In this document: positions 1-64,000 of the stretch, one piece after another
Numbering within the stretch: the first letter of the stretch is position 1
Layout of the letters: each line of letters opens with the position of its first letter
From: Antiquaquibacter soli
GTDB lineage: Bacteria > Actinomycetota > Actinomycetes > Actinomycetales > Microbacteriaceae
Assembly: GCF_030580675.1 (NCBI RefSeq)
Contig: NZ_JAUQUB010000001.1
Span: 806,001-870,000 of the forward strand
Direction: 5' to 3'
Length of the DNA: 64,000 nucleotides
Made by a program: the position numbers and the translations under genes
The notes under the pieces: generated by a model
Databases searched by the model: none
Seen by the model: the letters and a program-made list of their open reading frames with translations, nothing else
Told to the model about the DNA's origin: nothing

Positions 1-368
1 ACCAGGGGGTGCGCTCGAACGTGTCGATCGCGCTGCGCTACCTCGAGAGCTGGCTGCGCGGAGTGGGCGCCGCCGCGATCGACAACCTCATGGAGGATGC
101 GGCGACCGCCGAGATCAGCCGCAGCCAGTTGTGGCAGTGGATGCACCAGCGCGTCGTCACCGCGGAGGGGCAGCTCATCACGCGCGACATGGTCGAGCGC
201 CTGCTGCGCGAGGAACTCGCCGGAGCCGAGCGGGCACCCGGCGACCGCTTCGACGATGCGGCCGAGGTCTTCCGTGCGGTGACCCTCGAGGAGCACTTCC
301 CCACGTTCCTCACGATCACCGCCTACTCTCGGTACCTCGTCGACGCGCCGGAGCGGGTCGCCGCCTGA
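1..368 (+). CDS. aceB: Malate synthase A, carboxy-terminal fragment
   Basis: The last ~122 residues of malate synthase, the glyoxylate-shunt enzyme that condenses glyoxylate with acetyl-CoA to malate in the cytosol. The segment around NLMEDAATAEISRSQLWQW is a conserved carboxy-terminal stretch of the A-type enzyme, and the preceding QGVRSNVSIALRYLESWL also fits. The frame stays open to the left edge (complete codons from base 3), so the true start is outside the window and the in-frame GTG at 9 is internal. The catalytic barrel lies upstream and is not visible. A strong hairpin follows the stop. The neighbouring aldehyde dehydrogenase also feeds two-carbon metabolism, but co-regulation is only inferred. 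Confidence 0.9.
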   Translation, partial: QGVRSNVSIALRYLESWLRGVGAAAIDNLMEDAATAEISRSQLWQWMHQRVVTAEGQLITRDMVERLLREELAGAERAPGDRFDDAAEVFRAVTLEEHFPTFLTITAYSRYLVDAPERVAA

Positions 369-372
369 GCAG

Positions 373-407
373 GGGCCGCTCCCTGAGGCACTCGAAGGGA
401 GCGGCCC
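373..407 (+). terminator. Hairpin terminator after malate synthase
   Basis: A perfect 12-bp stem (GGGCCGCTCCCT at 373-384 with AGGGAGCGGCCC at 396-407) and an 11-nt loop start 5 nt after the aceB stop. There is no T-tract, which is common for actinobacterial terminators. Confidence 0.7.
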
Positions 408-414
408 TCAGCCG

Positions 415-420
415 TAGACT
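415..420 (+). promoter_or_regulatory. Candidate -10 box for the GAF regulator
   Basis: TAGACT lies 36 nt before the ATG at 457. A GGAG motif sits about 7 nt before that ATG, so this transcript would have an ordinary leader. No convincing -35 is visible. Confidence 0.35.
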
Positions 421-456
421 CTCTGCACCCGCATCACCGACGATCGGAGTGCTGCC

Positions 457-1740
457 ATGCCGAGCCCGTGGACCACCGCCCCCGGCGATGACGCGCGGCT
501 GGCGGCGGCCCGGGCGCACGACGCGGTCGTGGGGGAGCGTGCGGATGCCGCGGGCGTCCGCCGCCTCGTCGAGGAGTCCTGGCGCCGCAGCCTCAGCCTT
601 GCCGTCGACCCCGACCGCCCGCTCGCGGGCGTCGACCTCGACTCGGACGACCTCCGCGAGTACCGGGATGCCCACCCGCTCGCGCTCGCGCTGCCGACGA
701 TCCACCGCCTCCTCATCCGCCACACCTTCGAGGCCGGCCTCATCGTCGCGGTGGGCGACCAGGACGGGCGGCTGCTGTGGATCGACGGCGACCGCACCCT
801 GCGCCGCAAGGCCGAGGGCATGATGTTCGTCGAGGGGGCCGACTGGTCGGAGTCGCGCGTCGGCACGAGCGCGCCGGGCACGGCGCTCGCCCTCGATCAC
901 GGCATCCAGATCCACGGCCCCGAGCACTTCAACCGCATCGTCCATCCCTGGAGCTGCACCGCAGTCCCCGTGCACGATCCCAGCTCGGGCGGGATGCTCG
1001 GGGTCATCGACATCACGGGCGGCGACGACGCCGTCTCCCCGACCACGCTCCCGCTGCTCGAGGCGGCCGTCGCCGCGGTCGAGGCGGAGCTGCGCATCCG
1101 TCGACTCGACGAGCCGGTCGCGCCGCGGCGGGTCATCCAGCGCGCCGTGCCCCGACCGGATGCGACGCTCTCCGTCCTCGGAACAGAGGTCGGTCGCCTC
1201 GAGTCCCGCGGCCGCAGCGTCGAGCTGAGCGCCCGGCACACCGAGATCCTCGCGCTGCTCGCGTGGCATCCGTCGGGCCTCTCCGCGGAGCGCCTCGCCG
1301 ACCTCCTCGGTACCTCGGTGTCGACGCTGCGACCGGAGATGGTGCGGCTGCGGCGCGCGATCGAGCAGGTCGACGCCTCCCTCGTCCCGCTCGCGCGACC
1401 GTACCGGCTGCCGCGCCGGCTCGACCTCGACGCGCACCGTGTGCTCGCGTTCCTCGACCGCGGAGCGCACCGCGTGGCGCTCGCCGGGTACTCGGGCCAG
1501 GTGCTCCCCGTGTCGACGGCGCCGGGCATCCGCGAGATCCGCGACGAGGTGAGCACCCGCGTTCGCGAGTCGCTGCTCACGGATGCCTCGGTCGACACCC
1601 TCCTCGACTACGCCCGCACCGATGAGGCCGCCTACGACGCCGAGGTGTGGGCCGCGGTGCTCAGGATGCTCCCGCCGAAGTCCCCCAAGCGCGCCTCCGT
1701 CGTCGCCCGCCTCGAGCGCATCGAGGCCGAGCTGCGTTAA
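457..1740 (+). CDS. GAF-domain transcriptional regulator next to aldehyde dehydrogenase
   Basis: 427 residues. The amino-terminal half resembles the sensory part of AcoR-type acetoin/alcohol regulators: an early EESWRRS helix, then a GAF-like domain at about residues 85-215 with GVIDITGG near its end. The sigma-54 AAA+ domain of true AcoR is absent, as expected in an actinobacterium. The carboxy-terminal part (about 250-330) contains [28 protein letters not shown], which reads like a winged-helix or transcriptional-regulator fold. It sits 94 nt upstream of an aldehyde dehydrogenase on the same strand, so it most likely controls that gene in response to an aldehyde or alcohol. That role is inferred from position. 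The ATG at 457 has a GGAG ribosome site. Confidence 0.75.
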
Positions 1741-1750
1741 CCGCCCCCTC

Positions 1751-1776
1751 GCAACTCTTCGCAACCTGCGCGCAAC
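1751..1776 (+). repeat. Three phased GCAAC repeats upstream of aldehyde dehydrogenase
   Basis: GCAAC occurs at 1751-1755, 1761-1765 and 1772-1776, i.e. at 10- and 11-bp steps (one helical turn), between the GAF regulator and the aldehyde dehydrogenase. The phasing suits repeated contacts by a DNA-binding protein on one helix face. The GAF regulator is the obvious candidate, but this is inference. Confidence 0.4.
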
Positions 1777-1834
1777 CCTCTCGCGCCTACCGTCGACGGA
1801 ACCGTTAGACAACGACGTCGAGAGGACCACCACC

Positions 1835-3358
1835 ATGACGGTTTACGCGCCCCCGGGACACCCGGACGCCAAGATCACGTTCAAGCCCCGCTACGAGCAC
1901 TGGATCGGCGGGGAGTGGGTGAAGCCCGTGAAGGGCCAGTACTTCGAGGACATCTCGCCGGTCAACGGCAAGCCGTTCGCGGAGGTCGCGCGAGGTACCG
2001 CGGAAGACATCGAGGCCGCCCTGGATGCCGCGCACAAGGCCGCACCGGCGTGGGGCAAGACCTCCACGACCGAGCGCGCCGCCGTGCTCAACAAGATCGC
2101 CGACGTCATCGACGCGAACCTGGAGCTCCTCGCGGTCGCCGAGACGTGGGACAACGGCAAGCCCATCCGGGAGCCGCTCAACGCGGACCTGCCGCTCGCG
2201 GCCGACCACTTCCGGTACTTCGCGGCGGCGATCCGCGCCCAGGAGGGCGGCTTCCAGGAGATGGACGGCGACATGACCGCCTACCACTACAAGGAGCCGC
2301 TCGGAGTGGTGGGCCAGATCATCCCGTGGAACTTCCCGCTCCTCATGGCGGTCTGGAAGCTCGCGCCCGCGCTCGCCGCCGGCAACGCGATCGTCCTCAA
2401 GCCCGCCGAGCAGACGCCCGTGTCGATCCTCGTGCTCATCGAGCTGATCGGCGACATCCTCCCGCCCGGCGTCGTCAACGTCGTCAACGGGTTCGGTGTC
2501 GAGGCCGGCAAGCCGCTCGCGTCGAGCCCGCGCATCAAGAAGATCGCGTTCACGGGCGAGACGACGACGGGTCGGCTCATCCTGCAGTACGCATCGGCGA
2601 ACATCATCCCGGCGACGCTCGAGCTCGGCGGCAAGTCGCCGAACATCTTCTTCTCGGATGTCGCGAGCGAGCGCGACTCGTTCTACGACAAGGCGCAGGA
2701 GGGCTTCGCGCTCTTCGCGTTCAACCAGGGCGAGGTGTGCACGTGCCCGTCGCGCGCGCTCATCCAGAAGCCGATCTACGACTCTTTCCTCGGCGACGCG
2801 ATCGAGCGCACGAAGAGGGCGGTGCAGGGCAACCCGCTCGACACCGACACCCAGGTCGGGGCGCAGGCGTCCAACGACCAGCTGGAGAAGATCCTCAGCT
2901 ACATCGACATCGGCAAGCAGGAGGGCGCGAAGCTCGCCCTCGGCGGCGAGCGAGTGGACCTCGGGGGAGACCTGAGCGGCGGCTACTACGTCGCCCCCAC
3001 CATCTTCGAGGGGCACAACGGCATGCGGCTGTTCCAGGAGGAGATCTTCGGTCCCGTCGTCGCGGTGACGAGCTTCGACGACTACGCCGACGCGATCTCC
3101 ATCGCCAACGACACCCTGTACGGGCTCGGGGCGGGCGTCTGGTCGCGGAACGGGAACGTCGCGTACCGCGCGGGGCGTGACATCCAGGCGGGTCGCGTGT
3201 GGGTGAACAACTACCACGCGTACCCGGCGGGCGCGGCGTTCGGCGGCTACAAGAGCTCGGGCATCGGCCGCGAGAACAACGCCCTCGCGCTCGACCACTA
3301 CCAGCAGACGAAGAACCTGCTCGTCTCCTACTCGGAGACCCCGCTCGGTTTCTTCTGA
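1835..3358 (+). CDS. NAD-dependent aldehyde dehydrogenase
   Basis: 507 residues, full length for the family, oxidising an aldehyde to its acid with NAD(P)+ in the cytosol. Catalytic Cys302 lies in FNQGEVC and the general base Glu263 in [17 protein letters not shown] and the conserved EEIFGPV motif are also present. It belongs to the acetaldehyde/AldB/ExaC-type group that usually neighbours a DUF779 gene, as here, so acetaldehyde or a short alcohol product is the likely substrate. The ATG at 1835 is preceded by a GAGAGGA ribosome site. The longer frame back to 1583 overlaps the upstream regulator and was rejected. Confidence 0.9.
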
Positions 3359-3367
3359 GTTCATATC

Positions 3368-3407
3368 TTCGGCGGCCGGGGATCGGCCAGGCTCCCCGGC
3401 CGCCGAA
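3368..3407 (+). promoter_or_regulatory. Perfect 15-bp intercistronic hairpin
   Basis: TTCGGCGGCCGGGGA (3368-3382) pairs exactly with TCCCCGGCCGCCGAA (3393-3407) around a 10-nt loop. It stands between the aldehyde dehydrogenase stop and the DUF779 start, 23 nt before the latter. It may be a terminator, a partial attenuator or an mRNA stabiliser that sets the ratio of the two proteins. Confidence 0.7.
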
Positions 3408-3430
3408 CACTCCCTCTGGAGGAGGCAGTC

Positions 3431-3826
3431 ATGATCGAGGCCACCGTCACGATTCCGGGCGAGACCCGGTCACGCGTCACCTTCTCGGATGCCGCCGTCG
3501 AGCTCGTCGACCGGTTGTGGGCGCAGCACGGCCCCGTGATGTTCCACCAGTCGGGGGGATGCTGCGACGGCAGCTCCCCGATGTGCTTCCCGCTCGGCGA
3601 CTTCCTCACCTCCGACCGCGACATCCTGCTCGGGGTCGTCGAGCTCGACGCGGACCGCCCGATCGAGTTCTGGATTTCCCGCGAGCAGTTCGAGTACTGG
3701 AGCCATACGCATCTCACGATCGACGTGGTGCCCGGTCGCGGCAGCGGGTTCTCCCTCGAAGGACCGGAGGGCGTGCGCTTCCTTCTCCGCTCGCGACTGA
3801 TGGACTCCGCCCGCCCGTTCGAGTAG
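3431..3826 (+). CDS. DUF779 family protein
   Basis: 131 residues, cytosolic, no signal peptide. The motif HQSGGCCDGSSPMC near residues 39-52 is the family signature and its three cysteines could bind metal. Members of this family are regularly found beside AldB/ExaC-type aldehyde dehydrogenases, as here (72 nt downstream). No biochemical role is established to my knowledge. A helper function in aldehyde or alcohol oxidation is inferred from the pairing. The ATG at 3431 follows a CTGGAGGAGG ribosome site at good spacing. Confidence 0.8.
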   Translation: MIEATVTIPGETRSRVTFSDAAVELVDRLWAQHGPVMFHQSGGCCDGSSPMCFPLGDFLTSDRDILLGVVELDADRPIEFWISREQFEYWSHTHLTIDVVPGRGSGFSLEGPEGVRFLLRSRLMDSARPFE

Positions 3827-3829
3827 GCG

Positions 3830-3835
3830 TAGGGT
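3830..3835 (+). promoter_or_regulatory. -10 box for nadE (leaderless type)
   Basis: TAGGGT ends 6 nt before the ATG of nadE. No Shine-Dalgarno sequence lies between. Confidence 0.5.
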
Positions 3836-3841
3836 CGTTCC

Positions 3842-4666
3842 ATGCGGAAGCTTCAGGAACAGATCATCGCCGAACTGAACGTGCGCCCGACCGTCGACCC
3901 CGCCGCGGAGATCGCCGCGCGCGTCGACTTCCTCAAGCAGTACCTGACCGCCTCTCGCGCGAACGGCTTCGTGCTCGGCATCTCCGGCGGTCAGGACTCC
4001 AGCCTCGCCGGTCGGCTCTGCCAGCTCGCCGTCGAGGAGCTGCGCGAGGAGGGCACCCTCGCCGAGTTCATCGCCGTGCGGCTGCCCTACCAGGTGCAGC
4101 GGGACGAGGCGGATGCCCAGCTCGCGCTCTCGTTCATCCAGCCCGACCGCTCCGTGACGTTCAACATCCACCGCGCCGTCGACGGCTTCGAGGACGAGTA
4201 CGCCGACGCCACCGGAGCCGACATGCTCGACTTCACCAAGGGCAACGTCAAGGCCCGCGCGCGGATGATCGCCCAGTACGCTCTGGCCGGCCAGGCGGGT
4301 CACCTCGTTGTCGGCACCGATCACGCCGCCGAAGCGGTGACCGGGTTCTTCACGAAGTTCGGGGACGGCGGAGCGGACCTGCTCCCGCTCTCCGGCCTCA
4401 CCAAGAACCAGGGCCGCTCGCTCCTGCAGCACCTCGGCGCTCCCGAGCAGCTCTACCTCAAGGCCCCCACGGCCGACCTCCTCGACGACAACCCGGGCCA
4501 GACGGACGAGGCGAACCTCGGCCTCACCTATTCAGACATCGACGCGTTCCTCGAAGGCAAGGACATCGACCCCGCCGTCGCCGAGCTCATCGAGCAGCGC
4601 TTCCTGGCGACACGGCACAAGCGCGCCGAGCCGGTCACGCCGTTCGACGACTGGTGGCGTGAGTGA
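3842..4666 (+). CDS. nadE: NH3-dependent NAD+ synthetase
   Basis: 274 residues, the normal length of the ammonia-using form. It converts nicotinate adenine dinucleotide, ATP and ammonia to NAD+ in the cytosol. The ATP-pyrophosphatase P-loop GISGGQDSS is at residues 46-54. [23 protein letters not shown] and KAPTADL are also typical of NadE. There is no glutaminase domain, so nitrogen must come as free ammonia. The stop overlaps the start of a nitrilase-family gene by 4 nt (GTGA), so the two are translationally coupled. Nicotinate phosphoribosyltransferase, an earlier step of the same salvage route, is encoded at 26120-27412. Confidence 0.93.
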
Positions 4667-5451
4667 GTCTCGTCGCGGTCGCCCAGTTCGCGCCGGGCGC
4701 TGACCGCGAAGAGAACCTCCGCTCCATCCGCGCGCTCGCGACGCAGGCGGTCGCGCGCGGCGCGACACTGGTGGTGCTGCCCGAGTACTCGTCCTACTTC
4801 ACGCCCGAGATGGGCGCGGACTGGGTGGAGGCCGCCGAGCCCCTCGACGGGCCGTTCGTCAGCGGTCTGGCTTCGGTGGCGCGGGAGCTGGGCATCCATC
4901 TCGTCGCCGGTTTTCTGCAGTCGACGGCCGAGGAGCGCTTCTCCAACACTCTCGTCGCGGTCGACGCCGCGGGGGAGGTCGCGGCGACGTATCGGAAGAT
5001 CCACCTCTACGACGCCTTCGGCCAGCGCGAGTCCGACTGGGTCGTGCCCGGGCCGATCGCGCCGCCGGAGACCTTCGAGTGGGAGGGTCTCACCGTCGGG
5101 CTGCAGACGTGCTACGACGTCAGGTTCCCGGAGGTCACCCGACGTCTCGTCGACGCCGGCGCCGATCTCGTCCTTGTGCCGTCGGAGTGGGTCCGCGGCC
5201 CACTCAAGGAGCACCACTGGCGCACCCTCATCACGGCCCGGGCCCTCGAGAACACGATCTTCGTCGCGGCGGCCGACCATGCACCGCCCATCGGGGTCGG
5301 CAACAGCATGGTCGTCGACCCGATGGGGGTGGAGCTCGTCACGATCGGCGAGCAGACGGCTGTCGCGGTCGCGGAGGTGTCCCGTGAGCGCCTCGAGGCG
5401 GTCCGCGAGGTCAACCCGGCGCTCGCGCTGCGGCGGTTCCGCGTGAGTTGA
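4663..5451 (+). CDS. Nitrilase-superfamily carbon-nitrogen hydrolase
   Basis: 262 residues, cytosolic. The Glu-Lys-Cys triad is complete: Glu41 in LPEYSSYF, Lys112 in YRKIHLYD and Cys150 in [10 protein letters not shown]. The RKIHLYD and CYDVRFPE sequences are closest to the Nit1/deaminated-glutathione amidase branch rather than to true nitrilases. The GTG start at 4663 overlaps the nadE stop. In glutamine-dependent NAD synthetases an amidase of this superfamily is fused to the synthetase. Here the two are separate but coupled, which suggests, without proving, a shared ammonia economy. A general repair amidase is the alternative. Confidence 0.8.
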
Positions 5452-5516
5452 CCCCCGTCACGCCAGCCACTCGCGTGTCACCGGAAGACGGGGTAGGGCC
5501 GCGCCCCCGCCGGTCG

Positions 5517-5522
5517 TAGAGT
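5517..5522 (+). promoter_or_regulatory. Candidate -10 box of the seven-gene signalling/glycan operon
   Basis: TAGAGT lies 25 nt before the first ATG (5548). A purine-rich AGGGGGG at about 5534-5541 serves as ribosome site. No other promoter-like gap exists until 12102, because all downstream junctions overlap. Confidence 0.4.
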
Positions 5523-5547
5523 AATGCTGTAAGCAGGGGGGAACTGC

Positions 5548-6615
5548 ATGGGTGACGCGTACCGTGTCCTGGTCGTGGACGACGACCCGGACGTCGCACT
5601 GTACACGCGGACGGTGCTGGAGAGGCGCGCCGGCGCCGTCGTGAAGGCGGTCGGCAGCCCGCAGGCCGCGCTCGAGTCCCTGGACTCGTTCGACCCGGAC
5701 GTCGTCGTCACCGACATCGAGATGCCCGGGATGACCGGCCTCGAGCTTCTGAGCCGAGTGCGGGTCGCCCGCCCGCTCCTGCCCGTCGTCGTGATGACCG
5801 CCCACGTGTCCGTCGACTACGCCGTCAACGCCCTGCGCGGCCAGGCGGACGAGTTCCTCACCAAGCCCGTCAAGTCCACCGAGCTCGTCGATGTCGTCAC
5901 CCGCCTCGCGGAGGAGGGCCGCAAGGCCCGCGAGTCCGCGGCGGCCCGCGAGGTCGTGCTCGCGGTCGGAGCGCACCCGGATGACGTCGAGATCGGCGTG
6001 GGCGGCATCCTCGCCTCGCACCGCGCCAATGGCGACCAGGTGGTCATCCTGACCCTGTCGCGCGGCGCGGCGGGGGGATCGCCGGATGACCGACAGCACG
6101 AGTCCCTTCGCTCGGCGGAGCTGCTCGGCGCCCGCCTCTTCCTCGAGGACCTCGTCGATACAGAGATCACCAACGGCGGACCGACGGTGCAGGTCATCGA
6201 GCGCGTGGTCGCCGAGGTCGCCCCGTCGATCGTCTACGTGCACTCCAGCCACGACCGGCACCAGGATCATCGCGCCACCCACGAGGCGACGGTCGTCGCC
6301 ACCCGGGGCGTCGGCACCGTCGCGTGCTACCAGAGCCCCTCGTCGACGGTCGACTTCCGTCCGACCCGCTTCGTCTCGATCGAGGCGACCATCGACAAGA
6401 AGCTCGAGCTGCTGAGCTGCTTCCAGTCGCAGACCGACATCCGCAGCTACCTCGAGCCCGACTTCGTCGTCGCTACCGCCCGCTATTGGTCGCGCTACGG
6501 CGGCGGGCGGTTCGTGGAACCGCTCGAGATCCTGCGGGAGACCGCCGACATGTCCACCCAGGCGCGGCGCCGCGAGACGACGAGGCCTTCCGTCGCGGGA
6601 CAGGCGGGCCGATGA
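5548..6615 (+). CDS. Response-regulator receiver fused to PIG-L/LmbE-type deacetylase
   Basis: 355 residues with two domains. Residues 5-120 form a receiver: acidic cluster Asp11-13, phosphoacceptor Asp56 in VVTDIEMPG, Thr84 and Lys106 in TKPV. After a charged linker, residues 135-310 form a PIG-L/LmbE metal-dependent deacetylase with AHPDD at 142-146 and HSSHDRHQDH at 232-241, the usual zinc ligands. This family removes acetyl groups from N-acetylglucosamine-type sugars. There is no DNA-binding domain, so phosphorylation probably switches the enzyme itself. It opens an operon with an ATP-grasp enzyme, a PHP enzyme, a membrane glycosyltransferase, a second receiver and a histidine kinase, which is the likely phosphodonor. 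The substrate is unknown. Confidence 0.88.
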   Translation: MGDAYRVLVVDDDPDVALYTRTVLERRAGAVVKAVGSPQAALESLDSFDPDVVVTDIEMPGMTGLELLSRVRVARPLLPVVVMTAHVSVDYAVNALRGQADEFLTKPVKSTELVDVVTRLAEEGRKARESAAAREVVLAVGAHPDDVEIGVGGILASHRANGDQVVILTLSRGAAGGSPDDRQHESLRSAELLGARLFLEDLVDTEITNGGPTVQVIERVVAEVAPSIVYVHSSHDRHQDHRATHEATVVATRGVGTVACYQSPSSTVDFRPTRFVSIEATIDKKLELLSCFQSQTDIRSYLEPDFVVATARYWSRYGGGRFVEPLEILRETADMSTQARRRETTRPSVAGQAGR

Positions 6616-7598
6616 CCCGCGTGCTGGTGACCGGCGCGGGGGGACCGGCGGGCGTCGCCGTTCTCCGCTCCCTGCTGCGCCGACCGGACGTGACCGTGTT
6701 CGCTGCCGATATGGACGGCTGGGCGAGCGGACTCTACCTGGTTCCCGCGGGGCAGCGCCGACTCGTGGAGCCGGGCCGCTCTCCCTCGTTCGTGGACGGC
6801 GTCGTCGCTCTCGTCGCGGCCGATTCGATCGACGTCGTCTTCTCCACGGTGGATGTCGAGCTCCCGCCGCTCGCCGCGCGTCGCGACGAGCTCGGGGCGG
6901 TCCTCGCGGCGCCGTCGCTCGAGACGCTCGAGGTGACGCTCGACAAGTTCTTGCTCGCCGAGCGCTGCGCCCCTCTGCTCCGCACCCCGGAGACGGCGCT
7001 GCACACCGAAGACGGCATCGCGCGGGACTGGGAGTTCCCGGTCATCGTGAAGCCGCGGCGCGGGGCTGGATCGCGGGGCGTGCGCGTGGTCGCCGACCGT
7101 GCGGGTCTCCAGTCCATCCCCGCCGACGACGCCCTCATCATCCAGGAGTTCCTGCCGGGCGATGAGTACTCGGTGGACGTCTTCGCGGATGCCCGCAGCC
7201 ACGTCATCGCGGCGGTGCCCCGCACTCGTACTCGCGTCGACTCCGGCGTCTCGATCGCCGGGCGCACCGTGCACGACGAGGCGCTGCAGTCCACGGCGGC
7301 CGCGGTGGCCGCCGCCATCGGCCTGAGCGGTGTGGCGAACGTGCAGCTGCGTCGCGATCGGGCGGGCATCCCTGCGCTCCTCGAGGTGAACCCGAGGTTC
7401 CCGGGCGCGCTGCCGCTGACGATCGCGGCCGGTGTCGACATGCCGTCGCTCGCGCTCGACTTGGCGCTCGGTGCCGACCTCCCCGAGTCGCTCGACTTCG
7501 CCGACCTCGCCAACGTGCGCTACCTCGAGGACGTGTTCATCGACCCCGCCGCGGTGCTCGTCTCGGAGTATGCAGCCCACGGCGACGAGGACGGATGA
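6612..7598 (+). CDS. ATP-grasp family ligase
   Basis: 328 residues from the ATG at 6612, which overlaps the previous stop by 4 nt (ATGA). The longer open frame upstream lies inside the deacetylase gene and was rejected. The amino terminus (RVLVTGAGGPAGVAVLRSL) is a Rossmann-like preATP-grasp domain. FPVIVKPRRGAGSRGV at about residues 137-152 is the ATP-binding loop, and IIQEFLPGDEYSVDV and ALLEVNPRFPG supply the adenine- and magnesium-binding residues of carbamoyl-phosphate-synthase-like ATP-grasp enzymes. These enzymes join an acyl phosphate to an amine or similar nucleophile. In this operon it may modify a sugar or add an amino acid, but the substrate cannot be read from the sequence. Confidence 0.85.
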   Translation: MTRVLVTGAGGPAGVAVLRSLLRRPDVTVFAADMDGWASGLYLVPAGQRRLVEPGRSPSFVDGVVALVAADSIDVVFSTVDVELPPLAARRDELGAVLAAPSLETLEVTLDKFLLAERCAPLLRTPETALHTEDGIARDWEFPVIVKPRRGAGSRGVRVVADRAGLQSIPADDALIIQEFLPGDEYSVDVFADARSHVIAAVPRTRTRVDSGVSIAGRTVHDEALQSTAAAVAAAIGLSGVANVQLRRDRAGIPALLEVNPRFPGALPLTIAAGVDMPSLALDLALGADLPESLDFADLANVRYLEDVFIDPAAVLVSEYAAHGDEDG

Positions 7599-8326
7599 CC
7601 GGCCTCGCCGCCTTGCGCGGCGACTTCCATATCCACTCGGTGTTCTCCGACGACGCCGTGTCGACGCTTGCGGAGAACCTCGAGGCCGCCGAGGCGAGGG
7701 GGCTCGCCCGGGTGCGGTTCATCGATCACGTCCGGCAGTCGACCTCCTGGGTGCCCGACTTCGTCGCCGCGGTCGGGTCGTTGGCGGTTCCCTCCTCGAT
7801 CGAGCTGTTCACCGGTGTCGAGGCGAAGCTCGTCGACACGCGAGGGACGATCGACGTTCCTGACGACCTCGTCGGTGTCGGCGCGATCGTCATCGCCGAC
7901 CATCAGTTCCCCGCAGCGGACGGGCCGTGGAGTCCGGGGGAGACGCGCGAGCGCATCGCCGCCGGCCTCAGCCCCGACGCGGTGATCGAGCAGTTCGTGG
8001 ATGCCTCGGTCGCCGCGATGACCGAGTTCGAGCACCGGCATCCGGGCCTGGACGCGCAACTCGCGCACTGGTTCTCGATCCTTCCGAAAGTGGGACTCAG
8101 CGAGGAGCAGTTGACCGACGAGCAGCTCGAGCGGTGGGCACGCGCGGCAGCGGATACCGGCACCGCGATCGAGGTCAATGAGAAGTGGGCTTGCCCCGGA
8201 CCGCGGGCGATCCGCGCTGCGCTCGCCACGGGTGCGCCGATCGTCGCCGCGACCGACAGCCACGACTCGAGCGAGGTGGGCCGGTACGACCGGGTCGCCG
8301 CCATCCTCGAGGAGGCGACGGCGTGA
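7595..8326 (+). CDS. PHP-domain metal-dependent phosphoesterase
   Basis: 243 residues, ATGA overlap with the ATP-grasp gene. The PHP metal ligands are present in order: GDFHIHS at 9-15, IDHV near 44, GVEAK near 71, ADHQF near 103 and ATDSHDSSEVG near 220. The family includes histidinol phosphatase and polymerase-associated phosphoesterases that use a two- or three-metal centre. No polymerase or histidine gene is nearby, so this is not HisK by context. It most likely hydrolyses a phosphate ester formed in the pathway of the neighbouring glycosyltransferase. That is inference. Confidence 0.82.
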   Translation: MTGLAALRGDFHIHSVFSDDAVSTLAENLEAAEARGLARVRFIDHVRQSTSWVPDFVAAVGSLAVPSSIELFTGVEAKLVDTRGTIDVPDDLVGVGAIVIADHQFPAADGPWSPGETRERIAAGLSPDAVIEQFVDASVAAMTEFEHRHPGLDAQLAHWFSILPKVGLSEEQLTDEQLERWARAAADTGTAIEVNEKWACPGPRAIRAALATGAPIVAATDSHDSSEVGRYDRVAAILEEATA

Positions 8327-9819
8327 CCATCGACTGGCTTCAGGTGGGAGTGACGGCCCTCACGACGGTGTTGCTCGCGTTCGTCGCAGTCGGCGCGATC
8401 CCGATCCTCGCGACGCTGTATCAGTTCCTCGCGATCCCGTTCCACTCCGTCATCAACCACTACCGCAAGGCGACGCCGTACTTGCCGCGTGTCGCGGTCG
8501 TGGTGCCCGCGTGGAACGAGGGCGCGGTGATCGGGGCATCCGTCGACCGGCTGATGAGCCTGGAGTACCCGAGCGACCGTTTGCGGGTCTTCGTCGTCGA
8601 TGACGCGAGCACGGATGACACCCCCGAGGTGGTGCGGGGCAAGGAGCAGCAGTATCCCGGCCGCGTCGTGCACCTGCGCCGCGAGAAGGGCGGTGAGGGC
8701 AAGGCGCACACCCTCAACTTCGGCATCGGCCGCGTGCTCGAGGACGACTGGATGCAGGCGCTCCTGATCATGGACGCGGACGTCATCTACCTTCCCGATT
8801 CGCTGCGCCGCATGACCCGCCACCTCGGAGACCCTCAGGTGGGAGCGGTGACCGCCTACATCGCGGAGGGCAGCGCCGACAAGAACTACCTCACCCGGTT
8901 CATCGGCATGGAGTACGTGCTCGCCCAGGTCGCCTCCCGCCGCGCGCAGAACGTTCTCGGTGCCCTGGCGTGCCTCGCGGGGGGCGCACAGCTCCACTCC
9001 CGCGACAACCTCGAGGCGATCGGCGGACGCATCGACACCTCGAGTCTCGCCGAGGACACCATCACCACTTTCGAGACGCAGCTGCGCGGGCGCCGAGTCG
9101 TGTTCGAACCGCACGCCGTGGTGCTCGCGGAGGAGCCGGAGCGCATCGCGTCGCTCTGGAAGCAGCGCCTGCGCTGGGCGCGGGGCAATGTCCAGGTGAC
9201 GTCCCGCTACCGCCGCGTGTGGTTCCGGCCCAGTCGGGTGCACAAGCTCGGCAAGCCCTCGTTCGGTATCTTCTGGTTCTCGATCTTCCTGCTGCCGGTC
9301 GCCATGATCCTCTCGTCGACCGGCCTCATCGGGCTCTTCCTCCTGCAGAGCGAGCTCGCGACCGTCGTCTTCCGCGCGATGTGGATCACGGCCGCCTGCA
9401 CCTACGTGTACACGATCGTGCTGGCGGTGCAGCTCGACGGCCGCACGGGGAGGCGGAGCTGGCGCGAGGCGATCCTGTTCCCGGGGCTGGTGTCGATCAT
9501 CGTCATGGTGACCGCGTTCTTCCCCGGGCTCCTCGAGCGGCGCCTGCCCGAATTGCTGGGCATCCCCGTCACGCCGACCGGCGAGGCGGCCTGGACCTTG
9601 TTCGTCTACGCGTGGATCTCCTTCTCGATGCTCTTCGCCTGGCTCGCGAAGGTCGTCGAGAGCACCGCCGTGGGGCGGTTCCTCAGCCCCTTCCTCATCT
9701 ACGTGGTCGGCTACGGGCCGCTGCTGTGCGCGGTGACGGTCGATTCGTACATCAAGGAATGGCGCCACGAGGCAGCAGTGTGGGACAAGACCGAGAAGAT
9801 CGGACGGGTAGCGGGATGA
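8323..9819 (+). CDS. Membrane processive-type glycosyltransferase family 2
   Basis: 498 residues from the GTG at 8323, which overlaps the PHP stop by GTGA. An amino-terminal membrane segment (about residues 8-32) precedes a cytosolic GT-A domain with VVVPAWNEG, VVDDAST, IMDADV, AEDTITT and KQRLRWARG. These are the substrate-, metal- and acceptor-binding motifs of hyaluronan-, chitin- or poly-GlcNAc-synthase-like enzymes. About five more membrane helices follow (residues 308-480). The Q-x-x-R-W motif favours a processive polymerase. With a PIG-L deacetylase in the same operon, a partly deacetylated amino-sugar polymer is an attractive but untested product. Confidence 0.85.
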   Translation: MTIDWLQVGVTALTTVLLAFVAVGAIPILATLYQFLAIPFHSVINHYRKATPYLPRVAVVVPAWNEGAVIGASVDRLMSLEYPSDRLRVFVVDDASTDDTPEVVRGKEQQYPGRVVHLRREKGGEGKAHTLNFGIGRVLEDDWMQALLIMDADVIYLPDSLRRMTRHLGDPQVGAVTAYIAEGSADKNYLTRFIGMEYVLAQVASRRAQNVLGALACLAGGAQLHSRDNLEAIGGRIDTSSLAEDTITTFETQLRGRRVVFEPHAVVLAEEPERIASLWKQRLRWARGNVQVTSRYRRVWFRPSRVHKLGKPSFGIFWFSIFLLPVAMILSSTGLIGLFLLQSELATVVFRAMWITAACTYVYTIVLAVQLDGRTGRRSWREAILFPGLVSIIVMVTAFFPGLLERRLPELLGIPVTPTGEAAWTLFVYAWISFSMLFAWLAKVVESTAVGRFLSPFLIYVVGYGPLLCAVTVDSYIKEWRHEAAVWDKTEKIGRVAG

Positions 9820-9962
9820 CCGGGCGCGAGCTGGGGGAGCGATTCCTCTCCAAGGAGATCGAGGCCGACCGGCGCTCGGAACGCTGGCTCGTGCTGAAGG
9901 CTGTCATCGCCCTCGCAGTGGTCGGGGTGCTCGTCGTCGTGAGGCAGGTGTTCTTCGGATGA
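9816..9962 (+). CDS. Small single-pass membrane protein in signalling/glycan operon
   Basis: 48 residues. A charged amino half (TGRELGERFLSKEIEADRRSERW) is followed by one hydrophobic helix from about residue 25 to the end (ends RQVFFG). Both ends overlap neighbours by ATGA, so it is translated as part of the operon and is very likely real despite its size. I do not recognise a family. Placed between the glycosyltransferase and the receiver, it could be a small subunit of the synthase, as small membrane partners occur in other polysaccharide synthases. That is inference. Confidence 0.7.
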   Translation: MTGRELGERFLSKEIEADRRSERWLVLKAVIALAVVGVLVVVRQVFFG

Positions 9963-10342
9963 CTGAGACCCCCTACACAGTCGTGATCGCCGACGACGAC
10001 GCGGACATCCGCGACCTCGTCTCGATCTCGGTGCGCAAGGCCGGTCTGCGCGTGCTCGCCGCGGTGGGCGACGGTGCCGCAGCTCTCGACGCCATCCGCA
10101 CGAACCGGCCGGATCTCGCGATCCTCGACATCTCCATGCCCGAGCTGAACGGAATGGATGTCTGCCGCGCTGTCCGCGCGGACGCCGGTATCGGCGACGT
10201 CCGCATCCTCCTGCTCTCCGCCTCGGTGGATGAGGCTGCCGTCAACCTCGGAATCGAGTCGGGCGCCGACTACTTCATGGCCAAACCGTTCAGCCCTCGT
10301 GAGATGGTGGAGTGGCTCGCCGTCGGGAAGGAGGCGCGATGA
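9959..10342 (+). CDS. Stand-alone receiver-domain response regulator
   Basis: 127 residues, a single CheY-like receiver: Asp12-14 acidic pocket, phosphoacceptor Asp57 in ILDISMPE, SAS switch region near 85 and Lys in AKPFSP. There is no output domain. It overlaps both neighbours by 4 nt and lies just before the histidine kinase. It may be the kinase's immediate phospho-partner, a phosphate sink, or a regulator that touches the glycosyltransferase directly. Confidence 0.88.
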   Translation: MTETPYTVVIADDDADIRDLVSISVRKAGLRVLAAVGDGAAALDAIRTNRPDLAILDISMPELNGMDVCRAVRADAGIGDVRILLLSASVDEAAVNLGIESGADYFMAKPFSPREMVEWLAVGKEAR

Positions 10343-12102
10343 CGACCCTGATCACGACCATCCGCACCGTCGTCGGCGATGCCCTCGACCGGCCCTCACC
10401 GCTCGTCAAGCAGTCGGCGACGGTGATCGGCGTCGGCCTCGCGCTCATCCTGCTCGTCGCCGTGCCCGAACTGACTGTGACGCACGGCCCATCGTTCTGG
10501 TCGTCGCTCGTGGTCATCGCGCTCGCGACCGCGCTCGCGGCGCTCATGGGGCGCGACCGGAGCTTCGCGAAGTACGTCATGATCATCCCGGCGATCGATG
10601 TCATCGGTCTCGGCCTGTTCCGCGCGGGCACAGGAGGACCCTCGTCCCTCTTCGCCTCACTCATCATCCTTCCCGTGGTGTGGCTGGCATCGGGTGATGG
10701 GCGGCGCTTCATCGCCTACGCGATCGCCGGCACCTCTCTCTCCCTCGTGATGCCGCAGCTCCTCGGCATCGTGCCCAACGTGTCCGCGATCGACTGGCTC
10801 CGCGGCTTGTTCACCCCGGTCGTCTTCGGACTGGCTGCGGCGATCATCAACGAACTCTCACGGCAGAGCCGAGCGCAGATCCAGTCCATCAAGAGGCTGG
10901 CCGACGACAAGGAGACGATGCTCCAGCGCACCGTCGAGTACGCCGCACAACTGCAGGACAGCGAGGCGAAATTCCGCGCGGCCGACCGGATGTTCCGCGG
11001 GGTGTGGGCGGCGGTCACCGAGCAGTCGGTGATCGGAACCGACCAGGAGGGGCTCATCGACGCGTGGAACCCCGGAGCGACGAAGCTCCTCGGGCCGACC
11101 GCCGACGACGCCGAGGACCGCATGCACATCTTCGACTTCCACCTGCCCGAGGAGCTCGAAGCCTACGCCAAGGAGCTCAACTACCCGCCCGGCGAGACGG
11201 TGCTGAACCCCGGCTTCTCGGCGCTCGTCGAGAACGCGCGACTCGGCAAGGCAGAGAGCCGGGAGTGGACGTATGTCCGCTCCGACGGCACCCACGTGCC
11301 CGTGCAGCTCTCGGTCACTCGTCGCCTCACCGAGACCGGCGAGACCCGTGGCTACCTGTTCGTCGCCTCCGACGTCACCCAGGCCCGAGAGGTGGCGCGC
11401 CTCAAGGACGAGTTCGTGGGGCTCATCTCCCACGAGCTGCGTACGCCGCTGAGCTCCGTGCTCGGCTACCTCGAACTCATGCGCGACGATCGCGAGAACC
11501 CGCTCTCCGAGGAGCAGCTGCAGTACCTCGGCGTCGCCGAGCGCAACGCCCACCGCCTCCTGCGGCTCGTCGGCGACCTGCTCTTCACAGCCCAGGTCGA
11601 GTCGGGCACGTTCCTGCTCACCGACGCCCGCGACATCGAGCTCGGCCCGCTCGTGACGGCGTCGGCGGAGTCCGCGCGCCCCGCGGCCGACGCTGCCGGC
11701 ATCACCCTGGAGGTGGGCATCCCGGATGCTCCCGCCATCGTCACCGGCGACCCCGTGCGATTGGCGCAAGCCGTCGACAACCTCGTGTCGAACGCGATCA
11801 AGTTCACCCAGCGCGGCGGAACGGTATCCATCGCCCTCCACGCCAGTGCGCGCGAGGCCACGATCACGGTGCGCGACACGGGCATGGGAATCGCCGCGGA
11901 GGAGCTCGACCAGCTGTTCTCGCGCTTCTTCCGAGCCTCCACCGCCACGCGCAACGCGGTCCCCGGCGTCGGTCTCGGCCTGACGATCACGAAGGCCATC
12001 GTCACGGCGCACGGCGGCCAGATGGACGTCGAGAGCGACGAGGGCGTCGGTACGTGCTTCACGATGTCCCTGCCGATCGCGACACCCGCGGACGTGGAGT
12101 AG
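10339..12102 (+). CDS. Membrane PAS sensor histidine kinase
   Basis: 587 residues from the ATG at 10339, overlapping the receiver stop by ATGA. About six membrane helices fill residues 25-175, with almost no extracytoplasmic domain, so the signal is probably sensed in or at the membrane. A coiled segment (185-220), a PAS domain (about 225-355, ending in RGYLFVASDVTQ), the phosphoacceptor helix with LISHELRTPLSS (about 370) and an ATPase domain with NLVSNAIKFT, DTGMGIA and GVGLGLTI follow. It is a hybrid-free kinase of the HisKA class. The two receivers in the operon are the natural targets. Confidence 0.9.
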   Translation: MTTLITTIRTVVGDALDRPSPLVKQSATVIGVGLALILLVAVPELTVTHGPSFWSSLVVIALATALAALMGRDRSFAKYVMIIPAIDVIGLGLFRAGTGGPSSLFASLIILPVVWLASGDGRRFIAYAIAGTSLSLVMPQLLGIVPNVSAIDWLRGLFTPVVFGLAAAIINELSRQSRAQIQSIKRLADDKETMLQRTVEYAAQLQDSEAKFRAADRMFRGVWAAVTEQSVIGTDQEGLIDAWNPGATKLLGPTADDAEDRMHIFDFHLPEELEAYAKELNYPPGETVLNPGFSALVENARLGKAESREWTYVRSDGTHVPVQLSVTRRLTETGETRGYLFVASDVTQAREVARLKDEFVGLISHELRTPLSSVLGYLELMRDDRENPLSEEQLQYLGVAERNAHRLLRLVGDLLFTAQVESGTFLLTDARDIELGPLVTASAESARPAADAAGITLEVGIPDAPAIVTGDPVRLAQAVDNLVSNAIKFTQRGGTVSIALHASAREATITVRDTGMGIAAEELDQLFSRFFRASTATRNAVPGVGLGLTITKAIVTAHGGQMDVESDEGVGTCFTMSLPIATPADVE

Positions 12103-12106
12103 TCCG

Positions 12107-13303
12107 TCAGCGCGGGAGGCTCGCGAGCTGCGCGGCGGCGCGATCCAGCACGTCCTCGCGCTTGCAGAACGCGAACCGCACGAGGCTTGCGTAGTGGGCC
12201 CGATTCTCGTCGCGCACGAACGCCGTCACGGGAACGGCGACGACCCCCGCGAGTTCGGGAAGCGAGCGGCAGAAGGCTGCGGCATCCTCGGCGCCGAGAG
12301 GTGCGGCGTCCGCGATGACGAAGTAGCCGGCGTCCGGCGCGCCGACCGCGAATCCGGCGGCCGACAGCCCCGACGACAGGATGTCCCGTTTACGACGAAG
12401 CGCGTCGGCGGCCGACTCGAAGTAGCGGTCGGGCAGGCGGAGCCCGGCGGCGATGGCGGGCTGGAACGCCGCAGCGTTGACGTACGTGAGGTACTGCTTC
12501 ACCGCGAGCACGGGTTCCAGCAGGTGCGGCGGGGCGACGAGCCATCCCACCTTCCATCCCGTCGTGCTGAACGTCTTGCCGCCGCTCGAGATTGTGATGG
12601 TGCGCTCCGCGGCTCCCGGCAGGCTCGCGATGGGGATGTGCTCCACCCCGAACGTGAGGTGCTCGTAGACCTCGTCGGTGACGATGACGGCGTCGTGCTC
12701 GTGGGCGAGTTCCACGATGAGCTCGAGGGCTTCGCGGTCGAGCACGGAACCTGTGGGGTTGTGCGGCGAGTTGACGAGGATGATGCGGGTGCGGTCGGTG
12801 ACCGCGTCGCGCAGCGCGTCGAGGTCGGGTGAGAAGCCGGGGGAGCGCAGCGGCACGGTGATGAGCTCGGCGCGCGCGAGCGCCGTCACCGCGGCGTAGG
12901 CGTCGTAAAAGGGCTCGAACGTCACGACATGATCGCCCTCGTCGGTGAGAGCGAGGACCGTCGCCGCGAGCGCCTCGGTCGCGCCGGCCGTGACGAGCAC
13001 GTCGCGATCCGGGTCGACGCGGATGCCGTAGAAGCGCTCCTGGTGCTCCGCGATCGCGGTGCGCAGCACGGGGAGCCCGCGCCCGGGCGGGTACTGGTTG
13101 AGGCCATCGGATATGGCCTGGCGAGCGGCCTCGAGCACCTCGGCCGGCCCGTCCTCGTCGGGGAAGCCCTGCCCGAGGTTGATCGCGCCCGTCGCCGTCG
13201 CGAGGGCGGACATCTCCGCGAAGATCGTCGGACGAAGCCGACCGTCGTCGCCGAGCAGCATCGCACCGCGCGCCGTGCGCTCCCAGGATCCGCGAACGTC
13301 CAT
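12107..13303 (-). CDS. Class I/II PLP-dependent aminotransferase
   Basis: 398 residues. INLGQGFPDEDGP, NSPHNPTGSVL, TDEVYEHL and SSGGKTFSTTGWKVGW (the last holding the PLP lysine) are the fold-type I landmarks. The pattern is closest to the kynurenine/methionine and N-succinyldiaminopimelate (DapC-like) aminotransferases common in actinobacteria. The amino-acid substrate cannot be fixed by eye. It stands alone, convergent with the histidine kinase 4 nt away. The ATG at 13303 is supported by a TAGGCT box 8 nt upstream. An in-frame ATG lies 14 codons later. Confidence 0.85.
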   Translation of the reverse strand: MDVRGSWERTARGAMLLGDDGRLRPTIFAEMSALATATGAINLGQGFPDEDGPAEVLEAARQAISDGLNQYPPGRGLPVLRTAIAEHQERFYGIRVDPDRDVLVTAGATEALAATVLALTDEGDHVVTFEPFYDAYAAVTALARAELITVPLRSPGFSPDLDALRDAVTDRTRIILVNSPHNPTGSVLDREALELIVELAHEHDAVIVTDEVYEHLTFGVEHIPIASLPGAAERTITISSGGKTFSTTGWKVGWLVAPPHLLEPVLAVKQYLTYVNAAAFQPAIAAGLRLPDRYFESAADALRRKRDILSSGLSAAGFAVGAPDAGYFVIADAAPLGAEDAAAFCRSLPELAGVVAVPVTAFVRDENRAHYASLVRFAFCKREDVLDRAAAQLASLPR

Positions 13304-13311
13304 CGGCTGCG

Positions 13312-13317
13312 AGCCTA
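13312..13317 (-). promoter_or_regulatory. -10 box for the aminotransferase (leaderless type)
   Basis: TAGGCT on the minus strand, 8 nt before the ATG at 13303. Confidence 0.5.
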
Positions 13318-13414
13318 GCGCTCCGTCGACATCCCGCTGTGGACAGTGCGGCGCGCGCGCTGGGCTGTTAGCGGCTCCATAACCGCGCCGCAGTCTGCTC
13401 CCAGCGCGTCCATA

Positions 13415-13420
13415 TACGAT
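13415..13420 (+). promoter_or_regulatory. Candidate -10 box for the HtrA-like protease
   Basis: TACGAT within CATATACGAT, about 48 nt before the ATG at 13469. The protease gene has its own ribosome site AAAGGAG at 13454-13460, so a normal leader is expected. Confidence 0.4.
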
Positions 13421-13468
13421 GCTCAGGTTGGCGATCGAAGCTAATCGGGCTTGAAAGGAGCATCGTCA

Positions 13469-14794
13469 ATGTCCGACACCCCTGAGACCCGCGCTGAAGC
13501 CCCCGTCGAGGCTCCCGTTCAGTACGAGGCCACCCCCATCAACCCCGAGGAGCACCCCGCCCTCGCCAAGCAGGCCACCCCCAAGCGCTCCCTCGGTGTC
13601 GGCGTCATCGCCGCCCTCGCGGTCGGCGCGCTCGTCGGAGGCGTGTCCGGTGCCGGCGTCACCCTGTGGGCGACGTCGCTCAACGCCGGCCAGCCCGTGT
13701 CGACGACCGCCAGCCCGACGACCATCACCGTCAACGACGCGGATGACGCGACCCTCATCACCGCGGTCGCCGCCGCGGCATCGCCCTCCGTCGTGACCCT
13801 CTCCGTCACGGCCGAGAACGCGGGGGGCACCGGTTCCGGTGTCATCCTGAGCGAGGACGGCTACATCCTCACCAACGCACACGTCGTCACGCTCGACGGC
13901 GCCGTCGCCAACCCGACGATCAAGGTCCAGACCAATGACGGCAGACTGCTGGATGCCACGGTCGTGGGCGTGGACCCGATCTACGACCTCGCCGTCGTGA
14001 AGGTCGACGGCGTCTCCAACCTCCAGCCGGCCACCTTCGCCGATTCGTCGGAGCTCAACGTGGGCGACACCGCCATCGCGATCGGCGCCCCGCTCGGCCT
14101 CGCCGGAACCGTCACCAACGGGATCGTGAGCGCCCTGAACCGCAGCATCACAGTCGCGTCCTCCGCGGTGCCCGATGAGGGCGACTCGCAGGAGCAGGCG
14201 CCCGACGGCGAGACCCCGTTCGACTTCTGGAACTTCGACCTCGGTGAGGGTGACGGCCAGCAGGCGCCGAGCGCCGCGTCGTCGACGATCTCGCTGTCCG
14301 TCATCCAGACCGACGCCGCCATCAACCCCGGCAACTCCGGAGGCGCGCTCCTCAACTCCGACGGCGAGGTGATCGGCATCAACGTTGCCATCGCATCCGC
14401 CGGGTCCAGCTCGGGTCAGTCGGGCAGCATCGGTGTCGGCTTCGCGATCCCGTCGAACATCGCCCAGCGCGTTGCCGACGAGCTCGTCGCCAACGGCACG
14501 GCCACCCACGGCCTGCTGGGGGCGAGCGTCGCCGACGTGACCGAGGACACGGCCCAGACCGACGCAGAGGTGGTCGGTGCGAGCATCGTGGAGCTCGTCC
14601 AGGGCGGCGCGGCGCAGGCCGCCGGCCTCCAGGTGGGCGACATCGTCACCGCGGTCAACGGACTCCCTATCACCGGCAAGACCGACCTCACGGCCCAGGT
14701 CCGCGCGCTCGCCGCGGGCTCCGAGGCGACCATCACCTACGTCCGAGACGGCAAGGCCTACACGGCCGACGTGACCCTCGGAACGCTGCAGTAG
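13469..14794 (+). CDS. HtrA/DegP-like membrane-anchored serine protease with PDZ domain
   Basis: 441 residues. A proline-rich cytosolic tail (1-40) is followed by one membrane anchor (about 43-68), so the protease faces outside. The trypsin-like domain carries the triad: His in ILTNAHVV, Asp in IYDLAVVKVD and Ser in NPGNSGGAL. An acidic, glutamine-rich insert interrupts the domain at about 235-275. One PDZ domain closes the protein (about 345-440). S1C proteases of this kind degrade or refold damaged envelope proteins. The ATG at 13469 was chosen over the TTG at 13451 because AAAGGAG lies 8 nt before it. Confidence 0.92.
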   Translation: MSDTPETRAEAPVEAPVQYEATPINPEEHPALAKQATPKRSLGVGVIAALAVGALVGGVSGAGVTLWATSLNAGQPVSTTASPTTITVNDADDATLITAVAAAASPSVVTLSVTAENAGGTGSGVILSEDGYILTNAHVVTLDGAVANPTIKVQTNDGRLLDATVVGVDPIYDLAVVKVDGVSNLQPATFADSSELNVGDTAIAIGAPLGLAGTVTNGIVSALNRSITVASSAVPDEGDSQEQAPDGETPFDFWNFDLGEGDGQQAPSAASSTISLSVIQTDAAINPGNSGGALLNSDGEVIGINVAIASAGSSSGQSGSIGVGFAIPSNIAQRVADELVANGTATHGLLGASVADVTEDTAQTDAEVVGASIVELVQGGAAQAAGLQVGDIVTAVNGLPITGKTDLTAQVRALAAGSEATITYVRDGKAYTADVTLGTLQ

Positions 14795-14796
14795 AC

Positions 14797-14811
14797 ACCC
14801 CCTCGTGGGGT
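14797..14811 (+). terminator. Weak hairpin after the HtrA-like gene
   Basis: ACCCC and GGGGT form a 5-bp stem over a 5-nt loop, 2 nt after the stop codon. It is short, so read-through into the glycosyltransferase is possible. Confidence 0.3.
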
Positions 14812-14859
14812 CCGGTACGCGATAGGCTCGACCGACCTGCCCTCGACGTATTGGACCCC

Positions 14860-15885
14860 ATGACTGCGCAGTCGGATGCCCTACCCGGCGTGTCCTACGT
14901 CATGCCCGTTCTCAACGAGGTCGAGCACATCGAGGCCGCCGTGCGCAGCCTCACGGCGCAGGACTACGACGGTCCCTTCGAGATCGTCCTCGCCCTGGGC
15001 CCGAGCGTCGACGGCACCAACGAGGTGATCGCCGAGCTCTCCCGCGAGGATCCCCGCATCAAGGCGATCGCGAACGAAGCCGGTTCGACCCCGAGCGGCC
15101 TCAACGTCGCGATCCGCGCATCCAGCTATCCCGTCGTCATCCGCGTCGACGCCCACTCCGTGCTTCCCCCCGACTACGCCCGAATCGCCGTCCGTACCCT
15201 CCTCGAGACCGGGGCGGACAATGTCGGGGGCATCATGAAGGCGGAGGGGCGCACGCCCTTCGAGAAGGCCGTCGCCCACGCCTACGGCTCGCCCGAGGGA
15301 CTCGGCGGCACGCAGCACCACGTGGGCGGAAAGGCCGGTCCGGCCGACACTGCCTACCTCGGCGTCTTCCAGCGTCACCGGCTCGTCGAGGTCGGCCTCT
15401 TCGATGAGGGGATCAAGCGAGGTCAGGACTGGGAGCTCAATCGGCGCCTGAGAGCGACGGGCGGCACGGTGTGGTTCACTCCCGAGCTCCAAGTGGTCTA
15501 CCGACCCAGGTCGTCGCTGCGCAAGCTGATCCGCCAATTCGTCGCGACCGGCATCTGGCGGGGCGAGCTCGCCCGCCGTTTCGGTTCGGCGAATTCGCTG
15601 CGCTACTTCGTGCCTCCGGCGGCGGTTCTGGGCATCCTGTTCGGTCTCGTCACGGGCATCGTGGGCGCCGCGACGGGCATCCCGTGGCTGCTCGTCGGCT
15701 TCGCGATCCCCGCCGCGTACGCGCTCGTGGTGATCGCTGCCTCGTTGCGTGCGGCTCGCGAGGGGATACTCACGGGTGCGTGGTATCTCGTAGTGTTGCC
15801 CTGCATCCACTTCGGCTGGGGCATCGGGTTCCTCCTCGGGTTCCTGGGCATCACGAAGAACATCAAGCAGTACACGGGAAGGTGA
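14860..15885 (+). CDS. Glycosyltransferase family 2, ExoA-like
   Basis: 341 residues. A GT-A domain (1-235) has VMPVLNEVEHIEAAV, VIRVDAHSVLPPDY (metal-binding DxH variant) and KRGQDWELNRRLR. It is followed by about three membrane helices (255-330). The layout matches ExoA-like transferases that extend lipid-linked surface glycans on the cytosolic membrane face. It is the first of four same-strand genes joined by GTGA or near-overlaps with a CDP-alcohol phosphatidyltransferase, a second GT2 and a CDP-glycerol-type transferase, so a teichoic-acid-like or other phosphodiester glycopolymer is the likely product. The ATG at 14860 was preferred; an in-frame TTG lies at 14851. Confidence 0.83.
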   Translation: MTAQSDALPGVSYVMPVLNEVEHIEAAVRSLTAQDYDGPFEIVLALGPSVDGTNEVIAELSREDPRIKAIANEAGSTPSGLNVAIRASSYPVVIRVDAHSVLPPDYARIAVRTLLETGADNVGGIMKAEGRTPFEKAVAHAYGSPEGLGGTQHHVGGKAGPADTAYLGVFQRHRLVEVGLFDEGIKRGQDWELNRRLRATGGTVWFTPELQVVYRPRSSLRKLIRQFVATGIWRGELARRFGSANSLRYFVPPAAVLGILFGLVTGIVGAATGIPWLLVGFAIPAAYALVVIAASLRAAREGILTGAWYLVVLPCIHFGWGIGFLLGFLGITKNIKQYTGR

Positions 15886-16691
15886 CCTACGTGGCCGACG
15901 CCCGCCCGACCTCGATCGCGCAGCTCCGCGAGGTCACCCAGCCGCCGGAGGTGCGCCTTCGGGCCAATGCCGAGCACTGGACGGCCTCGCTGTACCTGCG
16001 CGATCTCTCGCCGTACCTCACCTGGCTGCTGCTCAAGACGAGCGTCTCGGCGAACGGCGTCACGGGGCTCATGATCCTCGTGGGGTGGTCCACGGCGGCA
16101 GCCCTGCTCATTCCGGGCATCGCCGGCGCCTCGCTCGCTCTCGTTCTGGGTCAGCTCCAGATGCTCGTCGACTGCTCGGACGGCGAGGTGGCTCGGTGGC
16201 GCAACAGCCGCTCGCCCGCGGGAGTGTTCCTCGACAAGGTCGGCCACTACACGACCGAGGCCCTCATCCCCGTCGTCCTCGGTATCCGGGCGGCGGGATG
16301 GCCGCTCCAGTTCCCCGCCGACTTCGCCTGGACCACGGCCGGATTCGCGCTCGCGCTCGTCATCGTGCTCAACAAGGCACTCAACGACATGGTTCACGTT
16401 GCACGCGCGAACGCCGGACTCGAGAAGCTGAGCGATCGCAAGGGCGAGGCGGAGCCGAGCCAGGCGCTCGTCGCGCGGTTGCGGCGAGCAGCCCGCTTCG
16501 TGCCGTTCCACCGCCTGTACCACTCCGTCGAGCTCACGATGCTCGCCTTCGTGGCCGCGCTCGTCGGGCTGTTCCTCCCCGATCCGCTGCTCGCCGATCG
16601 GGTCCTCCTGCTCGCGCTCCTGCCGCTCGCCGTTCTCGCCCTGGTGGGGCACTTCGTCGCCATCATCGCCTCGAAGCGGGTTCGTGCGTGA
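15882..16691 (+). CDS. CDP-alcohol phosphatidyltransferase family membrane protein
   Basis: 269 residues from the GTG at 15882 (GTGA overlap with the upstream gene); a second GTG at 15891 is possible. The family motif spans residues 97-122: Asp97, Asp100-Gly101, Ala104-Arg105, Gly114, Asp118, with exact spacing. The last position, normally the catalytic-base aspartate, is His122 here. About five membrane helices surround the motif. Such enzymes transfer a phospho-alcohol from a CDP-activated donor. Between two glycosyltransferases it probably installs a phosphodiester-linked group on a glycan lipid rather than making a phospholipid, but the donor is unknown. Confidence 0.83.
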   Translation: MTYVADARPTSIAQLREVTQPPEVRLRANAEHWTASLYLRDLSPYLTWLLLKTSVSANGVTGLMILVGWSTAAALLIPGIAGASLALVLGQLQMLVDCSDGEVARWRNSRSPAGVFLDKVGHYTTEALIPVVLGIRAAGWPLQFPADFAWTTAGFALALVIVLNKALNDMVHVARANAGLEKLSDRKGEAEPSQALVARLRRAARFVPFHRLYHSVELTMLAFVAALVGLFLPDPLLADRVLLLALLPLAVLALVGHFVAIIASKRVRA

Positions 16692-17554
16692 CGACGAGAA
16701 TCGGCGTCGTCTCCCTCAGCCAGGGGAGGCGACCGGATGACCTCGCGCGCGGCCTCGACAGCCTGATCGCCCAGCGCGGGGTCGAGCTCGACATCGTCGT
16801 GGTCGGAAACGCCTGGCAGCCGGCCGGGCTCCCCCCGGGCGTCCGATCCCTCGCGCTGCCCGAGAACGTGGGTATCCCCGCGGGGCGCAACCGCGGCGCC
16901 GAGGCGGTGAGCGGGGAGTACATCTTCTTCCTCGACGACGATGCGAGCATCCCCTCTCCCACGTTCCTCGCAGACGCGGTCGCGCGCATCGAAGCCGACC
17001 CCACGATCGGTCTGCTCCAGCCGCGCGTCGTCGACCCCAGCGGCGTGGAGAACCCGCGCCGCTGGATCCCTCGGATCCGGAAGGGTGATCCCGTCCGCTC
17101 GAGCTCGGTTTTCTCCGTGTGGGAGGGCGCGACTCTGCTCCCGCGTGCCGTGTTCGACGCTGCGGGCGGCTGGGCTGACCCGTTCTTCTACGCGCACGAA
17201 GGCATCGAGCTCGCCTGGCGCGTGTGGGACACGGGGCACCGCGCGTTCTATGCCGGAGACCTCGTCGCCCACCATCCCGCTATCGAGCCGACGCGGCACA
17301 GCTACTACTACCGGCTGAACGCGCGCAACCGGGTGTGGTTGGCCAAGCGCAACCTGCCGTGGGTGCTCGTTCCGTTCTACGTGGGCAGCTGGACGGGCAT
17401 CCAGATCCTGCGGTGGTTCCGTCGGCCGGCGGCCTTGAGAGCATGGTTCGGGGGATGGCTGGCAGGGTGGCGCGAGAACCCTGGCGGCCGCCGCCGCATC
17501 AAGTGGGTAACGGTCTGGCGGATGACCCGGTCCGGCCGCCCGCCGCTGGTCTAA
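16688..17554 (+). CDS. Glycosyltransferase family 2
   Basis: 288 residues from the GTG at 16688, overlapping the previous stop by GTGA. The GT-A fold shows GVVSLSQGRRPDDL, NVGIPAGRNRG, FFLDDDASIP (metal-binding DDD) and FFYAHEGIELAWRVW. There is no obvious membrane domain, only an amphipathic, aromatic tail (LPWVLVPFYVGSWTGIQIL), so it probably acts at the inner membrane surface. The ENVGIPAGRN motif is shared with rhamnosyl- and galactofuranosyl-like transferases. The sugar cannot be assigned. It belongs to the surface-glycopolymer operon starting at 14860. Confidence 0.83.
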   Translation: MTTRIGVVSLSQGRRPDDLARGLDSLIAQRGVELDIVVVGNAWQPAGLPPGVRSLALPENVGIPAGRNRGAEAVSGEYIFFLDDDASIPSPTFLADAVARIEADPTIGLLQPRVVDPSGVENPRRWIPRIRKGDPVRSSSVFSVWEGATLLPRAVFDAAGGWADPFFYAHEGIELAWRVWDTGHRAFYAGDLVAHHPAIEPTRHSYYYRLNARNRVWLAKRNLPWVLVPFYVGSWTGIQILRWFRRPAALRAWFGGWLAGWRENPGGRRRIKWVTVWRMTRSGRPPLV

Positions 17555-17574
17555 TGGAGGACGGAGGGAGACCC

Positions 17575-18870
17575 GTGCCGCTTCTGCATGACATCAGGAC
17601 CGCTCAGCGGGTGCTGAGGAACATCCTGCGCTCGCGCGCGACCCGTCGCCGGGTCGCGGTGGAGGAGCCGAAGCATCCGCACCCCGATCCCGGCACGATC
17701 AAGATCGCCGTCTACTTCGCGGACGCCAAGGTCAACCTCTACCAGATCCGGCAGTGGTACGCGCCCCTGGCTGAGATCGCCGGCGACTGGCCCGTCGCGA
17801 TCATCTCCCGCAGCCCGAGCGCCGTGCTCGCACTCTGGGAGGAGGCGCCCGTCCCTGCCCTCTACTTGAGGCGAGTGACGGACCTCGAGCACTTCGTCGC
17901 GGAGCAAGACCTCCGGATCGTGTTCTACGTCAACCAGAACGCCCGCAACTTCCAGATGTTCCGCTATGGGCGCATGTGGCACGTGTTCATCAACCACGGC
18001 GAGTCCGACAAGATGTACATGACGACGAACCAGTTCAAGGCGTACGACTACAGCCTCGTCGCCGGCGACGCCGCTCTCGATCGGCTCTCGCACAAGCTGT
18101 GGGACTTCGACCTCGCCAAGCGCGCCATTCCCATCGGCCGGCCCCAGGCCGATCATTTTGCGGGAGAGCTGCCCTTCGAGCCCGACGATCGCACGGTAGT
18201 GCTCTACGCACCGACGTGGGAGGGGGATCGGGCTGCCGCCGCGTACGGGTCTATCGCCACCCACGGAGTCGCACTCGTGGATGCGCTCCTCGCGACGGGC
18301 CGGCACCGCGTGATCTACCGCCCGCACCCGCGCAGCGGCGTTCTGGACCCGGAGTACCGTGCGGCCAACGAGCGGATCATCGCGTCGCTCGCCGCCGCGA
18401 ACGCCGCCGACGCCACGGCGCACCACGTCTTCGACGACGGACCGTCGCTAGGGTGGCAGCTCGTGGCGGCCGATGTGGCTATCACCGACATCTCGGCGAT
18501 GGTCTACGACCGCCTGGCCACGGGCAAGCCGCTCCTCGTCACGCGGCCGTCCTCCCCGCTCGCCGACGTCGACGAGAACGGCTACCTCGGCGCGTGCGAG
18601 TGGCTGCGAGCGGAGGACGCGGGCGACATCGTCGCGATTACCGACCGGGTCCAGTTCGACGAGGATGCCCGCGCCCGACTCGAATACTGGGTTGAGAGGC
18701 ACTTCGGCGATACCAGCCCCGGCGCGGCCACCCGTCGCTTCCGCGCTGCTATCGAGCATCTCCTCGCCGAGTGGGACAAGCACGACCTGCTGCACGCGGG
18801 CGACCGCCGGGACAGCGAGGCGGACCCGTTCGATGACGAGGACGACGAAGAGGCGCCGCCCGCGGAATAG
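17575..18870 (+). CDS. CDP-glycerol glycerophosphotransferase-like polymer synthase
   Basis: 431 residues, similar to the TagB/TagF family that transfers glycerol phosphate (or a related polyol phosphate) from its CDP form. Family landmarks are YVNQNARNFQMFRY, FINHGESDKMYMTTNQF (histidine-containing acceptor motif), VLYAPTWEGDR, VIYRPHPRSG and ITDISAMVYDRLATGKPLL. It is soluble and probably peripheral to the membrane. The carboxy end is very acidic (DPFDDEDDEE). The GTG at 17575 has a GGAGGG ribosome site; an in-frame ATG at 17554 overlaps the previous stop (TAATG) and would add seven residues. It ends the first half of the surface-glycopolymer cluster. Confidence 0.82.
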   Translation: MPLLHDIRTAQRVLRNILRSRATRRRVAVEEPKHPHPDPGTIKIAVYFADAKVNLYQIRQWYAPLAEIAGDWPVAIISRSPSAVLALWEEAPVPALYLRRVTDLEHFVAEQDLRIVFYVNQNARNFQMFRYGRMWHVFINHGESDKMYMTTNQFKAYDYSLVAGDAALDRLSHKLWDFDLAKRAIPIGRPQADHFAGELPFEPDDRTVVLYAPTWEGDRAAAAYGSIATHGVALVDALLATGRHRVIYRPHPRSGVLDPEYRAANERIIASLAAANAADATAHHVFDDGPSLGWQLVAADVAITDISAMVYDRLATGKPLLVTRPSSPLADVDENGYLGACEWLRAEDAGDIVAITDRVQFDEDARARLEYWVERHFGDTSPGAATRRFRAAIEHLLAEWDKHDLLHAGDRRDSEADPFDDEDDEEAPPAE

Positions 18871-18947
18871 CCTGCTGCCAACAAGGCGAATAAGCACGAG
18901 GTCTCAAGCCTCTGGTCTCTGCGGGCTGGGGCAAGTAGCAATGAGTA

Positions 18948-19262
18948 ATGCCACGACACCTCTCCGATGCCGCCCGAATCCTCGGCGAGCGGATCCGCGA
19001 GCAGCGACTCAAGTTCGCCATCAGCCAGGATGACGTCGCGAACCTTGCGGGAATGAACGTCTCGAACTACGGCAAGATCGAGCGGGGCCTCAGCAACCCG
19101 ACGTTTCACACTGTCGTCCGCATCGCCGCTGTTCTCGGTATCGACCCCGGAGAGCTCCTGGCGGGCCTCGACGAGAGCACGCTTCCGCCGTCGACGGAGA
19201 CCTTCACCGCGCGCGACTTCGTGCAGGAGCGCACCAAGCGGCGCACTGCCCCGCTCCGCTAG
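18948..19262 (+). CDS. XRE-type helix-turn-helix regulator
   Basis: 104 residues. A single helix-turn-helix domain spans about residues 10-70: LGERIREQRLKFAISQDDVANLAGMNVSNYGKIERG is the recognition region, and NPTFHTVVRIAAVLGIDPGELL is the usual end of the fold. The basic tail (QERTKRRTAPLR) may also touch DNA. Its target is unknown. The upstream bases 18880-18947 look less GC-rich than the rest of the region. It converges with the next gene and their stop codons share the palindrome CTAG at 19259-19262. Confidence 0.8.
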   Translation: MPRHLSDAARILGERIREQRLKFAISQDDVANLAGMNVSNYGKIERGLSNPTFHTVVRIAAVLGIDPGELLAGLDESTLPPSTETFTARDFVQERTKRRTAPLR

Positions 19263-19534
19263 AAGCTCACTCGCCACAGATACTCCTCGCCGCTCGGCCG
19301 AAACCAGCGGATGACGAGGATCGAGTCGCGGGCGAGCGTGCGTCCCGCGATATCGACTTCGAGCGTCTCGCCGGGGCGCAGCGTCGCCGGCGCGTTCGCA
19401 CCCATCACTCCCGACCCGTGCAAGGTCAGCGTCACTCCCCGCAGGACTTCGGCGCTGACGTTGGTGAAGCGGTAAAGGCGCGCCGCTCCTCGATGGACGA
19501 CGAGGGGGACGCGGTACGCGAAGTCACTGACCAT
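19259..19534 (-). CDS. Small protein of unknown function
   Basis: 91 residues, no membrane segment or cysteines. The sequence alternates hydrophobic and polar residues (VTLTLHGSGVMGANAPATLRPGETLEVDIAGRTLARDSILVIRWF) like an all-beta, immunoglobulin- or cupredoxin-like domain. I do not recognise the family. The ATG at 19534 is supported by a TAGCGT box 7 nt upstream. Stop codons of this gene and of the convergent helix-turn-helix gene overlap. Confidence 0.6.
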   Translation of the reverse strand: MVSDFAYRVPLVVHRGAARLYRFTNVSAEVLRGVTLTLHGSGVMGANAPATLRPGETLEVDIAGRTLARDSILVIRWFRPSGEEYLWRVSF

Positions 19535-19541
19535 GGATCGA

Positions 19542-19547
19542 ACGCTA
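19542..19547 (-). promoter_or_regulatory. -10 box for the 91-residue gene (leaderless type)
   Basis: TAGCGT on the minus strand, 7 nt before the ATG at 19534. Confidence 0.45.
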
Positions 19548-19583
19548 CGATCCGCGTCCGACCGCAGGGGACGATCGCTCCCT

Positions 19584-20366
19584 CTACTCCCCTGGGGAGG
19601 AGTGCCGCTCGCGCCGCAGTGCCTTCCGCGGCCGCGACGGCTTCAGCGCCTTCCGCTCCTTCGGCACGACCTCGAGCCAGACGGGGAACGTCTCGGGGGG
19701 CGCAGCGAACCCCTCGCGCGACGCACGGACGATCTGTCGCCCGAGGAGGTGGTTGCCGCCGCCTCCGATGACTGCCCCGATGCCGAAGGGGATGAGGCGA
19801 CCGACCACGTTGGTGCCTTGGGCGATCGTGAATCTCCTCAGGAATGTGTGCTTGATCCGGTCGGCGATGGGCCCGATGACGGCGCGGGGGAGGCTCTTGG
19901 TGATCGTCTCGCCCCAGAACGCCGACCGCGCAGGGCCGCCCGCCGCCTGTCCGGCGAGCTGGCGCAGCAGGTCGGTTCCCGCCGATCCGAGCACCATGGT
20001 CATGACGAGCGCGCGAGCTCGATCGGGGTCGTCCACGACAATGCCGTGGACCTCGGTCACCGATTGCGCGAATAGGGCGCTCGCCTCCAGGAATCCGGCC
20101 GTCTCGACTCCCGAGAGCGCGAGGGAGGTGCCCGTCCCTATCGCGGGTACGGCCGCAGTCGCCCCGACGGCACCGCCCCCGAGGGTGACGGCCGTGAGAT
20201 AGCGGCGCTCGAGGATGCGGATGACCTCCGCCGGACTCGCGGTCGGCCGACCGCGACGGATGCTCCTGATGTGGGCCAGCACCACCGGGCGCTGCACGGT
20301 GAGGAGCCGGTCGATTCCCCGAACCATCATGGGCGACGGGTTCGCGACTTCCGTGGACCTGGCCAT
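19584..20366 (-). CDS. EcsC-like conserved protein
   Basis: 260 residues. Glycine-rich hydrophobic stretches at about 60-85 (GGGAVGATAAVPAIGTG) and 205-225 (LIPFGIGAVIGGGGNHLLG) resemble the two halves of EcsC-type proteins, which associate with membranes. The tail (KALKPSRPRKALRRERHSS) is strongly basic. Function in this family is poorly known. It lies between the small beta protein and the Wzt-like ATPase on the same strand with short gaps, but a link to glycan export is not evident. Confidence 0.6.
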   Translation of the reverse strand: MARSTEVANPSPMMVRGIDRLLTVQRPVVLAHIRSIRRGRPTASPAEVIRILERRYLTAVTLGGGAVGATAAVPAIGTGTSLALSGVETAGFLEASALFAQSVTEVHGIVVDDPDRARALVMTMVLGSAGTDLLRQLAGQAAGGPARSAFWGETITKSLPRAVIGPIADRIKHTFLRRFTIAQGTNVVGRLIPFGIGAVIGGGGNHLLGRQIVRASREGFAAPPETFPVWLEVVPKERKALKPSRPRKALRRERHSSPGE

Positions 20367-20372
20367 GATCCC

Positions 20373-20378
20373 ACCGTA
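20373..20378 (-). promoter_or_regulatory. -10 box for the EcsC-like gene (leaderless type)
   Basis: TACGGT on the minus strand, 6 nt before the ATG at 20366. Confidence 0.45.
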
Positions 20379-20407
20379 GTCCAGTGGGCTGAGCGCCCGC
20401 GGGGAGG

Positions 20408-21148
20408 CTAGACGCCGTAGTCGGAGTTGTATCGGTCGAGAACCTCGTCGATCCCGGAGTCCAGCACGAGCGCACCCTTGTCCAGGTACAAGCCGCGCGA
20501 ACAGAAGCGCCGCAAGTCCTTCTCATTGTGGGACACGAAGAACAGCGTCCGGCCGCCGGCGAGGAGCTCTTCGATGCGGCGGTAGCACTTCTCTCGGAAC
20601 GCCTTGTCACCGACGGCCAGCACCTCGTCGACGAGGAGGATGGGTTCTTCGAGCCGGGAGATCACGGCGAAGGCGATGCGCACCTTCATGCCGCTCGACA
20701 AGTGCTTGTAGGGGGTGTCGACGAAGTCGCCGATCTCGGCGAAGTCGATGATCTCGGCGAAGCGCTCGTCGATCTCCTGCCGCGACATCCCGTGCAGTCC
20801 CGCCGTGAGGTAGACGTTGTCCCGCACGGTGAGATCGTCGACGAACCCTCCCGTGATCTCGATGAGCGGCGCGACACCGCCCGAGACGGCGACGCTGCCC
20901 TCATCGGGGAGGATGACTTCGGCCACGAGCTTGAGCAGCGTCGACTTGCCCTGTCCGTTCCGTCCTACAACGCCGATCGCCTCGCCCGAGCGGACATCGA
21001 ACGACACGTCGCGAAGCGCCCAGAACTCCCCGGGTCGGGTGCGCCGCTTCCGGCCCGAGAGCAGGTCCTTGAAGCTGCGGCGCGCGCGGCGGTTGCGACG
21101 GAACCGGATGCCGGCGTCCGAGACCGAGATGACGACGGGCTGCTCCAC
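20408..21148 (-). CDS. Polysaccharide/teichoic acid ABC exporter, ATPase subunit (Wzt/TagH-like)
   Basis: 246 residues. GRNGQGKST is the Walker A loop, LSSGMKVRIAFA the shortened signature of the polysaccharide-export group, and PILLVDEVLAVGD the Walker B. The amino end RRNRRARRSFKDLLSGRKRRTRPGEFWAL is the typical lead-in of Wzt/TagH. The carboxy-terminal glycan-binding domain of O-antigen Wzt is missing, so export is probably not capping-dependent. The GTG start at 21148 shares one base with the stop of the permease gene (TAGTG). The longer frame to 21322 is inside that gene and was rejected. Confidence 0.9.
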   Translation of the reverse strand: MEQPVVISVSDAGIRFRRNRRARRSFKDLLSGRKRRTRPGEFWALRDVSFDVRSGEAIGVVGRNGQGKSTLLKLVAEVILPDEGSVAVSGGVAPLIEITGGFVDDLTVRDNVYLTAGLHGMSRQEIDERFAEIIDFAEIGDFVDTPYKHLSSGMKVRIAFAVISRLEEPILLVDEVLAVGDKAFREKCYRRIEELLAGGRTLFFVSHNEKDLRRFCSRGLYLDKGALVLDSGIDEVLDRYNSDYGV

Positions 21149-21945
21149 TAGATCTCCTTGAGCACGGCGCGCTCCGTGCGGGCGAAGACGAGGATGCCCA
21201 GCACGAGCAGCACGACGCTGACCGCCGATCCGACCGCCACGGCCATCCAGTTCAACTGCTCGGGGAAGAATGCCGAGCGGTACAGGGAGAAGATCCCGAA
21301 CAGCGGGTTGAGCGTCGCCCATCCCTGCAGCTGCGGGGGGAGGTCGCTCAGCCCGTAGATGATCGGGCTCGCGTAGAACAGGAATCTGAGCACGAGCTTC
21401 GTCGCTCGGTCGAGGTCGCGGAAGAACACGACGAGCGGCGCGACGATGAGCCCGACGCCGAGTGTGAGAACCGCTTGAAGAACGATCGCGAGCAGGAAGT
21501 AGAAGGCCTCCCAGTGCACGGTCGCCCCACCGACGATCGCGAAGACTGCGAGGACCGGGATGCTCGCCACGAACTCGATCCCCTTCGAGAGCACGAGGCG
21601 CGCCACCCAGATGGTCCGCGGGATCTTCGTGGACCGGATGAGCTTCGCCTCACGAAGGTAGGCGCGGGTCGAATCGGAGACGGCACCGTTGAACCACATC
21701 CAGGGCAGCAGGGCCGAGAGCAGGAACACGATGTACGGCTCGGTGCCCACGGGGCGTGCGAACACCTGCGTGAAGACGAACCAGTAGATGCCGGCCATCA
21801 CGAGCGGGTCGAGGATGGACCAGAAGTACCCGAGCACCGAGGTCGAGTACCGCACGCGAAGGTCGCGGACGGTCAGAAGCCACAGCGAACGGCGGTAGCG
21901 GTCGAAGGGCGACCACGTGCGCGTGGGCAGGGCGGTCGAGGACAC
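21148..21945 (-). CDS. Polysaccharide/teichoic acid ABC exporter, permease subunit (Wzm/TagG-like)
   Basis: 265 residues with about six membrane helices, an ABC-2-type permease. LLTVRDLRVRYSTSVLGYFWSILDPLVMAGIYWFVF and LLPWMWFNGAVSDSTRAYLREAKLI are the conserved amino-terminal and first-loop regions of the family. Together with the ATPase encoded just downstream it should flip a lipid-linked glycopolymer across the membrane. The GTG at 21945 was chosen because TACGAT lies 7 nt upstream; the frame continues to 22353 but through the nucleotidyltransferase gene. Confidence 0.9.
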   Translation of the reverse strand: MSSTALPTRTWSPFDRYRRSLWLLTVRDLRVRYSTSVLGYFWSILDPLVMAGIYWFVFTQVFARPVGTEPYIVFLLSALLPWMWFNGAVSDSTRAYLREAKLIRSTKIPRTIWVARLVLSKGIEFVASIPVLAVFAIVGGATVHWEAFYFLLAIVLQAVLTLGVGLIVAPLVVFFRDLDRATKLVLRFLFYASPIIYGLSDLPPQLQGWATLNPLFGIFSLYRSAFFPEQLNWMAVAVGSAVSVVLLVLGILVFARTERAVLKEI

Positions 21946-21952
21946 GACCCCT

Positions 21953-21958
21953 ATCGTA
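21953..21958 (-). promoter_or_regulatory. -10 box for the Wzm-like gene (leaderless type)
   Basis: TACGAT on the minus strand, 7 nt before the GTG at 21945. It supports that start codon. Confidence 0.45.
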
Positions 21959-21970
21959 AGACCCTCTCGG

Positions 21971-22660
21971 TCAGACGAAGAGGTTCGCGCGCTCCAGGTC
22001 CTCGGCGAAGTCGATCTCGACGGCGTAGAGGTCGGAGATGTCGACCGGCTCGAAGCGCAGCTTGTCCTCGTCGATCGCGAGCTCGATGCCGCGCTCGAAG
22101 TAGTCCTGGTCGCCGACGCGCTTGAGCTGACGCAGCAGGAGCGCCTTGTCGTCGCGGGACACGTAGTTGATGCCGACGGCCTCGCCGAGCCCACCGGAGA
22201 CGGTCTTCGAGAGCTCCTTGATGTAGCCCTCGGCGTCGGTCGTGTACTTGACCTCTTCGTCAGAGACCTTGGCGGTGTTGACCGAGACGAACGACTGCTC
22301 GCGGGCCACGAGAGCGGCGGCACGCTCGAGAGCCATCGGGTCGAAGACGACATCGCCGTTCATCCACAGCACCCCACCGGGGGCGGACGCCTGGAGGGCG
22401 CGCATGAGGCTCTTGGAGGTGTTGGTCTGGTCGTACTGCTCGTTGTACACGAACGACGCCTCGGGGAAGGCCTCGATGATGTGCTCGAGCTTGTAGCCCA
22501 CGACGATGGAGATCTGGGCGTTCTCGCCGAAGGCGAAGCGGATGTTGTCGAACTGCTGCTGCATGATGGTGCGGCCGTCGCTCAGCTCGGTGAGGGGCTT
22601 CGGCAGGGAGCGACCGAGGCGGCTGCCCATTCCGGCGGCCAGGATGACGATCTGGGTCAT
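21971..22660 (-). CDS. Sugar/alcohol-phosphate nucleotidyltransferase
   Basis: 229 residues, cytosolic. IVILAAGMGSRLGRSLPKPLTEL is the nucleotide-binding signature of NTP transferases, and VLWMNGDVVFD holds the metal-binding aspartate. YDQTNTSKSLMRAL resembles the substrate loop of LicC-type cytidylyltransferases, so a CDP-activated alcohol or sugar is a reasonable product. That would match the CDP-using enzymes at 15882 and 17575. The ATG at 22660 has a GAGGAG ribosome site 7 nt away. The in-frame ATG at 22762 lacks one. Confidence 0.75.
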   Translation of the reverse strand: MTQIVILAAGMGSRLGRSLPKPLTELSDGRTIMQQQFDNIRFAFGENAQISIVVGYKLEHIIEAFPEASFVYNEQYDQTNTSKSLMRALQASAPGGVLWMNGDVVFDPMALERAAALVAREQSFVSVNTAKVSDEEVKYTTDAEGYIKELSKTVSGGLGEAVGINYVSRDDKALLLRQLKRVGDQDYFERGIELAIDEDKLRFEPVDISDLYAVEIDFAEDLERANLFV

Positions 22661-22849
22661 GGTGGTCTCCTCAGGTTGTGTCTGGATCCGAGGCTCCGGC
22701 GAGAATTCGCCTTCTGTTAACCTCGGGATGGGGTTGTGGACACACCTTTGTGCTGCAGACAAACGTAGTAGTGGGACCTGAAAGCGCTACGGGAATCACC
22801 CCTTTGTTGCACATTTGTGATGCGACCCATGAGCAGTCGTCGACGTTGG

Positions 22850-22855
22850 TAGGTT
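22850..22855 (+). promoter_or_regulatory. -10 box for the ABC ATPase (leaderless type)
   Basis: TAGGTT ends 6 nt before the GTG at 22862. Confidence 0.5.
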
Positions 22856-22861
22856 TGAACG

Positions 22862-24292
22862 GTGGAAAACGCCGCGCCCGGGTCCGGGAAGAAGCCCCAG
22901 AAGAAGTCGCCGTCGCGGCCGAGTTCTCCCACTCGCAAGCCCGCGCCCGCGCGGAAGCCTGCCCCGAGGACCCCGGCCGCGCGCAAGCCCGCCGTCGCCC
23001 CCGCGGAGGTCGTCGAGGAGACGATCGAGGAGGCGCTCGCTCCGGTCGAGGACGCTGTCGACGTTGTCGAGGAGGGCGAAGTCACCGCGGATGACGCGGT
23101 CGCCCAGGATGACGCGGCCGAGCAGTCGACCGAGCCGGAGCCGGAGCCCGAAACCGCGGCCGAGCCGGGGCCGGAGCCCGAAGCCGCGGCCGAGCAGTCG
23201 CTCGAGCCGGAGCCGGAGCCCGAGCCGGAGGCCGCTCCCGCTGAGGTGACGCCCGAGACGGCCTCCGAGCGACCCGCCTTCTCGCTGCCGAAGCTCACCG
23301 TGCCCAAGATCACACTGCCGACCGCGGCGCTGGCCCGGGCATCCCGAGCCGTCGCCGACGCCGTGAAGTCGGTCGCCGCGCCCGACAAGACCGACGCGGT
23401 CGTCGAGACCGTTCCCGAGCCGGAGCCCGACACCCTGCCGGAGCCCGAGCCCGAGCGGAACACGGCTCCCGAGCCCGCCGCCATCGCGCGGGCGAAGAAG
23501 CCGCGCCGCCCCGCGCGCAAGAAGACGGCGGCGCCCGCCGTTCTCACCGTGACGGGTCTCACCAAGCGCTTCGACGACACCGTCGCCGTCGACGGCATCG
23601 ACCTCACCGTCCCGGCCGGTGCGTTCTACGGCATCGTCGGGCCGAACGGTGCGGGCAAGACGACGACGCTCTCGATGGTCACCGGCCTCCTGCGTCCGGA
23701 CGCCGGAACGGTGACGGTGCACGGTGCCGACGTGTGGGCCGATCCGGCGGCGGCCAAGCGCAACATGGGCGTCCTGCCCGACCGCCTCCGGCTGTTCGAC
23801 AAGCTCACCGGTTCGCAGCTGCTCTACTACTCGGGTGTTCTCCGGGGCCTCTCGTCGGCGGTCACCAAGCAGCGCACCGCCGACCTCGCCGAGGTGTTCG
23901 GCATCCAGGACGCCCTGGGCCGACTGGTGAGCGACTACTCGTCGGGGATGACCAAGAAGGTCGCGCTCGCGGCGGCGCTGATCCACTCTCCGCGGCTCCT
24001 CGTGCTGGACGAGCCGTTCGAGTCCGTCGACCCCGTCTCGGCGTCGACGGTCACCGAGGTGCTCAAGAATTACGTGGCGCAGGGCGGCACCGTCCTGCTG
24101 TCGAGCCACAGCATGGACCTCGTCGAGCGGATCTGCGACAACGTCGCGATCGTCGTCGGTGGCTCGATCCTCGCGGATGGCACGATCGCCGAGGTCCGCG
24201 GGTCGGGAACGCTCGAGGAGAAGTTCGTGGAACTCGCCGGGTCGCGCACGACGGTGGAGGGCCTCGAGTGGTTGCACAGCTTCTCCGACTGA
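22862..24292 (+). CDS. ABC transporter ATPase with long disordered amino-terminal extension
   Basis: 476 residues, of which only the last ~250 are the ATPase. Residues 1-45 are rich in Lys, Arg and Pro; 46-135 are acidic with Glu-Pro repeats (EPEPEPE); 136-185 look weakly helical; 186-225 return to Glu-Pro and then a basic patch (KKPRRPARKK). The ATPase follows: GPNGAGKTTT Walker A, YSSGMTKKVALA signature, LLVLDEPF Walker B, LLSSHSMD switch. The next gene is an ABC permease overlapping by 25 nt. The GTG at 22862 is supported by a TAGGTT box. The substrate is unknown. The extension is far outside the normal family length. Confidence 0.85.
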   Translation: MENAAPGSGKKPQKKSPSRPSSPTRKPAPARKPAPRTPAARKPAVAPAEVVEETIEEALAPVEDAVDVVEEGEVTADDAVAQDDAAEQSTEPEPEPETAAEPGPEPEAAAEQSLEPEPEPEPEAAPAEVTPETASERPAFSLPKLTVPKITLPTAALARASRAVADAVKSVAAPDKTDAVVETVPEPEPDTLPEPEPERNTAPEPAAIARAKKPRRPARKKTAAPAVLTVTGLTKRFDDTVAVDGIDLTVPAGAFYGIVGPNGAGKTTTLSMVTGLLRPDAGTVTVHGADVWADPAAAKRNMGVLPDRLRLFDKLTGSQLLYYSGVLRGLSSAVTKQRTADLAEVFGIQDALGRLVSDYSSGMTKKVALAAALIHSPRLLVLDEPFESVDPVSASTVTEVLKNYVAQGGTVLLSSHSMDLVERICDNVAIVVGGSILADGTIAEVRGSGTLEEKFVELAGSRTTVEGLEWLHSFSD

Positions 24293-25833
24293 AGCTCGCG
24301 CTCGTCGCGGGATCGTTCCGCCGTCGGCCCCTCGCCGTCGCCGGGATGGTCGTCGGTCTGCTCTACGCCGTCGCACTCGCGGTGCTCGCGGTCGTCGGTT
24401 TCGTCGCGCTCCGCTCGGAGTCCGCGGACATCGCTCGGGTCCTCGTGGTGGTCGCGGGCGGTGCCGTTCTCGTGGGCTTCCTGCTCGTGCCCCTCTCCTT
24501 CGGAGCGGACGACGTGCTCGACCCGCGGAGGTTCGCCCTCTTCGGCATCCCGACCTCCCGCTTGTACGCGGGTCTCGGCATTGCTTCGCTCGTGAGCATC
24601 CCGTCCGCTTTCCTGGTCGTGCTGTCGTTCGCGCAGATCGTGACGTGGAGCCGCGACGGGCTGGCCACGGTGCTCGCGGTCGTCGCGGCGCCCGTCATCG
24701 TCGCGACGGGCGTGCTGCTGTCGCGCGTCGCCTCGGCGGTGTCATCGTTCGCTCTCGCGACGCGTCGGTGGCGGGATGTCACGAGCACAGCCCTCGTCGT
24801 GCTCCTGGCGCTGCTCGCCCCGGGCACCGCGATCCTCGCCACCCTCGACTGGGAGAGCCACTCGCTTCCGATCCTGCGCCGCATCGCGGCTGTCGTGACG
24901 TGGACGCCGTTCGGCGCTCCGTGGGCCGTCCCCGCGGACGCGGCCAACGGTCGAGCCGACGAGGCGTTCGCGAAGCTCGCGATCGCCGTCGGCTTCCTCG
25001 TCGTCCTCGCGGTCGCGTGGCGGCTGCTCGTCGGGCTGTCGCTATCGAGCCAGCGCCGCGAGGCGTCCCGCCGACGCTACACCCGCTTGGGGTGGTTCGA
25101 CCGGATGCCCGACTCGGCGTTCGGCGTCGTCGCCGCCCGCAGTCTCAGCTATTGGAGCCGCGACCCGCGCTACGTGTTCTCGCTCGCGGCGATTCCGCTG
25201 ATACCGCTCCTCATCGTTCCTCTGTGGGTGGCGGGCGTGCCGGCGGAGGTCATCGCCTGGCTTCCCGTTCCCCTGATGTGCCTCTTCCTCGGCTGGCTCG
25301 TCCACAACGACGTCGCCCAGGACTCCACCGCGTTCTGGCTCCACCTCTCGTCGAGCACGAGCGGGCTCGCGGACCGTTGGGGGCGGCTCGTGCCCGGCCT
25401 TCTCCTGGGCGTCCCGCTCGCTGCGGTCGGCAGCACGGTCACGGTGGCGCTCATCGACGCCTGGTCCTTGCTGCCGGCGCTCATCGGCCTCTCTTTGGGC
25501 TCCCTACTGGTCGCTCTCGGCGTCTCGAGCGTCGCGTCGGCCGGGTATCCCTACCCGGCGGTGCGGCCGGGGGACAGCCCATTCGCGCAGCCGCAAGCGG
25601 CGGGAGCGACCGGCTCGGTCGTCCAGGCCGTCTCGGTGCTCGCCATCCTCCTCGTGCTCTCCCCGGTGGTCTGGTTGATCGCGCTCGCGGCGCAGGACCC
25701 GGCGCTCTACTGGGCGGCGGCGTGGGCTGGCGTCGGCGTCGGCGTGGTCGCTATCGTCGGCGGCACGGCGTGGGGCGGCCGGATCATGGACCGGCACTCG
25801 CCCGAGCTCCTCGAGTTCACCCTCCAGAACTAG
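24268..25833 (+). CDS. ABC transporter permease, multi-pass membrane protein
   Basis: 521 residues with about twelve hydrophobic helices, roughly twice the size of a simple ABC-2 permease and similar to two fused halves. Helices cluster at 20-60, 65-90, 95-170 and then 300-510. It overlaps the ATPase gene by 25 nt and is the obvious membrane partner. The GTG at 24268 is the only plausible start near the overlap. The loop around 250-280 carries SSQRREASRRRYTRLGWFDRMP, a basic cytosolic segment. Substrate and direction are unknown; export is more likely because no binding protein is present. Confidence 0.8.
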   Translation: MVAQLLRLKLALVAGSFRRRPLAVAGMVVGLLYAVALAVLAVVGFVALRSESADIARVLVVVAGGAVLVGFLLVPLSFGADDVLDPRRFALFGIPTSRLYAGLGIASLVSIPSAFLVVLSFAQIVTWSRDGLATVLAVVAAPVIVATGVLLSRVASAVSSFALATRRWRDVTSTALVVLLALLAPGTAILATLDWESHSLPILRRIAAVVTWTPFGAPWAVPADAANGRADEAFAKLAIAVGFLVVLAVAWRLLVGLSLSSQRREASRRRYTRLGWFDRMPDSAFGVVAARSLSYWSRDPRYVFSLAAIPLIPLLIVPLWVAGVPAEVIAWLPVPLMCLFLGWLVHNDVAQDSTAFWLHLSSSTSGLADRWGRLVPGLLLGVPLAAVGSTVTVALIDAWSLLPALIGLSLGSLLVALGVSSVASAGYPYPAVRPGDSPFAQPQAAGATGSVVQAVSVLAILLVLSPVVWLIALAAQDPALYWAAAWAGVGVGVVAIVGGTAWGGRIMDRHSPELLEFTLQN

Positions 25834-25846
25834 CGGCGACGGAATC

Positions 25847-25852
25847 TAGACT
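25847..25852 (+). promoter_or_regulatory. -10 box for the DUF3039 gene (leaderless type)
   Basis: TAGACT ends 6 nt before the ATG at 25859. Confidence 0.5.
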
Positions 25853-25858
25853 GGGCAT

Positions 25859-26119
25859 ATGGCTGACACGGATCACACCGGCGGCGGTACCGACACCCTC
25901 GACCGCGAGCTCGAGGAGCTGCTCTCCCGCGAGCTCGTCGAGGACGGCGACCACGAGCGCTTCTCGCACTACGCGCCGAAGAACGCGATCATGGAGTCCG
26001 CTCTGACGGGCAAGCCTGTCAAGGCGCTGTGCGGCAAGCTGTGGGTGCCGGGTCGCGATCCGCAGAAGTTCCCGGTGTGCCCGGAGTGCAAGAAGATCTA
26101 CGAGAGCCTGAAGGACTAG
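25859..26119 (+). CDS. DUF3039 family small zinc-ribbon-like protein
   Basis: 86 residues, cytosolic. An acidic amino half (ELEELLSRELVEDGDHERFSHY) precedes VKALCGKLWVPGRDPQKFPVCPECKKIY, where one early cysteine and a CPEC pair could bind zinc. The family is typical of actinobacteria and has no assigned function that I know. Its stop (TAG) and the stop of the convergent pncB gene are adjacent within CTAGCTAG at 26116-26123. Confidence 0.8.
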   Translation: MADTDHTGGGTDTLDRELEELLSRELVEDGDHERFSHYAPKNAIMESALTGKPVKALCGKLWVPGRDPQKFPVCPECKKIYESLKD

Positions 26120-27412
26120 CTAGGCGTAGACGGTGGGGATGGCCGGCTCGCCTCGACCGAGGCGGAGGGCATCCGCGGGCAGCTCGTCCATCGCGAAGGC
26201 CGCGTGCTCGCGGGCGAGCGCCGTACCCTCGGGCCCTCGGTAGCGGTCGTCGATGACCCCGTCGGCGATGTACGGCACGAGGAGCGCTCGGCCGGCTCCG
26301 ACCGGGGGCTCGTCGCCGACGTGGATCGTCTCCGCGACGGCCGTGCCGCGGGTGTCGAGGGTTCGAACGGGCCACTTGCGGCCGCCGACCGTCGCCTTGG
26401 CGGCCGACTTCTTCGCGACCGAGACCCACTCGCCGGCACTGTCGCGGTGGGCGACGAGTTTGTACACAAGTCCGGCGGCAGGATGCCCGGACCCTGTCAC
26501 CACGGATGTGCCGACCCCGTACGAGTCCACCGGGGCTGCACGAAGCGCCGCGATGGTGAACTCGTCGAGGTCGTTCGTCACGGTGATCCGGGTGCCGGTC
26601 GCTCCGAGGGCGTCGAGCTGGGCGCGCACCGCGGCGACCTGCACCGGCAGGTCTCCCGAGTCGATGCGCACGGCGCCGAGGCCCGTTCCCGCGACCGTGA
26701 CCGCGAGCTCGACGCCCCTCTCGATGTCGTAGGTGTCGACGAGGAGCGTCGTCGCCGGCCCGAGCGCGGCGACCTGGGCGCGGAACGCCTCCTCCTCGCT
26801 GTCGTGGAGGAGCGTGAAAGAGTGGGCCGCGGTGCCCATCGTCGGGATTCCGAACGAGCGACCGGCCTCGAGGTTGCTCGTCGCGCCGAAGCCCGCGATG
26901 TACGCGGCTCGGGCCGCCGCGACGGCGGCGCGCTCGTTCGCCCGTCGGGAGCCCATCTCGGCGAGCGGTCGTCCCTGGGCCGCGGACACCATCCGGGCGG
27001 CGGCCGACGCGACCGCGGTGTCGTAGTTGAGCACGCTGAGGATGAGGGTCTCGAGGATGACCGCTTCTGCGAACGTGCCCTCGACCACGAGGAGTGGCGA
27101 GCCCGGGAAGTAGGTTTCGCCCTCGCGGTAGCCGGAGATCGACCCGGAGAAGCGGTAATCGGCGAGCCAGTCGAGGGCGGCGGGGCCCACCACGGCGTTG
27201 TCTCGGAGCCAGGAGAGCTCGGCATCCGCGAACCGGAACTGCTCGACGGCGTCGAGCAATCGGCCCGTGCCCGCGACGATTCCGTACCTGCGTCCCTCGG
27301 GGAGCCGCCGGGCGAACACCTCGAACACGCACTCGCGCTCGTGCGTGCCGCTGCCGATCGCGGCATCGAGCATCGTCAGTTCGTAGCGGTCCGTCAGCAG
27401 CGCGGTGCTCAT
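26120..27412 (-). CDS. pncB: Nicotinate phosphoribosyltransferase
   Basis: 430 residues, cytosolic. It joins nicotinate to PRPP to form nicotinate mononucleotide, the first step of NAD salvage. [12 protein letters not shown] near the start, [22 protein letters not shown] and VRIDSGDL are family motifs, the last two lining the phosphoribosyl site. It complements nadE at 3842. The ATG at 27412 has TATCCT 7 nt upstream and no ribosome site. The open frame to 27553 runs into murI. Its start lies only 24 nt from the divergent murI start. Confidence 0.92.
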
Positions 27413-27419
27413 GAGGCTA

Positions 27420-27425
27420 AGGATA
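27420..27425 (-). promoter_or_regulatory. -10 box for pncB (leaderless type)
   Basis: TATCCT on the minus strand, 7 nt before the ATG at 27412. It overlaps the murI box by two bases. Confidence 0.5.
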
Positions 27426-27429
27426 GGCT
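27424..27429 (+). promoter_or_regulatory. -10 box for murI (leaderless type)
   Basis: TAGGCT ends 7 nt before the GTG at 27437. It overlaps the pncB box on the other strand. Confidence 0.5.
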
Positions 27430-27436
27430 TTTCGGC

Positions 27437-28279
27437 GTGACTGACGCGCCCATCGGAGTCTTCGACAGCGGTGTCGGCGGGCTCACCGTGGCTCGCGCGA
27501 TCATCGACCAGCTGCCGCACGAGTCGCTCCTCTACGTGGGCGACACCCTGCACACGCCGTACGGGCCCAAGCCCATCGCCGAGGTGCGCGAGTTCGCGCT
27601 CGCCGTGATGGACGACCTCGTCGCCCAGGGGGTCAAGGCCCTCGTGATCGCCTGCAACACCGCGTCGGCGGCCGTGCTCCGGGATGCCCGGGAGCGGTAC
27701 ACCGACGGCTACGGCATCCCCGTGGTGGAGGTCATCCAGCCCGCCGTCCGCGCCGCGGTGCGGCAGACGCGGAATCGGCGGGTGGGGGTGATCGGGACCG
27801 TTGGCACGATCAAGTCGAAGGCCTATGAGGATGCGTTCGCGGCGGCATCAGACCTCGAGCTCGTCACGCAGGCGTGCCCGCGGTTCGTCGAGTTCGTCGA
27901 GGCCGGGGTGACGAGCGGACCGGAGCTGTTCGCGGTCGCCGAGGAGTACCTGGCGCCGCTCCGGGACGCCCGAATCGACACGCTCGTGCTCGGCTGCACG
28001 CACTACCCCCTCATGTCCGCGGCGATCCAGTACGTGATCGGGGAGGACGTGACGCTCGTCTCGAGCGCGGAGGAGACGGCGTTCGACGTGTACCGCACCC
28101 TCGTGCGGCACGGGCTCGAACGCACGGCGCCGGATGCCCCTCGCTACGAGTTCGAGGCCACCGGCCCCGATAAGGAGTCGTTCATGCGGCTCGCGACCCG
28201 GTTCCTCGGGCCGGAGGTCGTCAGAGTGGAGACGTTCGACACGGGGGCCATCTCGCTCCCGGGACAGGAGAGACGATGA
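27437..28279 (+). CDS. murI: Glutamate racemase
   Basis: 280 residues, cytosolic. It interconverts L- and D-glutamate, supplying D-Glu for peptidoglycan. [16 protein letters not shown] is the amino-terminal signature, and the two catalytic cysteines are in [10 protein letters not shown] and [10 protein letters not shown]. The GTG at 27437 was chosen because the longer frame runs through pncB. It starts a murI-rph-rdgB operon with 4-nt overlaps (ATGA at 28276, GTGA at 28995), an order often seen in actinobacteria. Confidence 0.94.
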
Positions 28280-28998
28280 CCAGGAGCGACGGCCGCGCGG
28301 CTGACCAGCTGCGCCCCGTGACGATCGAGCGGGGCTGGAGCGAGCAGGCGGAGGGCAGCGCGCTCATCTCCTTCGGCCGCACGAAGGTGCTGTGCACGGC
28401 GAGCTTCACCAACGGCGTGCCGCGGTGGCTGACCGGCAAGGGCAAGGGGTGGGTGACGGCGGAGTACGCGATGCTGCCGCGCTCCACGAACGACCGCATG
28501 GACCGCGAATCGGTCAAGGGCAAGATCGGCGGCCGTACGCATGAGATCTCGCGTCTCATCGGGCGGAGCCTGCGCGCCGTGATCGACACGAAGGCCCTCG
28601 GCGAGAACACCATCGTGATCGACTGCGACGTACTGCAGGCGGACGGCGGCACTCGCACGGCGGCCATCACGGGCGCGTATGTCGCGCTCGTCGACGCGGT
28701 CGAGTGGGGGCGGTCGCAGGGCTTCATCGGAAAGAACGCGAAAGCGCTCATCGATTCCGTCTCGGCCGTGAGCGTCGGGATCATCGACGGCGAGCCGCTC
28801 CTCGACCTCGCCTATGTGGAGGATGTCCGAGCGGAGACCGACATGAACGTCGTCGTGACCGGTCGCGGACTCTTCGTCGAGGTCCAGGGCACCGCCGAGG
28901 GCGCTCCCTTCGACCGGCGCGAGCTCGACGCTCTGCTCGATCTCGCCGTGGGGGGAGCGGCCGACCTCTCGCGACTGCAGGCCGAGGCGCTCGCGTGA
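28276..28998 (+). CDS. rph: Ribonuclease PH
   Basis: 240 residues, the standard length. It trims tRNA 3' ends by phosphorolysis in the cytosol, normally as a hexamer. [53 protein letters not shown] and [12 protein letters not shown] are family hallmarks, including the phosphate-binding arginine region. The ATG overlaps the murI stop by 4 nt. Confidence 0.95.
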
Positions 28999-29576
28999 TC
29001 CGCGTCGTCCTCGCGACGCACAACGCGCACAAGGTCGAGGAGCTGACCCGGATCCTCGGGCCCGCGCTCGACGGCATCGAACTCGTCGCCTACGAGGGGC
29101 CCGAGCCCGTCGAGGACGGCGACACGTTCGAGGCGAACGCCCTCATCAAGGCGCGGGCCGCCGCCGCATTCACGGGGATGCCCGCGCTCGCCGACGACTC
29201 GGGCATCAGCGCGACCGCGCTCGGCGGGGCTCCGGGCATCCACTCTGCCCGCTTTGCGGGCACTCGAGTGGACGCGGACAACGTCGCGAAGCTCCTCCAG
29301 GAGCTCGGGGACGAGCGCGATCGATCAGCGTGGTTCACGTGCGCCGCCGCGTTCGTCGTCGGAGACGAGGAGATGGTGGAGGTCGGCGTGTGGCCCGGCA
29401 CCGTGCTCGACGAGCCGGTGGGCGGGGGCGGATTCGGCTATGACCCGGTGTTCAAGCCGGAGGGGCTCTCGGTGAGCGCGGCCGAGCTGCGACCCGACGA
29501 GAAGAACGCGATCAGCCACCGGTCGCGAGCGTTCGGCCAGTTGATGCCGCGGGTGCGCGCTCGGTTGCTCGAGTAG
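28995..29576 (+). CDS. rdgB: dITP/XTP pyrophosphatase (Ham1/RdgB)
   Basis: 193 residues from the GTG at 28995, overlapping the rph stop by GTGA. It hydrolyses deaminated purine triphosphates (dITP, XTP) to monophosphates, protecting [47 protein letters not shown] and [11 protein letters not shown] are the conserved nucleotide- and metal-binding motifs. The upstream longer frame belongs to rph sequence and was rejected. Confidence 0.94.
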
Positions 29577-29577
29577 A

Positions 29578-29593
29578 TTTCGGTCGACCGAAA
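29578..29593 (+). promoter_or_regulatory. Operator-like palindrome upstream of mntH
   Basis: TTTCGGTCGACCGAAA is a perfect 16-bp palindrome that sits just before the -10 box, in the spacer region of the promoter. An extra half site TTTCGGT occurs at 29602-29608, directly before the ATG. The DtxR-family gene in the same operon is the expected binder, giving manganese-dependent repression. The assignment is inferred from position and symmetry. Confidence 0.7.
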
Positions 29594-29596
29594 CTG

Positions 29597-29602
29597 TAGC
29601 GT
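29597..29602 (+). promoter_or_regulatory. -10 box for mntH (leaderless type)
   Basis: TAGCGT ends 6 nt before the ATG at 29609 and starts 3 nt after the palindrome. Confidence 0.5.
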
Positions 29603-29608
29603 TTCGGT

Positions 29609-30844
29609 ATGCCGAAGAGGGGATTGAGTCAGCGCGGACCGTTCGCGACCCTCGTGCTGCTGGGACCAGCGTTCGTCGCGGCGATCGCCTACGTCGATCC
29701 CGGCAACGTCGCAGCGAACCTCACGGCGGGGGCTCGGTACGGCTACCTCCTGCTCTGGGTGCTCATCCTCGCCAATGCGATCGCCGTGCTCGTTCAGTAC
29801 CAGTCGGCCAAGGTCGGGATCGTCACCGGTCGCAGTCTGCCGGAGATCCTGGGCGATCGGCTCCCCACGACCCCGCGGCGCGTCTACTGGCTTCAGGCCG
29901 AGCTCGTCGCCGCCGCGACGGACATCGCCGAGGTTCTCGGTGGTGCGATCGCCCTGCACCTGCTGTTCGGCATCCCACTGCTCGCCGGGGGCGTCATCGT
30001 CGGAGTCGCCTCGATGGCCCTCCTCGCCATCCAGTCCCGCAACGGTCAGCGGGCCTTCGAGATCGTCATCGTCACCCTGCTCTCCGTCATCGTCGTGGGC
30101 TTCATGACCGGGCTGTTCTTCTCGGGGGTGGATGCGGGCGAGGCGGTCGCCGGGATCGTCCCCCGGTTCGAGGGCGTCGACTCGGTGCTGCTCGCGACGA
30201 GCATGCTCGGTGCCACCGTGATGCCGCACGTGATCTACCTCCACTCGGCGCTCGCGCGCGATCGGCACGGGGTCAGCGACGATCCGGGCCGCATCCGCTC
30301 CCTCCTGCGGGCGACGCGGTGGGACGTGGGGGCCGCGCTCGTCATCGCGGGCGCCGTCAACATCTCCATGCTGCTGCTCGCCGCCTCGGCGCTCCGCGGC
30401 GTGGACGGCACCGACACCATCGAAGGCGCCCACGCGGCCGTCGTCGCGACCCTCGGTCCGGCGGTCGGAGTGGTGTTCGCCGTGGGGCTCCTCGCATCGG
30501 GACTCGCTTCGACGAGCGTGGGTACCTACGCCGGCCAGGCGATCATGGGGGGACTGCTCAAGGTCCGCGTGCCGCTGCTCCTGCGCCGTCTCATCACGCT
30601 CGCGCCCGCTCTCGTCATCCTCGCGGTCGGATTCGACCCGACCCAGGCACTCGTGCTCAGCCAGGTGGTGCTGAGCTTCGGCATCCCGTTCGCCCTCATT
30701 CCGCTGGTGTGGCTGGCGAGCTCGAAGCGCGAGCTCGGCGAGTTCGCGAACGCTCCGTGGCTGCGCTGGGCGGGCTGGATCGCGGCGGGGGTCATCAGCG
30801 CCCTCAACGTGCTGCTCATCGTGCTCGTGATCGAAGGAGGCTGA
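29609..30844 (+). CDS. mntH: NRAMP-family Mn2+/divalent metal transporter
   Basis: 411 residues, about eleven membrane helices. AYVDPGNVAANLTAG holds the DPGN metal-binding motif of helix 1, and ATVMPHVIYLHSA the MPH motif of helix 6, with Met as the soft ligand that favours manganese. It imports Mn2+ with protons. The next gene, 1 nt downstream, is a DtxR-type repressor. The region just before the start contains the operator-like palindrome, so expression should fall when manganese is plentiful. Confidence 0.92.
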   Translation: MPKRGLSQRGPFATLVLLGPAFVAAIAYVDPGNVAANLTAGARYGYLLLWVLILANAIAVLVQYQSAKVGIVTGRSLPEILGDRLPTTPRRVYWLQAELVAAATDIAEVLGGAIALHLLFGIPLLAGGVIVGVASMALLAIQSRNGQRAFEIVIVTLLSVIVVGFMTGLFFSGVDAGEAVAGIVPRFEGVDSVLLATSMLGATVMPHVIYLHSALARDRHGVSDDPGRIRSLLRATRWDVGAALVIAGAVNISMLLLAASALRGVDGTDTIEGAHAAVVATLGPAVGVVFAVGLLASGLASTSVGTYAGQAIMGGLLKVRVPLLLRRLITLAPALVILAVGFDPTQALVLSQVVLSFGIPFALIPLVWLASSKRELGEFANAPWLRWAGWIAAGVISALNVLLIVLVIEGG

Positions 30845-30845
30845 C

Positions 30846-31502
30846 ATGGTGGTATCGGCAACCGTCGTCGAGGACTACGTCAAGGTCATCCACGGCTACA
30901 CGGAGTGGCAGCCGCAGCGCATCACGACGACCGTGCTCGCGGCGCGGCTGGGACTGGCGAACTCCTCCGTGACGGAGATGGTGAAGAAGCTCGTCGCGCA
31001 GGGCCTCGTGTCGCATGAGCCGTACGGCGCGATCGAGCTCACCCCCGAGGGCACCGAGCTCGCTCTGCGCATGGTCCGACGGCACCGCCTCATCGAGACC
31101 TGGCTCGTCGAGCGGCTCGGATACCGCTGGGACGAGGTGCACGACGAAGCGGAGGTGCTCGAGCACGCGGTGAGCGATCGGCTCCTCGACGCCCTCGACG
31201 ACGAGCTCGGGCATCCGGTCCGCGATCCGCACGGCGACCCCATCCCTGCGCGCGACGGCACCGTCGTCAAGCCGGATGCCCATCTCCTCGCCGATCTCGC
31301 CGCGGGCACCCCGGCTCGGGTGGCTCGCATCAGCGACAGGGACCCGGCCGTCCTGCGGCACCTCGAGGCTGAGGGCATCACCCTCGACGTCGCCCTCGAG
31401 GTGCTCCAGTCGACCGGCGAGAGCGCCGTCGTCTCGCTCGCGGGGCAGCGCGTCGCCCTCGCCACCGAGGCGCTCTCCTCGATCTGGGTGGTGCTCGACT
31501 AG
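30846..31502 (+). CDS. mntR: DtxR/MntR-family metal-dependent repressor
   Basis: 218 residues. A winged helix (about 5-65, ITTTVLAARLGLANSSVTEMVKKLVAQGLVSHEPYG) is followed by the dimerisation and metal-binding domain with RRHRLIETWLVERLGY, HDEAEVLEHAVSDRL and LGHPVRDPHGDPIP, the conserved His/Glu ligands. A carboxy-terminal SH3-like/FeoA domain (150-218) is present, as in the longer actinobacterial repressors. Being directly downstream of mntH with a GAAGGAGG ribosome site, it is most likely the manganese-sensing regulator of this operon rather than an iron regulator. The stop shares CTAG at 31499-31502 with the convergent gene. Confidence 0.88.
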   Translation: MVVSATVVEDYVKVIHGYTEWQPQRITTTVLAARLGLANSSVTEMVKKLVAQGLVSHEPYGAIELTPEGTELALRMVRRHRLIETWLVERLGYRWDEVHDEAEVLEHAVSDRLLDALDDELGHPVRDPHGDPIPARDGTVVKPDAHLLADLAAGTPARVARISDRDPAVLRHLEAEGITLDVALEVLQSTGESAVVSLAGQRVALATEALSSIWVVLD

Positions 31503-32101
31503 AGCCAGTTGCGCTCGGCGGCCCGTCGCGCCGCGTCGTGGCGCGTCGACCCGCCGGTCTTCTGCATCGCCGCGGACAGGTAATTGCGCACAGTGCCGGA
31601 GGCGAGGTGCAGTCGCGCCGCCATCTCGCGCACCGTGAGACCGTCGACGGTCAGCCGAAGCAGCTCGAGCTCCCTCTCGGTGAGCGGGCAGTCATCCATC
31701 ATCGCCGCGGTCGAGATCTCGGAGTCGATGTAGCGCAAGCCCGAGTGAACGTCGGAGATGATCTGTGCGAGCCGCCCCGGGTCGACGGTCTTTCCGACGA
31801 ACCCGCGCACCCCCGCCTTGAGTGCCCGGCGTAGCACCCCGGGCCGGCCGTGCCGGGTCAGCAGGATGACGGGGGTCTCCGGTGTCTCCGCGAGGATCTG
31901 CGACGCGGTGTCGATGCCGTCGAGCCCGGGCATCTCCAGGTCGAGCAGCACGACGTCGGGGGAGAGCGAGCGGACCAGCAGCACCGCGTCGGGGCCGTTG
32001 TCGGCCTGGCCGACCACCTCGATACCGTCCTCGAGGTCGAGCAGGGCGGCGATGGCGCCGCGGAGCAGGTTCTCGTCGTCGGCGATCACGACGCGCGTCA
32101 C
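31499..32101 (-). CDS. NarL/LuxR-family response regulator
   Basis: 200 residues. The receiver has Asp8-9, phosphoacceptor Asp54 in VVLLDLEMPG, and Lys in VGKTVDPG in place of the common KP. The LuxR-type helix-turn-helix is CPLTERELELLRLTVDGLTVREMAARLHLASGTVRNYLSAAMQK near 135-180. The GTG at 32101 overlaps the kinase stop by GTGA. Partner of the adjacent DesK-like kinase and probable regulator of the divergent ABC exporter, through the dyad at 33272-33289. Confidence 0.92.
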   Translation of the reverse strand: MTRVVIADDENLLRGAIAALLDLEDGIEVVGQADNGPDAVLLVRSLSPDVVLLDLEMPGLDGIDTASQILAETPETPVILLTRHGRPGVLRRALKAGVRGFVGKTVDPGRLAQIISDVHSGLRYIDSEISTAAMMDDCPLTERELELLRLTVDGLTVREMAARLHLASGTVRNYLSAAMQKTGGSTRHDAARRAAERNWL

Positions 32102-33216
32102 GGCAGCACCGCCTCGGTGGTGAAGGAGCCACCGTGCGACCGGGTCCGGAGCATCCCGCCGACCTCCTCGAAGCGCTCGCCGAGTCGACCGAGACCGCTC
32201 GGTGGTCGGGAGGCGTCCGGGCTGCCATCGTTGACGATCTCCAGTCGACCCGGCTCGATCGTGATCCCCACCGAGCGGGCCTGGGAGTGGCGGAGGATGT
32301 TCGTCGTCGTCTCCCTCAGGGTGAGCCCGAACAGCTCGTCTGCGCGGGTGGCGGCCGGATCGCCATCGACGATGCACCGGATGCCCGCCGCGGAGAACAG
32401 CTCGACGGCGTTCGCGAGCTCCGCGGCGAGGGCGACCTCGCGGTCTCCGAAAGCGAGGCTGCGGGTGTTGGCGAGCGTCTCCTCGATGAGGGCTTCCGCC
32501 TCGGCGAGGTGCTGGCGAGCCGCCGCGGGATCGGAGTCGAGCAGCCGGCCCGCGAGTCGGGTCTTGAGGCGGATGACGTGGAGCGTGTGCCCCTGGATGT
32601 CGTGCAGGTCGGCCGCGAACCGGTAGCGCTCCTGAGCGACGGCGAGGGCCGCCGCCCCCCGTCGGGCGGCGTCGATCTCGAGGTAGAGGCCCCACGTGTA
32701 GATGGTGAACAGGGCCAGTCCGACGGCGAGGACGTAGGAGACGCTCGTCACGGCGAGCCAGGGGATCCAGTTCTGGCCCGGGTGCAGCAGCGCTGCCGCT
32801 CCGATCGGGGCGAAGAGCACGATGGCTCCGATGATCGCTCGCCTCGACCGGTGCTCCCGATCCCGGGCCACGACCGTGCCGATCGCCAGCGCCACGACGA
32901 GCGCGACGCCCGGCGTCCCGCGCACGAGCGCGGTGGCGACCCAGGCCGCGCAGCAGAGGACGAGAGCGCCCGTCTCGATCCACCCGGGGGAGGGGCGCTT
33001 CTCCCAGTGGTAGACGACGTACCCGGCGGTGGCGCCGGCCACGAGCATCCCGGTCACGGACACCCAGGACGACACAGGCGAGAGCTCCACTCCCAGGAGC
33101 TGGAACAGCCCCATGGCGACGAAGACCACCACGATGCCGACGAAAGATCCCGTCGTGTAGCGGCGCATGCGTTCGAGCGCCCTCTCGGCGGAGCCGGCAG
33201 TGGAGGCGGTGCTCAT
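32098..33216 (-). CDS. DesK/NarL-type sensor histidine kinase
   Basis: 372 residues. Five or six membrane helices occupy residues 25-165. ERYRFAADLHDIQGHTLHVIRLK contains the phosphoacceptor histidine of the HisKA_3 type, and the ATPase domain near 280-370 has LRETTTNILRHSQARSV and SGLGRLGERFEEVGG. Kinases of this architecture often sense membrane state or peptide antibiotics together with a nearby ABC exporter, as found here. The ATG at 33216 has GAGAAT 6 nt upstream. Confidence 0.9.
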   Translation of the reverse strand: MSTASTAGSAERALERMRRYTTGSFVGIVVVFVAMGLFQLLGVELSPVSSWVSVTGMLVAGATAGYVVYHWEKRPSPGWIETGALVLCCAAWVATALVRGTPGVALVVALAIGTVVARDREHRSRRAIIGAIVLFAPIGAAALLHPGQNWIPWLAVTSVSYVLAVGLALFTIYTWGLYLEIDAARRGAAALAVAQERYRFAADLHDIQGHTLHVIRLKTRLAGRLLDSDPAAARQHLAEAEALIEETLANTRSLAFGDREVALAAELANAVELFSAAGIRCIVDGDPAATRADELFGLTLRETTTNILRHSQARSVGITIEPGRLEIVNDGSPDASRPPSGLGRLGERFEEVGGMLRTRSHGGSFTTEAVLP

Positions 33217-33271
33217 CGTTCCATTCTCCCGGAGCGCTCCGGTGTGCGGGCTGGCCGACCGTCACGATAAC

Positions 33272-33289
33272 GAGTGACAGATGTCACTC
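33272..33289 (+). promoter_or_regulatory. Dyad operator between two-component system and ABC exporter
   Basis: GAGTGACAGATGTCACTC is an inverted repeat with 8-bp arms and a 2-nt spacer. A further GTCAC lies at 33261-33265. It is 57 nt before the exporter ATPase start and 55 nt before the kinase start, well placed to control both. The size and TGACA/TGTCA core fit a NarL/LuxR-type regulator dimer. Confidence 0.6.
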
Positions 33290-33345
33290 CCGGTGGTGTG
33301 CGATGGCTCTACTGGCCGCAGGGGCCTGCGACGCACGCTGGACTC

Positions 33346-34224
33346 ATGACATCGACAGCCATCGTGGAGACCACGGACTTCAGCTACAGCTACGGCGCCT
33401 TCACGGCCGTGCAGAGCCTGAGCCTGACGGTGCGCGAGGGGGAGCTGTATGCGCTCCTCGGCACCAACGGCGCGGGAAAGACGACGACCCTCGAGACGCT
33501 CGAGGGCCACCGCCGACCGACATCGGGCTCGGTCCGGGTGCTCGGCGGCGATCCGGCCGACCGGTCGCGGATCCGTCCGCGAATGGGAGTCATGCTGCAG
33601 GAGGCGGGATTCGCCGGGGACCTCACCGTTCGCGAGACGGTCGAGCTGACGGGCGCGATCTCCGGTCGGATCGATTCCGCCGACCGCGTGCTCGACGACG
33701 TCGGGCTCGCGGCGAAGAGCGACGTCCGGGTCGGTCAGCTCTCCGGAGGGGAGAAGAGGAGGCTCGATTTCGCCTCGGCGGTCTGGGGGACCCCCGAGCT
33801 CCTCTTCCTCGACGAACCCACGACAGGGCTCGACCCGAGCGCTCGGGACGCCCTGTGGTCCGTTGTGCGGAGCCTGCGCGAAGACGGGGTCACGATCATC
33901 CTCACCACCCACTACCTCGAGGAGGCGCAGGAGAACGCCGACCGCATCGGGCTCATGCACCGCGGGGTTCTACAGCGCGAGGGAACCCTCGAGGAGCTCG
34001 TTCGCGACGAGGTCTCCCGCATCACCTTCGTGGCGCCACCGGGCCGTGAGCTGCCCGTGCCCCCGACGTCGACGGAGAACGGCGTCGTCACCATCGAGAC
34101 GAAGCACCTCCAGCGCGATCTCACCGCGCTCCTGTCCTGGGCGGATCGCGAGAGCATCCGCCTCGACCGCCTCGCCGCCACCAATTCCTCGCTGGCTGAC
34201 GTCTTCCGCAGCCTCGCCGACTAG
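33346..34224 (+). CDS. ABC exporter ATPase subunit
   Basis: 292 residues from the ATG at 33346. GTNGAGKTTTLETLEG is the Walker A, QLSGGEKRRLDFASA the signature, LLFLDEPTTGLDP the Walker B and TTHYLEEA the switch. A carboxy-terminal domain of about 80 residues follows, as in DrrA-like drug or lipid exporters. CACGCT 6 nt upstream may be a weak -10. It is followed 14 nt later by its permease and is divergent from the sensor pair, which probably induces it. Confidence 0.9.
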   Translation: MTSTAIVETTDFSYSYGAFTAVQSLSLTVREGELYALLGTNGAGKTTTLETLEGHRRPTSGSVRVLGGDPADRSRIRPRMGVMLQEAGFAGDLTVRETVELTGAISGRIDSADRVLDDVGLAAKSDVRVGQLSGGEKRRLDFASAVWGTPELLFLDEPTTGLDPSARDALWSVVRSLREDGVTIILTTHYLEEAQENADRIGLMHRGVLQREGTLEELVRDEVSRITFVAPPGRELPVPPTSTENGVVTIETKHLQRDLTALLSWADRESIRLDRLAATNSSLADVFRSLAD

Positions 34225-34238
34225 ACCGGAGACCTTCC

Positions 34239-34952
34239 ATGTTCGCTATCGCCCGTTCCGAACTGCGGATGCTCGTCCGCAACCGCCTCGTCGCCGCGTG
34301 CGCCGTGCTCCTGCCCCTCGGCCTCGCCGCGGTGTTCCTGTTCCAGGGACTCGGCTCGAGCGGTGTCTTCGCCGCCGTCCTGCAGATCACCGTTATCGTC
34401 GGCATGGGCGTCTACGTCACGGCCACGACGACGCTCGCAGCCCGGCGCCAGACGCTCTTCCTCAAGCGGCTGCGCTCCGGTGCCGCGAGCGATGCCACCA
34501 TCATCGGCGGGCTCGTCGCGCCCATCGTCGTCGTCAACATCGTCCAGGTGTTCGTCGTGCTCGGCGCGCTCGCCGCCGTGACCTCCTGGCCCGTGAACCC
34601 GTGGCTCGTGGTCATCGCGGTTCTCGTGATCGAGGCGCTCCTCGCCGCGCTGGCGATCGCCACCGCCGGGGTGACCAATTCGCCCGAGCACGCCCAGGTG
34701 ACGACGCTCCCCGTGTTCTTCGCCGTGATCGGCATCTCGGTCTGGACGATGTTCAGCGGTCCGGATGCCCCGGCTCCTGTCGAGTGGGGCCAACGGCTCC
34801 TCCCGGGCGGCGCGACGACGGAGCTCGTCGTTCTGGGGTGGACGGGAGGCGATCTCTCGGCCGTGCCCCTGCTCGTCGGCATCTCGGTCGCCTGGGTGGT
34901 CGTCGCCGTGCTCGTCGCGCGGTCCATGTTCCGCTGGGAGCCCCGCGCCTAG
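34239..34952 (+). CDS. ABC exporter permease subunit
   Basis: 237 residues with six membrane helices, an ABC-2-type permease. The start MFAIARSELRMLVRNRLVAACAVLLPLGLA is typical of DrrB-like proteins, with a basic cytosolic lead before helix 1. It has no large extracellular domain. With the upstream ATPase it should form an exporter for a hydrophobic compound or peptide. The substrate is unknown. TTCC rather than a classic purine ribosome site precedes the ATG, so coupling to the upstream gene is likely. Confidence 0.85.
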   Translation: MFAIARSELRMLVRNRLVAACAVLLPLGLAAVFLFQGLGSSGVFAAVLQITVIVGMGVYVTATTTLAARRQTLFLKRLRSGAASDATIIGGLVAPIVVVNIVQVFVVLGALAAVTSWPVNPWLVVIAVLVIEALLAALAIATAGVTNSPEHAQVTTLPVFFAVIGISVWTMFSGPDAPAPVEWGQRLLPGGATTELVVLGWTGGDLSAVPLLVGISVAWVVVAVLVARSMFRWEPRA

Positions 34953-34969
34953 TCCCGTCGCCGGGCACG

Positions 34970-34975
34970 TAGAGT
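34970..34975 (+). promoter_or_regulatory. -10 box for the HEAT-repeat gene (leaderless type)
   Basis: TAGAGT ends 9 nt before the ATG at 34985. Confidence 0.4.
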
Positions 34976-34984
34976 GGCATCGTC

Positions 34985-35512
34985 ATGAGCGATGCCACTC
35001 CGTCCGATCTGTCAGCGCCCCCGTCGGCCCGACTCGCTGAGGCCGTCTCGGTCTGGGGCGAACGCGGAGTCGTCGACCGAGCCATCGCCCTCATCGGAGG
35101 GTTGAGCGCGGGCGACGACTTCCTGCTGTTCGTTGGCGGCACGCACGCGAAGGGTGTCCTCGAGGGAGCGCCCGTGCTCTACTGGCCGGAGGTGTGGGGC
35201 ATGCGCGCCCTGCTCACCGTGTGGGACGACTCCGCGGTCGACGCGGTGGCGTCCGGGCTCCAGAACCGCGCGTGGCGGGTCCGCGAGATGGCGGCACGAG
35301 TGGTCGCCGCCCGGTCGCTGCCGCTTGCCGCAGCGCTCGCCGAACTCCTCACGGACGACGTGCCCCGGGTGCGCGCCGCAGCGGCGAGGGCGCTCGGCGC
35401 CGTCGGGTCCGCGGCGGAGGCGGAGGGCATCCGGAACCTGCTGCGCGATAAGGACATCGACGTGCGTCGCGCCGCCCAGCAGGGGCTCGAGGCGCTCAGC
35501 AGTCGCAGCTGA
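34985..35512 (+). CDS. HEAT-repeat protein
   Basis: 175 residues, cytosolic, mostly helical. Residues 85-170 hold about three HEAT/PBS-lyase-type repeats: NRAWRVREMAARVVAARSL, DVPRVRAAAARALGAVG and DIDVRRAAQQGLEAL. Such repeats bind proteins. The amino half (LFVGGTHAKGVLEGAPVLYWPEVWGMRALL) is less familiar. The last 17 nt overlap the convergent rhodanese gene. No specific partner can be named. Confidence 0.75.
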   Translation: MSDATPSDLSAPPSARLAEAVSVWGERGVVDRAIALIGGLSAGDDFLLFVGGTHAKGVLEGAPVLYWPEVWGMRALLTVWDDSAVDAVASGLQNRAWRVREMAARVVAARSLPLAAALAELLTDDVPRVRAAAARALGAVGSAAEAEGIRNLLRDKDIDVRRAAQQGLEALSSRS

Positions 35513-35927
35513 TCGCGTTCACGGGTGACGTGAGGGCGTCGACGTCGCGGTGCAGGTGGCCCTCGTCGGTCAGCACGGGGAGTCCCTCTCGAGCCCAGTA
35601 CTCGAACCCGCCGATCATCTCCTTGACGGAGTAGCCGAGCTTCGCGAACTGGATGGCGGCCTTGGTCGCGCCGTTGCATGCGGGGCCCCAGCAGTACACG
35701 ACCACGGGCATGTCGGCGGGGATCTCGGTGGCGGCCCGCTCGGCGATCTGGGCGGTAGGCAGGTGGATTGCCCCCTCCGCGCGACCTTGCGCCCACGCCG
35801 CATCCCCGCGCGAGTCGACGAGCACGAAGCTCTCGCCGGCGAGCTGTGCGCTGCGCACGTCCGACGGGTCCGTCTCGAAGGCGAGCTTCGCTTCGAAGTG
35901 GGCGAGGATGGCGGCGGTGTCGGTCAT
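35496..35927 (-). CDS. Rhodanese-like sulfurtransferase domain protein
   Basis: 143 residues, a single rhodanese fold. SFVLVDSRGDAAWAQGRAEGAIHLP is the conserved entry region, and the catalytic cysteine is in VVYCWGPACNGATKAA, with a loop length typical of single-domain sulfurtransferases. FAKLGYSVKEMIGGFEYWAREG closes the fold. Two more cysteines end the protein (SCDC). It moves sulfane sulfur between thiols; the physiological acceptor is unknown. The ATG at 35927 has TAGGGT 6 nt upstream. Confidence 0.88.
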   Translation of the reverse strand: MTDTAAILAHFEAKLAFETDPSDVRSAQLAGESFVLVDSRGDAAWAQGRAEGAIHLPTAQIAERAATEIPADMPVVVYCWGPACNGATKAAIQFAKLGYSVKEMIGGFEYWAREGLPVLTDEGHLHRDVDALTSPVNAISCDC

Positions 35928-35933
35928 GGCTCG

Positions 35934-35939
35934 ACCCTA
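35934..35939 (-). promoter_or_regulatory. -10 box for the rhodanese gene (leaderless type)
   Basis: TAGGGT on the minus strand, 6 nt before the ATG at 35927. Confidence 0.5.
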
Positions 35940-36023
35940 GCCCTCGGAATCCGCAGCCTGGAGAAGCGGACCGGATGTTGGCAGCAGCTTGCCGCCGCCT
36001 GGCCGGATCTCGAGGTGCCCCGG

Positions 36024-36755
36024 CTAGTCGTCGAGGTTCTGGTCGAAGTCCTTGGGCTGGAGCGCGAGCTCTTCGGCCTCGGCGTCGGTGACGGGCGCCG
36101 TGGCCGCGGTCTTCTTCGCCTTCCGCACCGACTGGATGTAGTGGATGACCGTCGGCACGACGGCGATCAGCACGGCGCCGATGAGGATGATGTCGATGTA
36201 CTCGCGCACGAAGTCGCCGAGCACCGGCACATAGCCGAGGAGGTATCCCGCGAACGTGAGCCCCGCGCCCCAGATCAGGGCGCCGATGAGGTTGTAGAGC
36301 GAGTACTTTCGGTAGTCCATGTGGCCGACGCCGGCAGCGACGGGGGCGAAGGTGCGCACGATGGGGACGAAGCGGGCGAGGATGACGGCGAGTCCGCCGA
36401 ACCGCGCGAAGAAGGCGTTGGTGCGCTTGACGTTCTCGATCGAGAACAGGCCGGTTTCCTTCCGCTCGAAGATGCGAGGACCGGCCTTGTGGCCGATGAG
36501 GTATCCGACTTCGCCGCCGAGGAAGGCGGCGAGCGAGATGAAGAGGCACACCCACCAGATGTCGAATCCGATGCCGGGGTAGAAGGTGAGCAGACCCGTG
36601 ATGATGAGGAGGGTATCGCCGGGGAGGAGGAATCCGACGAGCAGTCCCGTCTCGGCGAAGACGATGAAGCACACGACGAGGAGCGCCCAGGGGCCGGCGC
36701 CCTGGATGATGCCCTCGGGGTCGAGGAAGGGGATGAGGGCGGTGGGAAGAACCAC
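36024..36755 (-). CDS. DedA-family membrane protein
   Basis: 243 residues, about five membrane helices. FAETGLLVGFLLPGDTLLIITG, FLGGEVGYLIGHKAGPRIF and RFVPIVRTFAPVAAGVGHMDYRKY are the DedA hallmarks, including the acidic residue and the arginine pair thought to drive transport. The family includes lipid flippases for undecaprenyl phosphate and phosphatidylethanolamine. Which lipid is handled here is not visible. The GTG at 36755 follows a TGGAG ribosome site. Upstream in-frame codons to 36866 are likely untranslated. Confidence 0.9.
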   Translation of the reverse strand: MVLPTALIPFLDPEGIIQGAGPWALLVVCFIVFAETGLLVGFLLPGDTLLIITGLLTFYPGIGFDIWWVCLFISLAAFLGGEVGYLIGHKAGPRIFERKETGLFSIENVKRTNAFFARFGGLAVILARFVPIVRTFAPVAAGVGHMDYRKYSLYNLIGALIWGAGLTFAGYLLGYVPVLGDFVREYIDIILIGAVLIAVVPTVIHYIQSVRKAKKTAATAPVTDAEAEELALQPKDFDQNLDD

Positions 36756-36873
36756 GGGATGAACTCCAGTCGTCGGTTGCCGTTCGGTCAATCGGCGGCA
36801 TTTGCTTCCTGACAGGCTACCGGCTGCGGCGACGGGGGAGGCTGGGGGTAACCCCCGAGTGTTCACCGTCGCA

Positions 36874-36901
36874 TTGACAGCCTTTCCGCAGTAGTTATAC
36901 T
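36874..36901 (+). promoter_or_regulatory. Near-consensus sigma-A promoter of the sugar importer operon
   Basis: TTGACA (36874-36879), a 16-nt spacer and TATACT (36896-36901) form the best housekeeping promoter in the window. Direct repeats TAAGT at 36901-36905 and 36913-36917 lie at the likely transcription start and may be an operator, perhaps for the ROK regulator encoded at the end of the operon. The 5' leader would be about 75 nt. Confidence 0.75.
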
Positions 36902-36983
36902 AAGTCCTGAAATAAGTACCGACGGCCGATCACGGTCGCTGCACCCCCCGCATTCACTGGAGAATGAGAGACAAGGAATCTCA

Positions 36984-38216
36984 ATGAAGAGAACAGTCCG
37001 CACCGCTGCCGCCCTCCTCGGCGCCGCCGCCATCGCGCTCGGCACCACGGCGTGCCAGGCTCCCGCGGCCGAGGAGGCCGACGGACCGCTCACCGTCTGG
37101 ATCATGGGCGACTCCGGCACCAACTTCGAGACGCTCGTCGCCGACAGCGGAATCGACGTCGACGTCGTCGCGGTCCCGTGGGACGCCATTGACGAGAAGC
37201 TCACGACCGCGGTTGCCTCGGGATCCGGCCCGGACATCCTGCAGATCGGCCTCTCCAAGCTGCGCACCTTCGCCGACGCGGGCGCCCTCCTCGCTCTCGA
37301 CGACCTTCTCGCCGACTACCCGGGACTCGCCCCGGAGAACTACCCCGAGGGCGTCGCCGGCCTCTCCACCGCGGTCGGCGGCGAGATCGTCAGCGTCCCG
37401 TGGGTCTCCGACACCCGCGTGCTCTTCACCCGCACCGACATCCTCGCCGAGGCGGGCTTCGACGCCCCGCCGTCGACGTGGGACGAGGTGCGCGAGTACG
37501 CCAAGGTGCTCGCCGCTCGCGGCAACGGAAACTACGGCTACTACATCCCGCAGTGGGACGCGCCGCTGCCCATCCAGATGACGTGGAGCGAGGGCGGCGA
37601 GGTCATCGACGCCGACGGCAACGTCGACTTCGACACCCCCGAGTTCGAGAAGGCGGTCGACATCTACACCGGCCTCTACTCGGACGGCAGCGTCCCCACC
37701 AACAGCGACTTCGACCAGACCCAGGGCTTCATCTCGGGAATCGCGCCCATGCTCGTGAGCGGTCCGTACCTGGGCAAGGGGATCGCGGATGCCGCGCCCG
37801 AGCTCGACGGAAAGTGGCAGGCGAGCCCGTTCCCCGCTGGCGACGGCGGATCGATCGCGCTCTTCGCGGGATCGAACCTCGGCGTGTGGCACAACTCCGA
37901 CCAGGTCGAGACGTCCCTCGAGCTGCTCGAGTACCTCGCCCAGCCGGAGACCCAGCTGAAGTGGTTCGAGCTCACCGGTGAGCTGCCGACGGTCAACGCC
38001 GCGCTCGAGGACTCCGAGCTCAACTCCGACCCGAACGTGCAGGTCTACACCCAGCAGCTCGCGACGGCCAAGGTGCTGCCGCTCGTGTCCAATTGGGACG
38101 GCGCTGTCGGCACGGAGCTGCTCAACGCGCTCAACTCGATCGTGCTCCAGGGAGCCGACCGCCAGTCCGCGCTCGACGCGCTGTTCTCGGCGACCGAGGG
38201 CCTGAGCATCAACTAG
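36984..38216 (+). CDS. Carbohydrate ABC transporter substrate-binding lipoprotein
   Basis: 410 residues. A signal peptide (about 1-23) ends in the lipobox GTTAC, so the mature protein is a lipoprotein anchored outside the membrane at Cys24. PLTVWIMGDSG, PWDAIDEKLTTAVASGSGPDILQIG and LFTRTDILAEAGFDAPPSTWDEV are typical of family 1 sugar-binding proteins. Two permease genes and a glycosidase follow. No ATPase gene is present, so a shared MsiK-type ATPase encoded elsewhere is likely. The sugar is probably a short beta-glucan or similar oligosaccharide, judged only from the GH5 gene. Confidence 0.9.
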   Translation: MKRTVRTAAALLGAAAIALGTTACQAPAAEEADGPLTVWIMGDSGTNFETLVADSGIDVDVVAVPWDAIDEKLTTAVASGSGPDILQIGLSKLRTFADAGALLALDDLLADYPGLAPENYPEGVAGLSTAVGGEIVSVPWVSDTRVLFTRTDILAEAGFDAPPSTWDEVREYAKVLAARGNGNYGYYIPQWDAPLPIQMTWSEGGEVIDADGNVDFDTPEFEKAVDIYTGLYSDGSVPTNSDFDQTQGFISGIAPMLVSGPYLGKGIADAAPELDGKWQASPFPAGDGGSIALFAGSNLGVWHNSDQVETSLELLEYLAQPETQLKWFELTGELPTVNAALEDSELNSDPNVQVYTQQLATAKVLPLVSNWDGAVGTELLNALNSIVLQGADRQSALDALFSATEGLSIN

Positions 38217-38221
38217 GCCGA

Positions 38222-38257
38222 GTGCCGGGCCGCTGCGCACGTCGTGCGGCCCGGCAC
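38222..38257 (+). promoter_or_regulatory. 12-bp intercistronic hairpin after the binding-protein gene
   Basis: GTGCCGGGCCGC (38222-38233) pairs perfectly with GCGGCCCGGCAC (38246-38257) over a 12-nt loop. It lies 5 nt after the binding-protein stop and 39 nt before the permease start. Such structures commonly protect or partly terminate the message so that the binding protein is made in excess. Confidence 0.7.
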
Positions 38258-38296
38258 CCGCATCCATCGTCCCCGCACTCGACCAGGAAGGCTCCG

Positions 38297-39175
38297 ATGC
38301 GCAACCGGCTCGTGCCCTACCTGTTCGTGTCGCCCGCGATGATCCTGCTGCTCGCGTTCGGCATCCTGCCGATCGGCGTCGCGGCCGTCATCAGTACGAC
38401 CAACATGAACATCTCGGCGTTCGCCAGCTGGAGCAACGTCGACTTCGTCGGCCTCGACAACTACGCGACGCTCTTCGCCGACAAGGACTTCTGGCAGGCG
38501 CTCGGCAACACCGGCTTCTTCGCCGTGATCGGCGTGCCTTCGATCGTGGTCGTCTCGCTCGTCGTCGCGCTGCTGCTCAACCGCGGCCAGGGACGCTTCT
38601 TCCGAGCCCTGCGCAGCTTCTACTTCATCCCCGCCATCACGGCGATCGTCGCGGTCGCGCTCGTGTGGGGTTACCTGTACAACACCCAGTTCGGCCTCTT
38701 CAACTACCTGCTGTCGCTCGTCGGCGTCGAGCCGGTGCAGTGGCTCTCGGACCCGTGGCTGTCGAAGTTCTCGGTCGCGCTCGTCGCGATCTGGCGTGGA
38801 ACGGGCCTCAACATCATCATCTTCCTCGCCGCCCTCCAGGGGGTGCCGAAGGAGTACCTCGAGGCAGCGTCGCTCGACGGGGCGGGCGGGCTGCGCCAGA
38901 CCTGGTCGATCACGATCCCGCTGCTGCGCTTCGCGATCTTCTTCGTGAGCGTGACGACGACCATCTCGTGGCTGCAGTTCTTCGACGAACCGTTCGTGCT
39001 CACCGACGGCGGGCCGCTCGGGGCTACCACGTCGGCGTCGATCTTCCTCTACAAGGAAGGCTTCCGGCTCAACCAGTTCGGCTACGCGAGTGCGGGGTCG
39101 ATCGTGCTCTTCGCGATCATCGCGATCATCACGATCGTGCAGCTTCGACTGAGGAGGGCCGACGATGAGTACTAG
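38297..39175 (+). CDS. Carbohydrate ABC transporter permease (MalF-type)
   Basis: 292 residues, six membrane helices. PYLFVSPAMILLLAFGILPI is the usual first helix, and EYLEAASLDGAGGLRQTWSITIPLLR is the EAA loop that docks the ATPase. The ATG at 38297 has a GGAAGG ribosome site. The longer frame lies within the binding-protein gene and was rejected. It overlaps the second permease by 11 nt. Confidence 0.9.
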   Translation: MRNRLVPYLFVSPAMILLLAFGILPIGVAAVISTTNMNISAFASWSNVDFVGLDNYATLFADKDFWQALGNTGFFAVIGVPSIVVVSLVVALLLNRGQGRFFRALRSFYFIPAITAIVAVALVWGYLYNTQFGLFNYLLSLVGVEPVQWLSDPWLSKFSVALVAIWRGTGLNIIIFLAALQGVPKEYLEAASLDGAGGLRQTWSITIPLLRFAIFFVSVTTTISWLQFFDEPFVLTDGGPLGATTSASIFLYKEGFRLNQFGYASAGSIVLFAIIAIITIVQLRLRRADDEY

Positions 39176-40001
39176 CACCGCCCGGGCCCGCTCGCGGGCA
39201 CTGACCGCGACGATCGGTGCCGCCCTCGGGGTGGGCGCCCTCATCACGGCGTTCCCGTTCTTCTGGATGCTCCTGACCTCGGTCAAACCGCAGCGCGAGT
39301 CGATCGACTTCCCGCCGAGCATCCTGCCGCAGGAGCCCACGTTCGAGTGGTACGTGCGGCTCTTCACCGAGCTCGACTTCGCGCGCTACCTCGGCAACAC
39401 CGTCATCGTGGTGCTGTTCGGATTCGTCGGCCTGCTGCTCATGGCGATGGCGGGGTACGCGTTTGCAAAATTCGACTTCCGCGGTCGGCGCTGGATGTTC
39501 TTCCTCGTGCTCGCGACGATGATGATCCCGGTGCAGGTCACGATGATCCCGACCTACCTCATCCTCAACGGCATGAAGCTCACCAACACCCTCCTCGGCA
39601 TCGCCTTGCCGACCCTGGTGACCGGCTTCAGCATCTTCCTGTTCCGGCAGTTCATGTCGACGATCCCCACCGAGATGCTCGAGGCGGCCCGCATCGACGG
39701 CGCGGGGGAGTTCCGCATCTTCTTCCGCATCGTCCTCCCGATGTCTGGGCCGATCCTCGCCGTGCAGGTGGTGCTCACCTTTATCGGCGGGTGGAACAGC
39801 TTCCTCTGGCCGCTCATCATCGCGAGCGATCAGAAGCTCTACACGCTCTCCGTGGGGCTTGCGCTGCTCAACCAGCAGCTCGCCGTGAACCCGTCGCTGC
39901 AGATGGCCGCGGCCTCCGTCATGGTCGTGCCGATCCTCGTCGTGTTCGTGGTCTTCCAGCGTTACGTCATCCAGGGCTTCGCCCTCTCCGGTCTGAAATG
40001 A
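39165..40001 (+). CDS. Carbohydrate ABC transporter permease (MalG-type)
   Basis: 278 residues, six membrane helices. FPFFWMLLTSVKPQRE near the start and TEMLEAARIDGAGEFRIFFRIVLPM, the EAA loop, identify the MalG type. It pairs with the preceding permease to form the membrane channel. The end overlaps the glycosidase start by ATGA, so the importer and the enzyme are made together. Confidence 0.9.
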   Translation: MSTSTARARSRALTATIGAALGVGALITAFPFFWMLLTSVKPQRESIDFPPSILPQEPTFEWYVRLFTELDFARYLGNTVIVVLFGFVGLLLMAMAGYAFAKFDFRGRRWMFFLVLATMMIPVQVTMIPTYLILNGMKLTNTLLGIALPTLVTGFSIFLFRQFMSTIPTEMLEAARIDGAGEFRIFFRIVLPMSGPILAVQVVLTFIGGWNSFLWPLIIASDQKLYTLSVGLALLNQQLAVNPSLQMAAASVMVVPILVVFVVFQRYVIQGFALSGLK

Positions 40002-41557
40002 GTGAGTTCGTGAACCCTGTCCCGACCGTCGCCTTCGAGTCGCGCCCGGCATCCTTCGATGGCTTCGTGCGCGCCCAGGGCGCCCGGCTCGTCGACGGCT
40101 CCGGCCGCGAGCTGCTGCTGCGCGGCGTCGGGCTCGGCAACTGGCTGCTGCCCGAGGGGTACATGTGGGGCTTCGGCCCGGGTGCCGAGTCGCCGCGCGA
40201 GATCGAGGCGCTCACCCGTCGGCTGCTGGGGGAGCGGGATGCCGCGGCCTTCTGGCACGGCTTCCGTACCCACTTCGTCGCCGAGGCCGACATCGCGCTC
40301 ATCGCCGCGAGCGGATTCGATCACGTGCGCCTGCCGATCAACTCTCGGGTCATCCAGGCGGACGACGGATCGCCGATCGAGGCCGGCTACGACCTCATCG
40401 ACCGGCTCATCGAGTGGTGCCGCGAGCACCGGCTCTGGGTGCTGCTCGACCTGCACGGGGCGCCGGGCGGGCAGACCGGCACGAACATCGACGACTCGCC
40501 GAACCAGCTGCCCGAGCTCTTCCTCGAGCCCCGCTACCGCGACCTCACGCGCCGGCTGTGGCGCGATCTCGCGACCCGGTACCGCGACGAGACCGTGGTG
40601 CTCGGCTACGACCTGCTCAACGAGCCGCTCCCGAACGAGTGGCAGCACAGCCACGCGGGTGAGCTCGCGACGCTCTACCGCGAGCTCACCGCCGACATCC
40701 GGGCGATCGACCCCGACCACCTCATCGTCTACGAGGGGGCGCACTGGGCGACCAACTGGGACCTCTTCACGGAGGTGTGGGACGAGAACTCGCTCCTGCA
40801 GTTCCACAAGTACTGGTCGTCGCCCGACACCGCGAGCCTCGCGGCGTTCCTGGAGGCGCGCGAGCGCTTGGGATTGCCGATCTACATGGGCGAGGGCGGC
40901 GAGAACACCGTCGAGTGGATCTATACGGCCTTCCGGCTCTACGAGTCCCACGGCATCGGCTGGAACTTCTGGCCGTGGAAGAAGATCGCCACGCGCACGT
41001 CTCCCGCGTCGATCGTGCCGCCGGTGGGCTGGGAGCGGGTCGTTGCCTCCATTGCCGACCCCGAGGCGATCTCCCGCGAGGAGGCCCGCGAGGTCTTCGC
41101 TCGACTCCTCGACGCGATGCGCATCGAGAACTGCCGGTGGCAGCCGGAGATCGTGTCCGCGCTCCTCGGGGACGCGCCCGCCTCGATACCGGCGTGGGGC
41201 TTCGGCTTCCGGGGGGCGGGCGAGTCGTACTCGGTCGCGGGCGGCGAGCCGCTCGCGGGCATCCGGGAGACGGATGCGGCGGGCATCCGGTTCGCTCGCG
41301 AGGGCGACAACCCGCTCAACCCGTTCCAGCAGTCCGACGGCCGACCCTACCGACCGGAGGAGGAGCTCGTCGTGCGGCTCGACCGGGGGGATTGGCTCGA
41401 GTTCGAGCTCGACCGCCCCGTGCCGATGCGGGCGATGGATGCTCGGGGCGCCGAGGCGCCGGTAACGGTCGAGCCCTCCGCCCGAGGCATCCGGGTGACA
41501 GCCACCGCCCCCACCGATCTCGCGCGGCTGACTCCCGACCCGCGGACGACTTGGTAG
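39998..41557 (+). CDS. Cytoplasmic glycoside hydrolase family 5-like enzyme
   Basis: 519 residues from the ATG at 39998 (ATGA overlap). The TIM barrel (20-375) shows GNWLLPEGYMWGF, HVRLPINSRV, LLDLHGAPGGQTG, YDLLNEPLPN (acid/base Glu after Asn) and IYMGEGGENTVEW (nucleophile Glu), the GH5 retaining pattern. The carboxy part (about 390-519) looks like a beta-sandwich accessory domain. There is no signal peptide, so it acts on imported oligosaccharides. HGAPGGQTG is close to exo-beta-1,3-glucanase/glucosidase members, so beta-glucan fragments are a fair guess. The stop TAG at 41555 also forms the -10 of the next gene. Confidence 0.83.
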   Translation: MSEFVNPVPTVAFESRPASFDGFVRAQGARLVDGSGRELLLRGVGLGNWLLPEGYMWGFGPGAESPREIEALTRRLLGERDAAAFWHGFRTHFVAEADIALIAASGFDHVRLPINSRVIQADDGSPIEAGYDLIDRLIEWCREHRLWVLLDLHGAPGGQTGTNIDDSPNQLPELFLEPRYRDLTRRLWRDLATRYRDETVVLGYDLLNEPLPNEWQHSHAGELATLYRELTADIRAIDPDHLIVYEGAHWATNWDLFTEVWDENSLLQFHKYWSSPDTASLAAFLEARERLGLPIYMGEGGENTVEWIYTAFRLYESHGIGWNFWPWKKIATRTSPASIVPPVGWERVVASIADPEAISREEAREVFARLLDAMRIENCRWQPEIVSALLGDAPASIPAWGFGFRGAGESYSVAGGEPLAGIRETDAAGIRFAREGDNPLNPFQQSDGRPYRPEEELVVRLDRGDWLEFELDRPVPMRAMDARGAEAPVTVEPSARGIRVTATAPTDLARLTPDPRTTW

Positions 41558-41560
41558 GTT
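41555..41560 (+). promoter_or_regulatory. -10 box for the ROK regulator, containing the GH5 stop codon
   Basis: TAGGTT ends 7 nt before the ATG at 41568. Its first three bases are the stop codon of the glycosidase gene. Confidence 0.5.
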
Positions 41561-41567
41561 TCAGGCG

Positions 41568-42797
41568 ATGAACGGGCGCGTGTCGAGGAGCGCGGCGGGC
41601 TCGAGCCCGGCGACGGTCTCCGACGTGCGCCAGCGCAACCGTTCGCAGGCCCTGCGGAGCATCATCCTCTCCGGGCAGACGTCCCGGGCGGAGCTCGCCC
41701 GCGAGTGCGGACTCTCCGTGGCCTCGGTGACGAACCTCGTGTCCGAACTCATGGAGGAGGGTCTGGTCGTGGAGGCGGGCTCGGTCGCGTCGAGCGGCGG
41801 TCGTCCCGTGACGCTGCTCGCCCCGAACCCGTTCGGTGCCTACTTCCTCGGCGCGGACGTCGGGGAGCGCGGTGTCGCTGTCGAGCTCTTCGACCTGTCG
41901 ATGACGCGCGTCGACCGCGAGTTCCGTGGCGGCCGCGAGGAGGAACGGATCGAGGCGATCTCGCAGGATCTCGACGAGGCCCTCGACGCCCTCCGCGAGC
42001 GCAACCCCGAGGCGTGGCCGCGACTCGTCGGCATCGGTCTCGGCCTGCCGGGCATCGTCGAGAACGAGCCCGACGGCCGCCAGGTGCTCTACGCCCAGAG
42101 CCTGGGCTGGCCACCGGTAGCTGTCGCCGACCTGATCTCCCACGACATCCCGGTCTTCGCCGAGAACGGCGCGAAGACCCAGGCCATGGCGGAGCTGTGG
42201 GACGGCTCCGCGCGCGGCGTGGGCGAGGCGCTCGTCGTGCTGCTCGGTCGCGGTGTCGGCCTCGGAATCGTGAGCGACGGCGAGCTCGCCCACGGCCTGA
42301 CGAGCTCGGCGGGGGAGTGGGGGCACACCCGCATCGTCCGCGACGGCCGCGAGTGCCGCTGCGGCGGGCGCGGGTGCGTCGAAGCCTACGTCGGCGCCGA
42401 CGCGATCCTCGCGGCGTGGGCGGAGGCCGGCGGAGTCTTCGACGGCAGCGGGTGGGGGGCGATCGGTCAGCTGCTCGCGGCGGACAGCGCGGGGGATGCC
42501 GCGGCATCCGTCGTCGTCGACGACCTGGTCTCGACGCTCGGCGCCGCCCTCGGCAGCCTCGTGAACCTCACGAACCCGGAGCGCGTCGTCATCGGCGGCT
42601 GGGTGGGCCTGCGGCTCATGGAGTCGCTCGCCGACCGGGTCGAGGCCGCGACCCGCGAGGTCGCGCTCGAGCGGCCGGGTTCGCAGTTCGACCTCGTCGC
42701 ATGCCGGTTCGGTGGGGACACCGTAGCGCTCGGCGCGGCGATCATGCCGCTGGATGCCCTGCTCGGCGCCCCTCGGGGCTCGTGGGTCGCGGACTGA
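41568..42797 (+). CDS. ROK-family transcriptional regulator
   Basis: 409 residues. An amino-terminal winged helix (about 18-75, SGQTSRAELARECGLSVASVTNLVSELMEEGLVVE) precedes a sugar-kinase-like ROK domain. CRCGGRGCVEAY is the zinc-binding motif of ROK proteins, and FLGADVGERGVAVELF is a degenerate ATP-binding loop. It probably senses the imported sugar and represses the importer operon, whose last gene it adjoins, while keeping its own promoter. Confidence 0.9.
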   Translation: MNGRVSRSAAGSSPATVSDVRQRNRSQALRSIILSGQTSRAELARECGLSVASVTNLVSELMEEGLVVEAGSVASSGGRPVTLLAPNPFGAYFLGADVGERGVAVELFDLSMTRVDREFRGGREEERIEAISQDLDEALDALRERNPEAWPRLVGIGLGLPGIVENEPDGRQVLYAQSLGWPPVAVADLISHDIPVFAENGAKTQAMAELWDGSARGVGEALVVLLGRGVGLGIVSDGELAHGLTSSAGEWGHTRIVRDGRECRCGGRGCVEAYVGADAILAAWAEAGGVFDGSGWGAIGQLLAADSAGDAAASVVVDDLVSTLGAALGSLVNLTNPERVVIGGWVGLRLMESLADRVEAATREVALERPGSQFDLVACRFGGDTVALGAAIMPLDALLGAPRGSWVAD

Positions 42798-42807
42798 GCT
42801 GCTGCGT

Positions 42808-43689
42808 TCAGCCGCGCACCCGGGCAATCCGCTCGCGCGCGTAGTCCTGCGCGCGCGGTCCACCGGAGAGTGCCCGCTCGGCGACGACGAGGGCGGCGCG
42901 AGTGAGGAGCTTGACCGGCAGCACCGACCGCCGCAGACCGAGCAGCCGCCGGAACTCGGGCGGCAGCGACGCGACGGCACTTGCGAAGAGCAGCCCGTAG
43001 ACGCGATCGATGCGCGGTGACAGTCCGGGACGGCGCAGGAACCGCACGACGCTGTCGACGCGATCGTCACGGCGCAGGTGGGGGAGGAACGCCGCGAGGC
43101 GGCGGCGCAGCTCGGCTTCTGAGCGCGGCGGGTCGGCGACGCCCATGAGTTCGCCCGCGGTAGCCCAGTCGGCGACGTAGCCGTCGGCCCCGCCCGGGAT
43201 AGGACCGCCCCACTCGAGGTGGCAGCCGAGGAAGGCGTCCGTGAACGCGAGGTGCACCCACTCGACGAGGTCGGCGTCGTCGGCGGAGTAGCTGCGCCTC
43301 TCGCCGTCGTTGGTCGTGTATTCGCCGCGGACGCGCTCGTGGAAGCGCGACACCCTCGCCGTCTCGCGACGGGCGTGCTCGGTCGACCCGTAGGTCGTCA
43401 CGACGACCCAGCGCACCGTACCGATGAGTCGGCCGAGCGGGTCCTCCTGGTACCGCGACCAGTCGTGCACGCCCGCCATCGCCCCCGGGTGCAGGGCTTG
43501 CATGAGGAGCGCGCGGATGCCCGCCACGAGCGTCCCCATTCCCGAGTGCACTGTCCACGCGGGTCCATCAGGGGCGAAGTATCCCGCGTCGTCGCCGTCC
43601 GCGATGGCGAGCAACCACGGCGCGGTGCCGTCGGGGGTGCCGTTGAGCGCGAGCAGCAGCTCCTCGCGGAGGGCGGGGCGCTTCGGCAT
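42808..43689 (-). CDS. DUF2236/MpaB-like oxygenase family protein
   Basis: 293 residues, cytosolic. ALLMQALHPGAMAGVHDWSRYQEDPLGRLIGTVRWVVVTTYG is the conserved heart of the family, with histidines that could be haem ligands. HLAFTDAFLGCHLEWGG and PPEFRRLLGLRR are further family features. Relatives include the mycophenolic-acid MpaB protein and the haem-containing latex-clearing protein. The reaction here is unknown. The ATG at 43689 has TAGCAT 6 nt upstream. Confidence 0.83.
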   Translation of the reverse strand: MPKRPALREELLLALNGTPDGTAPWLLAIADGDDAGYFAPDGPAWTVHSGMGTLVAGIRALLMQALHPGAMAGVHDWSRYQEDPLGRLIGTVRWVVVTTYGSTEHARRETARVSRFHERVRGEYTTNDGERRSYSADDADLVEWVHLAFTDAFLGCHLEWGGPIPGGADGYVADWATAGELMGVADPPRSEAELRRRLAAFLPHLRRDDRVDSVVRFLRRPGLSPRIDRVYGLLFASAVASLPPEFRRLLGLRRSVLPVKLLTRAALVVAERALSGGPRAQDYARERIARVRG

Positions 43690-43695
43690 CCCTCG

Positions 43696-43701
43696 ATGCT
43701 A
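43696..43701 (-). promoter_or_regulatory. -10 box for the MpaB-like gene, containing the upstream stop codon
   Basis: TAGCAT on the minus strand, 6 nt before the ATG at 43689. Its TAG is the stop codon of the DUF4304 gene. Confidence 0.45.
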
Positions 43702-44373
43702 ACCGCGGGAAAAGATAGCCGCCGCCGAAGCCTGCTGCCTAACCCAACTTTCGAAGTGATCGGCGTAAGCCTCATGCTTCTGGAGGAGATCCTCGCGGGC
43801 CTGCTCGAGGCTCCGCTCAAGTGCTTCGCTGGGGCCTTGGTCCATCGGTAGCAGGGCCCGAGCGCGCGCGAAGAATATCCCGTAGCTCCCGGATCGCCTC
43901 TTGATGTGCCCAAGGTCCCCGTCGTCGAGGTGCCGGAATAGCACGTCCCGGTCGAGCAGCGCATCGAGGACGTCGCGACCCGAGGCCTCCCATTGCACCG
44001 CCATGTCGGCGACGGCATCAACAGCGGAGGCTTCATCCTCGAAACGCCACCAGACATCGGCGATCGGTGGTGATCCTGAAGGATGCAAGCGGTCACGGTA
44101 CAACCCCAGTGATTCGCCGACCGTCTTCATCATGCGATCGCCCTGCCGCTCACGCCACCACCGCAGCCACGGCTCAGGTGCCATCGCGATATTGATGACG
44201 CAAGCGATCTTCTCCGAGGTGTTCCACGAGGAGTTCTGGAAGTTGACGATGGCGACGTCGCCCGCAGCGTTCGTCTTGCGCCAGGTGGGAGAGGAGCCCT
44301 TGTATCCGTCACTTCGGAGGACGGGACCGAGCGTATCTCGGACGGCCGTCTTCACGACGAGATGAAGAGACAT
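43699..44373 (-). CDS. DUF4304-like protein
   Basis: 224 residues, cytosolic. The pattern LRSDGYKGSSPTWRKTNAAGDVAIVNFQNSSWN followed by CVINIAMAPEPWLRW is typical of DUF4304-like proteins, which are scattered in bacterial accessory regions and have no known function. A helical, charged carboxy half (RSLEQAREDLLQKHEAYADHF) follows. Codon use is less GC-biased than in neighbouring genes, and it lies next to a tRNA gene, so acquisition by transfer is possible. No start-proximal ribosome site is evident. Confidence 0.7.
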   Translation of the reverse strand: MSLHLVVKTAVRDTLGPVLRSDGYKGSSPTWRKTNAAGDVAIVNFQNSSWNTSEKIACVINIAMAPEPWLRWWRERQGDRMMKTVGESLGLYRDRLHPSGSPPIADVWWRFEDEASAVDAVADMAVQWEASGRDVLDALLDRDVLFRHLDDGDLGHIKRRSGSYGIFFARARALLPMDQGPSEALERSLEQAREDLLQKHEAYADHFESWVRQQASAAAIFSRG

Positions 44374-44541
44374 GGTGACATCGTTTCACGGCAAGCTCCG
44401 ATCCTCCTATCTGGCGGCGGTCTGGGCCGCGCCCTCGACATGCGCGTGCGGGCCACATCGAGGTGAGATAACCCGGGCCGTCGAGTCGCTCGAATCACCC
44501 GACTTCTCACACCTCGGCAGGCAAGGCAGCCCGGCGCTAGG

Positions 44542-44623
44542 TGCGGAAGGTGGGACTTGAACCCACACGCCCGAAGGCACAGGAACCTAAATCCTGCGTG
44601 TCTGCCGATTTCACCACTCCCGC
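44542..44623 (-). tRNA. tRNA-Leu (anticodon UAG)
   Basis: 82 nt on the minus strand. The acceptor stem pairs GCGGGAG with CTTCCGC (one G-U), then discriminator A. The anticodon loop reads TTTAGGT, giving TAG for CUA codons. A long variable arm (TGCCTTCGGGCGT) marks a class II leucine tRNA, and the T arm GTGGGTTCAAGTCCCAC is standard. The CCA end is not encoded. Bases 44374-44541 between it and the DUF4304 gene hold nothing I recognise. Confidence 0.93.
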
Positions 44624-44647
44624 TGGCGCATCCAGCATAGGCGTCCG

Positions 44648-44653
44648 TATGCT
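44648..44653 (+). promoter_or_regulatory. -10 box for the 66-residue gene (leaderless type)
   Basis: TATGCT ends 6 nt before the ATG at 44660. Confidence 0.45.
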
Positions 44654-44659
44654 CGACGC

Positions 44660-44860
44660 ATGAGCACCCTCAGCGACCTGCGATCCGACATCGTCGACCA
44701 CTTCGACCGTCGCTGGCTCGTCTGGGTGGTCGGGATCGTCGCCCTCGTCGTCGGCATCATGATCGGGTACATCATCCCGAGCGGCGGCTTCGGCGGCGCG
44801 GCGAGCACGAGCCTCGGTGGCGGAGCGGGCCAGATCGAGCTGCGGCAGGGCGGCCGCTAG
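44660..44860 (+). CDS. Small membrane protein before the Tad genes
   Basis: 66 residues. A charged amino end (LSDLRSDIVDHFDRRW) leads into one membrane helix (about 20-41, VWVVGIVALVVGIMIGYIIP) and a glycine-rich tail. No family is recognised. It lies 57 nt before the tadA-like gene with its own promoter, so a role in the pilus is possible but unsupported. Confidence 0.6.
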   Translation: MSTLSDLRSDIVDHFDRRWLVWVVGIVALVVGIMIGYIIPSGGFGGAASTSLGGGAGQIELRQGGR

Positions 44861-44905
44861 CCCCGGCTTGTGGACAACGGGCGGCCCGGATGACCCGGCC
44901 GCCGC

Positions 44906-44911
44906 CACACT
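44906..44911 (+). promoter_or_regulatory. Weak -10 box for tadA
   Basis: CACACT ends 6 nt before the ATG at 44918. It is a poorer match than other boxes but has the same geometry. Confidence 0.3.
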
Positions 44912-44917
44912 GTGCGC

Positions 44918-46138
44918 ATGTCGCACGCCCACACGATCATCACCGAGCGCGTCCGCGAACGCGTGCGCCGCGAGGGCATCGGACTCGACCATGACCGAGC
45001 CACGGGGTACGTGCGTGACGAGGTCCGCCGCTACAGCGAGCTCGCGCTCGGCGGCTCCCAACCGCTCCTCGAGGACGAAGCCCGTACCGAGCGCGAGATC
45101 GTCGCCGCGCTCACGGGCTTCGGTGCGCTGCAGCCCCTCCTCGACGACCCGGAGATCGAGGAGCTCTGGATCAACGCACCCGATGCTGTGTTCGCTGCGC
45201 GCGGCGGGGTGCCCGAGCTCACCAGCATCCGGCTCACCGACGGCGAGGTCCGCGACCTGGTCGAACGGATGCTGCAGAGCTCGGGTCGCCGCGTCGACCT
45301 GAGCAGCCCCTTCGTCGACGCGTCGCTGCCCGACGGCTCTCGCCTCCACGTCGCGATCCCGGATGTCACGCGCCGCCACTGGGCCGTGAACATCCGCAAG
45401 TTCAACCGCCGCATCCGCGACCTGCAGCGCCTCGTCGCCTTGGGGTCGCTCACCCAGCAGGCGGCGGAGTTCCTGCGCATGTGCATGCTGTCCGGTCAGA
45501 ACATCCTCGTCTCGGGAGCGACGCAGAGCGGCAAGACGACAATGATCAGCGCCCTCCTCGCGAGCGCCCGCCCGACGGAGCGGGTCGTCACCGTCGAGGA
45601 GACCTTCGAGCTCGCGGTCGCCGGTCGGGACTGGGTCGCTCTCCAATGCCGACAGCCCAGTCTCGAGGGGACGGGCGAGATCACGCTCCGCCGACTCATC
45701 AAGGAGTCGCTGCGCATGCGACCCGATCGCCTCGTGGTGGGCGAGGTGCGCGAGGCGGAGTCACTCGATCTGCTCATCGCCCTCAACTCGGGGCTACCGG
45801 GGTTGTCGAGCATCCATGCCAACAGTGCGCGGGACGCTCTCGTCAAGCTCTCGACTCTGCCGCTCCTGGCCGGGCGCAACATCGACTCCTCGTTCGTCGT
45901 TCCGACTGTCGCCGGGTGCATCGACGTGGTGGTGCACTGCGAGTTGGCGCGCGGCGGTCAACGCCGCGTGGTCGAGATCCTCGCGCCGAGCGGCGTCGTG
46001 GCGGGCGGCGTCATCGAGGCCAGTCCGATCTTCGCGCTCCGCGACGGGCTGCTCCAGCACACGGGCGGCTACCCGACTCGACTGTCGAAGTTCCGCGCGG
46101 CAGGGCTCGAGCCCGCGACCGTGCTGGCGGCGCGATGA
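44918..46138 (+). CDS. tadA: TadA/CpaF-type secretion ATPase
   Basis: 406 residues, cytosolic hexameric ATPase of the type IV pilus/type II secretion superfamily that powers Tad (Flp) pilus assembly. LQPLLDDPEIEELWINAPDAVF is the amino domain, NILVSGATQSGKTTM the Walker A, RMRPDRLVVGEVREAE the Walker B and GLSSIHANSARDAL the His box. TadB- and TadC-like genes follow with 4-nt overlaps. The ATG at 44918 was preferred to the GTG at 44912. Confidence 0.92.
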   Translation: MSHAHTIITERVRERVRREGIGLDHDRATGYVRDEVRRYSELALGGSQPLLEDEARTEREIVAALTGFGALQPLLDDPEIEELWINAPDAVFAARGGVPELTSIRLTDGEVRDLVERMLQSSGRRVDLSSPFVDASLPDGSRLHVAIPDVTRRHWAVNIRKFNRRIRDLQRLVALGSLTQQAAEFLRMCMLSGQNILVSGATQSGKTTMISALLASARPTERVVTVEETFELAVAGRDWVALQCRQPSLEGTGEITLRRLIKESLRMRPDRLVVGEVREAESLDLLIALNSGLPGLSSIHANSARDALVKLSTLPLLAGRNIDSSFVVPTVAGCIDVVVHCELARGGQRRVVEILAPSGVVAGGVIEASPIFALRDGLLQHTGGYPTRLSKFRAAGLEPATVLAAR

Positions 46139-46989
46139 GCCTCGCCCTGGGCCTGGCTCTCGGGGCGGGCACCCTGTTGGTGGTCGCGCCGTTCTTCTGG
46201 CCGCGGGTCCCCGGTTCGACCCCGCGCCGCAGCGGAAGGATGCACGACCGCCTCGTCCAGGCGGGTCTCCCCGCGGTCAGTCCCGCCGTCGTGCTCGCGG
46301 TGAGTGCTGCCCTCGCAGTCGTTGCGGGTGGGCTCGGCCAGGCGCTCCTCGGGGTGCTGCCGCTCTCGCTCGGTCTCGCCGGGGTAGCAGGGTCCCTGCC
46401 CGCGGTGCTCATCGGTGCTCGGGCACGGTCGCGCCGTCGTTCGACCCGAGTCATCTGGCCCGATGTCGTCGACCAGCTCGTATCGGCGGTGCGTTCTGGC
46501 CTCGCACTGCCGGACAGCCTGGTGACGCTCGCCACGGTCGGCCCGGAGCAGACCCGAGCAGCTTTCGCTGCGTTCGAGCAGCAGTACCGCGCGACGGGAA
46601 GTTTCGGGCTCTGCATCGACTCGCTCAAGGACAGGCTCGCCGACCCCGTCGCCGACCGCATCCTCGAGACCCTGCGCATGGCGCGGGAGGTCGGCGGTTC
46701 CGAGCTGACCACGGTGCTGCGCGCTCTCGGCGCCCACCTCCGGCAGGAGGCGGCGATCCGCTCGGAGGTCGAGGCGCGCCAGTCCTGGGTAGTCAACGCG
46801 GCGCGGCTCGGCGTCGCGGCGCCGTGGATCGTGCTCGTGCTGCTCGCGACGCGACCGGAGGCCGCGGTCGCCTACAACTCGCCCGCGGGGGCGGTGCTCG
46901 TCGCCGGCGGCCTCGTGGTGTCGCTCGTCGCCTACCGGCTCATGATCGGCCTGGGTCGGCTGCCCGAAGAACGGCGGTGGTTCGCGTGA
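46135..46989 (+). CDS. tadB: TadB-like pilus platform membrane protein
   Basis: 284 residues from the ATG at 46135 (ATGA overlap with tadA). Two amino-terminal and two carboxy-terminal membrane helices flank a type II secretion F domain (about 105-215) with WPDVVDQLVSAVRSGLALPDSL and MAREVGGSELTTVLRALGAHLRQE. It forms the inner-membrane platform that works with the ATPase in extruding the Flp pilin. Confidence 0.87.
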   Translation: MSLALGLALGAGTLLVVAPFFWPRVPGSTPRRSGRMHDRLVQAGLPAVSPAVVLAVSAALAVVAGGLGQALLGVLPLSLGLAGVAGSLPAVLIGARARSRRRSTRVIWPDVVDQLVSAVRSGLALPDSLVTLATVGPEQTRAAFAAFEQQYRATGSFGLCIDSLKDRLADPVADRILETLRMAREVGGSELTTVLRALGAHLRQEAAIRSEVEARQSWVVNAARLGVAAPWIVLVLLATRPEAAVAYNSPAGAVLVAGGLVVSLVAYRLMIGLGRLPEERRWFA

Positions 46990-47906
46990 CCGCGTGGGCG
47001 GTGGTCGCCGGTACCGGTCTGGGCCTCGGCTTGTGGATGCTCGCGAGCATGCTCCCGCGCCTCAACCGCCCCCGGCTCGCCCGCCGCGTCGCTCCCTATC
47101 TGCAGGATGTCTCGGCGGGAGCCCGCGAGTTCCTCGCGCCTCCGCCTCCCGGCCCGCTCCCGGTGCTCTCCCTGCTCTTGCGGCCGGTCGCCGATCCGCT
47201 GTTCCGACTGCTGGGCTCGCTCCTCGGCGGCCCGGAGCAGGTGGCCCGCCGGTTGCGACAAGCGGGGTCACGGCTGAGTGTGGAGGCGTTCCGGAGCCAG
47301 CAGGTGCTGTCGGGCATCCTGGGCGCGGTCGTCGGCGTCGGGGTCGCGATTGTTGCCGCCCACGTCGGCCCGGCCGTGCAGGTGGTGCTCGTCGCCGGCT
47401 GCGGCGTGGGCGGAATCCTGCTGCGGGATGCCCTCCTTCAGCGCACCGCGAAAGCGCGGCTCGCTCGCCTCTCGAGCGAGCTGCCGGTCATCCTCGAATT
47501 CCTCACGCTCAGCCTGTCTGCCGGGGAGGGGATCATGGATGCCCTGCGCCGAGTCGCTCGCACCGGCTCGGGCGAACTCAGCCGCGAGTTCGCCGACGTC
47601 GTCACGGCTGTCGGCACCGGACTGCCGCTCGCCGAGACGCTCGCCGCCCTGGCCCGCGACCTCGAACTTCCGCCCCTCACTCGCTGCATCGAGCAGATCA
47701 CCGGTGCCCTGGAACGTGGCAGCCCGCTCGCCGAGGTGCTGCGCGCCCAGGCTCAGGATGCCCGCGACGACGCGAAGCGCGAACTCCTCGAGGTCGCTGG
47801 CCGCAAGGAGGTCGCGATGATGTTCCCGCTGGTGTTCCTCATCCTGCCGGTCACGATCCTGTTCGCGGTATTTCCGGGCATCGTGGTGCTGCAGGTGGGG
47901 TTCTAA
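46986..47906 (+). CDS. tadC: TadC-like pilus platform membrane protein
   Basis: 306 residues from the GTG at 46986 (GTGA overlap with tadB). The F domain (about 165-275) contains LSSELPVILEFLTLSLSAGEGIMDALRRVA and LEVAGRKEVAMMFPLVFLILPVTILFAVFPG, typical of TadC. It is the second platform protein of the Tad machine. The pilin and TadE-like genes that normally follow are found only at 50996, after 3 kb of unrelated genes. Confidence 0.87.
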   Translation: MTAWAVVAGTGLGLGLWMLASMLPRLNRPRLARRVAPYLQDVSAGAREFLAPPPPGPLPVLSLLLRPVADPLFRLLGSLLGGPEQVARRLRQAGSRLSVEAFRSQQVLSGILGAVVGVGVAIVAAHVGPAVQVVLVAGCGVGGILLRDALLQRTAKARLARLSSELPVILEFLTLSLSAGEGIMDALRRVARTGSGELSREFADVVTAVGTGLPLAETLAALARDLELPPLTRCIEQITGALERGSPLAEVLRAQAQDARDDAKRELLEVAGRKEVAMMFPLVFLILPVTILFAVFPGIVVLQVGF

Positions 47907-47917
47907 GAAGGACTCGC

Positions 47918-48208
47918 CTAGCCTGTCAGGCCGGGATCCGACAACCACACCACTCCGGCGGCTGACACACTCAGCAGGGGCGTCCGCGAGATCTGGCGCC
48001 ATGGGGACGTCGACGTATCCCATTCGACGATCTCGTACTCGCGTCCACAGGTCTCCCAGCTAGTGCATGGAGCGCGATTGGGCTCAACGTCCCACGGCAC
48101 ACTCGAGAGGCGCCGGAGTTCGGCCTCGGCTTCGTGTCGCTCGGAGAAACTGCCAATCAGTTCCGAGTGCGAGCTGTCCTCGATCACGAACCCCACTTGG
48201 CCCACCAC
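47918..48208 (-). CDS. Small protein of unknown function
   Basis: 96 residues, cytosolic, with tryptophan- and cysteine-containing segments (PWDVEPNRAPCTSWETCGREYEIVEW). I recognise no family. The GTG start directly follows the stop of the epimerase-like gene (TAG then GTG), so it may be read as the second gene of that unit. Composition is less GC-biased than its neighbours. It sits in the 3-kb block that splits the Tad genes. Confidence 0.55.
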   Translation of the reverse strand: MVGQVGFVIEDSSHSELIGSFSERHEAEAELRRLSSVPWDVEPNRAPCTSWETCGREYEIVEWDTSTSPWRQISRTPLLSVSAAGVVWLSDPGLTG

Positions 48209-49759
48209 CTAACCCGCGCCTCCACGCTCCGCCGCCGCCGAGATCTCCCGCGCCATCCCCGCGAAGATGATCCCGTGCAGGGGCAGCACGGCGAGCCAGT
48301 ACAGGCGGCCGGCGAGACCTTGGGGGAAGAACACGGCGCGCTGCTTGTAGCGTGAGCCCGCGGCATCCGGGATGGCACTGAGCTCGAGCCACGCGAGGCC
48401 CGGCACCTTCATCTCGGCGCGCAACCGCAGCAGCGACGGCTCCGAGTGGCCGCCCCGGTCGATGCGCTCGACGCGCCAGAAGTCCACGGCGTCGCCGACG
48501 AGCAGGCGGTCGGGGTTGCGGCGTCCGCGGGTGAGGCCGACTCCGCCGACGAGCTTGTCGAGCACGCCGCGCGCCCACCACGCGAGCGGCCACGAGTACC
48601 AGCCGCGCTCGCCGCCGATTCCTTCGATGACCGCCCAGAGCTGCTCGGGCGACGCCGAGGAGACGAGCTCGCGGGTGTCCGTGAAGACGGTGCGCCCGGC
48701 CCAGTCCGGGTCGGCGGGCAGCGGGTCGCTGGGGGCGCCGCCGACCGGGTCATCCGCCCAGCTCGTCTCGATGCGCTTGTCGGTCTCGGAGCGCAGCGCC
48801 AGCCGCACGGCCGCCCGGTAGCGGGTGAGCCCGCCCTCGGGCGGCGGCACGAGCTCGTCGATGTCGTGGTTCTTCATGACGCACTCGTTCTGCAGCGACT
48901 CCACGAGCGGTCGGGCGATCGCGCGGGGGATCGGCGTCACGAGGTTCACCCAGTGCGAGGCGAGGCGCGGGGTGAGCACCGGCAGCGATGCGATCGGCCG
49001 CTGCTTGAGCCCCGCCTCGACCGCGTAGCCGTTCATCATCTGGCCGTAGCGCAGCACGTCGGGTCCGCCGATGTCGACGGCGCGGCTCACGCGCTCGGTA
49101 ACGCGCGCCGCCCCGAGCAGGTAGTAGAGCACGTCGCGCACGGCGATCGGCTGGATGAAGTTGCGCACCCATTTCGGGGCGGGCATGTACGGCAGCACGT
49201 CGGTCAGGTGGCGGATCATCTCGAACGACGCCGACCCCGAACCGATGATCACGCCGGCCTGCAGCACGATCGTCGGCACCCCCGACTCGAGCAGGATCCG
49301 CCCGACCTCGACGCGCGACTGCAGGTGCGGCGACAGGCGGGCGTCGTCGGGATGCAACCCGCCCAGGTACACGATGCGCGAGACGCCCGAGCGCCGAGCC
49401 GCCGTGCCCACCGTCCTCGCTGCGCGCTGGTCGACCGCGTCGAAGTCGCGACCGCCGCCCATCGAGTGGACGAGGTAGTAGAGCACGTCGACGTCGTCGG
49501 TCGCGGTGCCGACGGCCGAGGCATCCTGCGCGTCGCCCTCGACGATGTCGACGTCCGCGCCCCACGGGAACTGGCGCGCCCGCTCCGCATCGCGGGCGAG
49601 GATGCGCACGCGGTACCCGGCGGACAGCAGCCGCGGCACGAGTCGCCCGCCCACGTAGCCGGTCGCCCCGAGCACGAGCGCGCGCGGCGCGGAGCCGTCG
49701 GGGCGGGGGAGGGCGACGAGTGCGGGCTCCCGACCGGTAGGGGCGGTGAGGTCGGTCAT
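48209..49759 (-). CDS. NAD(P)-binding epimerase/reductase fused to DUF2867 domain
   Basis: 516 residues. An atypical short-chain dehydrogenase domain (about 25-300) begins with ALVLGATGYVGGRLVPRLL, the dinucleotide loop, and includes VDVLYYLVHSMGG and SRIVYLGGLHP. The carboxy-terminal DUF2867 domain (about 340-510) has GGERGWYSWPLAWWARGVLDKLVGG and a final hydrophobic helix (LYWLAVLPLHGIIFAGMARE). The pairing is a known architecture in actinobacteria, but its substrate is not known to me. The ATG at 49759 has TAGAGT 6 nt upstream. Confidence 0.85.
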   Translation of the reverse strand: MTDLTAPTGREPALVALPRPDGSAPRALVLGATGYVGGRLVPRLLSAGYRVRILARDAERARQFPWGADVDIVEGDAQDASAVGTATDDVDVLYYLVHSMGGGRDFDAVDQRAARTVGTAARRSGVSRIVYLGGLHPDDARLSPHLQSRVEVGRILLESGVPTIVLQAGVIIGSGSASFEMIRHLTDVLPYMPAPKWVRNFIQPIAVRDVLYYLLGAARVTERVSRAVDIGGPDVLRYGQMMNGYAVEAGLKQRPIASLPVLTPRLASHWVNLVTPIPRAIARPLVESLQNECVMKNHDIDELVPPPEGGLTRYRAAVRLALRSETDKRIETSWADDPVGGAPSDPLPADPDWAGRTVFTDTRELVSSASPEQLWAVIEGIGGERGWYSWPLAWWARGVLDKLVGGVGLTRGRRNPDRLLVGDAVDFWRVERIDRGGHSEPSLLRLRAEMKVPGLAWLELSAIPDAAGSRYKQRAVFFPQGLAGRLYWLAVLPLHGIIFAGMAREISAAAERGGAG

Positions 49760-49765
49760 TGCCTC

Positions 49766-49771
49766 ACTCTA
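49766..49771 (-). promoter_or_regulatory. -10 box for the SDR-DUF2867 gene (leaderless type)
   Basis: TAGAGT on the minus strand, 6 nt before the ATG at 49759. Confidence 0.5.
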
Positions 49772-49837
49772 CGACGGCGACCTGCTCGTCTCGCCGATAG
49801 TCTGGTCTGCCGCTCACCCGCACGAAAGGACACCCGC

Positions 49838-50221
49838 ATGACCCGTCGCCTCATCAGCTCAGGCTCCACCTTCGAGGCGCAGATCGGCTACTCGCGCGCC
49901 GTCGTCTCCGGCGACTGGGTGTTCGTCTCCGGTACGACCGGCTACGACTACTCGACGATGACGATCTCCGACGACGTGACCGAGCAGGCGGCCCAGGCGC
50001 TGCGCAACATCGGCGCCGCGCTTGCTGAGGCGGGGGCATCCTTCGCCGATGTTGTGCGGGTGCACTACATCCTGCCCAACGCCGACGACTTCGAGGCCAC
50101 CTGGCCGGCGCTGCAGGAGGTTTTCGGCGACGTTCGCCCGGCGGCGACGATGATCCAGGCCGGGCTCTCGAGCGACGCCATGAAGATCGAGATCGAGGTC
50201 ACCGCGCACCTCGCGTCGTAG
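49838..50221 (+). CDS. RidA-family enamine/imine deaminase
   Basis: 127 residues, a trimeric cytosolic fold of the YjgF/RidA type. YSRAVVSGDWVFVSGTTGYD and VRVHYILPNADDFEATWPALQEVFG are family stretches. The usual catalytic arginine region near the carboxy end (normally around R105) reads VRPAATMIQAGLSSDAMKIEIEVTA, where the arginine is retained before PAAT, so it may remove reactive enamines. The ATG at 49838 has a GAAAGGA ribosome site, unlike most nearby genes. Confidence 0.88.
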   Translation: MTRRLISSGSTFEAQIGYSRAVVSGDWVFVSGTTGYDYSTMTISDDVTEQAAQALRNIGAALAEAGASFADVVRVHYILPNADDFEATWPALQEVFGDVRPAATMIQAGLSSDAMKIEIEVTAHLAS

Positions 50222-50252
50222 CGCGGAGCGGCGCGGCTGAGCGGCGGAGCGG

Positions 50253-50888
50253 CTACAGTCGCCCGCTGTTCATCTCGCGGATGATCGCCTCACCCACCGA
50301 GTTGCCGGTGGCCTGGGCATCCAGCGGTGCTCCTCCGAACCCGTCACGGAAGACGAGGAGCGTCGCAACCCAGCTCGCGAACACGGCCGCCGCGCGCGCC
50401 CGCGGCACGAACGACCCCGCAGGATACTCACCCGACGCGGCGTAGTGGGCGGTCAGAGCATCCTGGGCGCGACCCCAGCCGTGCATGATGCGGCCGGCGA
50501 TCTCGGGGGAGCCCGTGCCGATGAACTCCACGGTCGGGTGCGGGCCGGGCATCTCGCCGAAGGGCGTGCCGTCCCACCCGTTCTGGACGAGGAAGTCCAG
50601 GGCCCGCGCGACGGACTCGTCGATCGGCTCCGCTGCGGGGCGTGCGATGAGCGCGTCCACGAAGTCGTCGAGCCACTCGTCGAAGTAGGCGAGCAGGATC
50701 GCGGCCTTCGAGTCGAAGTGGAGATAGATCGTGCGGATCGCCACGTCCGCGGCGCGCGCGATGTCCTCCATGGAGGTCTCGACGTACCCGTCGGCGAGGA
50801 AGAGCGTGTTCGCCGCGTGCACGATCCTGCCCCGCGTCGCTTCCTTGCGACGCTCGAAGCGGGTCTTGCCCTCAGCGGTGGTGCTCAT
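50253..50888 (-). CDS. TetR-family regulator
   Basis: 211 residues. The helix-turn-helix spans about 12-60 (RRKEATRGRIVHAANTLFLADGYVETSMEDIARAADVAIRTIYLHF), followed by a ligand-binding helical domain. The ligand and targets are unknown. The RidA gene on the other strand ends 31 nt away. The ATG at 50888 was chosen because TATCGT lies 6 nt upstream; the frame remains open to 51017. Confidence 0.88.
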   Translation of the reverse strand: MSTTAEGKTRFERRKEATRGRIVHAANTLFLADGYVETSMEDIARAADVAIRTIYLHFDSKAAILLAYFDEWLDDFVDALIARPAAEPIDESVARALDFLVQNGWDGTPFGEMPGPHPTVEFIGTGSPEIAGRIMHGWGRAQDALTAHYAASGEYPAGSFVPRARAAAVFASWVATLLVFRDGFGGAPLDAQATGNSVGEAIIREMNSGRL

Positions 50889-50894
50889 CGCTTC

Positions 50895-50900
50895 ACGATA
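50895..50900 (-). promoter_or_regulatory. -10 box for the TetR-family gene (leaderless type)
   Basis: TATCGT on the minus strand, 6 nt before the ATG at 50888. Confidence 0.5.
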
Positions 50901-50995
50901 GGCGGCGCGGCTGGGAGCGGGCCGCCGCCACGCAGAGCGGACGGCCTTGTGGATGGTTCGGCGCATCGTCACGCGAGGGCTGGCACCCTTCGACC

Positions 50996-51184
50996 ATGCA
51001 TCGCCTCGCCGCCTCACTCATCGCCAGACTGACCGCCCGACTCCGCGACGACCGGGGCGACGTGCCCGGCTGGGTGCTCATCACCCTGATGACCGCCGGC
51101 CTCGTCATCATCATCTGGGCGCTCGCCGGCCCCGCGCTGAGCTCGGTCTTCCAGCAGGCCATCGAGCGGGTCACCGGCTTCTGA
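50996..51184 (+). CDS. Flp-type small pilin (DUF4244-like)
   Basis: 62 residues. A basic amino end (MHRLAASLIARLTARLRDDRG) is followed by DVPGWVLITLMTAGLVIIIWALAGPAL, the hydrophobic helix of actinobacterial Flp-like pilins, and a short tail. A prepilin peptidase would cut just before the hydrophobic region. CACCCT 6 nt upstream may be a weak -10. It starts the second Tad block, 1 nt before the first TadE-like gene. Confidence 0.78.
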   Translation: MHRLAASLIARLTARLRDDRGDVPGWVLITLMTAGLVIIIWALAGPALSSVFQQAIERVTGF

Positions 51185-51185
51185 C

Positions 51186-51572
51186 GTGCGCTGGCGGGAT
51201 GACTCGGGCTCGGCGGTCGCCGAGTTCGTCATGGTCGGCACCCTCCTCGTGGTGCTCGCTCTCGGACTCCTGCAGCTCGCCCTGGCACTCCATGTGCGCA
51301 ACACGATCGTGGACGCCGCCGCCGAGGGGGCGAGGTTCGGCTCGCTCGCGGAGCGCACGCCGGCGGAGGGTGCGGAGCGCGCGGCCGAGCTCATCGAGTC
51401 GGCGATCGGCGGCCTCTACGCGGCCGACGTCACGGCGGGCACGACGGTCTACCTCGGGCGTCCCGCCGTGGTGGTGACAGTGCGAGCGCCGCTGCCGGTG
51501 ATCGGGCTTCTCGGCCCCGAGGCGATGCTGGAGGTGGAGGGCCATGCGGCGATCGAGTCGCTGGACGGATGA
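51186..51572 (+). CDS. TadE-like minor pilin
   Basis: 128 residues. DDSGSAVAEFVMVGTLLVVLALGLLQLALALHVRNTIVDAAAEGARFGS is the TadE signature: a processing site, then a hydrophobic helix with Glu. The rest is an extracellular beta-rich domain. The GTG at 51186 follows the pilin stop by 1 nt. It overlaps the next gene by 29 nt. TadE-like proteins prime or stabilise the Flp pilus. Confidence 0.85.
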   Translation: MRWRDDSGSAVAEFVMVGTLLVVLALGLLQLALALHVRNTIVDAAAEGARFGSLAERTPAEGAERAAELIESAIGGLYAADVTAGTTVYLGRPAVVVTVRAPLPVIGLLGPEAMLEVEGHAAIESLDG

Positions 51573-51996
51573 CTCCGGCTCCGCCGCGGTCGAGTTCGTC
51601 ACGGCAGGACTCGTCCTCCTGGTGCCGCTCGTCTACCTCGTGATCGCGATGTCGAGCATCCAGGCCGGCGCTCTCGCCGCCGAAGGGGCGGCGCGACAGG
51701 CCGCTCGGGTCTTCGTCCAGGCGACGAGCGTCGCGGATGCCCGTGCCGCGGCCGAGCGGGCCGTGCAGTTCGCGCTCGCCGACCACGGCGTCGAGTCTGC
51801 CGAGACAACCGTCACGATCTCGTGCCGACCTTCACCGGACGACTGCCTCCAGCGGCGCGGCCTCGTCACGGTCGAGGTATCGGTCGCGGTTCCGCTTCCC
51901 CTCATGCCCCCGGCGATCACGGCGGACATCCCTCTCTCGGTGACGCTGGAGGCGGCGGCGACCCAGCAGGTCTCGCGCTTCCGGGACGAGGGATGA
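51544..51996 (+). CDS. TadE/TadF-like minor pilin
   Basis: 150 residues. DDSGSAAVEFVTAGLVLLVPLVYLVIAMSSIQAGALAAEGAARQAAR again has the TadE-like processing site and helix. Two cysteines (ISCRPSPDDC) may form a disulphide outside the cell. It overlaps the genes on both sides, so the four small pilus genes form one unit. Confidence 0.83.
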   Translation: MRRSSRWTDDSGSAAVEFVTAGLVLLVPLVYLVIAMSSIQAGALAAEGAARQAARVFVQATSVADARAAAERAVQFALADHGVESAETTVTISCRPSPDDCLQRRGLVTVEVSVAVPLPLMPPAITADIPLSVTLEAAATQQVSRFRDEG

Positions 51997-52433
51997 CTCG
52001 GCGCCGGCCCTCCGACGACGAGGGGTCGATCCTCCCGCTCATCGCGTTCTGCACAGCCTTCGCGCTGGCACTCATCCTTCTCGTCGTTGCGGCGACGTCG
52101 CTCTACCTCGAGCGCAAGCGACTTCTCACGCTCGCGGACGGAGCCGCTCTTGTCGGAGCAGAGGCCTTTCAGCTCGACGACGTGCTCTCCCCGTCCGGAG
52201 CCGTGCACCTCGATCTCGACGACGCCGCCGTGCGCGACGCCGTGGAGTCCTACCTCGCGGGGATGCCCGCCGACGAGTTCGACGGACTCCGGCTCGAGCG
52301 CGCCGAGTCCCTCGACGGACGCAGCGCAACAGTGCGGCTCTCCGCGCAGTGGTCGCCGCCCGTGCTCAGCGTCCTGGTGCCGAGCGGCATCCGTATCGAC
52401 GTGGAGACGAGCGCGCGGTCAGTCTTCGGCTGA
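51993..52433 (+). CDS. TadG-like pilus-associated membrane protein
   Basis: 146 residues from the ATG at 51993 (ATGA overlap). DDEGSILPLIAFCTAFALALILLVVAATSLYLERKRLLTLADGAALVGAEAF is the TadG-type amino terminus: a membrane helix followed by a motif seen in Flp assembly proteins. The long von Willebrand domain of full TadG is missing, so this is a short form. It ends the second Tad block. Confidence 0.78.
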   Translation: MTRRRPSDDEGSILPLIAFCTAFALALILLVVAATSLYLERKRLLTLADGAALVGAEAFQLDDVLSPSGAVHLDLDDAAVRDAVESYLAGMPADEFDGLRLERAESLDGRSATVRLSAQWSPPVLSVLVPSGIRIDVETSARSVFG

Positions 52434-52458
52434 AGTCTCGGTGCTAGTGAGACCCATG

Positions 52459-53100
52459 TCAGTCTTTGCCGTGCCCGACGAACAGCGATCCGACCCCGAG
52501 CCCGATCATGGCGGCACCGCCGGTCGCGCCGAGCACCGAGATGCGCCGGGGCGACCGGGCGAACCAGTCGCGGGCAATTCCGGCGGCAAGCGCCCAGACG
52601 CTGTCGGTCGCAAGGGCGATGAGCACGAACAGGGTGCCGAGGACCAGCAGCTGCAGCGGGATCGCTCCGGAGTGGTAGTCCACGAACTGCGGGAGCACGG
52701 CGATGAAGAAGACGATCGTCTTCGGGTTGCTCACGCCGACGATCACCCCCTGCACGAGGAGTCGCCCGGGCTTCGCGTGGGCGGGAGCGGCGGCACGGGC
52801 ATCCATGCCGGCTCGGCGGTGTCGGATCGCCTGAATGCCTAAGTAGACGAGGTAGGCGGCGCCGGCGATCTTCACGATCGTGAACAGCACGACCGACTGG
52901 GCGATCACGTAGCCGACGCCGAAGGCTACCGCCGCGACGACGACGAGTCCGCCGATCGCGTTGCCGACGACGCTCACAAGTCCGCCCACTCGGCCGAGGG
53001 ACAGCGACCGCCCGATGATGAACAGCACGCTCGGCCCCGGCAGCAGGATGATCGGGATCGCGACGAGCGCGAAGGCGACGAGATTGGCGAGCGGGACCAT
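52459..53100 (-). CDS. LysE/RhtB-family amino-acid exporter
   Basis: 213 residues, six membrane helices. LVAFALVAIPIILLPGPSVLFIIGRSL is the first helix with the conserved PGP motif, and GVIVGVSNPKTIVFFIAVLPQFV the second repeat. The family exports amino acids or derivatives. The actual substrate is not evident. The ATG at 53100 has TAGCAT 6 nt upstream. Confidence 0.88.
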   Translation of the reverse strand: MVPLANLVAFALVAIPIILLPGPSVLFIIGRSLSLGRVGGLVSVVGNAIGGLVVVAAVAFGVGYVIAQSVVLFTIVKIAGAAYLVYLGIQAIRHRRAGMDARAAAPAHAKPGRLLVQGVIVGVSNPKTIVFFIAVLPQFVDYHSGAIPLQLLVLGTLFVLIALATDSVWALAAGIARDWFARSPRRISVLGATGGAAMIGLGVGSLFVGHGKD

Positions 53101-53106
53101 CCTCGA

Positions 53107-53112
53107 ATGCTA
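53107..53112 (-). promoter_or_regulatory. -10 box for the LysE-family gene (leaderless type)
   Basis: TAGCAT on the minus strand, 6 nt before the ATG at 53100. Confidence 0.5.
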
Positions 53113-53118
53113 GCCGCG

Positions 53119-54369
53119 CTACCGACCGGGCAGGAACCTCGGCACATAGCGGGCGACCACGGCCGCCCCGACGAAGCCCAGCACCCCCACGGCCCCGGCG
53201 GCGACGGAGATGCTCGCGACCGCTGTCAGCCCGGCGAGCACGAGGGGCGCGCTCGCCCCGCCGAGCCCGCCGGTGAACCGCCACGCCCCGAGGAACGGGG
53301 CCGGATTGCGCTTGTCGGCGAGATCCGCTCCGAGAGTCATGAGGATGCCCGAGCCGATGCCGTTCGACACCGCGAGCACCATCGCCGCGACGATGAACCA
53401 CGCGAGCTTCGACGGCACGTCGTGCGTGAACGCGAGCAGCAGGTGCCCGATGCCGAGACCGATGAGGGAGGGCAGGGCGGTCCACAGCCGGCCGAACCGG
53501 TCCATGATCGCGCCGCCGGTGTAGAACAGGGCGAAGTCGACGGCGCCCGCGATGCCGATGATGACTGCGGTCGTCGAGTCGCCGACCCCGATGCTCACCG
53601 CCCACAGGGGGAGGATGACGTTGCGGCTCGCACGCATCGCCCCGACGATCGCCGCGCCGACGCCGAGCCGCGAGAGCACGGCGCGGTTGGCGGCGATCGT
53701 GCGGAACAGGCCGTTCGACTCTCGCTCGACGAGTGCCTCTCCCTCCGTCATCCGTTTGCCCGCCAACCGGGCGGTGCGCACGGCGCCGAAGGTCTCCGTC
53801 GGGTCGGGCAGGAAGATCAGGATGAGCGCCGCACCTGCGCACGCGACGAGGTGAACCCAGAACGCGGAGCTCGCCGAGCCGGTGAGCTCGATCATCCCGG
53901 CCGTGATGAACGGCCCGATGAAGAAGCCGAGACGGAACACCCCGCCGAGTGTCGACAGGGCTCGGGCGCGATACTCGATCGGCACGAACGTCGTCATGAA
54001 GGCGTGCCGCGCGAGCGCGAAGACGGCGGTCGCGAGCCCCACCAACAGGATGCCGAAGCCGAGCGCGAGCGGGTTGGGGGCGATGAGGCAGATCACGAGG
54101 CCGACGACGGAGAGGGCCGTCGCCCCGATCATCGCGGGCCGTTCTCCGATGCGCGCGATGAGCCACCCGCTGGGAATGTTGCCGACGAGCTCGCCGACGG
54201 TGAGCACCGCGGCGACGAGGCCGGCGATCGCGAGACTCGCCCCGAGGTTGTTCGCGGCGATCGGGATGATGGGGATGATCGCACCCTCGCCGATCGAGAA
54301 CAGCAGGGTCGGCAGCAGCGCTGGCAGCAGTATCGACTTCCAACGGAACGGCTGCTGCGGGGACGACAT
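53119..54369 (-). CDS. Major facilitator superfamily transporter
   Basis: 416 residues, twelve membrane helices. [25 protein letters not shown] is the loop 2-3 signature and [21 protein letters not shown] the helix 5 motif of drug-proton antiporters. The central loop (about 205-245) carries [19 protein letters not shown]. The compound exported cannot be told. The ATG at 54369 was preferred because TAGCAT lies 8 nt upstream; 16 extra in-frame codons precede it. Confidence 0.87.
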
Positions 54370-54377
54370 CGCTCTCG

Positions 54378-54383
54378 ATGCTA
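54378..54383 (-). promoter_or_regulatory. -10 box for the MFS gene (leaderless type)
   Basis: TAGCAT on the minus strand, 8 nt before the ATG at 54369. Confidence 0.45.
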
Positions 54384-54424
54384 CGCCGCGGCTCCCGGCG
54401 GAGCGTCCGCCCAGCACGCGCCGG

Positions 54425-54430
54425 TAGGCT
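54425..54430 (+). promoter_or_regulatory. -10 box for prfB
   Basis: TAGGCT ends 10 nt before the ATG at 54441, with no ribosome site between. Confidence 0.45.
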
Positions 54431-54440
54431 GGACGCCGAC

Positions 54441-55550
54441 ATGGACGAGCTCGATTTCACTGACGACATTGCGGCCCTCCGCTCCACCTTCGCCGACATC
54501 CGCAGCGTCATCGGCATCGAGGGCCTCCAGAAGGAGATCGCCGAGCTGAGCGAGAAGGCGGGCGCCCCCGACCTGTGGGACGACCCGGATGCCGCGCAGA
54601 AGGTCACGAGCGCGCTCAGCCACCGCCAGTCCGAGCTCGCCCGCATCACGAGCATCGAGAACCGCCTCGACGACCTCGAGATCATGGTCCAGCTCGCGAA
54701 CGAGGAGCAGGATGCGGGTGCCGCCGCCGACGCGCGCGCCGAGCTCGCCGCCATCACGGCGACCCTCGGCGATCTCGAGGTGCAGACCCTCCTCGACGGC
54801 GAGTACGACCAGCGGCCCGCGGTGATCACGATCCGCGCCGGCGCGGGCGGGGTGGATGCCGCCGACTTCGCCGACATGCTGCTGCGCATGTACCTCCGCT
54901 GGGCGGAGAAGCACAAGTACCCCGTCACCGTCATGGACACGTCGTACGCGGAGGAGGCGGGCATCAAGTCCGCGACCTTCGAGGTCGACGCGCCGTACGC
55001 ATTCGGCACGCTCAGCGTGGAGGCCGGTACGCACCGCCTCGTGCGCATGAGCCCGTTCGGGGCGGCGGGAAAGAGGCAGACGAGCTTCGCGGCGGTGGAG
55101 GTCATCCCGCTCCTCGAGGAGGCGACGACGGTCGACATCCCCGAGAACGACATCCGCGTCGATGTCTTCCGCTCCTCGGGTCCCGGCGGTCAGTCGGTCA
55201 ACACGACCGACTCCGCGGTGCGCATCACCCACCTCCCGACCGGCATCGTCGTGTCGATGCAGAACGAGAAGAGCCAGATCCAGAACCGCGCCGCCGCGCT
55301 TCGCGTGCTCCAGTCGCGACTGCTCATCCTGCAGCGCGAGCAGGAGGCCGCCACCAAGAAGGAGCTCGCGGGGAACATCACCGCGAGCTGGGGCGACCAG
55401 ATGCGCTCGTACGTGCTCGCGCCGTACCAGATGGTCAAGGACCTCCGCACCGAGTACGAGGTGAACAACCCCACGGCCGTCTTCGACGGCGACCTCGACG
55501 GCTTCATCGCCGCCGGCATCAAGTGGCGCAAGCGCGTGGTCGAGGACTAG
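54441..55550 (+). CDS. prfB: Peptide chain release factor 2
   Basis: 369 residues, cytosolic. It reads UGA and UAA stop codons and triggers peptide release on the ribosome. The catalytic GGQ is in [17 protein letters not shown], and the stop-recognition tripeptide SPF in [16 protein letters not shown]. The frame is continuous from the ATG, so no programmed frameshift controls it, unlike in many bacteria. It is followed, after one unknown gene, by ftsE-ftsX and smpB, the usual actinobacterial order. Confidence 0.96.
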
Positions 55551-55563
55551 TCACCTCCTGCGC

Positions 55564-55569
55564 CACAAT
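55564..55569 (+). promoter_or_regulatory. Weak -10 box for the 181-residue gene
   Basis: CACAAT ends 6 nt before the ATG at 55576. Confidence 0.3.
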
Positions 55570-55575
55570 GGGCGC

Positions 55576-56121
55576 ATGGATGACGCGGGCGACGAGCGCT
55601 GGCACCTGCTGCCCGGGTCGCGACGAGCCATTCAGGTCGACAGCTGGGCGGGGCTCAGCGCACTGTTGTTCGATCCGCCCGTCGGACTGCTCCTCCTGCC
55701 CGTAGTCGCGCTTGTGGCTGGACTCATCAAGGCCTCCAATCGCACCGGCGGAGTGGAGATCGCCCCGGAATCCCGTCGACTGCGTCGGGGGCGACGCAAG
55801 GTCGAGGCATCCGACGTCTACGCCGCTCGACTTCTTATCGACGTCGACAACTACTCGGCCCTCGATCTGCAACTCGATGCCCCGCGACTGGCCTTCCGCA
55901 TCCAACTCCACGATGGCCATTCGATCGTTCTCGACGACCGCGCCCGCGAGCTCCTCCTCGACCTCCTGCCGCACACCTCGATCGCCATGCCCGAGAGCCA
56001 GTACGACCCGAAGGGCAAGTTCGCGAAGTACAACTTCCCTTCGCACATTACGAAAGCAGAGGCGATCACACTCATGGAGGAGCCGCCGGGACCGGGCGAC
56101 CCCCTCCCGATCCCCGGGTAG
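55576..56121 (+). CDS. Membrane-associated protein of unknown function
   Basis: 181 residues. One hydrophobic stretch (about 28-50, LSALLFDPPVGLLLLPVVALVAGLI) could be a membrane helix. The rest is polar and contains repeated short beta-like segments (LQLDAPRLAFRIQLHDGHSIVLDD). I recognise no family. It separates prfB from ftsE, which are usually closer, and codon use is slightly less GC-rich, so it may be an insertion. Confidence 0.6.
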   Translation: MDDAGDERWHLLPGSRRAIQVDSWAGLSALLFDPPVGLLLLPVVALVAGLIKASNRTGGVEIAPESRRLRRGRRKVEASDVYAARLLIDVDNYSALDLQLDAPRLAFRIQLHDGHSIVLDDRARELLLDLLPHTSIAMPESQYDPKGKFAKYNFPSHITKAEAITLMEEPPGPGDPLPIPG

Positions 56122-56182
56122 CGCGAATCCTGGGAATCCGGCGCGCGCGGGTGTCGCTGCGGGGGATACTGACACGTCTACT

Positions 56183-56188
56183 TAGGCT
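56183..56188 (+). promoter_or_regulatory. -10 box for ftsE
   Basis: TAGGCT ends 9 nt before the ATG at 56198, with no ribosome site. Confidence 0.45.
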
Positions 56189-56197
56189 GACCCCGTC

Positions 56198-56977
56198 ATG
56201 ATTCGCTTTGATTCCGTCACCAAGGCATACGCAGGCACCTCTCGGCCCGCGCTCAATGGCGTGAGCCTCGAGATCCTCAAGGGGGAGTTCGTCTTCCTCG
56301 TCGGCGCTTCGGGCTCCGGCAAGTCGAGCTTTCTCCGGCTCATCCTCAAGGAGGAGACGCCGACGAAGGGCCAGATCCACGTCCTCGGCCAGCACCTCAA
56401 CGCCCTCCCGAGCCGCAAGGTCCCGTACTTCCGCCGCAACCTCGGCGTCGTCTTCCAGGATTTCCGGCTCCTTCCCAACAAGACGGTGTTCGACAATGTC
56501 GCCTTCACCCTGCAGGTGATCGGCAAGAGCCGCGGGTTCATCCAGGAGGCGGTTCCGGATGCGCTCAAGATGGTCGGTCTCGCCGGCAAGTCGAACCGCT
56601 TCCCGCACGAGCTCTCCGGCGGTGAGCAGCAGCGCGTCGCGATCGCTCGCGCCGTCGTCAACAAGCCGGCGATCCTTCTCGCCGACGAGCCGACGGGAAA
56701 CCTCGACCCGGCGACCTCAGCAGGCATCATGACCCTCCTCGAGCGGATCAACCTCGGAGGGACGACCGTCGTCATGGCGACCCACGACGCGGGGATCGTC
56801 GACCAGATGAAGCGCCGCGTCATCGAGCTCATCAGCGGCCAGATCGTGCGCGACGAGCGCCAGGGCGGCTATCAGACCCAGGCCGTGCCGACCGTGCAGG
56901 GCTTCGCCCGACCGGATGCCCCGACCCCCGCCCCGTCGACCTCGGCGTTCCCCCTCTCCACGGAGGTCGCCCCGTGA
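56198..56977 (+). CDS. ftsE: Cell-division ATPase FtsE
   Basis: 259 residues, about 30 longer than the minimal FtsE because of a proline-rich tail. [12 protein letters not shown] is the Walker [17 protein letters not shown] the signature and [13 protein letters not shown] the Walker B. With FtsX it forms the ABC-like complex that activates peptidoglycan hydrolases at the division site. The stop overlaps ftsX by GTGA. Confidence 0.95.
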
Positions 56978-57891
56978 GGCTCGGACTGATCCTCGGCGAG
57001 GTCGCGAACGGACTGCGCCGCAACGTGAGCATGGTCGTCTCGGTCGTGCTCGTGACCTTCATCTCGCTCACCTTCGTCGGCGCCGCGATCCTGCTGCAGA
57101 TGCAGATCGGGCAGATGAAGGGCTACTGGTACGACCGGGCCCAGGTCGCCGTGTACATGTGCACGGCCGTCGACACCACCGGCAACTGCACGCAGACCGC
57201 AGCCACCCAGGCGCAGATCGACGCGGTCGAGGCCCAGTTGCAGTCCGCCGCGCTCGCGCCCTACATCGAGCGCTACGAGTTCGAGACCCACGAGCAGGCT
57301 TACGCCAACTTCCAGGACCAGTTCGCCGACAGCCCCATCGCGGCGTTCGTGACGCCGGAGACTCTCAACGAGAGCTTCCGCGTCAACCTCATCAACCCCG
57401 CCGACGCCGACATCCTCATCGAGAGCCTGTCCGGTGCCGCCGGAGTGCAGAACGTGGAGGATCAGCGCGGCTACCTCGACCAGATCTTCTCCGTGCTCAA
57501 CGCGGCGAGCTACACGGCCATCGGGGTCGCGGCGCTCATGCTCATCGCGGCGGTCCTGCTCATCGCGACGACGATCCGCCTCAGCGCGTTCTCTCGGCGG
57601 CGGGAGCTCGGGATCATGCGACTCGTCGGTGCCTCGAACCGGTTCATCCAAACCCCCTTCATCCTCGAGGGGGTGTTCGCAGCACTCATCGGATCGCTCC
57701 TCGCGGGGGCGGCGATCGTCGCGATCGTCCAGTTCTTCGTGCAGGGCTACCTGCAGTCGACCCTGCAGGCGACGACGACGCTCGTGGGGTTGAGTGACGC
57801 CGTCGTGGTCGTGCCGATCCTCGTGGTAGTCGGCGCCGCGCTCGCCGCGGCCTCGGCGGGTGTCGCGATCAGCCGATACCTGAAGGTCTAG
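56974..57891 (+). CDS. ftsX: Cell-division membrane protein FtsX
   Basis: 305 residues from the GTG at 56974. Four membrane helices: one near 21-43, then an extracellular domain (45-175) with two cysteines ([11 protein letters not shown]), and three helices at 180-305. [36 protein letters not shown] is the conserved FtsX/MacB loop. The extracellular domain passes the FtsE ATPase signal to cell-wall hydrolases. Confidence 0.95.
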
Positions 57892-57900
57892 CTCGCCCGC

Positions 57901-57909
57901 TGATACACT
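57901..57909 (+). promoter_or_regulatory. Extended -10 promoter of smpB
   Basis: TGATACACT contains an extended TG-N before TACACT. The likely transcript starts about 25-30 nt before the ATG at 57942, and GACAGGAAG serves as ribosome site. Confidence 0.55.
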
Positions 57910-57941
57910 GGTCGGCTCACCAACGACAGGAAGATCCGACC

Positions 57942-58418
57942 ATGCCCAGGGACCGCGGCCAGAAGGTCGTCGCCAGCAACCGCAAGGCTCGCCACGACTA
58001 CCTCATTGAGGACACGTATGAGGCGGGCCTCGTGTTGACCGGCACCGAGGTCAAGTCGCTGCGCGAGGGCCGCGCGAGCCTCGTCGACGGGTACGGCTTC
58101 ATCGACGGGGGAGAGGCGTGGCTCGACGCCGTGCACATCCCCGAGTTCAACCAGGGCTCATGGACGAACCACCCGCCGCGCCGCAAGCGCAAGATGCTCC
58201 TCCACAAGGCGCAGATCCTGAAGATCGCGAACAAGATCAAGGACGGCGGCTACACCCTCGTGCCGCTCTCGATCTACTTCAGCGACGGCAACGCGAAGGT
58301 CGAAATCGCGGTCGCGAAGGGCAAGAAGGAGTACGACAAGCGCCAGGCCCTTCGCGAGCGGCAGGACAACCGCGAGGCCGAGCGGGCGATGCGCTCGCGC
58401 AACAACCTGGGCGAGTAG
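57942..58418 (+). CDS. smpB: SsrA-binding protein SmpB
   Basis: 158 residues, standard length. It binds tmRNA and brings it to stalled ribosomes for trans-translation. [31 protein letters not shown] is the OB-fold amino half, and the basic tail ([26 protein letters not shown]) is needed to enter the decoding centre. Its partner RNA is encoded at 59616-60012, after two unrelated genes. Confidence 0.96.
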
Positions 58419-58444
58419 CCGCTCCTCCCGGATCGCGAGCGCAC

Positions 58445-58450
58445 TAGGCT
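58445..58450 (+). promoter_or_regulatory. -10 box for the VOC gene (leaderless type)
   Basis: TAGGCT ends 6 nt before the GTG at 58457. Confidence 0.5.
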
Positions 58451-58456
58451 TCCGCC

Positions 58457-58807
58457 GTGACGATCTCCGGAATCGGCGGGCTCTTCTTCCGCAGTCGCGA
58501 CCCCGAGGCGCGCGCGGCGTGGTACCGCGAGCACCTCGGCATCCACGCGGGTCAGGACGGCATGTGGGAGCAGGACGCAGGGATGACCGTGTTCGCGCCG
58601 TTCCCCGCGAACAGCGACTACTTCGACGCCGAGCAACCGTTCATGCTGAACCTGCGTGTCACCGAGCTCGATGAACTCGTCGACCGCCTCGAGCGCGCCG
58701 GTATCGCCGTCGAGCAGCGGCCGGAGTGGGACACCGAGTACGGGCGCTTTGTGCGCATCCACGACCCGGAGGGGCTCCCCCTGGAGCTGTGGGAGCTGCC
58801 GAGCTAG
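58457..58807 (+). CDS. VOC-family (glyoxalase/bleomycin-resistance-like) protein
   Basis: 116 residues, a single vicinal-oxygen-chelate unit. GGLFFRSRDPEARAAWYREHLGI opens the fold, and FVRIHDPEGLPLELWE is the usual end with a metal-ligand Glu. The family covers glyoxalases, dioxygenases and binding proteins; the activity here is unknown. The stop codon shares CTAG at 58804-58807 with the convergent SIMPL gene. Confidence 0.85.
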   Translation: MTISGIGGLFFRSRDPEARAAWYREHLGIHAGQDGMWEQDAGMTVFAPFPANSDYFDAEQPFMLNLRVTELDELVDRLERAGIAVEQRPEWDTEYGRFVRIHDPEGLPLELWELPS

Positions 58808-59487
58808 CTCGCGACGAAGCGGGCGTCGACGACGGATGCCACGGCGATCTCCTCGGGCTTGAGCGCGAGTTGGGGCGCCCCGCCCGCCGCATCGAAGGAG
58901 CTCTTCATCGCGGCGCGGTACATCGGCGCCGGGGCGGCCCCGCCTCCGCCGGACGGGTCGCCGAGCATCCCGGGGTCCGCGAGGGCGATCGCGGTGACCG
59001 TGCCGAGGCCGATGCTCTGTGCGAAGACGCTCGCCTTGGCGACGGCATCCTTGACCGCGCGCGAGCGCACCTCGACCGTGGCGGACGTGCGCGTCGCATC
59101 CGTGAGGCCCCACTCGATCGAACCGACGCTCGCATGCTCGATGGCGGCGACCTGCTCGACCCACCGCGCGAGGGCCTCGAAGTCCTTGAACTTCACGGAG
59201 AAGTCGACCGCCGCATGGAAGACGGGGTCGAGCTGCTTGCCTTCGTTGTTCCAGGGCCGCTCCGACCAGACGCGGACGCTGTCCGACGACCACCACGTCA
59301 CCGGGCCGGCGTTCTTGTCGATGAGGGGCTCGATGAGCCCGCGAACTGCGTCGCTCGCGGCGACCGCGTCCCCGAAGACGGTCTCGCGATCGGGCCCCCA
59401 CGCGTGGATGCCCGCCCCCACGGTCGCCCGCTCGGCGGGGTACCAGGCGCTGTACTCGCCCTGCACGGTGATGACGGTCTCGGCCAT
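58804..59487 (-). CDS. SIMPL-domain (DUF541) protein
   Basis: 227 residues, one SIMPL domain. ETVITVQGEYSAWYPAERATVGAGI is the first conserved strand, and SVEVRS-like VEVRSRAVKDAVAKASVFAQSIGL the second conserved motif. Unlike many family members it has no signal peptide, so it is probably cytosolic. Function is unknown. The ATG at 59487 has a GAGGAG ribosome site. The frame continues into the tmRNA leader and was cut there. Confidence 0.82.
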   Translation of the reverse strand: MAETVITVQGEYSAWYPAERATVGAGIHAWGPDRETVFGDAVAASDAVRGLIEPLIDKNAGPVTWWSSDSVRVWSERPWNNEGKQLDPVFHAAVDFSVKFKDFEALARWVEQVAAIEHASVGSIEWGLTDATRTSATVEVRSRAVKDAVAKASVFAQSIGLGTVTAIALADPGMLGDPSGGGGAAPAPMYRAAMKSSFDAAGGAPQLALKPEEIAVASVVDARFVAS

Positions 59488-59550
59488 GCGGCTCCTCTGC
59501 TCCGGGGTGGGTGCAAGAATCCTCGCATAGCGACCCTGGGAGAAAGGGCG

Positions 59551-59556
59551 TACAAT
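59551..59556 (+). promoter_or_regulatory. Candidate -10 box of ssrA
   Basis: TACAAT lies 59 nt before the mature tmRNA 5' end. The leader to be removed contains a 6-bp hairpin (GCTGCC 59562-59567 with GGCAGC 59572-59577). Confidence 0.5.
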
Positions 59557-59615
59557 AGAAGGCTGCCTCAGGGCAGCGATTGATAATTCCACAGCGCGAT
59601 AGCGGCCCGTTTCGA

Positions 59616-60012
59616 GGGGATGATCGGTTTCGACATTGCCTGCAAAACTGCGAGAAGCGGGTCGAGGACGCACGGTTATCTCGTAAACGATCCGTGCAAA
59701 ACAATAAGTGCCGATTCTAAGAGCACTGTCTCGGCTAAGGCCGACTTCGCCCTCGCGGCGTAAGTTCATCCTTACCCACTAAAAGAGACCGTCAGCCCGG
59801 GAATGCCCTCTACCCGGTGCCTGGCGTCATCCAGAGGGATTGCTGCACGGTTGAGCCTCAGGGCCGCGCGGGACTTTCACTGAGACTGGGCCTGTCGACT
59901 TAGGTGCTTGTGGCAAAGGTCGGGGCCGAGTAGAACGCTTTCACAAGCTACGCCCGTAGAAGGCGCAGGATTACAGCGATGGACGGGGGTTCAATTCCCC
60001 CCATCTCCACCA
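59616..60012 (+). ncRNA. ssrA: Transfer-messenger RNA
   Basis: 397 nt. The tRNA-like ends pair GGGGATG (59616-59622) with CATCTCC (60002-60008), followed by discriminator A and an encoded CCA. GGTTTCGAC and the T arm GGGGGTTCAATTCCCCC are canonical. The tag frame starts at GCC 59710 and ends at TAA 59761-59763, giving ADSKSTVSAKADFALAA, with the degradation-signal ending ALAA. It rescues stalled ribosomes with SmpB. The 17-residue tag is somewhat longer than the 10-residue tag of Escherichia coli. Confidence 0.96.
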
Positions 60013-60047
60013 CCGGCCGTGAGGCCCGGGCCGCTATCGCGTTGTGA

Positions 60048-60065
60048 GTACTCCCTCGGGAGTAC
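60048..60065 (+). promoter_or_regulatory. Inverted repeat between ssrA and an orphan response regulator
   Basis: GTACTCCC and GGGAGTAC form perfect 8-bp arms around TC. It lies 36 nt after tmRNA and 58 nt before the next ATG. It could be an operator or a tmRNA terminator; the absence of a T-tract and the 2-nt loop favour an operator. Confidence 0.45.
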
Positions 60066-60122
60066 CCCTCATTCATCCCTGCGAGTGATGCCGCAGCGGC
60101 GCTGCTCGGCGAGGCTGGAGCC

Positions 60123-60803
60123 ATGACAGAGCTCAGGCCTCCCCGCATCCTCATCGTCGACGAAGAGGAGCCCATCACACATCTGCTGTCGGTCGCGGTC
60201 GAGCTGGAGGGCTGGCACGCGAGGTCCGCCGCGGACGGCGCGAGCGCTATCAGGGAAGTGGCCCGCTTCGAACCCGACATCATCCTCATCGACGTCGGAC
60301 TGCCTGACGTGCCCGGCACCGAGGTCGTCGCGTTCCTGCGCGAGCGCGGGATGACGACTCCGGTGGTGTTCCTCACGGGGCGGTCATCCCACGAGGACCG
60401 TCTCGCCGCCTTCGCATCCGGCGGCGATGACTTCGTCACCAAGCCGTTCGGGCTGGAGGAGGTCATCGACCGCTTGCACCCGATCATCCGTCGGCTCGGA
60501 CTGGCCCCGACGAGCCGGACGGTAGCCGATCTGGTGCTCGACGACGAGGCTGGGGTGGCGTGGCGTGGCGACCAGTTCCTGCCGCTGACGCCGCTGGAGT
60601 ACGAGATGCTCCACGCTCTCGCCGAGCGCCCCGGCGCACGGATGTCGGTGGGCGAGCTGATCCGTGCGACGGCGGTGCGCGGCATCCGCGTTCCCCGCGA
60701 CTTCGCCGATCGCATCCTCGGACGCGTCAAGGACCTCGTCAACGGAGCCGGGCGCGCGCTCGTGCACGGGGACGACGGAGGCTGGATGCTCGCTGCCGGC
60801 TGA
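60123..60803 (+). CDS. OmpR-like response regulator without a cognate kinase nearby
   Basis: 226 residues. The receiver has Glu14-16 region acidic residues, phosphoacceptor Asp57 in ILIDVGLPD and Lys in TKPFG. The carboxy domain (about 135-226) has the winged-helix pattern FLPLTPLEYEMLHALAERPGARMSVGELIRATAVRGIRVP. No kinase gene is adjacent. GAGGCTGGAGCC before the ATG may hold either a ribosome site or a poor -10. Confidence 0.86.
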   Translation: MTELRPPRILIVDEEEPITHLLSVAVELEGWHARSAADGASAIREVARFEPDIILIDVGLPDVPGTEVVAFLRERGMTTPVVFLTGRSSHEDRLAAFASGGDDFVTKPFGLEEVIDRLHPIIRRLGLAPTSRTVADLVLDDEAGVAWRGDQFLPLTPLEYEMLHALAERPGARMSVGELIRATAVRGIRVPRDFADRILGRVKDLVNGAGRALVHGDDGGWMLAAG

Positions 60804-60815
60804 TCCCCGGAGCCC

Positions 60816-61064
60816 TCAGGCCGCGTGAGCCCGGTGCGCTCGCTCGAGCATCGCGAGCGCCTCGTCCCACGACAGGGACTGCCCGACCTCGACGGCGTGC
60901 GCGAGGTGGGCCCCCTCGAGCGCGACGAAGACGTTGCCGACGCGGTGGATGTACCCGAGCCGCACGGTCGCGCGGTGAACGGCGTAGGTGTCGTCGTCGA
61001 TCAACTCGATCGCGGGCTCGTTCCGCGAGAACTGCTGTGCTGCGAGCTGTGCCGAAGTCGCCAT
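60816..61064 (-). CDS. Small protein of unknown function
   Basis: 82 residues, cytosolic, with AIELIDDDTYAVHRATVRLGYIHRVGNVFVALEG resembling a small beta-sheet domain followed by a helical tail (SLSWDEALAMLERAHRAH). I recognise no family. The ATG at 61064 is preceded by CAGGGGG as ribosome site. It faces the OmpR-like gene with a 12-nt gap. Confidence 0.6.
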   Translation of the reverse strand: MATSAQLAAQQFSRNEPAIELIDDDTYAVHRATVRLGYIHRVGNVFVALEGAHLAHAVEVGQSLSWDEALAMLERAHRAHAA

Positions 61065-61214
61065 GACACCCCCTGGAGTCGTTGCACCCCCGAACGGGGT
61101 ACGTCAAATGTAGGTCGGGAGGAGGGATGCGTCACCGGGTTGACATCGCTGCGCAACTGTGCGGATCATGGTCCCATTGCAGAGGTGCGACCTTGGCCCG
61201 GGGACTACCCGCCT

Positions 61215-61234
61215 CACCGGTCGGGAGCACCGGT
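61215..61234 (+). repeat. Direct repeat CACCGGT upstream of the AraC-family gene
   Basis: CACCGGT at 61215-61221 and 61228-61234, 13 bp apart, 22 nt before the start codon. Direct repeats suit AraC-type binding, so autoregulation is possible. Confidence 0.35.
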
Positions 61235-61255
61235 ACTAGGGGTGGTAGTGCAATC

Positions 61256-62044
61256 GTGATCCGTGATGCCAATACCGACTTGTCGGCTCGAGCGAGTCTG
61301 ACGCGCCGGGGGAGACTTGTGAGCGCCTTCGTCGAGATCGGTAGCGATCTCGACCCCGGCTCGGCTCAGAGGCGCAATCCGCTTATCGTGCGGCGGTTGC
61401 GCCTCTACGACGACGGGGCCGAGTTCCCGCGCGACGACCCTGGCGGCTCCACGTCGCTCCTCATCCAGATGTATCACGGGCTGATCCCGGCCACCGAGGA
61501 AGCCATCGACCGGGTCATCCGACTGGGCGAGCTCGCTGGGTCCCCCGCGGCGACCCAACCGGTGTTCGCGATGATCCAGGAGCTCGGTCGGTCGCTCGTC
61601 GTGCCGAACTACTTCGCCTTCTCGATCGAGCCGGCGTGGGCCAGGACCCTCGGCCAGCTCATCCAGGTGATGACCGGCATCGCGCCCTCGCCGGCAGTAG
61701 TCGCCTCGGCCCGCCGATCGCAGATCGCACGCATGGTCGAGCGGTTCTCGAGCGATCCCCGGCTGAGCTCCGACACCATCGCCGAGACGCTCGGGGTATC
61801 CCGCCGCACCCTCTACGACCTGACCGCGACCGAACTCGGCGGCATCAGCGAGCACATCCGTGCCACGCGAGCCCGTCGTGCGGCCGAGATGCTCCGGCTG
61901 CCCGAGGCGCTCCCGCTCGTCGAGATCGCCCAGCGCGCGGGGTTCTCCTCCGAGAAGCAACTGCGCCGAGCGCTCCAGTCGGTGTTCGACGCGACCCCCG
62001 CCGCGATTCGAGGCGCGGCGGGCGAGGGCGAGCTCAGCGCTTAA
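61256..62044 (+). CDS. AraC-family transcriptional regulator
   Basis: 262 residues from the GTG at 61256; the frame is open upstream to 61082, so the start is uncertain. The carboxy-terminal domain (about 165-255) contains two helix-turn-helix units: SSDTIAETLGVSRRTLYDLT and LVEIAQRAGFSSEKQLRRALQSVFDATPAAIR. The amino domain (1-150) is of no type I recognise. The regulated genes are unknown. A terminator hairpin follows. Confidence 0.8.
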   Translation: MIRDANTDLSARASLTRRGRLVSAFVEIGSDLDPGSAQRRNPLIVRRLRLYDDGAEFPRDDPGGSTSLLIQMYHGLIPATEEAIDRVIRLGELAGSPAATQPVFAMIQELGRSLVVPNYFAFSIEPAWARTLGQLIQVMTGIAPSPAVVASARRSQIARMVERFSSDPRLSSDTIAETLGVSRRTLYDLTATELGGISEHIRATRARRAAEMLRLPEALPLVEIAQRAGFSSEKQLRRALQSVFDATPAAIRGAAGEGELSA

Positions 62045-62047
62045 GCA

Positions 62048-62081
62048 CCGAGGGGCGCCCCCTCTCGGGAGCGCCCCTCGG
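62048..62081 (+). terminator. Bidirectional hairpin terminator
   Basis: CCGAGGGGCGC (62048-62058) pairs perfectly with GCGCCCCTCGG (62071-62081) over a 12-nt loop that can pair further. It lies between two convergent genes (AraC-family and lipoprotein) and can serve both. Confidence 0.75.
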
Positions 62082-62094
62082 CTACGTGCCGGAT

Positions 62095-62595
62095 CTAGCG
62101 CGCCGTGCCGGCGAGCGATCCCTCGACCTGACCCGCGGGGTCGTAGACGAGGCAGAGGATCTCTCGGTCGCCGCTCGCCCAGCTCTCCTCGGTCGGGTAG
62201 TAGTACGCGTAGCCGAGCGTCGACTCCTCGTAGGCGATGCCCACGTAGCCGGCGAACTCCGCCTCGCAGTCCGTGTTGGCCTGGTCGAGGACCGCGTCCT
62301 CGCCAGGGTAGTCGCCGTCCGGGATCATGATCGAGGCGTAGGCCTCGCTGTCGTGCGGCTCGGCGCAGTCGATCGTCGGAACGGTGCTGACCTCGCCGGT
62401 GGCGGTGCCGTCGTTGAGGCAGTCGCCGACCTTGATGGTGAACACGTCGGTGTCGGTCCCGTCCGAGGGGTCGACGTCGATCGGGGTGTTGGTGACGTTG
62501 CCCAGCAGGCTGCAGCCGGAGAGCACGACAGCTGCGGCCCCCACGGTCAGCGCGGCGAGGGTGCGGGTCCAGACCTTGTCACTGGTGATGGTCAT
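62095..62595 (-). CDS. Septum-formation-domain lipoprotein
   Basis: 166 residues. A signal peptide (about 1-28) ends with the lipobox LSGC, so the protein is lipid-anchored outside the membrane. The mature part has VGDCLNDGTATGEVSTVPTIDCAEPHDSEAYASI, YPGEDAVLDQANTDCEAEFAGYVG and PTEESWASGDREILCLVY, the cysteine pattern of the actinobacterial septum-formation family. Its exact role is not established. The ATG at 62595 was chosen as the start of a normal-length signal peptide. Confidence 0.85.
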   Translation of the reverse strand: MTITSDKVWTRTLAALTVGAAAVVLSGCSLLGNVTNTPIDVDPSDGTDTDVFTIKVGDCLNDGTATGEVSTVPTIDCAEPHDSEAYASIMIPDGDYPGEDAVLDQANTDCEAEFAGYVGIAYEESTLGYAYYYPTEESWASGDREILCLVYDPAGQVEGSLAGTAR

Positions 62596-62703
62596 CGCTT
62601 CACTCTTTCTGTGTGTTTCTGCATTGCGGTGCAGGATTCGATTGAGCCTAGCGAAAACTGTGCCCCGCGTTTGGGGTACACGCTGCATCGAATCGATTAA
62701 GGT

Positions 62704-63492
62704 TTAGCCTCGCAGTGCCTCGAGCACGGCGTCGTGCAGGAGCCCGTTCGTCGCGAGGGCGGACCCCGACCACGGTCCGGGCTGCCCTTCGACCGAGCTG
62801 AAGCGGCCGCCGGCCTCCTCGACGATGGGAATGAGCGCGGCCATGTCGTACGGCTTCAGGTCGAATTCGCCGACGATGTCGAGCGACCCCTCGGCGAGCA
62901 GCATGTACGACCACATGTCGCCGATCGCCCGTGACCGCCACACGGCCCGGGAGAGCCTGACGACATCGTCGAGCCGACCCTCGCCGTCCCAGCCCTGGAG
63001 GCTGTTGTAGCTGAGGGATGCATCGGCCAGCTCCGCCACTCCGGATACCGCGAGCCGACGCGGCTCACCGCCCTCGCTCATGCCCCACGCGCCGTGCCCC
63101 GCCGCCGCGTACCAGCGCTTGCCCAGTGCGGGGGAGCTCACGACGCCGACGACCGGCACGCCGTCGATCGCGAGCGCGATGAGGGTGCCCCAGATCGGGA
63201 CCCCGCGCAAGAAGTTCGCCGTGCCGTCGATCGGATCGATGATCCACTGGCGCGACCCCGCGCCCTGGGTTCCGTACTCCTCGCCCAGAATCGAGTCGTG
63301 CGGGCGCGCCGCCTCGATACCGGCCCGGATGCTGCGCTCGACCGCCTGATCCGCGTCGGTCACGGGAGTCCTGTCGGGCTTCGTGGTGACGACGAGGTCC
63401 ACGGCGTGGAACCGGTCGAGGGAGATGAGGTCGGCATCGCCCGCGAGGGCGAGAGCGAGGGCGAGATCGTCGGAGCGGGAGTACTCGGTCAC
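62704..63492 (-). CDS. hisN: Inositol-monophosphatase-family histidinol-phosphatase
   Basis: 262 residues. ILGEEYGTQG and WIIDPIDGTANFLRG provide the metal ligands, and EFDLKPYDMAALIPIVEEAGG the third. In actinobacteria the member encoded beside rsgA is usually the histidinol-phosphate phosphatase HisN, which acts in the last-but-one step of histidine synthesis; that assignment rests on context. The GTG at 63492 overlaps the rsgA stop by GTGA. Confidence 0.85.
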   Translation of the reverse strand: MTEYSRSDDLALALALAGDADLISLDRFHAVDLVVTTKPDRTPVTDADQAVERSIRAGIEAARPHDSILGEEYGTQGAGSRQWIIDPIDGTANFLRGVPIWGTLIALAIDGVPVVGVVSSPALGKRWYAAAGHGAWGMSEGGEPRRLAVSGVAELADASLSYNSLQGWDGEGRLDDVVRLSRAVWRSRAIGDMWSYMLLAEGSLDIVGEFDLKPYDMAALIPIVEEAGGRFSSVEGQPGPWSGSALATNGLLHDAVLEALRG

Positions 63493-64000
63493 GAACCCAG
63501 CGTACTGATGAGCCGCTGGAACGAATCGAGCCGGAGTCGCCCCGACTCGCCGAGCACGCCCTCGTCGACGGCCTCGATGATCGCGCAGTCGGGCGAGTCG
63601 GGCAGGTGGGTGCATCCTCGCGGGCAGTTCTTCGCGATTTGCGCCAGGTCGCCGAACGCGCCGAGGATGTTCGCGGGATCGACGTGCCCGAGACCGAACG
63701 ACCGCACACCGGGGGTATCGACGATCCAGCCCGAGCCGAGGCGGTACGAGACCGTCGAGGACGACGTGTGCCGACCGCGCCCCGTCACGTCGTTGACCCG
63801 ACCGGTGGCGCGGTTGGCCTCGGGCACGAGCGCATTGACGAGTGTGGACTTGCCCACCCCGGAGTGCCCGACGGCGACGGTCGTGTGGCCGTCGAGGAGC
63901 GCCCGGAGCTCGTCGAGGGGCACGGCATCCGACCGGCTGGTCACGATGGTGAGGTCGAGCCCGGCGAAGTTCGCGAGGAAGTCGGACGGGTCGGCCAGGT
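63489..64000 (-). CDS. rsgA: Ribosome small-subunit GTPase RsgA, carboxy-terminal part
   Basis: At least 170 residues; the frame is open to the right edge, so the OB-fold amino domain and start are outside the window. The GTG at 63944 is internal. The circularly permuted GTPase shows GHSGVGKSTLVNAL (P-loop), HTSSSTVSYRL and IVDTPGVRSFGLGH. The carboxy-terminal zinc finger is CPRGCTHLPDSPDC. RsgA checks late 30S subunit assembly. It is translationally coupled to hisN downstream. Confidence 0.93.
   Translation of the reverse strand, partial: LADPSDFLANFAGLDLTIVTSRSDAVPLDELRALLDGHTTVAVGHSGVGKSTLVNALVPEANRATGRVNDVTGRGRHTSSSTVSYRLGSGWIVDTPGVRSFGLGHVDPANILGAFGDLAQIAKNCPRGCTHLPDSPDCAIIEAVDEGVLGESGRLRLDSFQRLISTLGS

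What the first reader, a model, noticed from the sequence alone, without database searches (positions are those of the whole stretch)
5548..12102. Seven-gene, fully overlapping operon that couples a two-component system to glycan enzymes
The sequence shows REC-PIG-L fusion, ATP-grasp, PHP, membrane GT2, a 48-residue membrane protein, a lone receiver and a membrane PAS kinase, all six junctions being 4-nt ATGA/GTGA overlaps. None of the two receivers has a DNA-binding domain. A reasonable model is that the kinase controls synthesis and deacetylation of an amino-sugar polymer or glycolipid post-translationally. The ATP-grasp and PHP enzymes would add and remove a substituent. I know of no described system with this set, but I could not search.
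Basis: partly seen in the sequence, partly recalled or inferred. Interest (0 to 1): 0.88.

Follow-up and report, generated by a model that had tools for sequence, protein, structure and literature searches.

The report
Kinase-linked surface sugar synthesis operon
A bacterial gene set in which a membrane sensor kinase appears to switch a sugar-modifying enzyme directly, instead of switching genes, occurs as one unit in many bacteria together with a cellulose-synthase-like enzyme and a tiny membrane partner protein that matches no known family.

Summary
Confirmed: seven genes, six 4-nt overlaps (five ATGA, one GTGA), domains as stated. In 199 genomes of the family, the ATP-grasp, PHP and GT2 genes occur in exactly the same 17 genomes (12 genera), all with the receiver-PIG-L fusion, so this is not chance adjacency. 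The set recurs in other Actinobacteria and in Proteobacteria. New here: (1) the 48-residue protein is a conserved GT2 partner, overlapping it by 4 nt in 25 of 33 loci and seemingly fused to it in two; (2) PHP is replaced by a histidine phosphatase in six proteobacterial loci, so is probably a phosphatase; (3) receivers with changed phosphorylation residues rarely have a kinase nearby (1 of 10, against 29 of 32 intact); (4) nine of ten proteobacterial loci, and no actinobacterial one, encode a related TPR protein, pointing to export. Best reading: a phosphorelay acts directly on a cytosolic de-N-acetylase of a surface-glycan pathway. Product, ligase substrate and direction of control are unknown. 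P2CS lists an LmbE response-regulator family; my paper searches found no description of the whole system.

The parts
5548..6615 (+). REC-PIG-L: receiver domain (7-117) fused to a PIG-L/LmbE de-N-acetylase domain (from 138)
   Evidence: Pfam PF00072 E=5e-29, PF02585 E=2e-23; H143, D145, D146, H232, D240, H241 in 43 of 43 rows, D56 in 42 of 43; model pLDDT 92.6, fold like BshB and diacetylchitobiose deacetylase plus a receiver
6612..7598 (+). ATP-grasp ligase, PRK12767 / ATPgrasp_Ter type
   Evidence: PF15632 E=3e-31, PF02655 E=1e-17; nearest solved sequence 2pn1; nine checked residues in 28 of 28 rows
7595..8326 (+). PHP-domain enzyme, probably a phosphatase
   Evidence: PF02811 E=6e-7; H14, D19, H45, E76, H103, H158, D221, H223 in 26 of 26 rows, H12 in 25 (the other row starts later); replaced by His_Phos_1 in six proteobacterial loci (Pfam for L059 and L051)
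8323..9819 (+). Membrane GT2 with cellulose-synthase-like fold (DD, DAD, ED, QxxRW)
9816..9962 (+). 48-residue single-pass membrane protein, proposed GT2 synthase subunit
   Evidence: small hydrophobic-segment ORF overlapping GT2 by 4 nt in 25 of 33 loci, 0 of 236 control ORFs; E22 in 21 of 21 rows; apparent fusion to GT2 in two Legionella loci; no Pfam family at the default cut-off
9959..10342 (+). Lone receiver (CheY-like)
   Evidence: PF00072 E=7e-24 over nearly the whole length, nothing else
10339..12102 (+). Membrane PAS histidine kinase (four hydrophobic segments, PAS, HisKA, HATPase_c)
   Evidence: Pfam, hydropathy
4663..5451 (+). Left boundary, not part of the system: nitrilase-like hydrolase next to a NadE-like gene (3842-4666); both names from the translations, by recall
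   Evidence: same flank in relatives; directly next to the aminotransferase gene at two sites without the operon
12107..13303 (-). Right boundary, not part of the system: aminotransferase (name by recall)
   Evidence: same flank in relatives

Best explanation
A phosphorelay-controlled surface-glycan pathway. Inferred steps: the membrane PAS kinase senses an envelope or cytosolic signal and passes phosphate to the receiver half of REC-PIG-L, and to the lone receiver, which may be a phosphate sink or a second output. Phosphorylation changes the activity of the fused de-N-acetylase, which frees an amine on a GlcNAc-containing precursor in the cytosol. The ATP-grasp enzyme uses a carboxylate and ATP, probably to acylate or aminoacylate that amine. 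The PHP enzyme removes a phosphate from an intermediate. The membrane GT2, with the 48-residue protein as its subunit, builds and moves the product through the membrane; in Gram-negatives a TPR protein, probably in the outer membrane, completes export. Shown here by computation: domain identities, intact active-site residues, strict co-occurrence, the GT2 partner, phosphatase replacement, and the link between kinase presence and receiver intactness. Not shown: phosphotransfer, direction of control, substrates, product. My odds for the parts (judgement): kinase acts on REC-PIG-L 0.8; GT2 subunit 0.85; phosphatase 0.7; exported saccharide 0.7 (raised from 0.65 after one search found the TPR partner in nine and not six of ten proteobacterial loci); amine acylation 0.45.
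For: Identical 17-of-199 presence pattern of ATP-grasp, PHP and GT2, all 17 with REC-PIG-L, including three genomes where GT2 lies elsewhere. Cross-phylum synteny. Kinase within 7 kb in 25 of 32 fusion loci against 3 of 16 PIG-L-only loci. Intact receiver pocket goes with a kinase in the fetched region: 28 of 32 intact against 1 of 10 changed (Fisher p=1.4e-5 without correction for kinship), 29 of 32 after the L049 kinase found. 48-residue partner. Phosphatase swap. GT2 fold. Related TPR proteins in 9 of 10 proteobacterial loci and the myxococcal L058, in none of the other 70 of 80 loci with L054 included. PIG-L neighbours in fold include BshB and diacetylchitobiose deacetylase.
Confidence: 0.55

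Rival explanations
1. Small glycoconjugate or glycolipid, not a polymer: the set has the four reaction types of mycothiol synthesis (glycosyl transfer, dephosphorylation, PIG-L de-N-acetylation, ATP-dependent ligation; recalled), and GT2 transfers a single sugar to a lipid.
For: PIG-L fold nearest to BshB-type enzymes (TIGR04001 83.7 bits, below its cut-off of 182.5); PcManGT is the top fold match; PHP or a histidine phosphatase beside ATP-grasp and a HAD hydrolase near it in a distant cluster; no exporter recognised inside the actinobacterial cassette.
Against: GT2 matches hyaluronan and cellulose synthases over nearly its full length, keeps QxxRW, and 9 of 10 proteobacterial loci encode a related TPR protein whose repeats resemble those of PgaA and BcsC among others.
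Confidence: 0.28
2. A pga/ica-like poly-N-acetylglucosamine system with an unusual regulator, in which PIG-L deacetylates the polymer itself.
For: GT2 best NCBIfam hit is PgaC/IcaA (125.5 bits); PgaA is among the hits of the TPR proteins; PIG-L.
Against: Score far below the PgaC/IcaA cut-off (422.3); REC-PIG-L has no membrane segment by hydropathy and sits with a cytosolic receiver, whereas PgaB/IcaB act outside (recalled); ATP-grasp and phosphatase have no place in that pathway (recalled).
Confidence: 0.08
3. The receiver of REC-PIG-L is only a localisation or dimerisation domain and the kinase serves other targets; the operon is one unit but without phosphocontrol of the deacetylase.
For: Some cassettes persist with changed receivers and no kinase seen; a lone receiver is present as another target.
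Against: 42 of 43 rows keep D56; change of the pocket goes with kinase absence, as expected if phosphorylation matters where a kinase exists.
Confidence: 0.12

Closest known systems
LmbE response-regulator family as listed in P2CS
   Same: The name implies a receiver joined to an LmbE/PIG-L domain; named among 35 response-regulator families taken from P2CS in a passage of PMC9487997
   Different: I saw no functional description and did not see P2CS itself; the partner enzymes, kinase and 48-residue protein are not mentioned in the passages read
pga/ica poly-N-acetylglucosamine systems
   Same: Membrane GT2, a deacetylase, a small membrane partner, and a TPR protein in Gram-negatives (pga/ica parts recalled)
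   Different: Deacetylase of another kind and place, ATP-grasp and phosphatase added, GT2 below the family cut-off, a phosphorelay in the operon
Mycothiol and bacillithiol synthesis
   Same: Reaction types: glycosyl transfer, phosphatase, PIG-L de-N-acetylation, ATP-dependent ligation (recalled; PIG-L part from passages of PMC4101496)
   Different: Membrane GT2 and an ATP-grasp ligase instead of the mycothiol enzymes
Escherichia coli yaiO-yaiX-yaiP-yaiS cluster
   Same: GT2 (24% over 232 columns), PIG-L (32% over 158), outer-membrane protein gene
   Different: No receiver, ATP-grasp or kinase annotated there; YaiO shows no similarity to the L059 TPR protein
Cellulose and hyaluronan synthases (fold of GT2)
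   Same: Nearly whole-length fold and QxxRW, DxD-type motifs
   Different: 13-18% identity, no PilZ domain in Pfam, own small partner protein

Membership tests
Response regulator with LmbE/PIG-L output | Receiver with acidic pair, phospho-Asp, Thr/Ser and Lys | tested here: met
   D12, D13, D56, T84, K106 in the window protein; D56 in 42 of 43 rows
Response regulator with LmbE/PIG-L output | LmbE metal site HxDD plus a distal His | tested here: met
   H143, D145, D146, H241 in 43 of 43 rows; motif from passages of PMC4101496
Response regulator with LmbE/PIG-L output | Activity depends on phosphorylation | not testable with these tools
   only indirect: kinase and receiver intactness go together
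Transcriptional two-component system | Regulator with DNA-binding output | tested here: not met
   no such domain in either receiver protein in Pfam
pga/ica system | GT2 reaches the PgaC/IcaA model cut-off | tested here: not met
   TIGR03937 125.5 bits, cut-off 422.3
pga/ica system | Extracytoplasmic deacetylase | tested here: not met
   PIG-L fused to a receiver, no hydrophobic segment
pga/ica system | PgaD/IcaD-type small subunit | tested here: inconclusive
   48-residue partner present but matches no such family
Cellulose-synthase-like GT2 fold | GT-A domain with DxD, ED and QxxRW plus membrane helices | tested here: met
Cellulose-synthase-like GT2 fold | Processive polymer synthesis | not testable with these tools
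   fold shared with a mannosyltransferase too
Mycothiol pathway | MshA-type GT and MshC-type ligase in the set | tested here: not met
   the operon's transferase and ligase give GT2 and ATP-grasp hits; mycothiol genes elsewhere in the genome were not searched
PHP phosphatase | Conserved PHP metal ligands | tested here: met
   eight of nine residues in 26 of 26 rows, H12 in 25; which residues bind metal is recalled
PHP phosphatase | Phosphomonoesterase activity | not testable with these tools
   indirect: replaced by His_Phos_1
E. coli yai cluster | YaiO-type outer-membrane protein | tested here: not met
   L059 TPR protein shows no similarity to YaiO (E=0.40); other TPR proteins not compared; none in the window operon

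The most novel reading that the evidence does not exclude
A widespread, undescribed class of surface-glycan machine in which a sensor kinase directly phosphorylates the de-N-acetylase that commits precursor to an N-(amino)acylated hexosamine glycan, with a new family of single-pass micro-subunits of cellulose-synthase-like GT2 enzymes.
Probability: 0.35. Interest if true: 0.88.

Novelty: new variant of a known kind. Interest (0 to 1): 0.72.

Why it matters
Two-component systems are mostly read as gene switches; here the output is an enzyme of glycan chemistry in one operon with its pathway, so kinase-to-product control could be tested with one deletion series. The conserved micro-protein gives a handle on how cellulose-synthase-like enzymes are assembled, and the phosphatase swap gives a concrete pathway to reconstitute. 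The set is present in named isolates of soil-type Actinobacteria such as Leifsonia, Microbacterium and Cellulomonas.

Tried and rejected
Rejected: chance adjacency (identical 17-of-199 pattern). Rejected: classic transcriptional system (no DNA-binding output). Rejected: membership in pga/ica (cut-off and topology). Considered: YaiO homology of the TPR proteins, not supported for the one compared. Considered: curdlan synthesis in Cellulomonas; passages of PMC3544764 name GT2 enzymes 35-39% identical to curdlan synthase by locus tag only, and I could not match them to the GT2 here; its 'potential EPS cluster' has ABC transporters and differs from this set. PMC10819609: passages only, nothing on this set. 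PMC6048251: passages, a P. aeruginosa PIG-L protein in another context. Literature searches that returned no paper. Searches (1 paper; 3; 2; 2; 67, 10 listed; 51, 10 listed) returned other papers; of these I opened only PMC9487997, PMC4101496, PMC6048251, PMC3544764 and PMC10819609, as passages; the one hit (PMC12419801) was seen as a listing only. Promoter and terminator scan found nothing. The phylum sample was too sparse for co-occurrence: 2 of 296 genomes for GT2 and 4 of 296 for REC-PIG-L at the cut-offs, two of these four matching the PIG-L half only. The second look at structures was run for GT2 only.

Limits of controls. The 236 control ORFs come from a mechanical ORF set, so some are not true genes; within a wider span (11 nt before to 60 nt after the stop) a small hydrophobic ORF follows 7 of 236 of them, against 27 of 33 GT2. 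In one search the best shuffled sequence scored E=0.052 against 0.0012 and 0.0063 for the two Legionella GT2 proteins. One search searched L068-L100 (the PIG-L-only group) for receiver matches within 1.2 kb of PIG-L: L087 has a separate receiver gene just downstream and L100 a weak match (E=0.011) about 1 kb upstream on the other strand; L098 carries hydrophobic helices before PIG-L. Kinase positions were typed in.

Rows dropped: L013 was left out of A1 because its reading contains a stop codon. A2 holds 42 of 47 fusion loci plus the window: L028, L031, L032 and L034 (close relatives of kept rows) and L064 (partial, its contig begins inside the gene, so its receiver is not seen) were left out. 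A3 holds 28 of 33, A4 27 of 39, A5 25 of 31 loci plus the window. A6 holds 20 of the 29 small ORFs plus the window; one search used a loose hydrophobic filter, so counts are quoted.
Full report
What is there. The seven ORFs at 5548-12102 are real, at the stated coordinates and with the stated domains. The six junctions are 4-nt overlaps, five ATGA and one GTGA. REC-PIG-L, the PHP enzyme and the lone receiver have no hydrophobic segment by hydropathy; GT2 has six, the 48-residue protein one, the kinase four, and the ATP-grasp enzyme one weak one. Active-site residues are intact and conserved: PIG-L 43 of 43 rows, GT2 29 of 29, ATP-grasp 28 of 28, PHP 26 of 26 for eight of nine residues. The flanks are NadE-like and nitrilase-like genes on the left and an aminotransferase on the right (names by recall).

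One system. In an even draw of 199 genomes of the family, full-length REC-PIG-L is in 31, with four more genomes matching only the PIG-L half. GT2 is in 17, ATP-grasp in 17 and PHP in 17, at cut-offs of 1e-100, 1e-60 and 1e-30, and these are the same 17 genomes, from 12 of 85 genera; all 17 have REC-PIG-L. In three of them, all of one genus (G081, G150, G202), GT2 lies far away or on another contig, yet is present. Related genomes are not independent samples, but presence also varies within genera g1 and g38.

Spread. A scan of named genomes gave 80 loci (the best 80 of 550), 47 of which I treat as receiver-PIG-L fusions, one of them cut by its contig start. ATP-grasp, PHP and GT2 follow the fusion in loci of Microbacteriaceae, Cellulomonas, Blastococcus, Solirubrobacterales, Ilumatobacteraceae and Frankiaceae; ATP-grasp or GT2 without PHP accompany it in Legionella, Rhodospirillales, Marinicella and Burkholderiales. 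Of 47 fusion loci 39 have the ATP-grasp, 33 GT2 and 31 PHP at the cut-offs used; some contigs end inside the region.

Locus history in the genus. REC-PIG-L is in 12 of 27 genomes. The fullest form, G016, reads: nitrilase, REC-PIG-L type b, REC-PIG-L type a, ATP-grasp, PHP, GT2, 48-residue protein, receiver b, receiver, kinase, aminotransferase. The window lacks type b and receiver b. Seven of the twelve have type b with the same receiver and kinase but no ATP-grasp, PHP or GT2 in the fetched region; six of these seven lie between the same nitrilase and aminotransferase genes, and G008's short contig shows neither. In G003 and G009 the operon lies away from the nitrilase gene, and in G004 and G009 the nitrilase and aminotransferase genes are neighbours with nothing between. 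So kinase, receiver and a REC-PIG-L form a core, and the enzyme cassette comes and goes, often at one site.

The 48-residue protein. A small ORF (35-100 codons) with a hydrophobic stretch overlaps the end of GT2 by exactly 4 nt in 25 of 33 loci; the same test gave 3 of 31 after PHP, 0 of 39 after ATP-grasp, 0 of 47 after REC-PIG-L and 0 of 236 after other ORFs. Two of the three PHP cases are the same small protein in Leifsonia loci without GT2 at that place; the third is the beginning of GT2 in another frame. The family has Glu22 in 21 of 21 rows, a pattern like DxRxERxL before the helix, and VR after it in 13 of 21. No Pfam family matches the window protein at the default cut-off; with a cut-off of 0.1, seven families match one or two members each, the best being DUF5345 at 7e-5, which matches two members. 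Six GT2 loci lack the separate ORF; in two of these, from Legionella, GT2 carries an extra C-terminal piece with the same pattern. A profile of the family ranks those two first among 29 GT2 proteins and 580 shuffles, with modest E-values of 0.0012 and 0.0063, the best shuffle reaching 0.052. This points to a subunit of the synthase.

PHP as phosphatase. Six proteobacterial loci (L051, L056, L057, L059, L062, L063) have a histidine phosphatase next to the ATP-grasp gene and no PHP; no other of the 80 loci, and so none of the 31 PHP loci, matches that phosphatase at E 1e-4. Three proteobacterial loci (L049, L052, L054, the last at a contig end) show neither. In a more distant cluster without receiver fusion (PIG-L, GT2, ATP-grasp), 7 of the 8 loci L068-L075 have a UDP-GlcNAc 2-epimerase gene and then a HAD hydrolase gene after ATP-grasp; L100 has the epimerase where its contig ends, and L072 ends before any ATP-grasp match. 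Whether that cluster is the same pathway is not established. The swap argues for a dephosphorylation step, and the epimerase for N-acetylhexosamine chemistry.

Kinase and receiver. With full flanks of 7 kb, a kinase lies near the fusion in 25 of 32 loci, against 3 of 16 for PIG-L without receiver; at 5 kb it is 15 of 36 against 1 of 18, at 3 kb 10 of 39 against 0 of 23. Among 42 relatives, 32 have an intact receiver pocket and 28 of these have a kinase in the fetched region, against 1 of 10 with a changed pocket (Fisher p 1.4e-5, kinship not corrected); a hybrid kinase in L049 found later makes 29 of 32, and two of the remaining three intact loci (L050, L054) are near contig ends. Two changed receivers are actinobacterial (L065, L066), so this is not only a proteobacterial trait. 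D56 itself is lost in only 1 of 43.

REC-PIG-L. The model (pLDDT 92.6) matches TT1542, BshB and N,N'-diacetylchitobiose deacetylases in the PIG-L half and receivers in the other. The receiver fusion and lack of membrane segments place the deacetylase in the cytosol, so the substrate is probably a precursor, not secreted polymer (inference).

Mechanism and limits. The most likely reading is direct phosphocontrol of a cytosolic de-N-acetylation step in a surface-glycan pathway, with ATP-dependent ligation and dephosphorylation, and a GT2 plus micro-subunit as the membrane synthase. Phosphotransfer, direction of control, substrates and product are not shown. Genomes with only type b REC-PIG-L show that the fusion can occur without this cassette.

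Known and new. PMC9487997 (passages) lists LmbE among response-regulator families taken from P2CS, so the fusion is a catalogued type. My searches in the held open-access papers found no paper that joins ATP-grasp with PIG-L and none, in the rows listed, that describes this set; subscription journals are mostly not held. I rate it a new variant of a known kind.

Noticed in passing
L043:9021-17389: A locus with four kinase matches in a row behind a type-b REC-PIG-L, between the usual nitrilase and aminotransferase flanks.
   Followed up: no
L068-L075, L100: A second cluster without receiver fusion: PIG-L, GT2, ATP-grasp, UDP-GlcNAc 2-epimerase, HAD hydrolase in Geodermatophilus, Actinoplanes and others.
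   Followed up: partly
L052:4693-6309 and L057:3648-5228: GT2 proteins with a C-terminal piece that resembles the 48-residue protein.
   Followed up: yes
L030:12689-12913: The beginning of GT2 in this Leucobacter locus reads in a different frame from the rest; sequencing error or decay, left as it is.
   Followed up: no
G051:C1:2492495 (L117), G081, G150, G202 (L114-L116): GT2 relatives away from the cassette and without the 48-residue partner within 150 nt.
   Followed up: partly
L091, L096, L098: A further arrangement PIG-L, ATP-grasp, GT2; in the Actinotignum locus (L098) PIG-L follows hydrophobic helices and a kinase and a receiver gene lie nearby.
   Followed up: partly
L087:9995-11281: An archaeal locus with a PIG-L gene and a separate receiver gene just downstream, not fused.
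   Followed up: no
window 59616-60012 and 44542-44623: tmRNA (+) and a tRNA (-), the only Rfam matches in the window at the gathering threshold.
   Followed up: no
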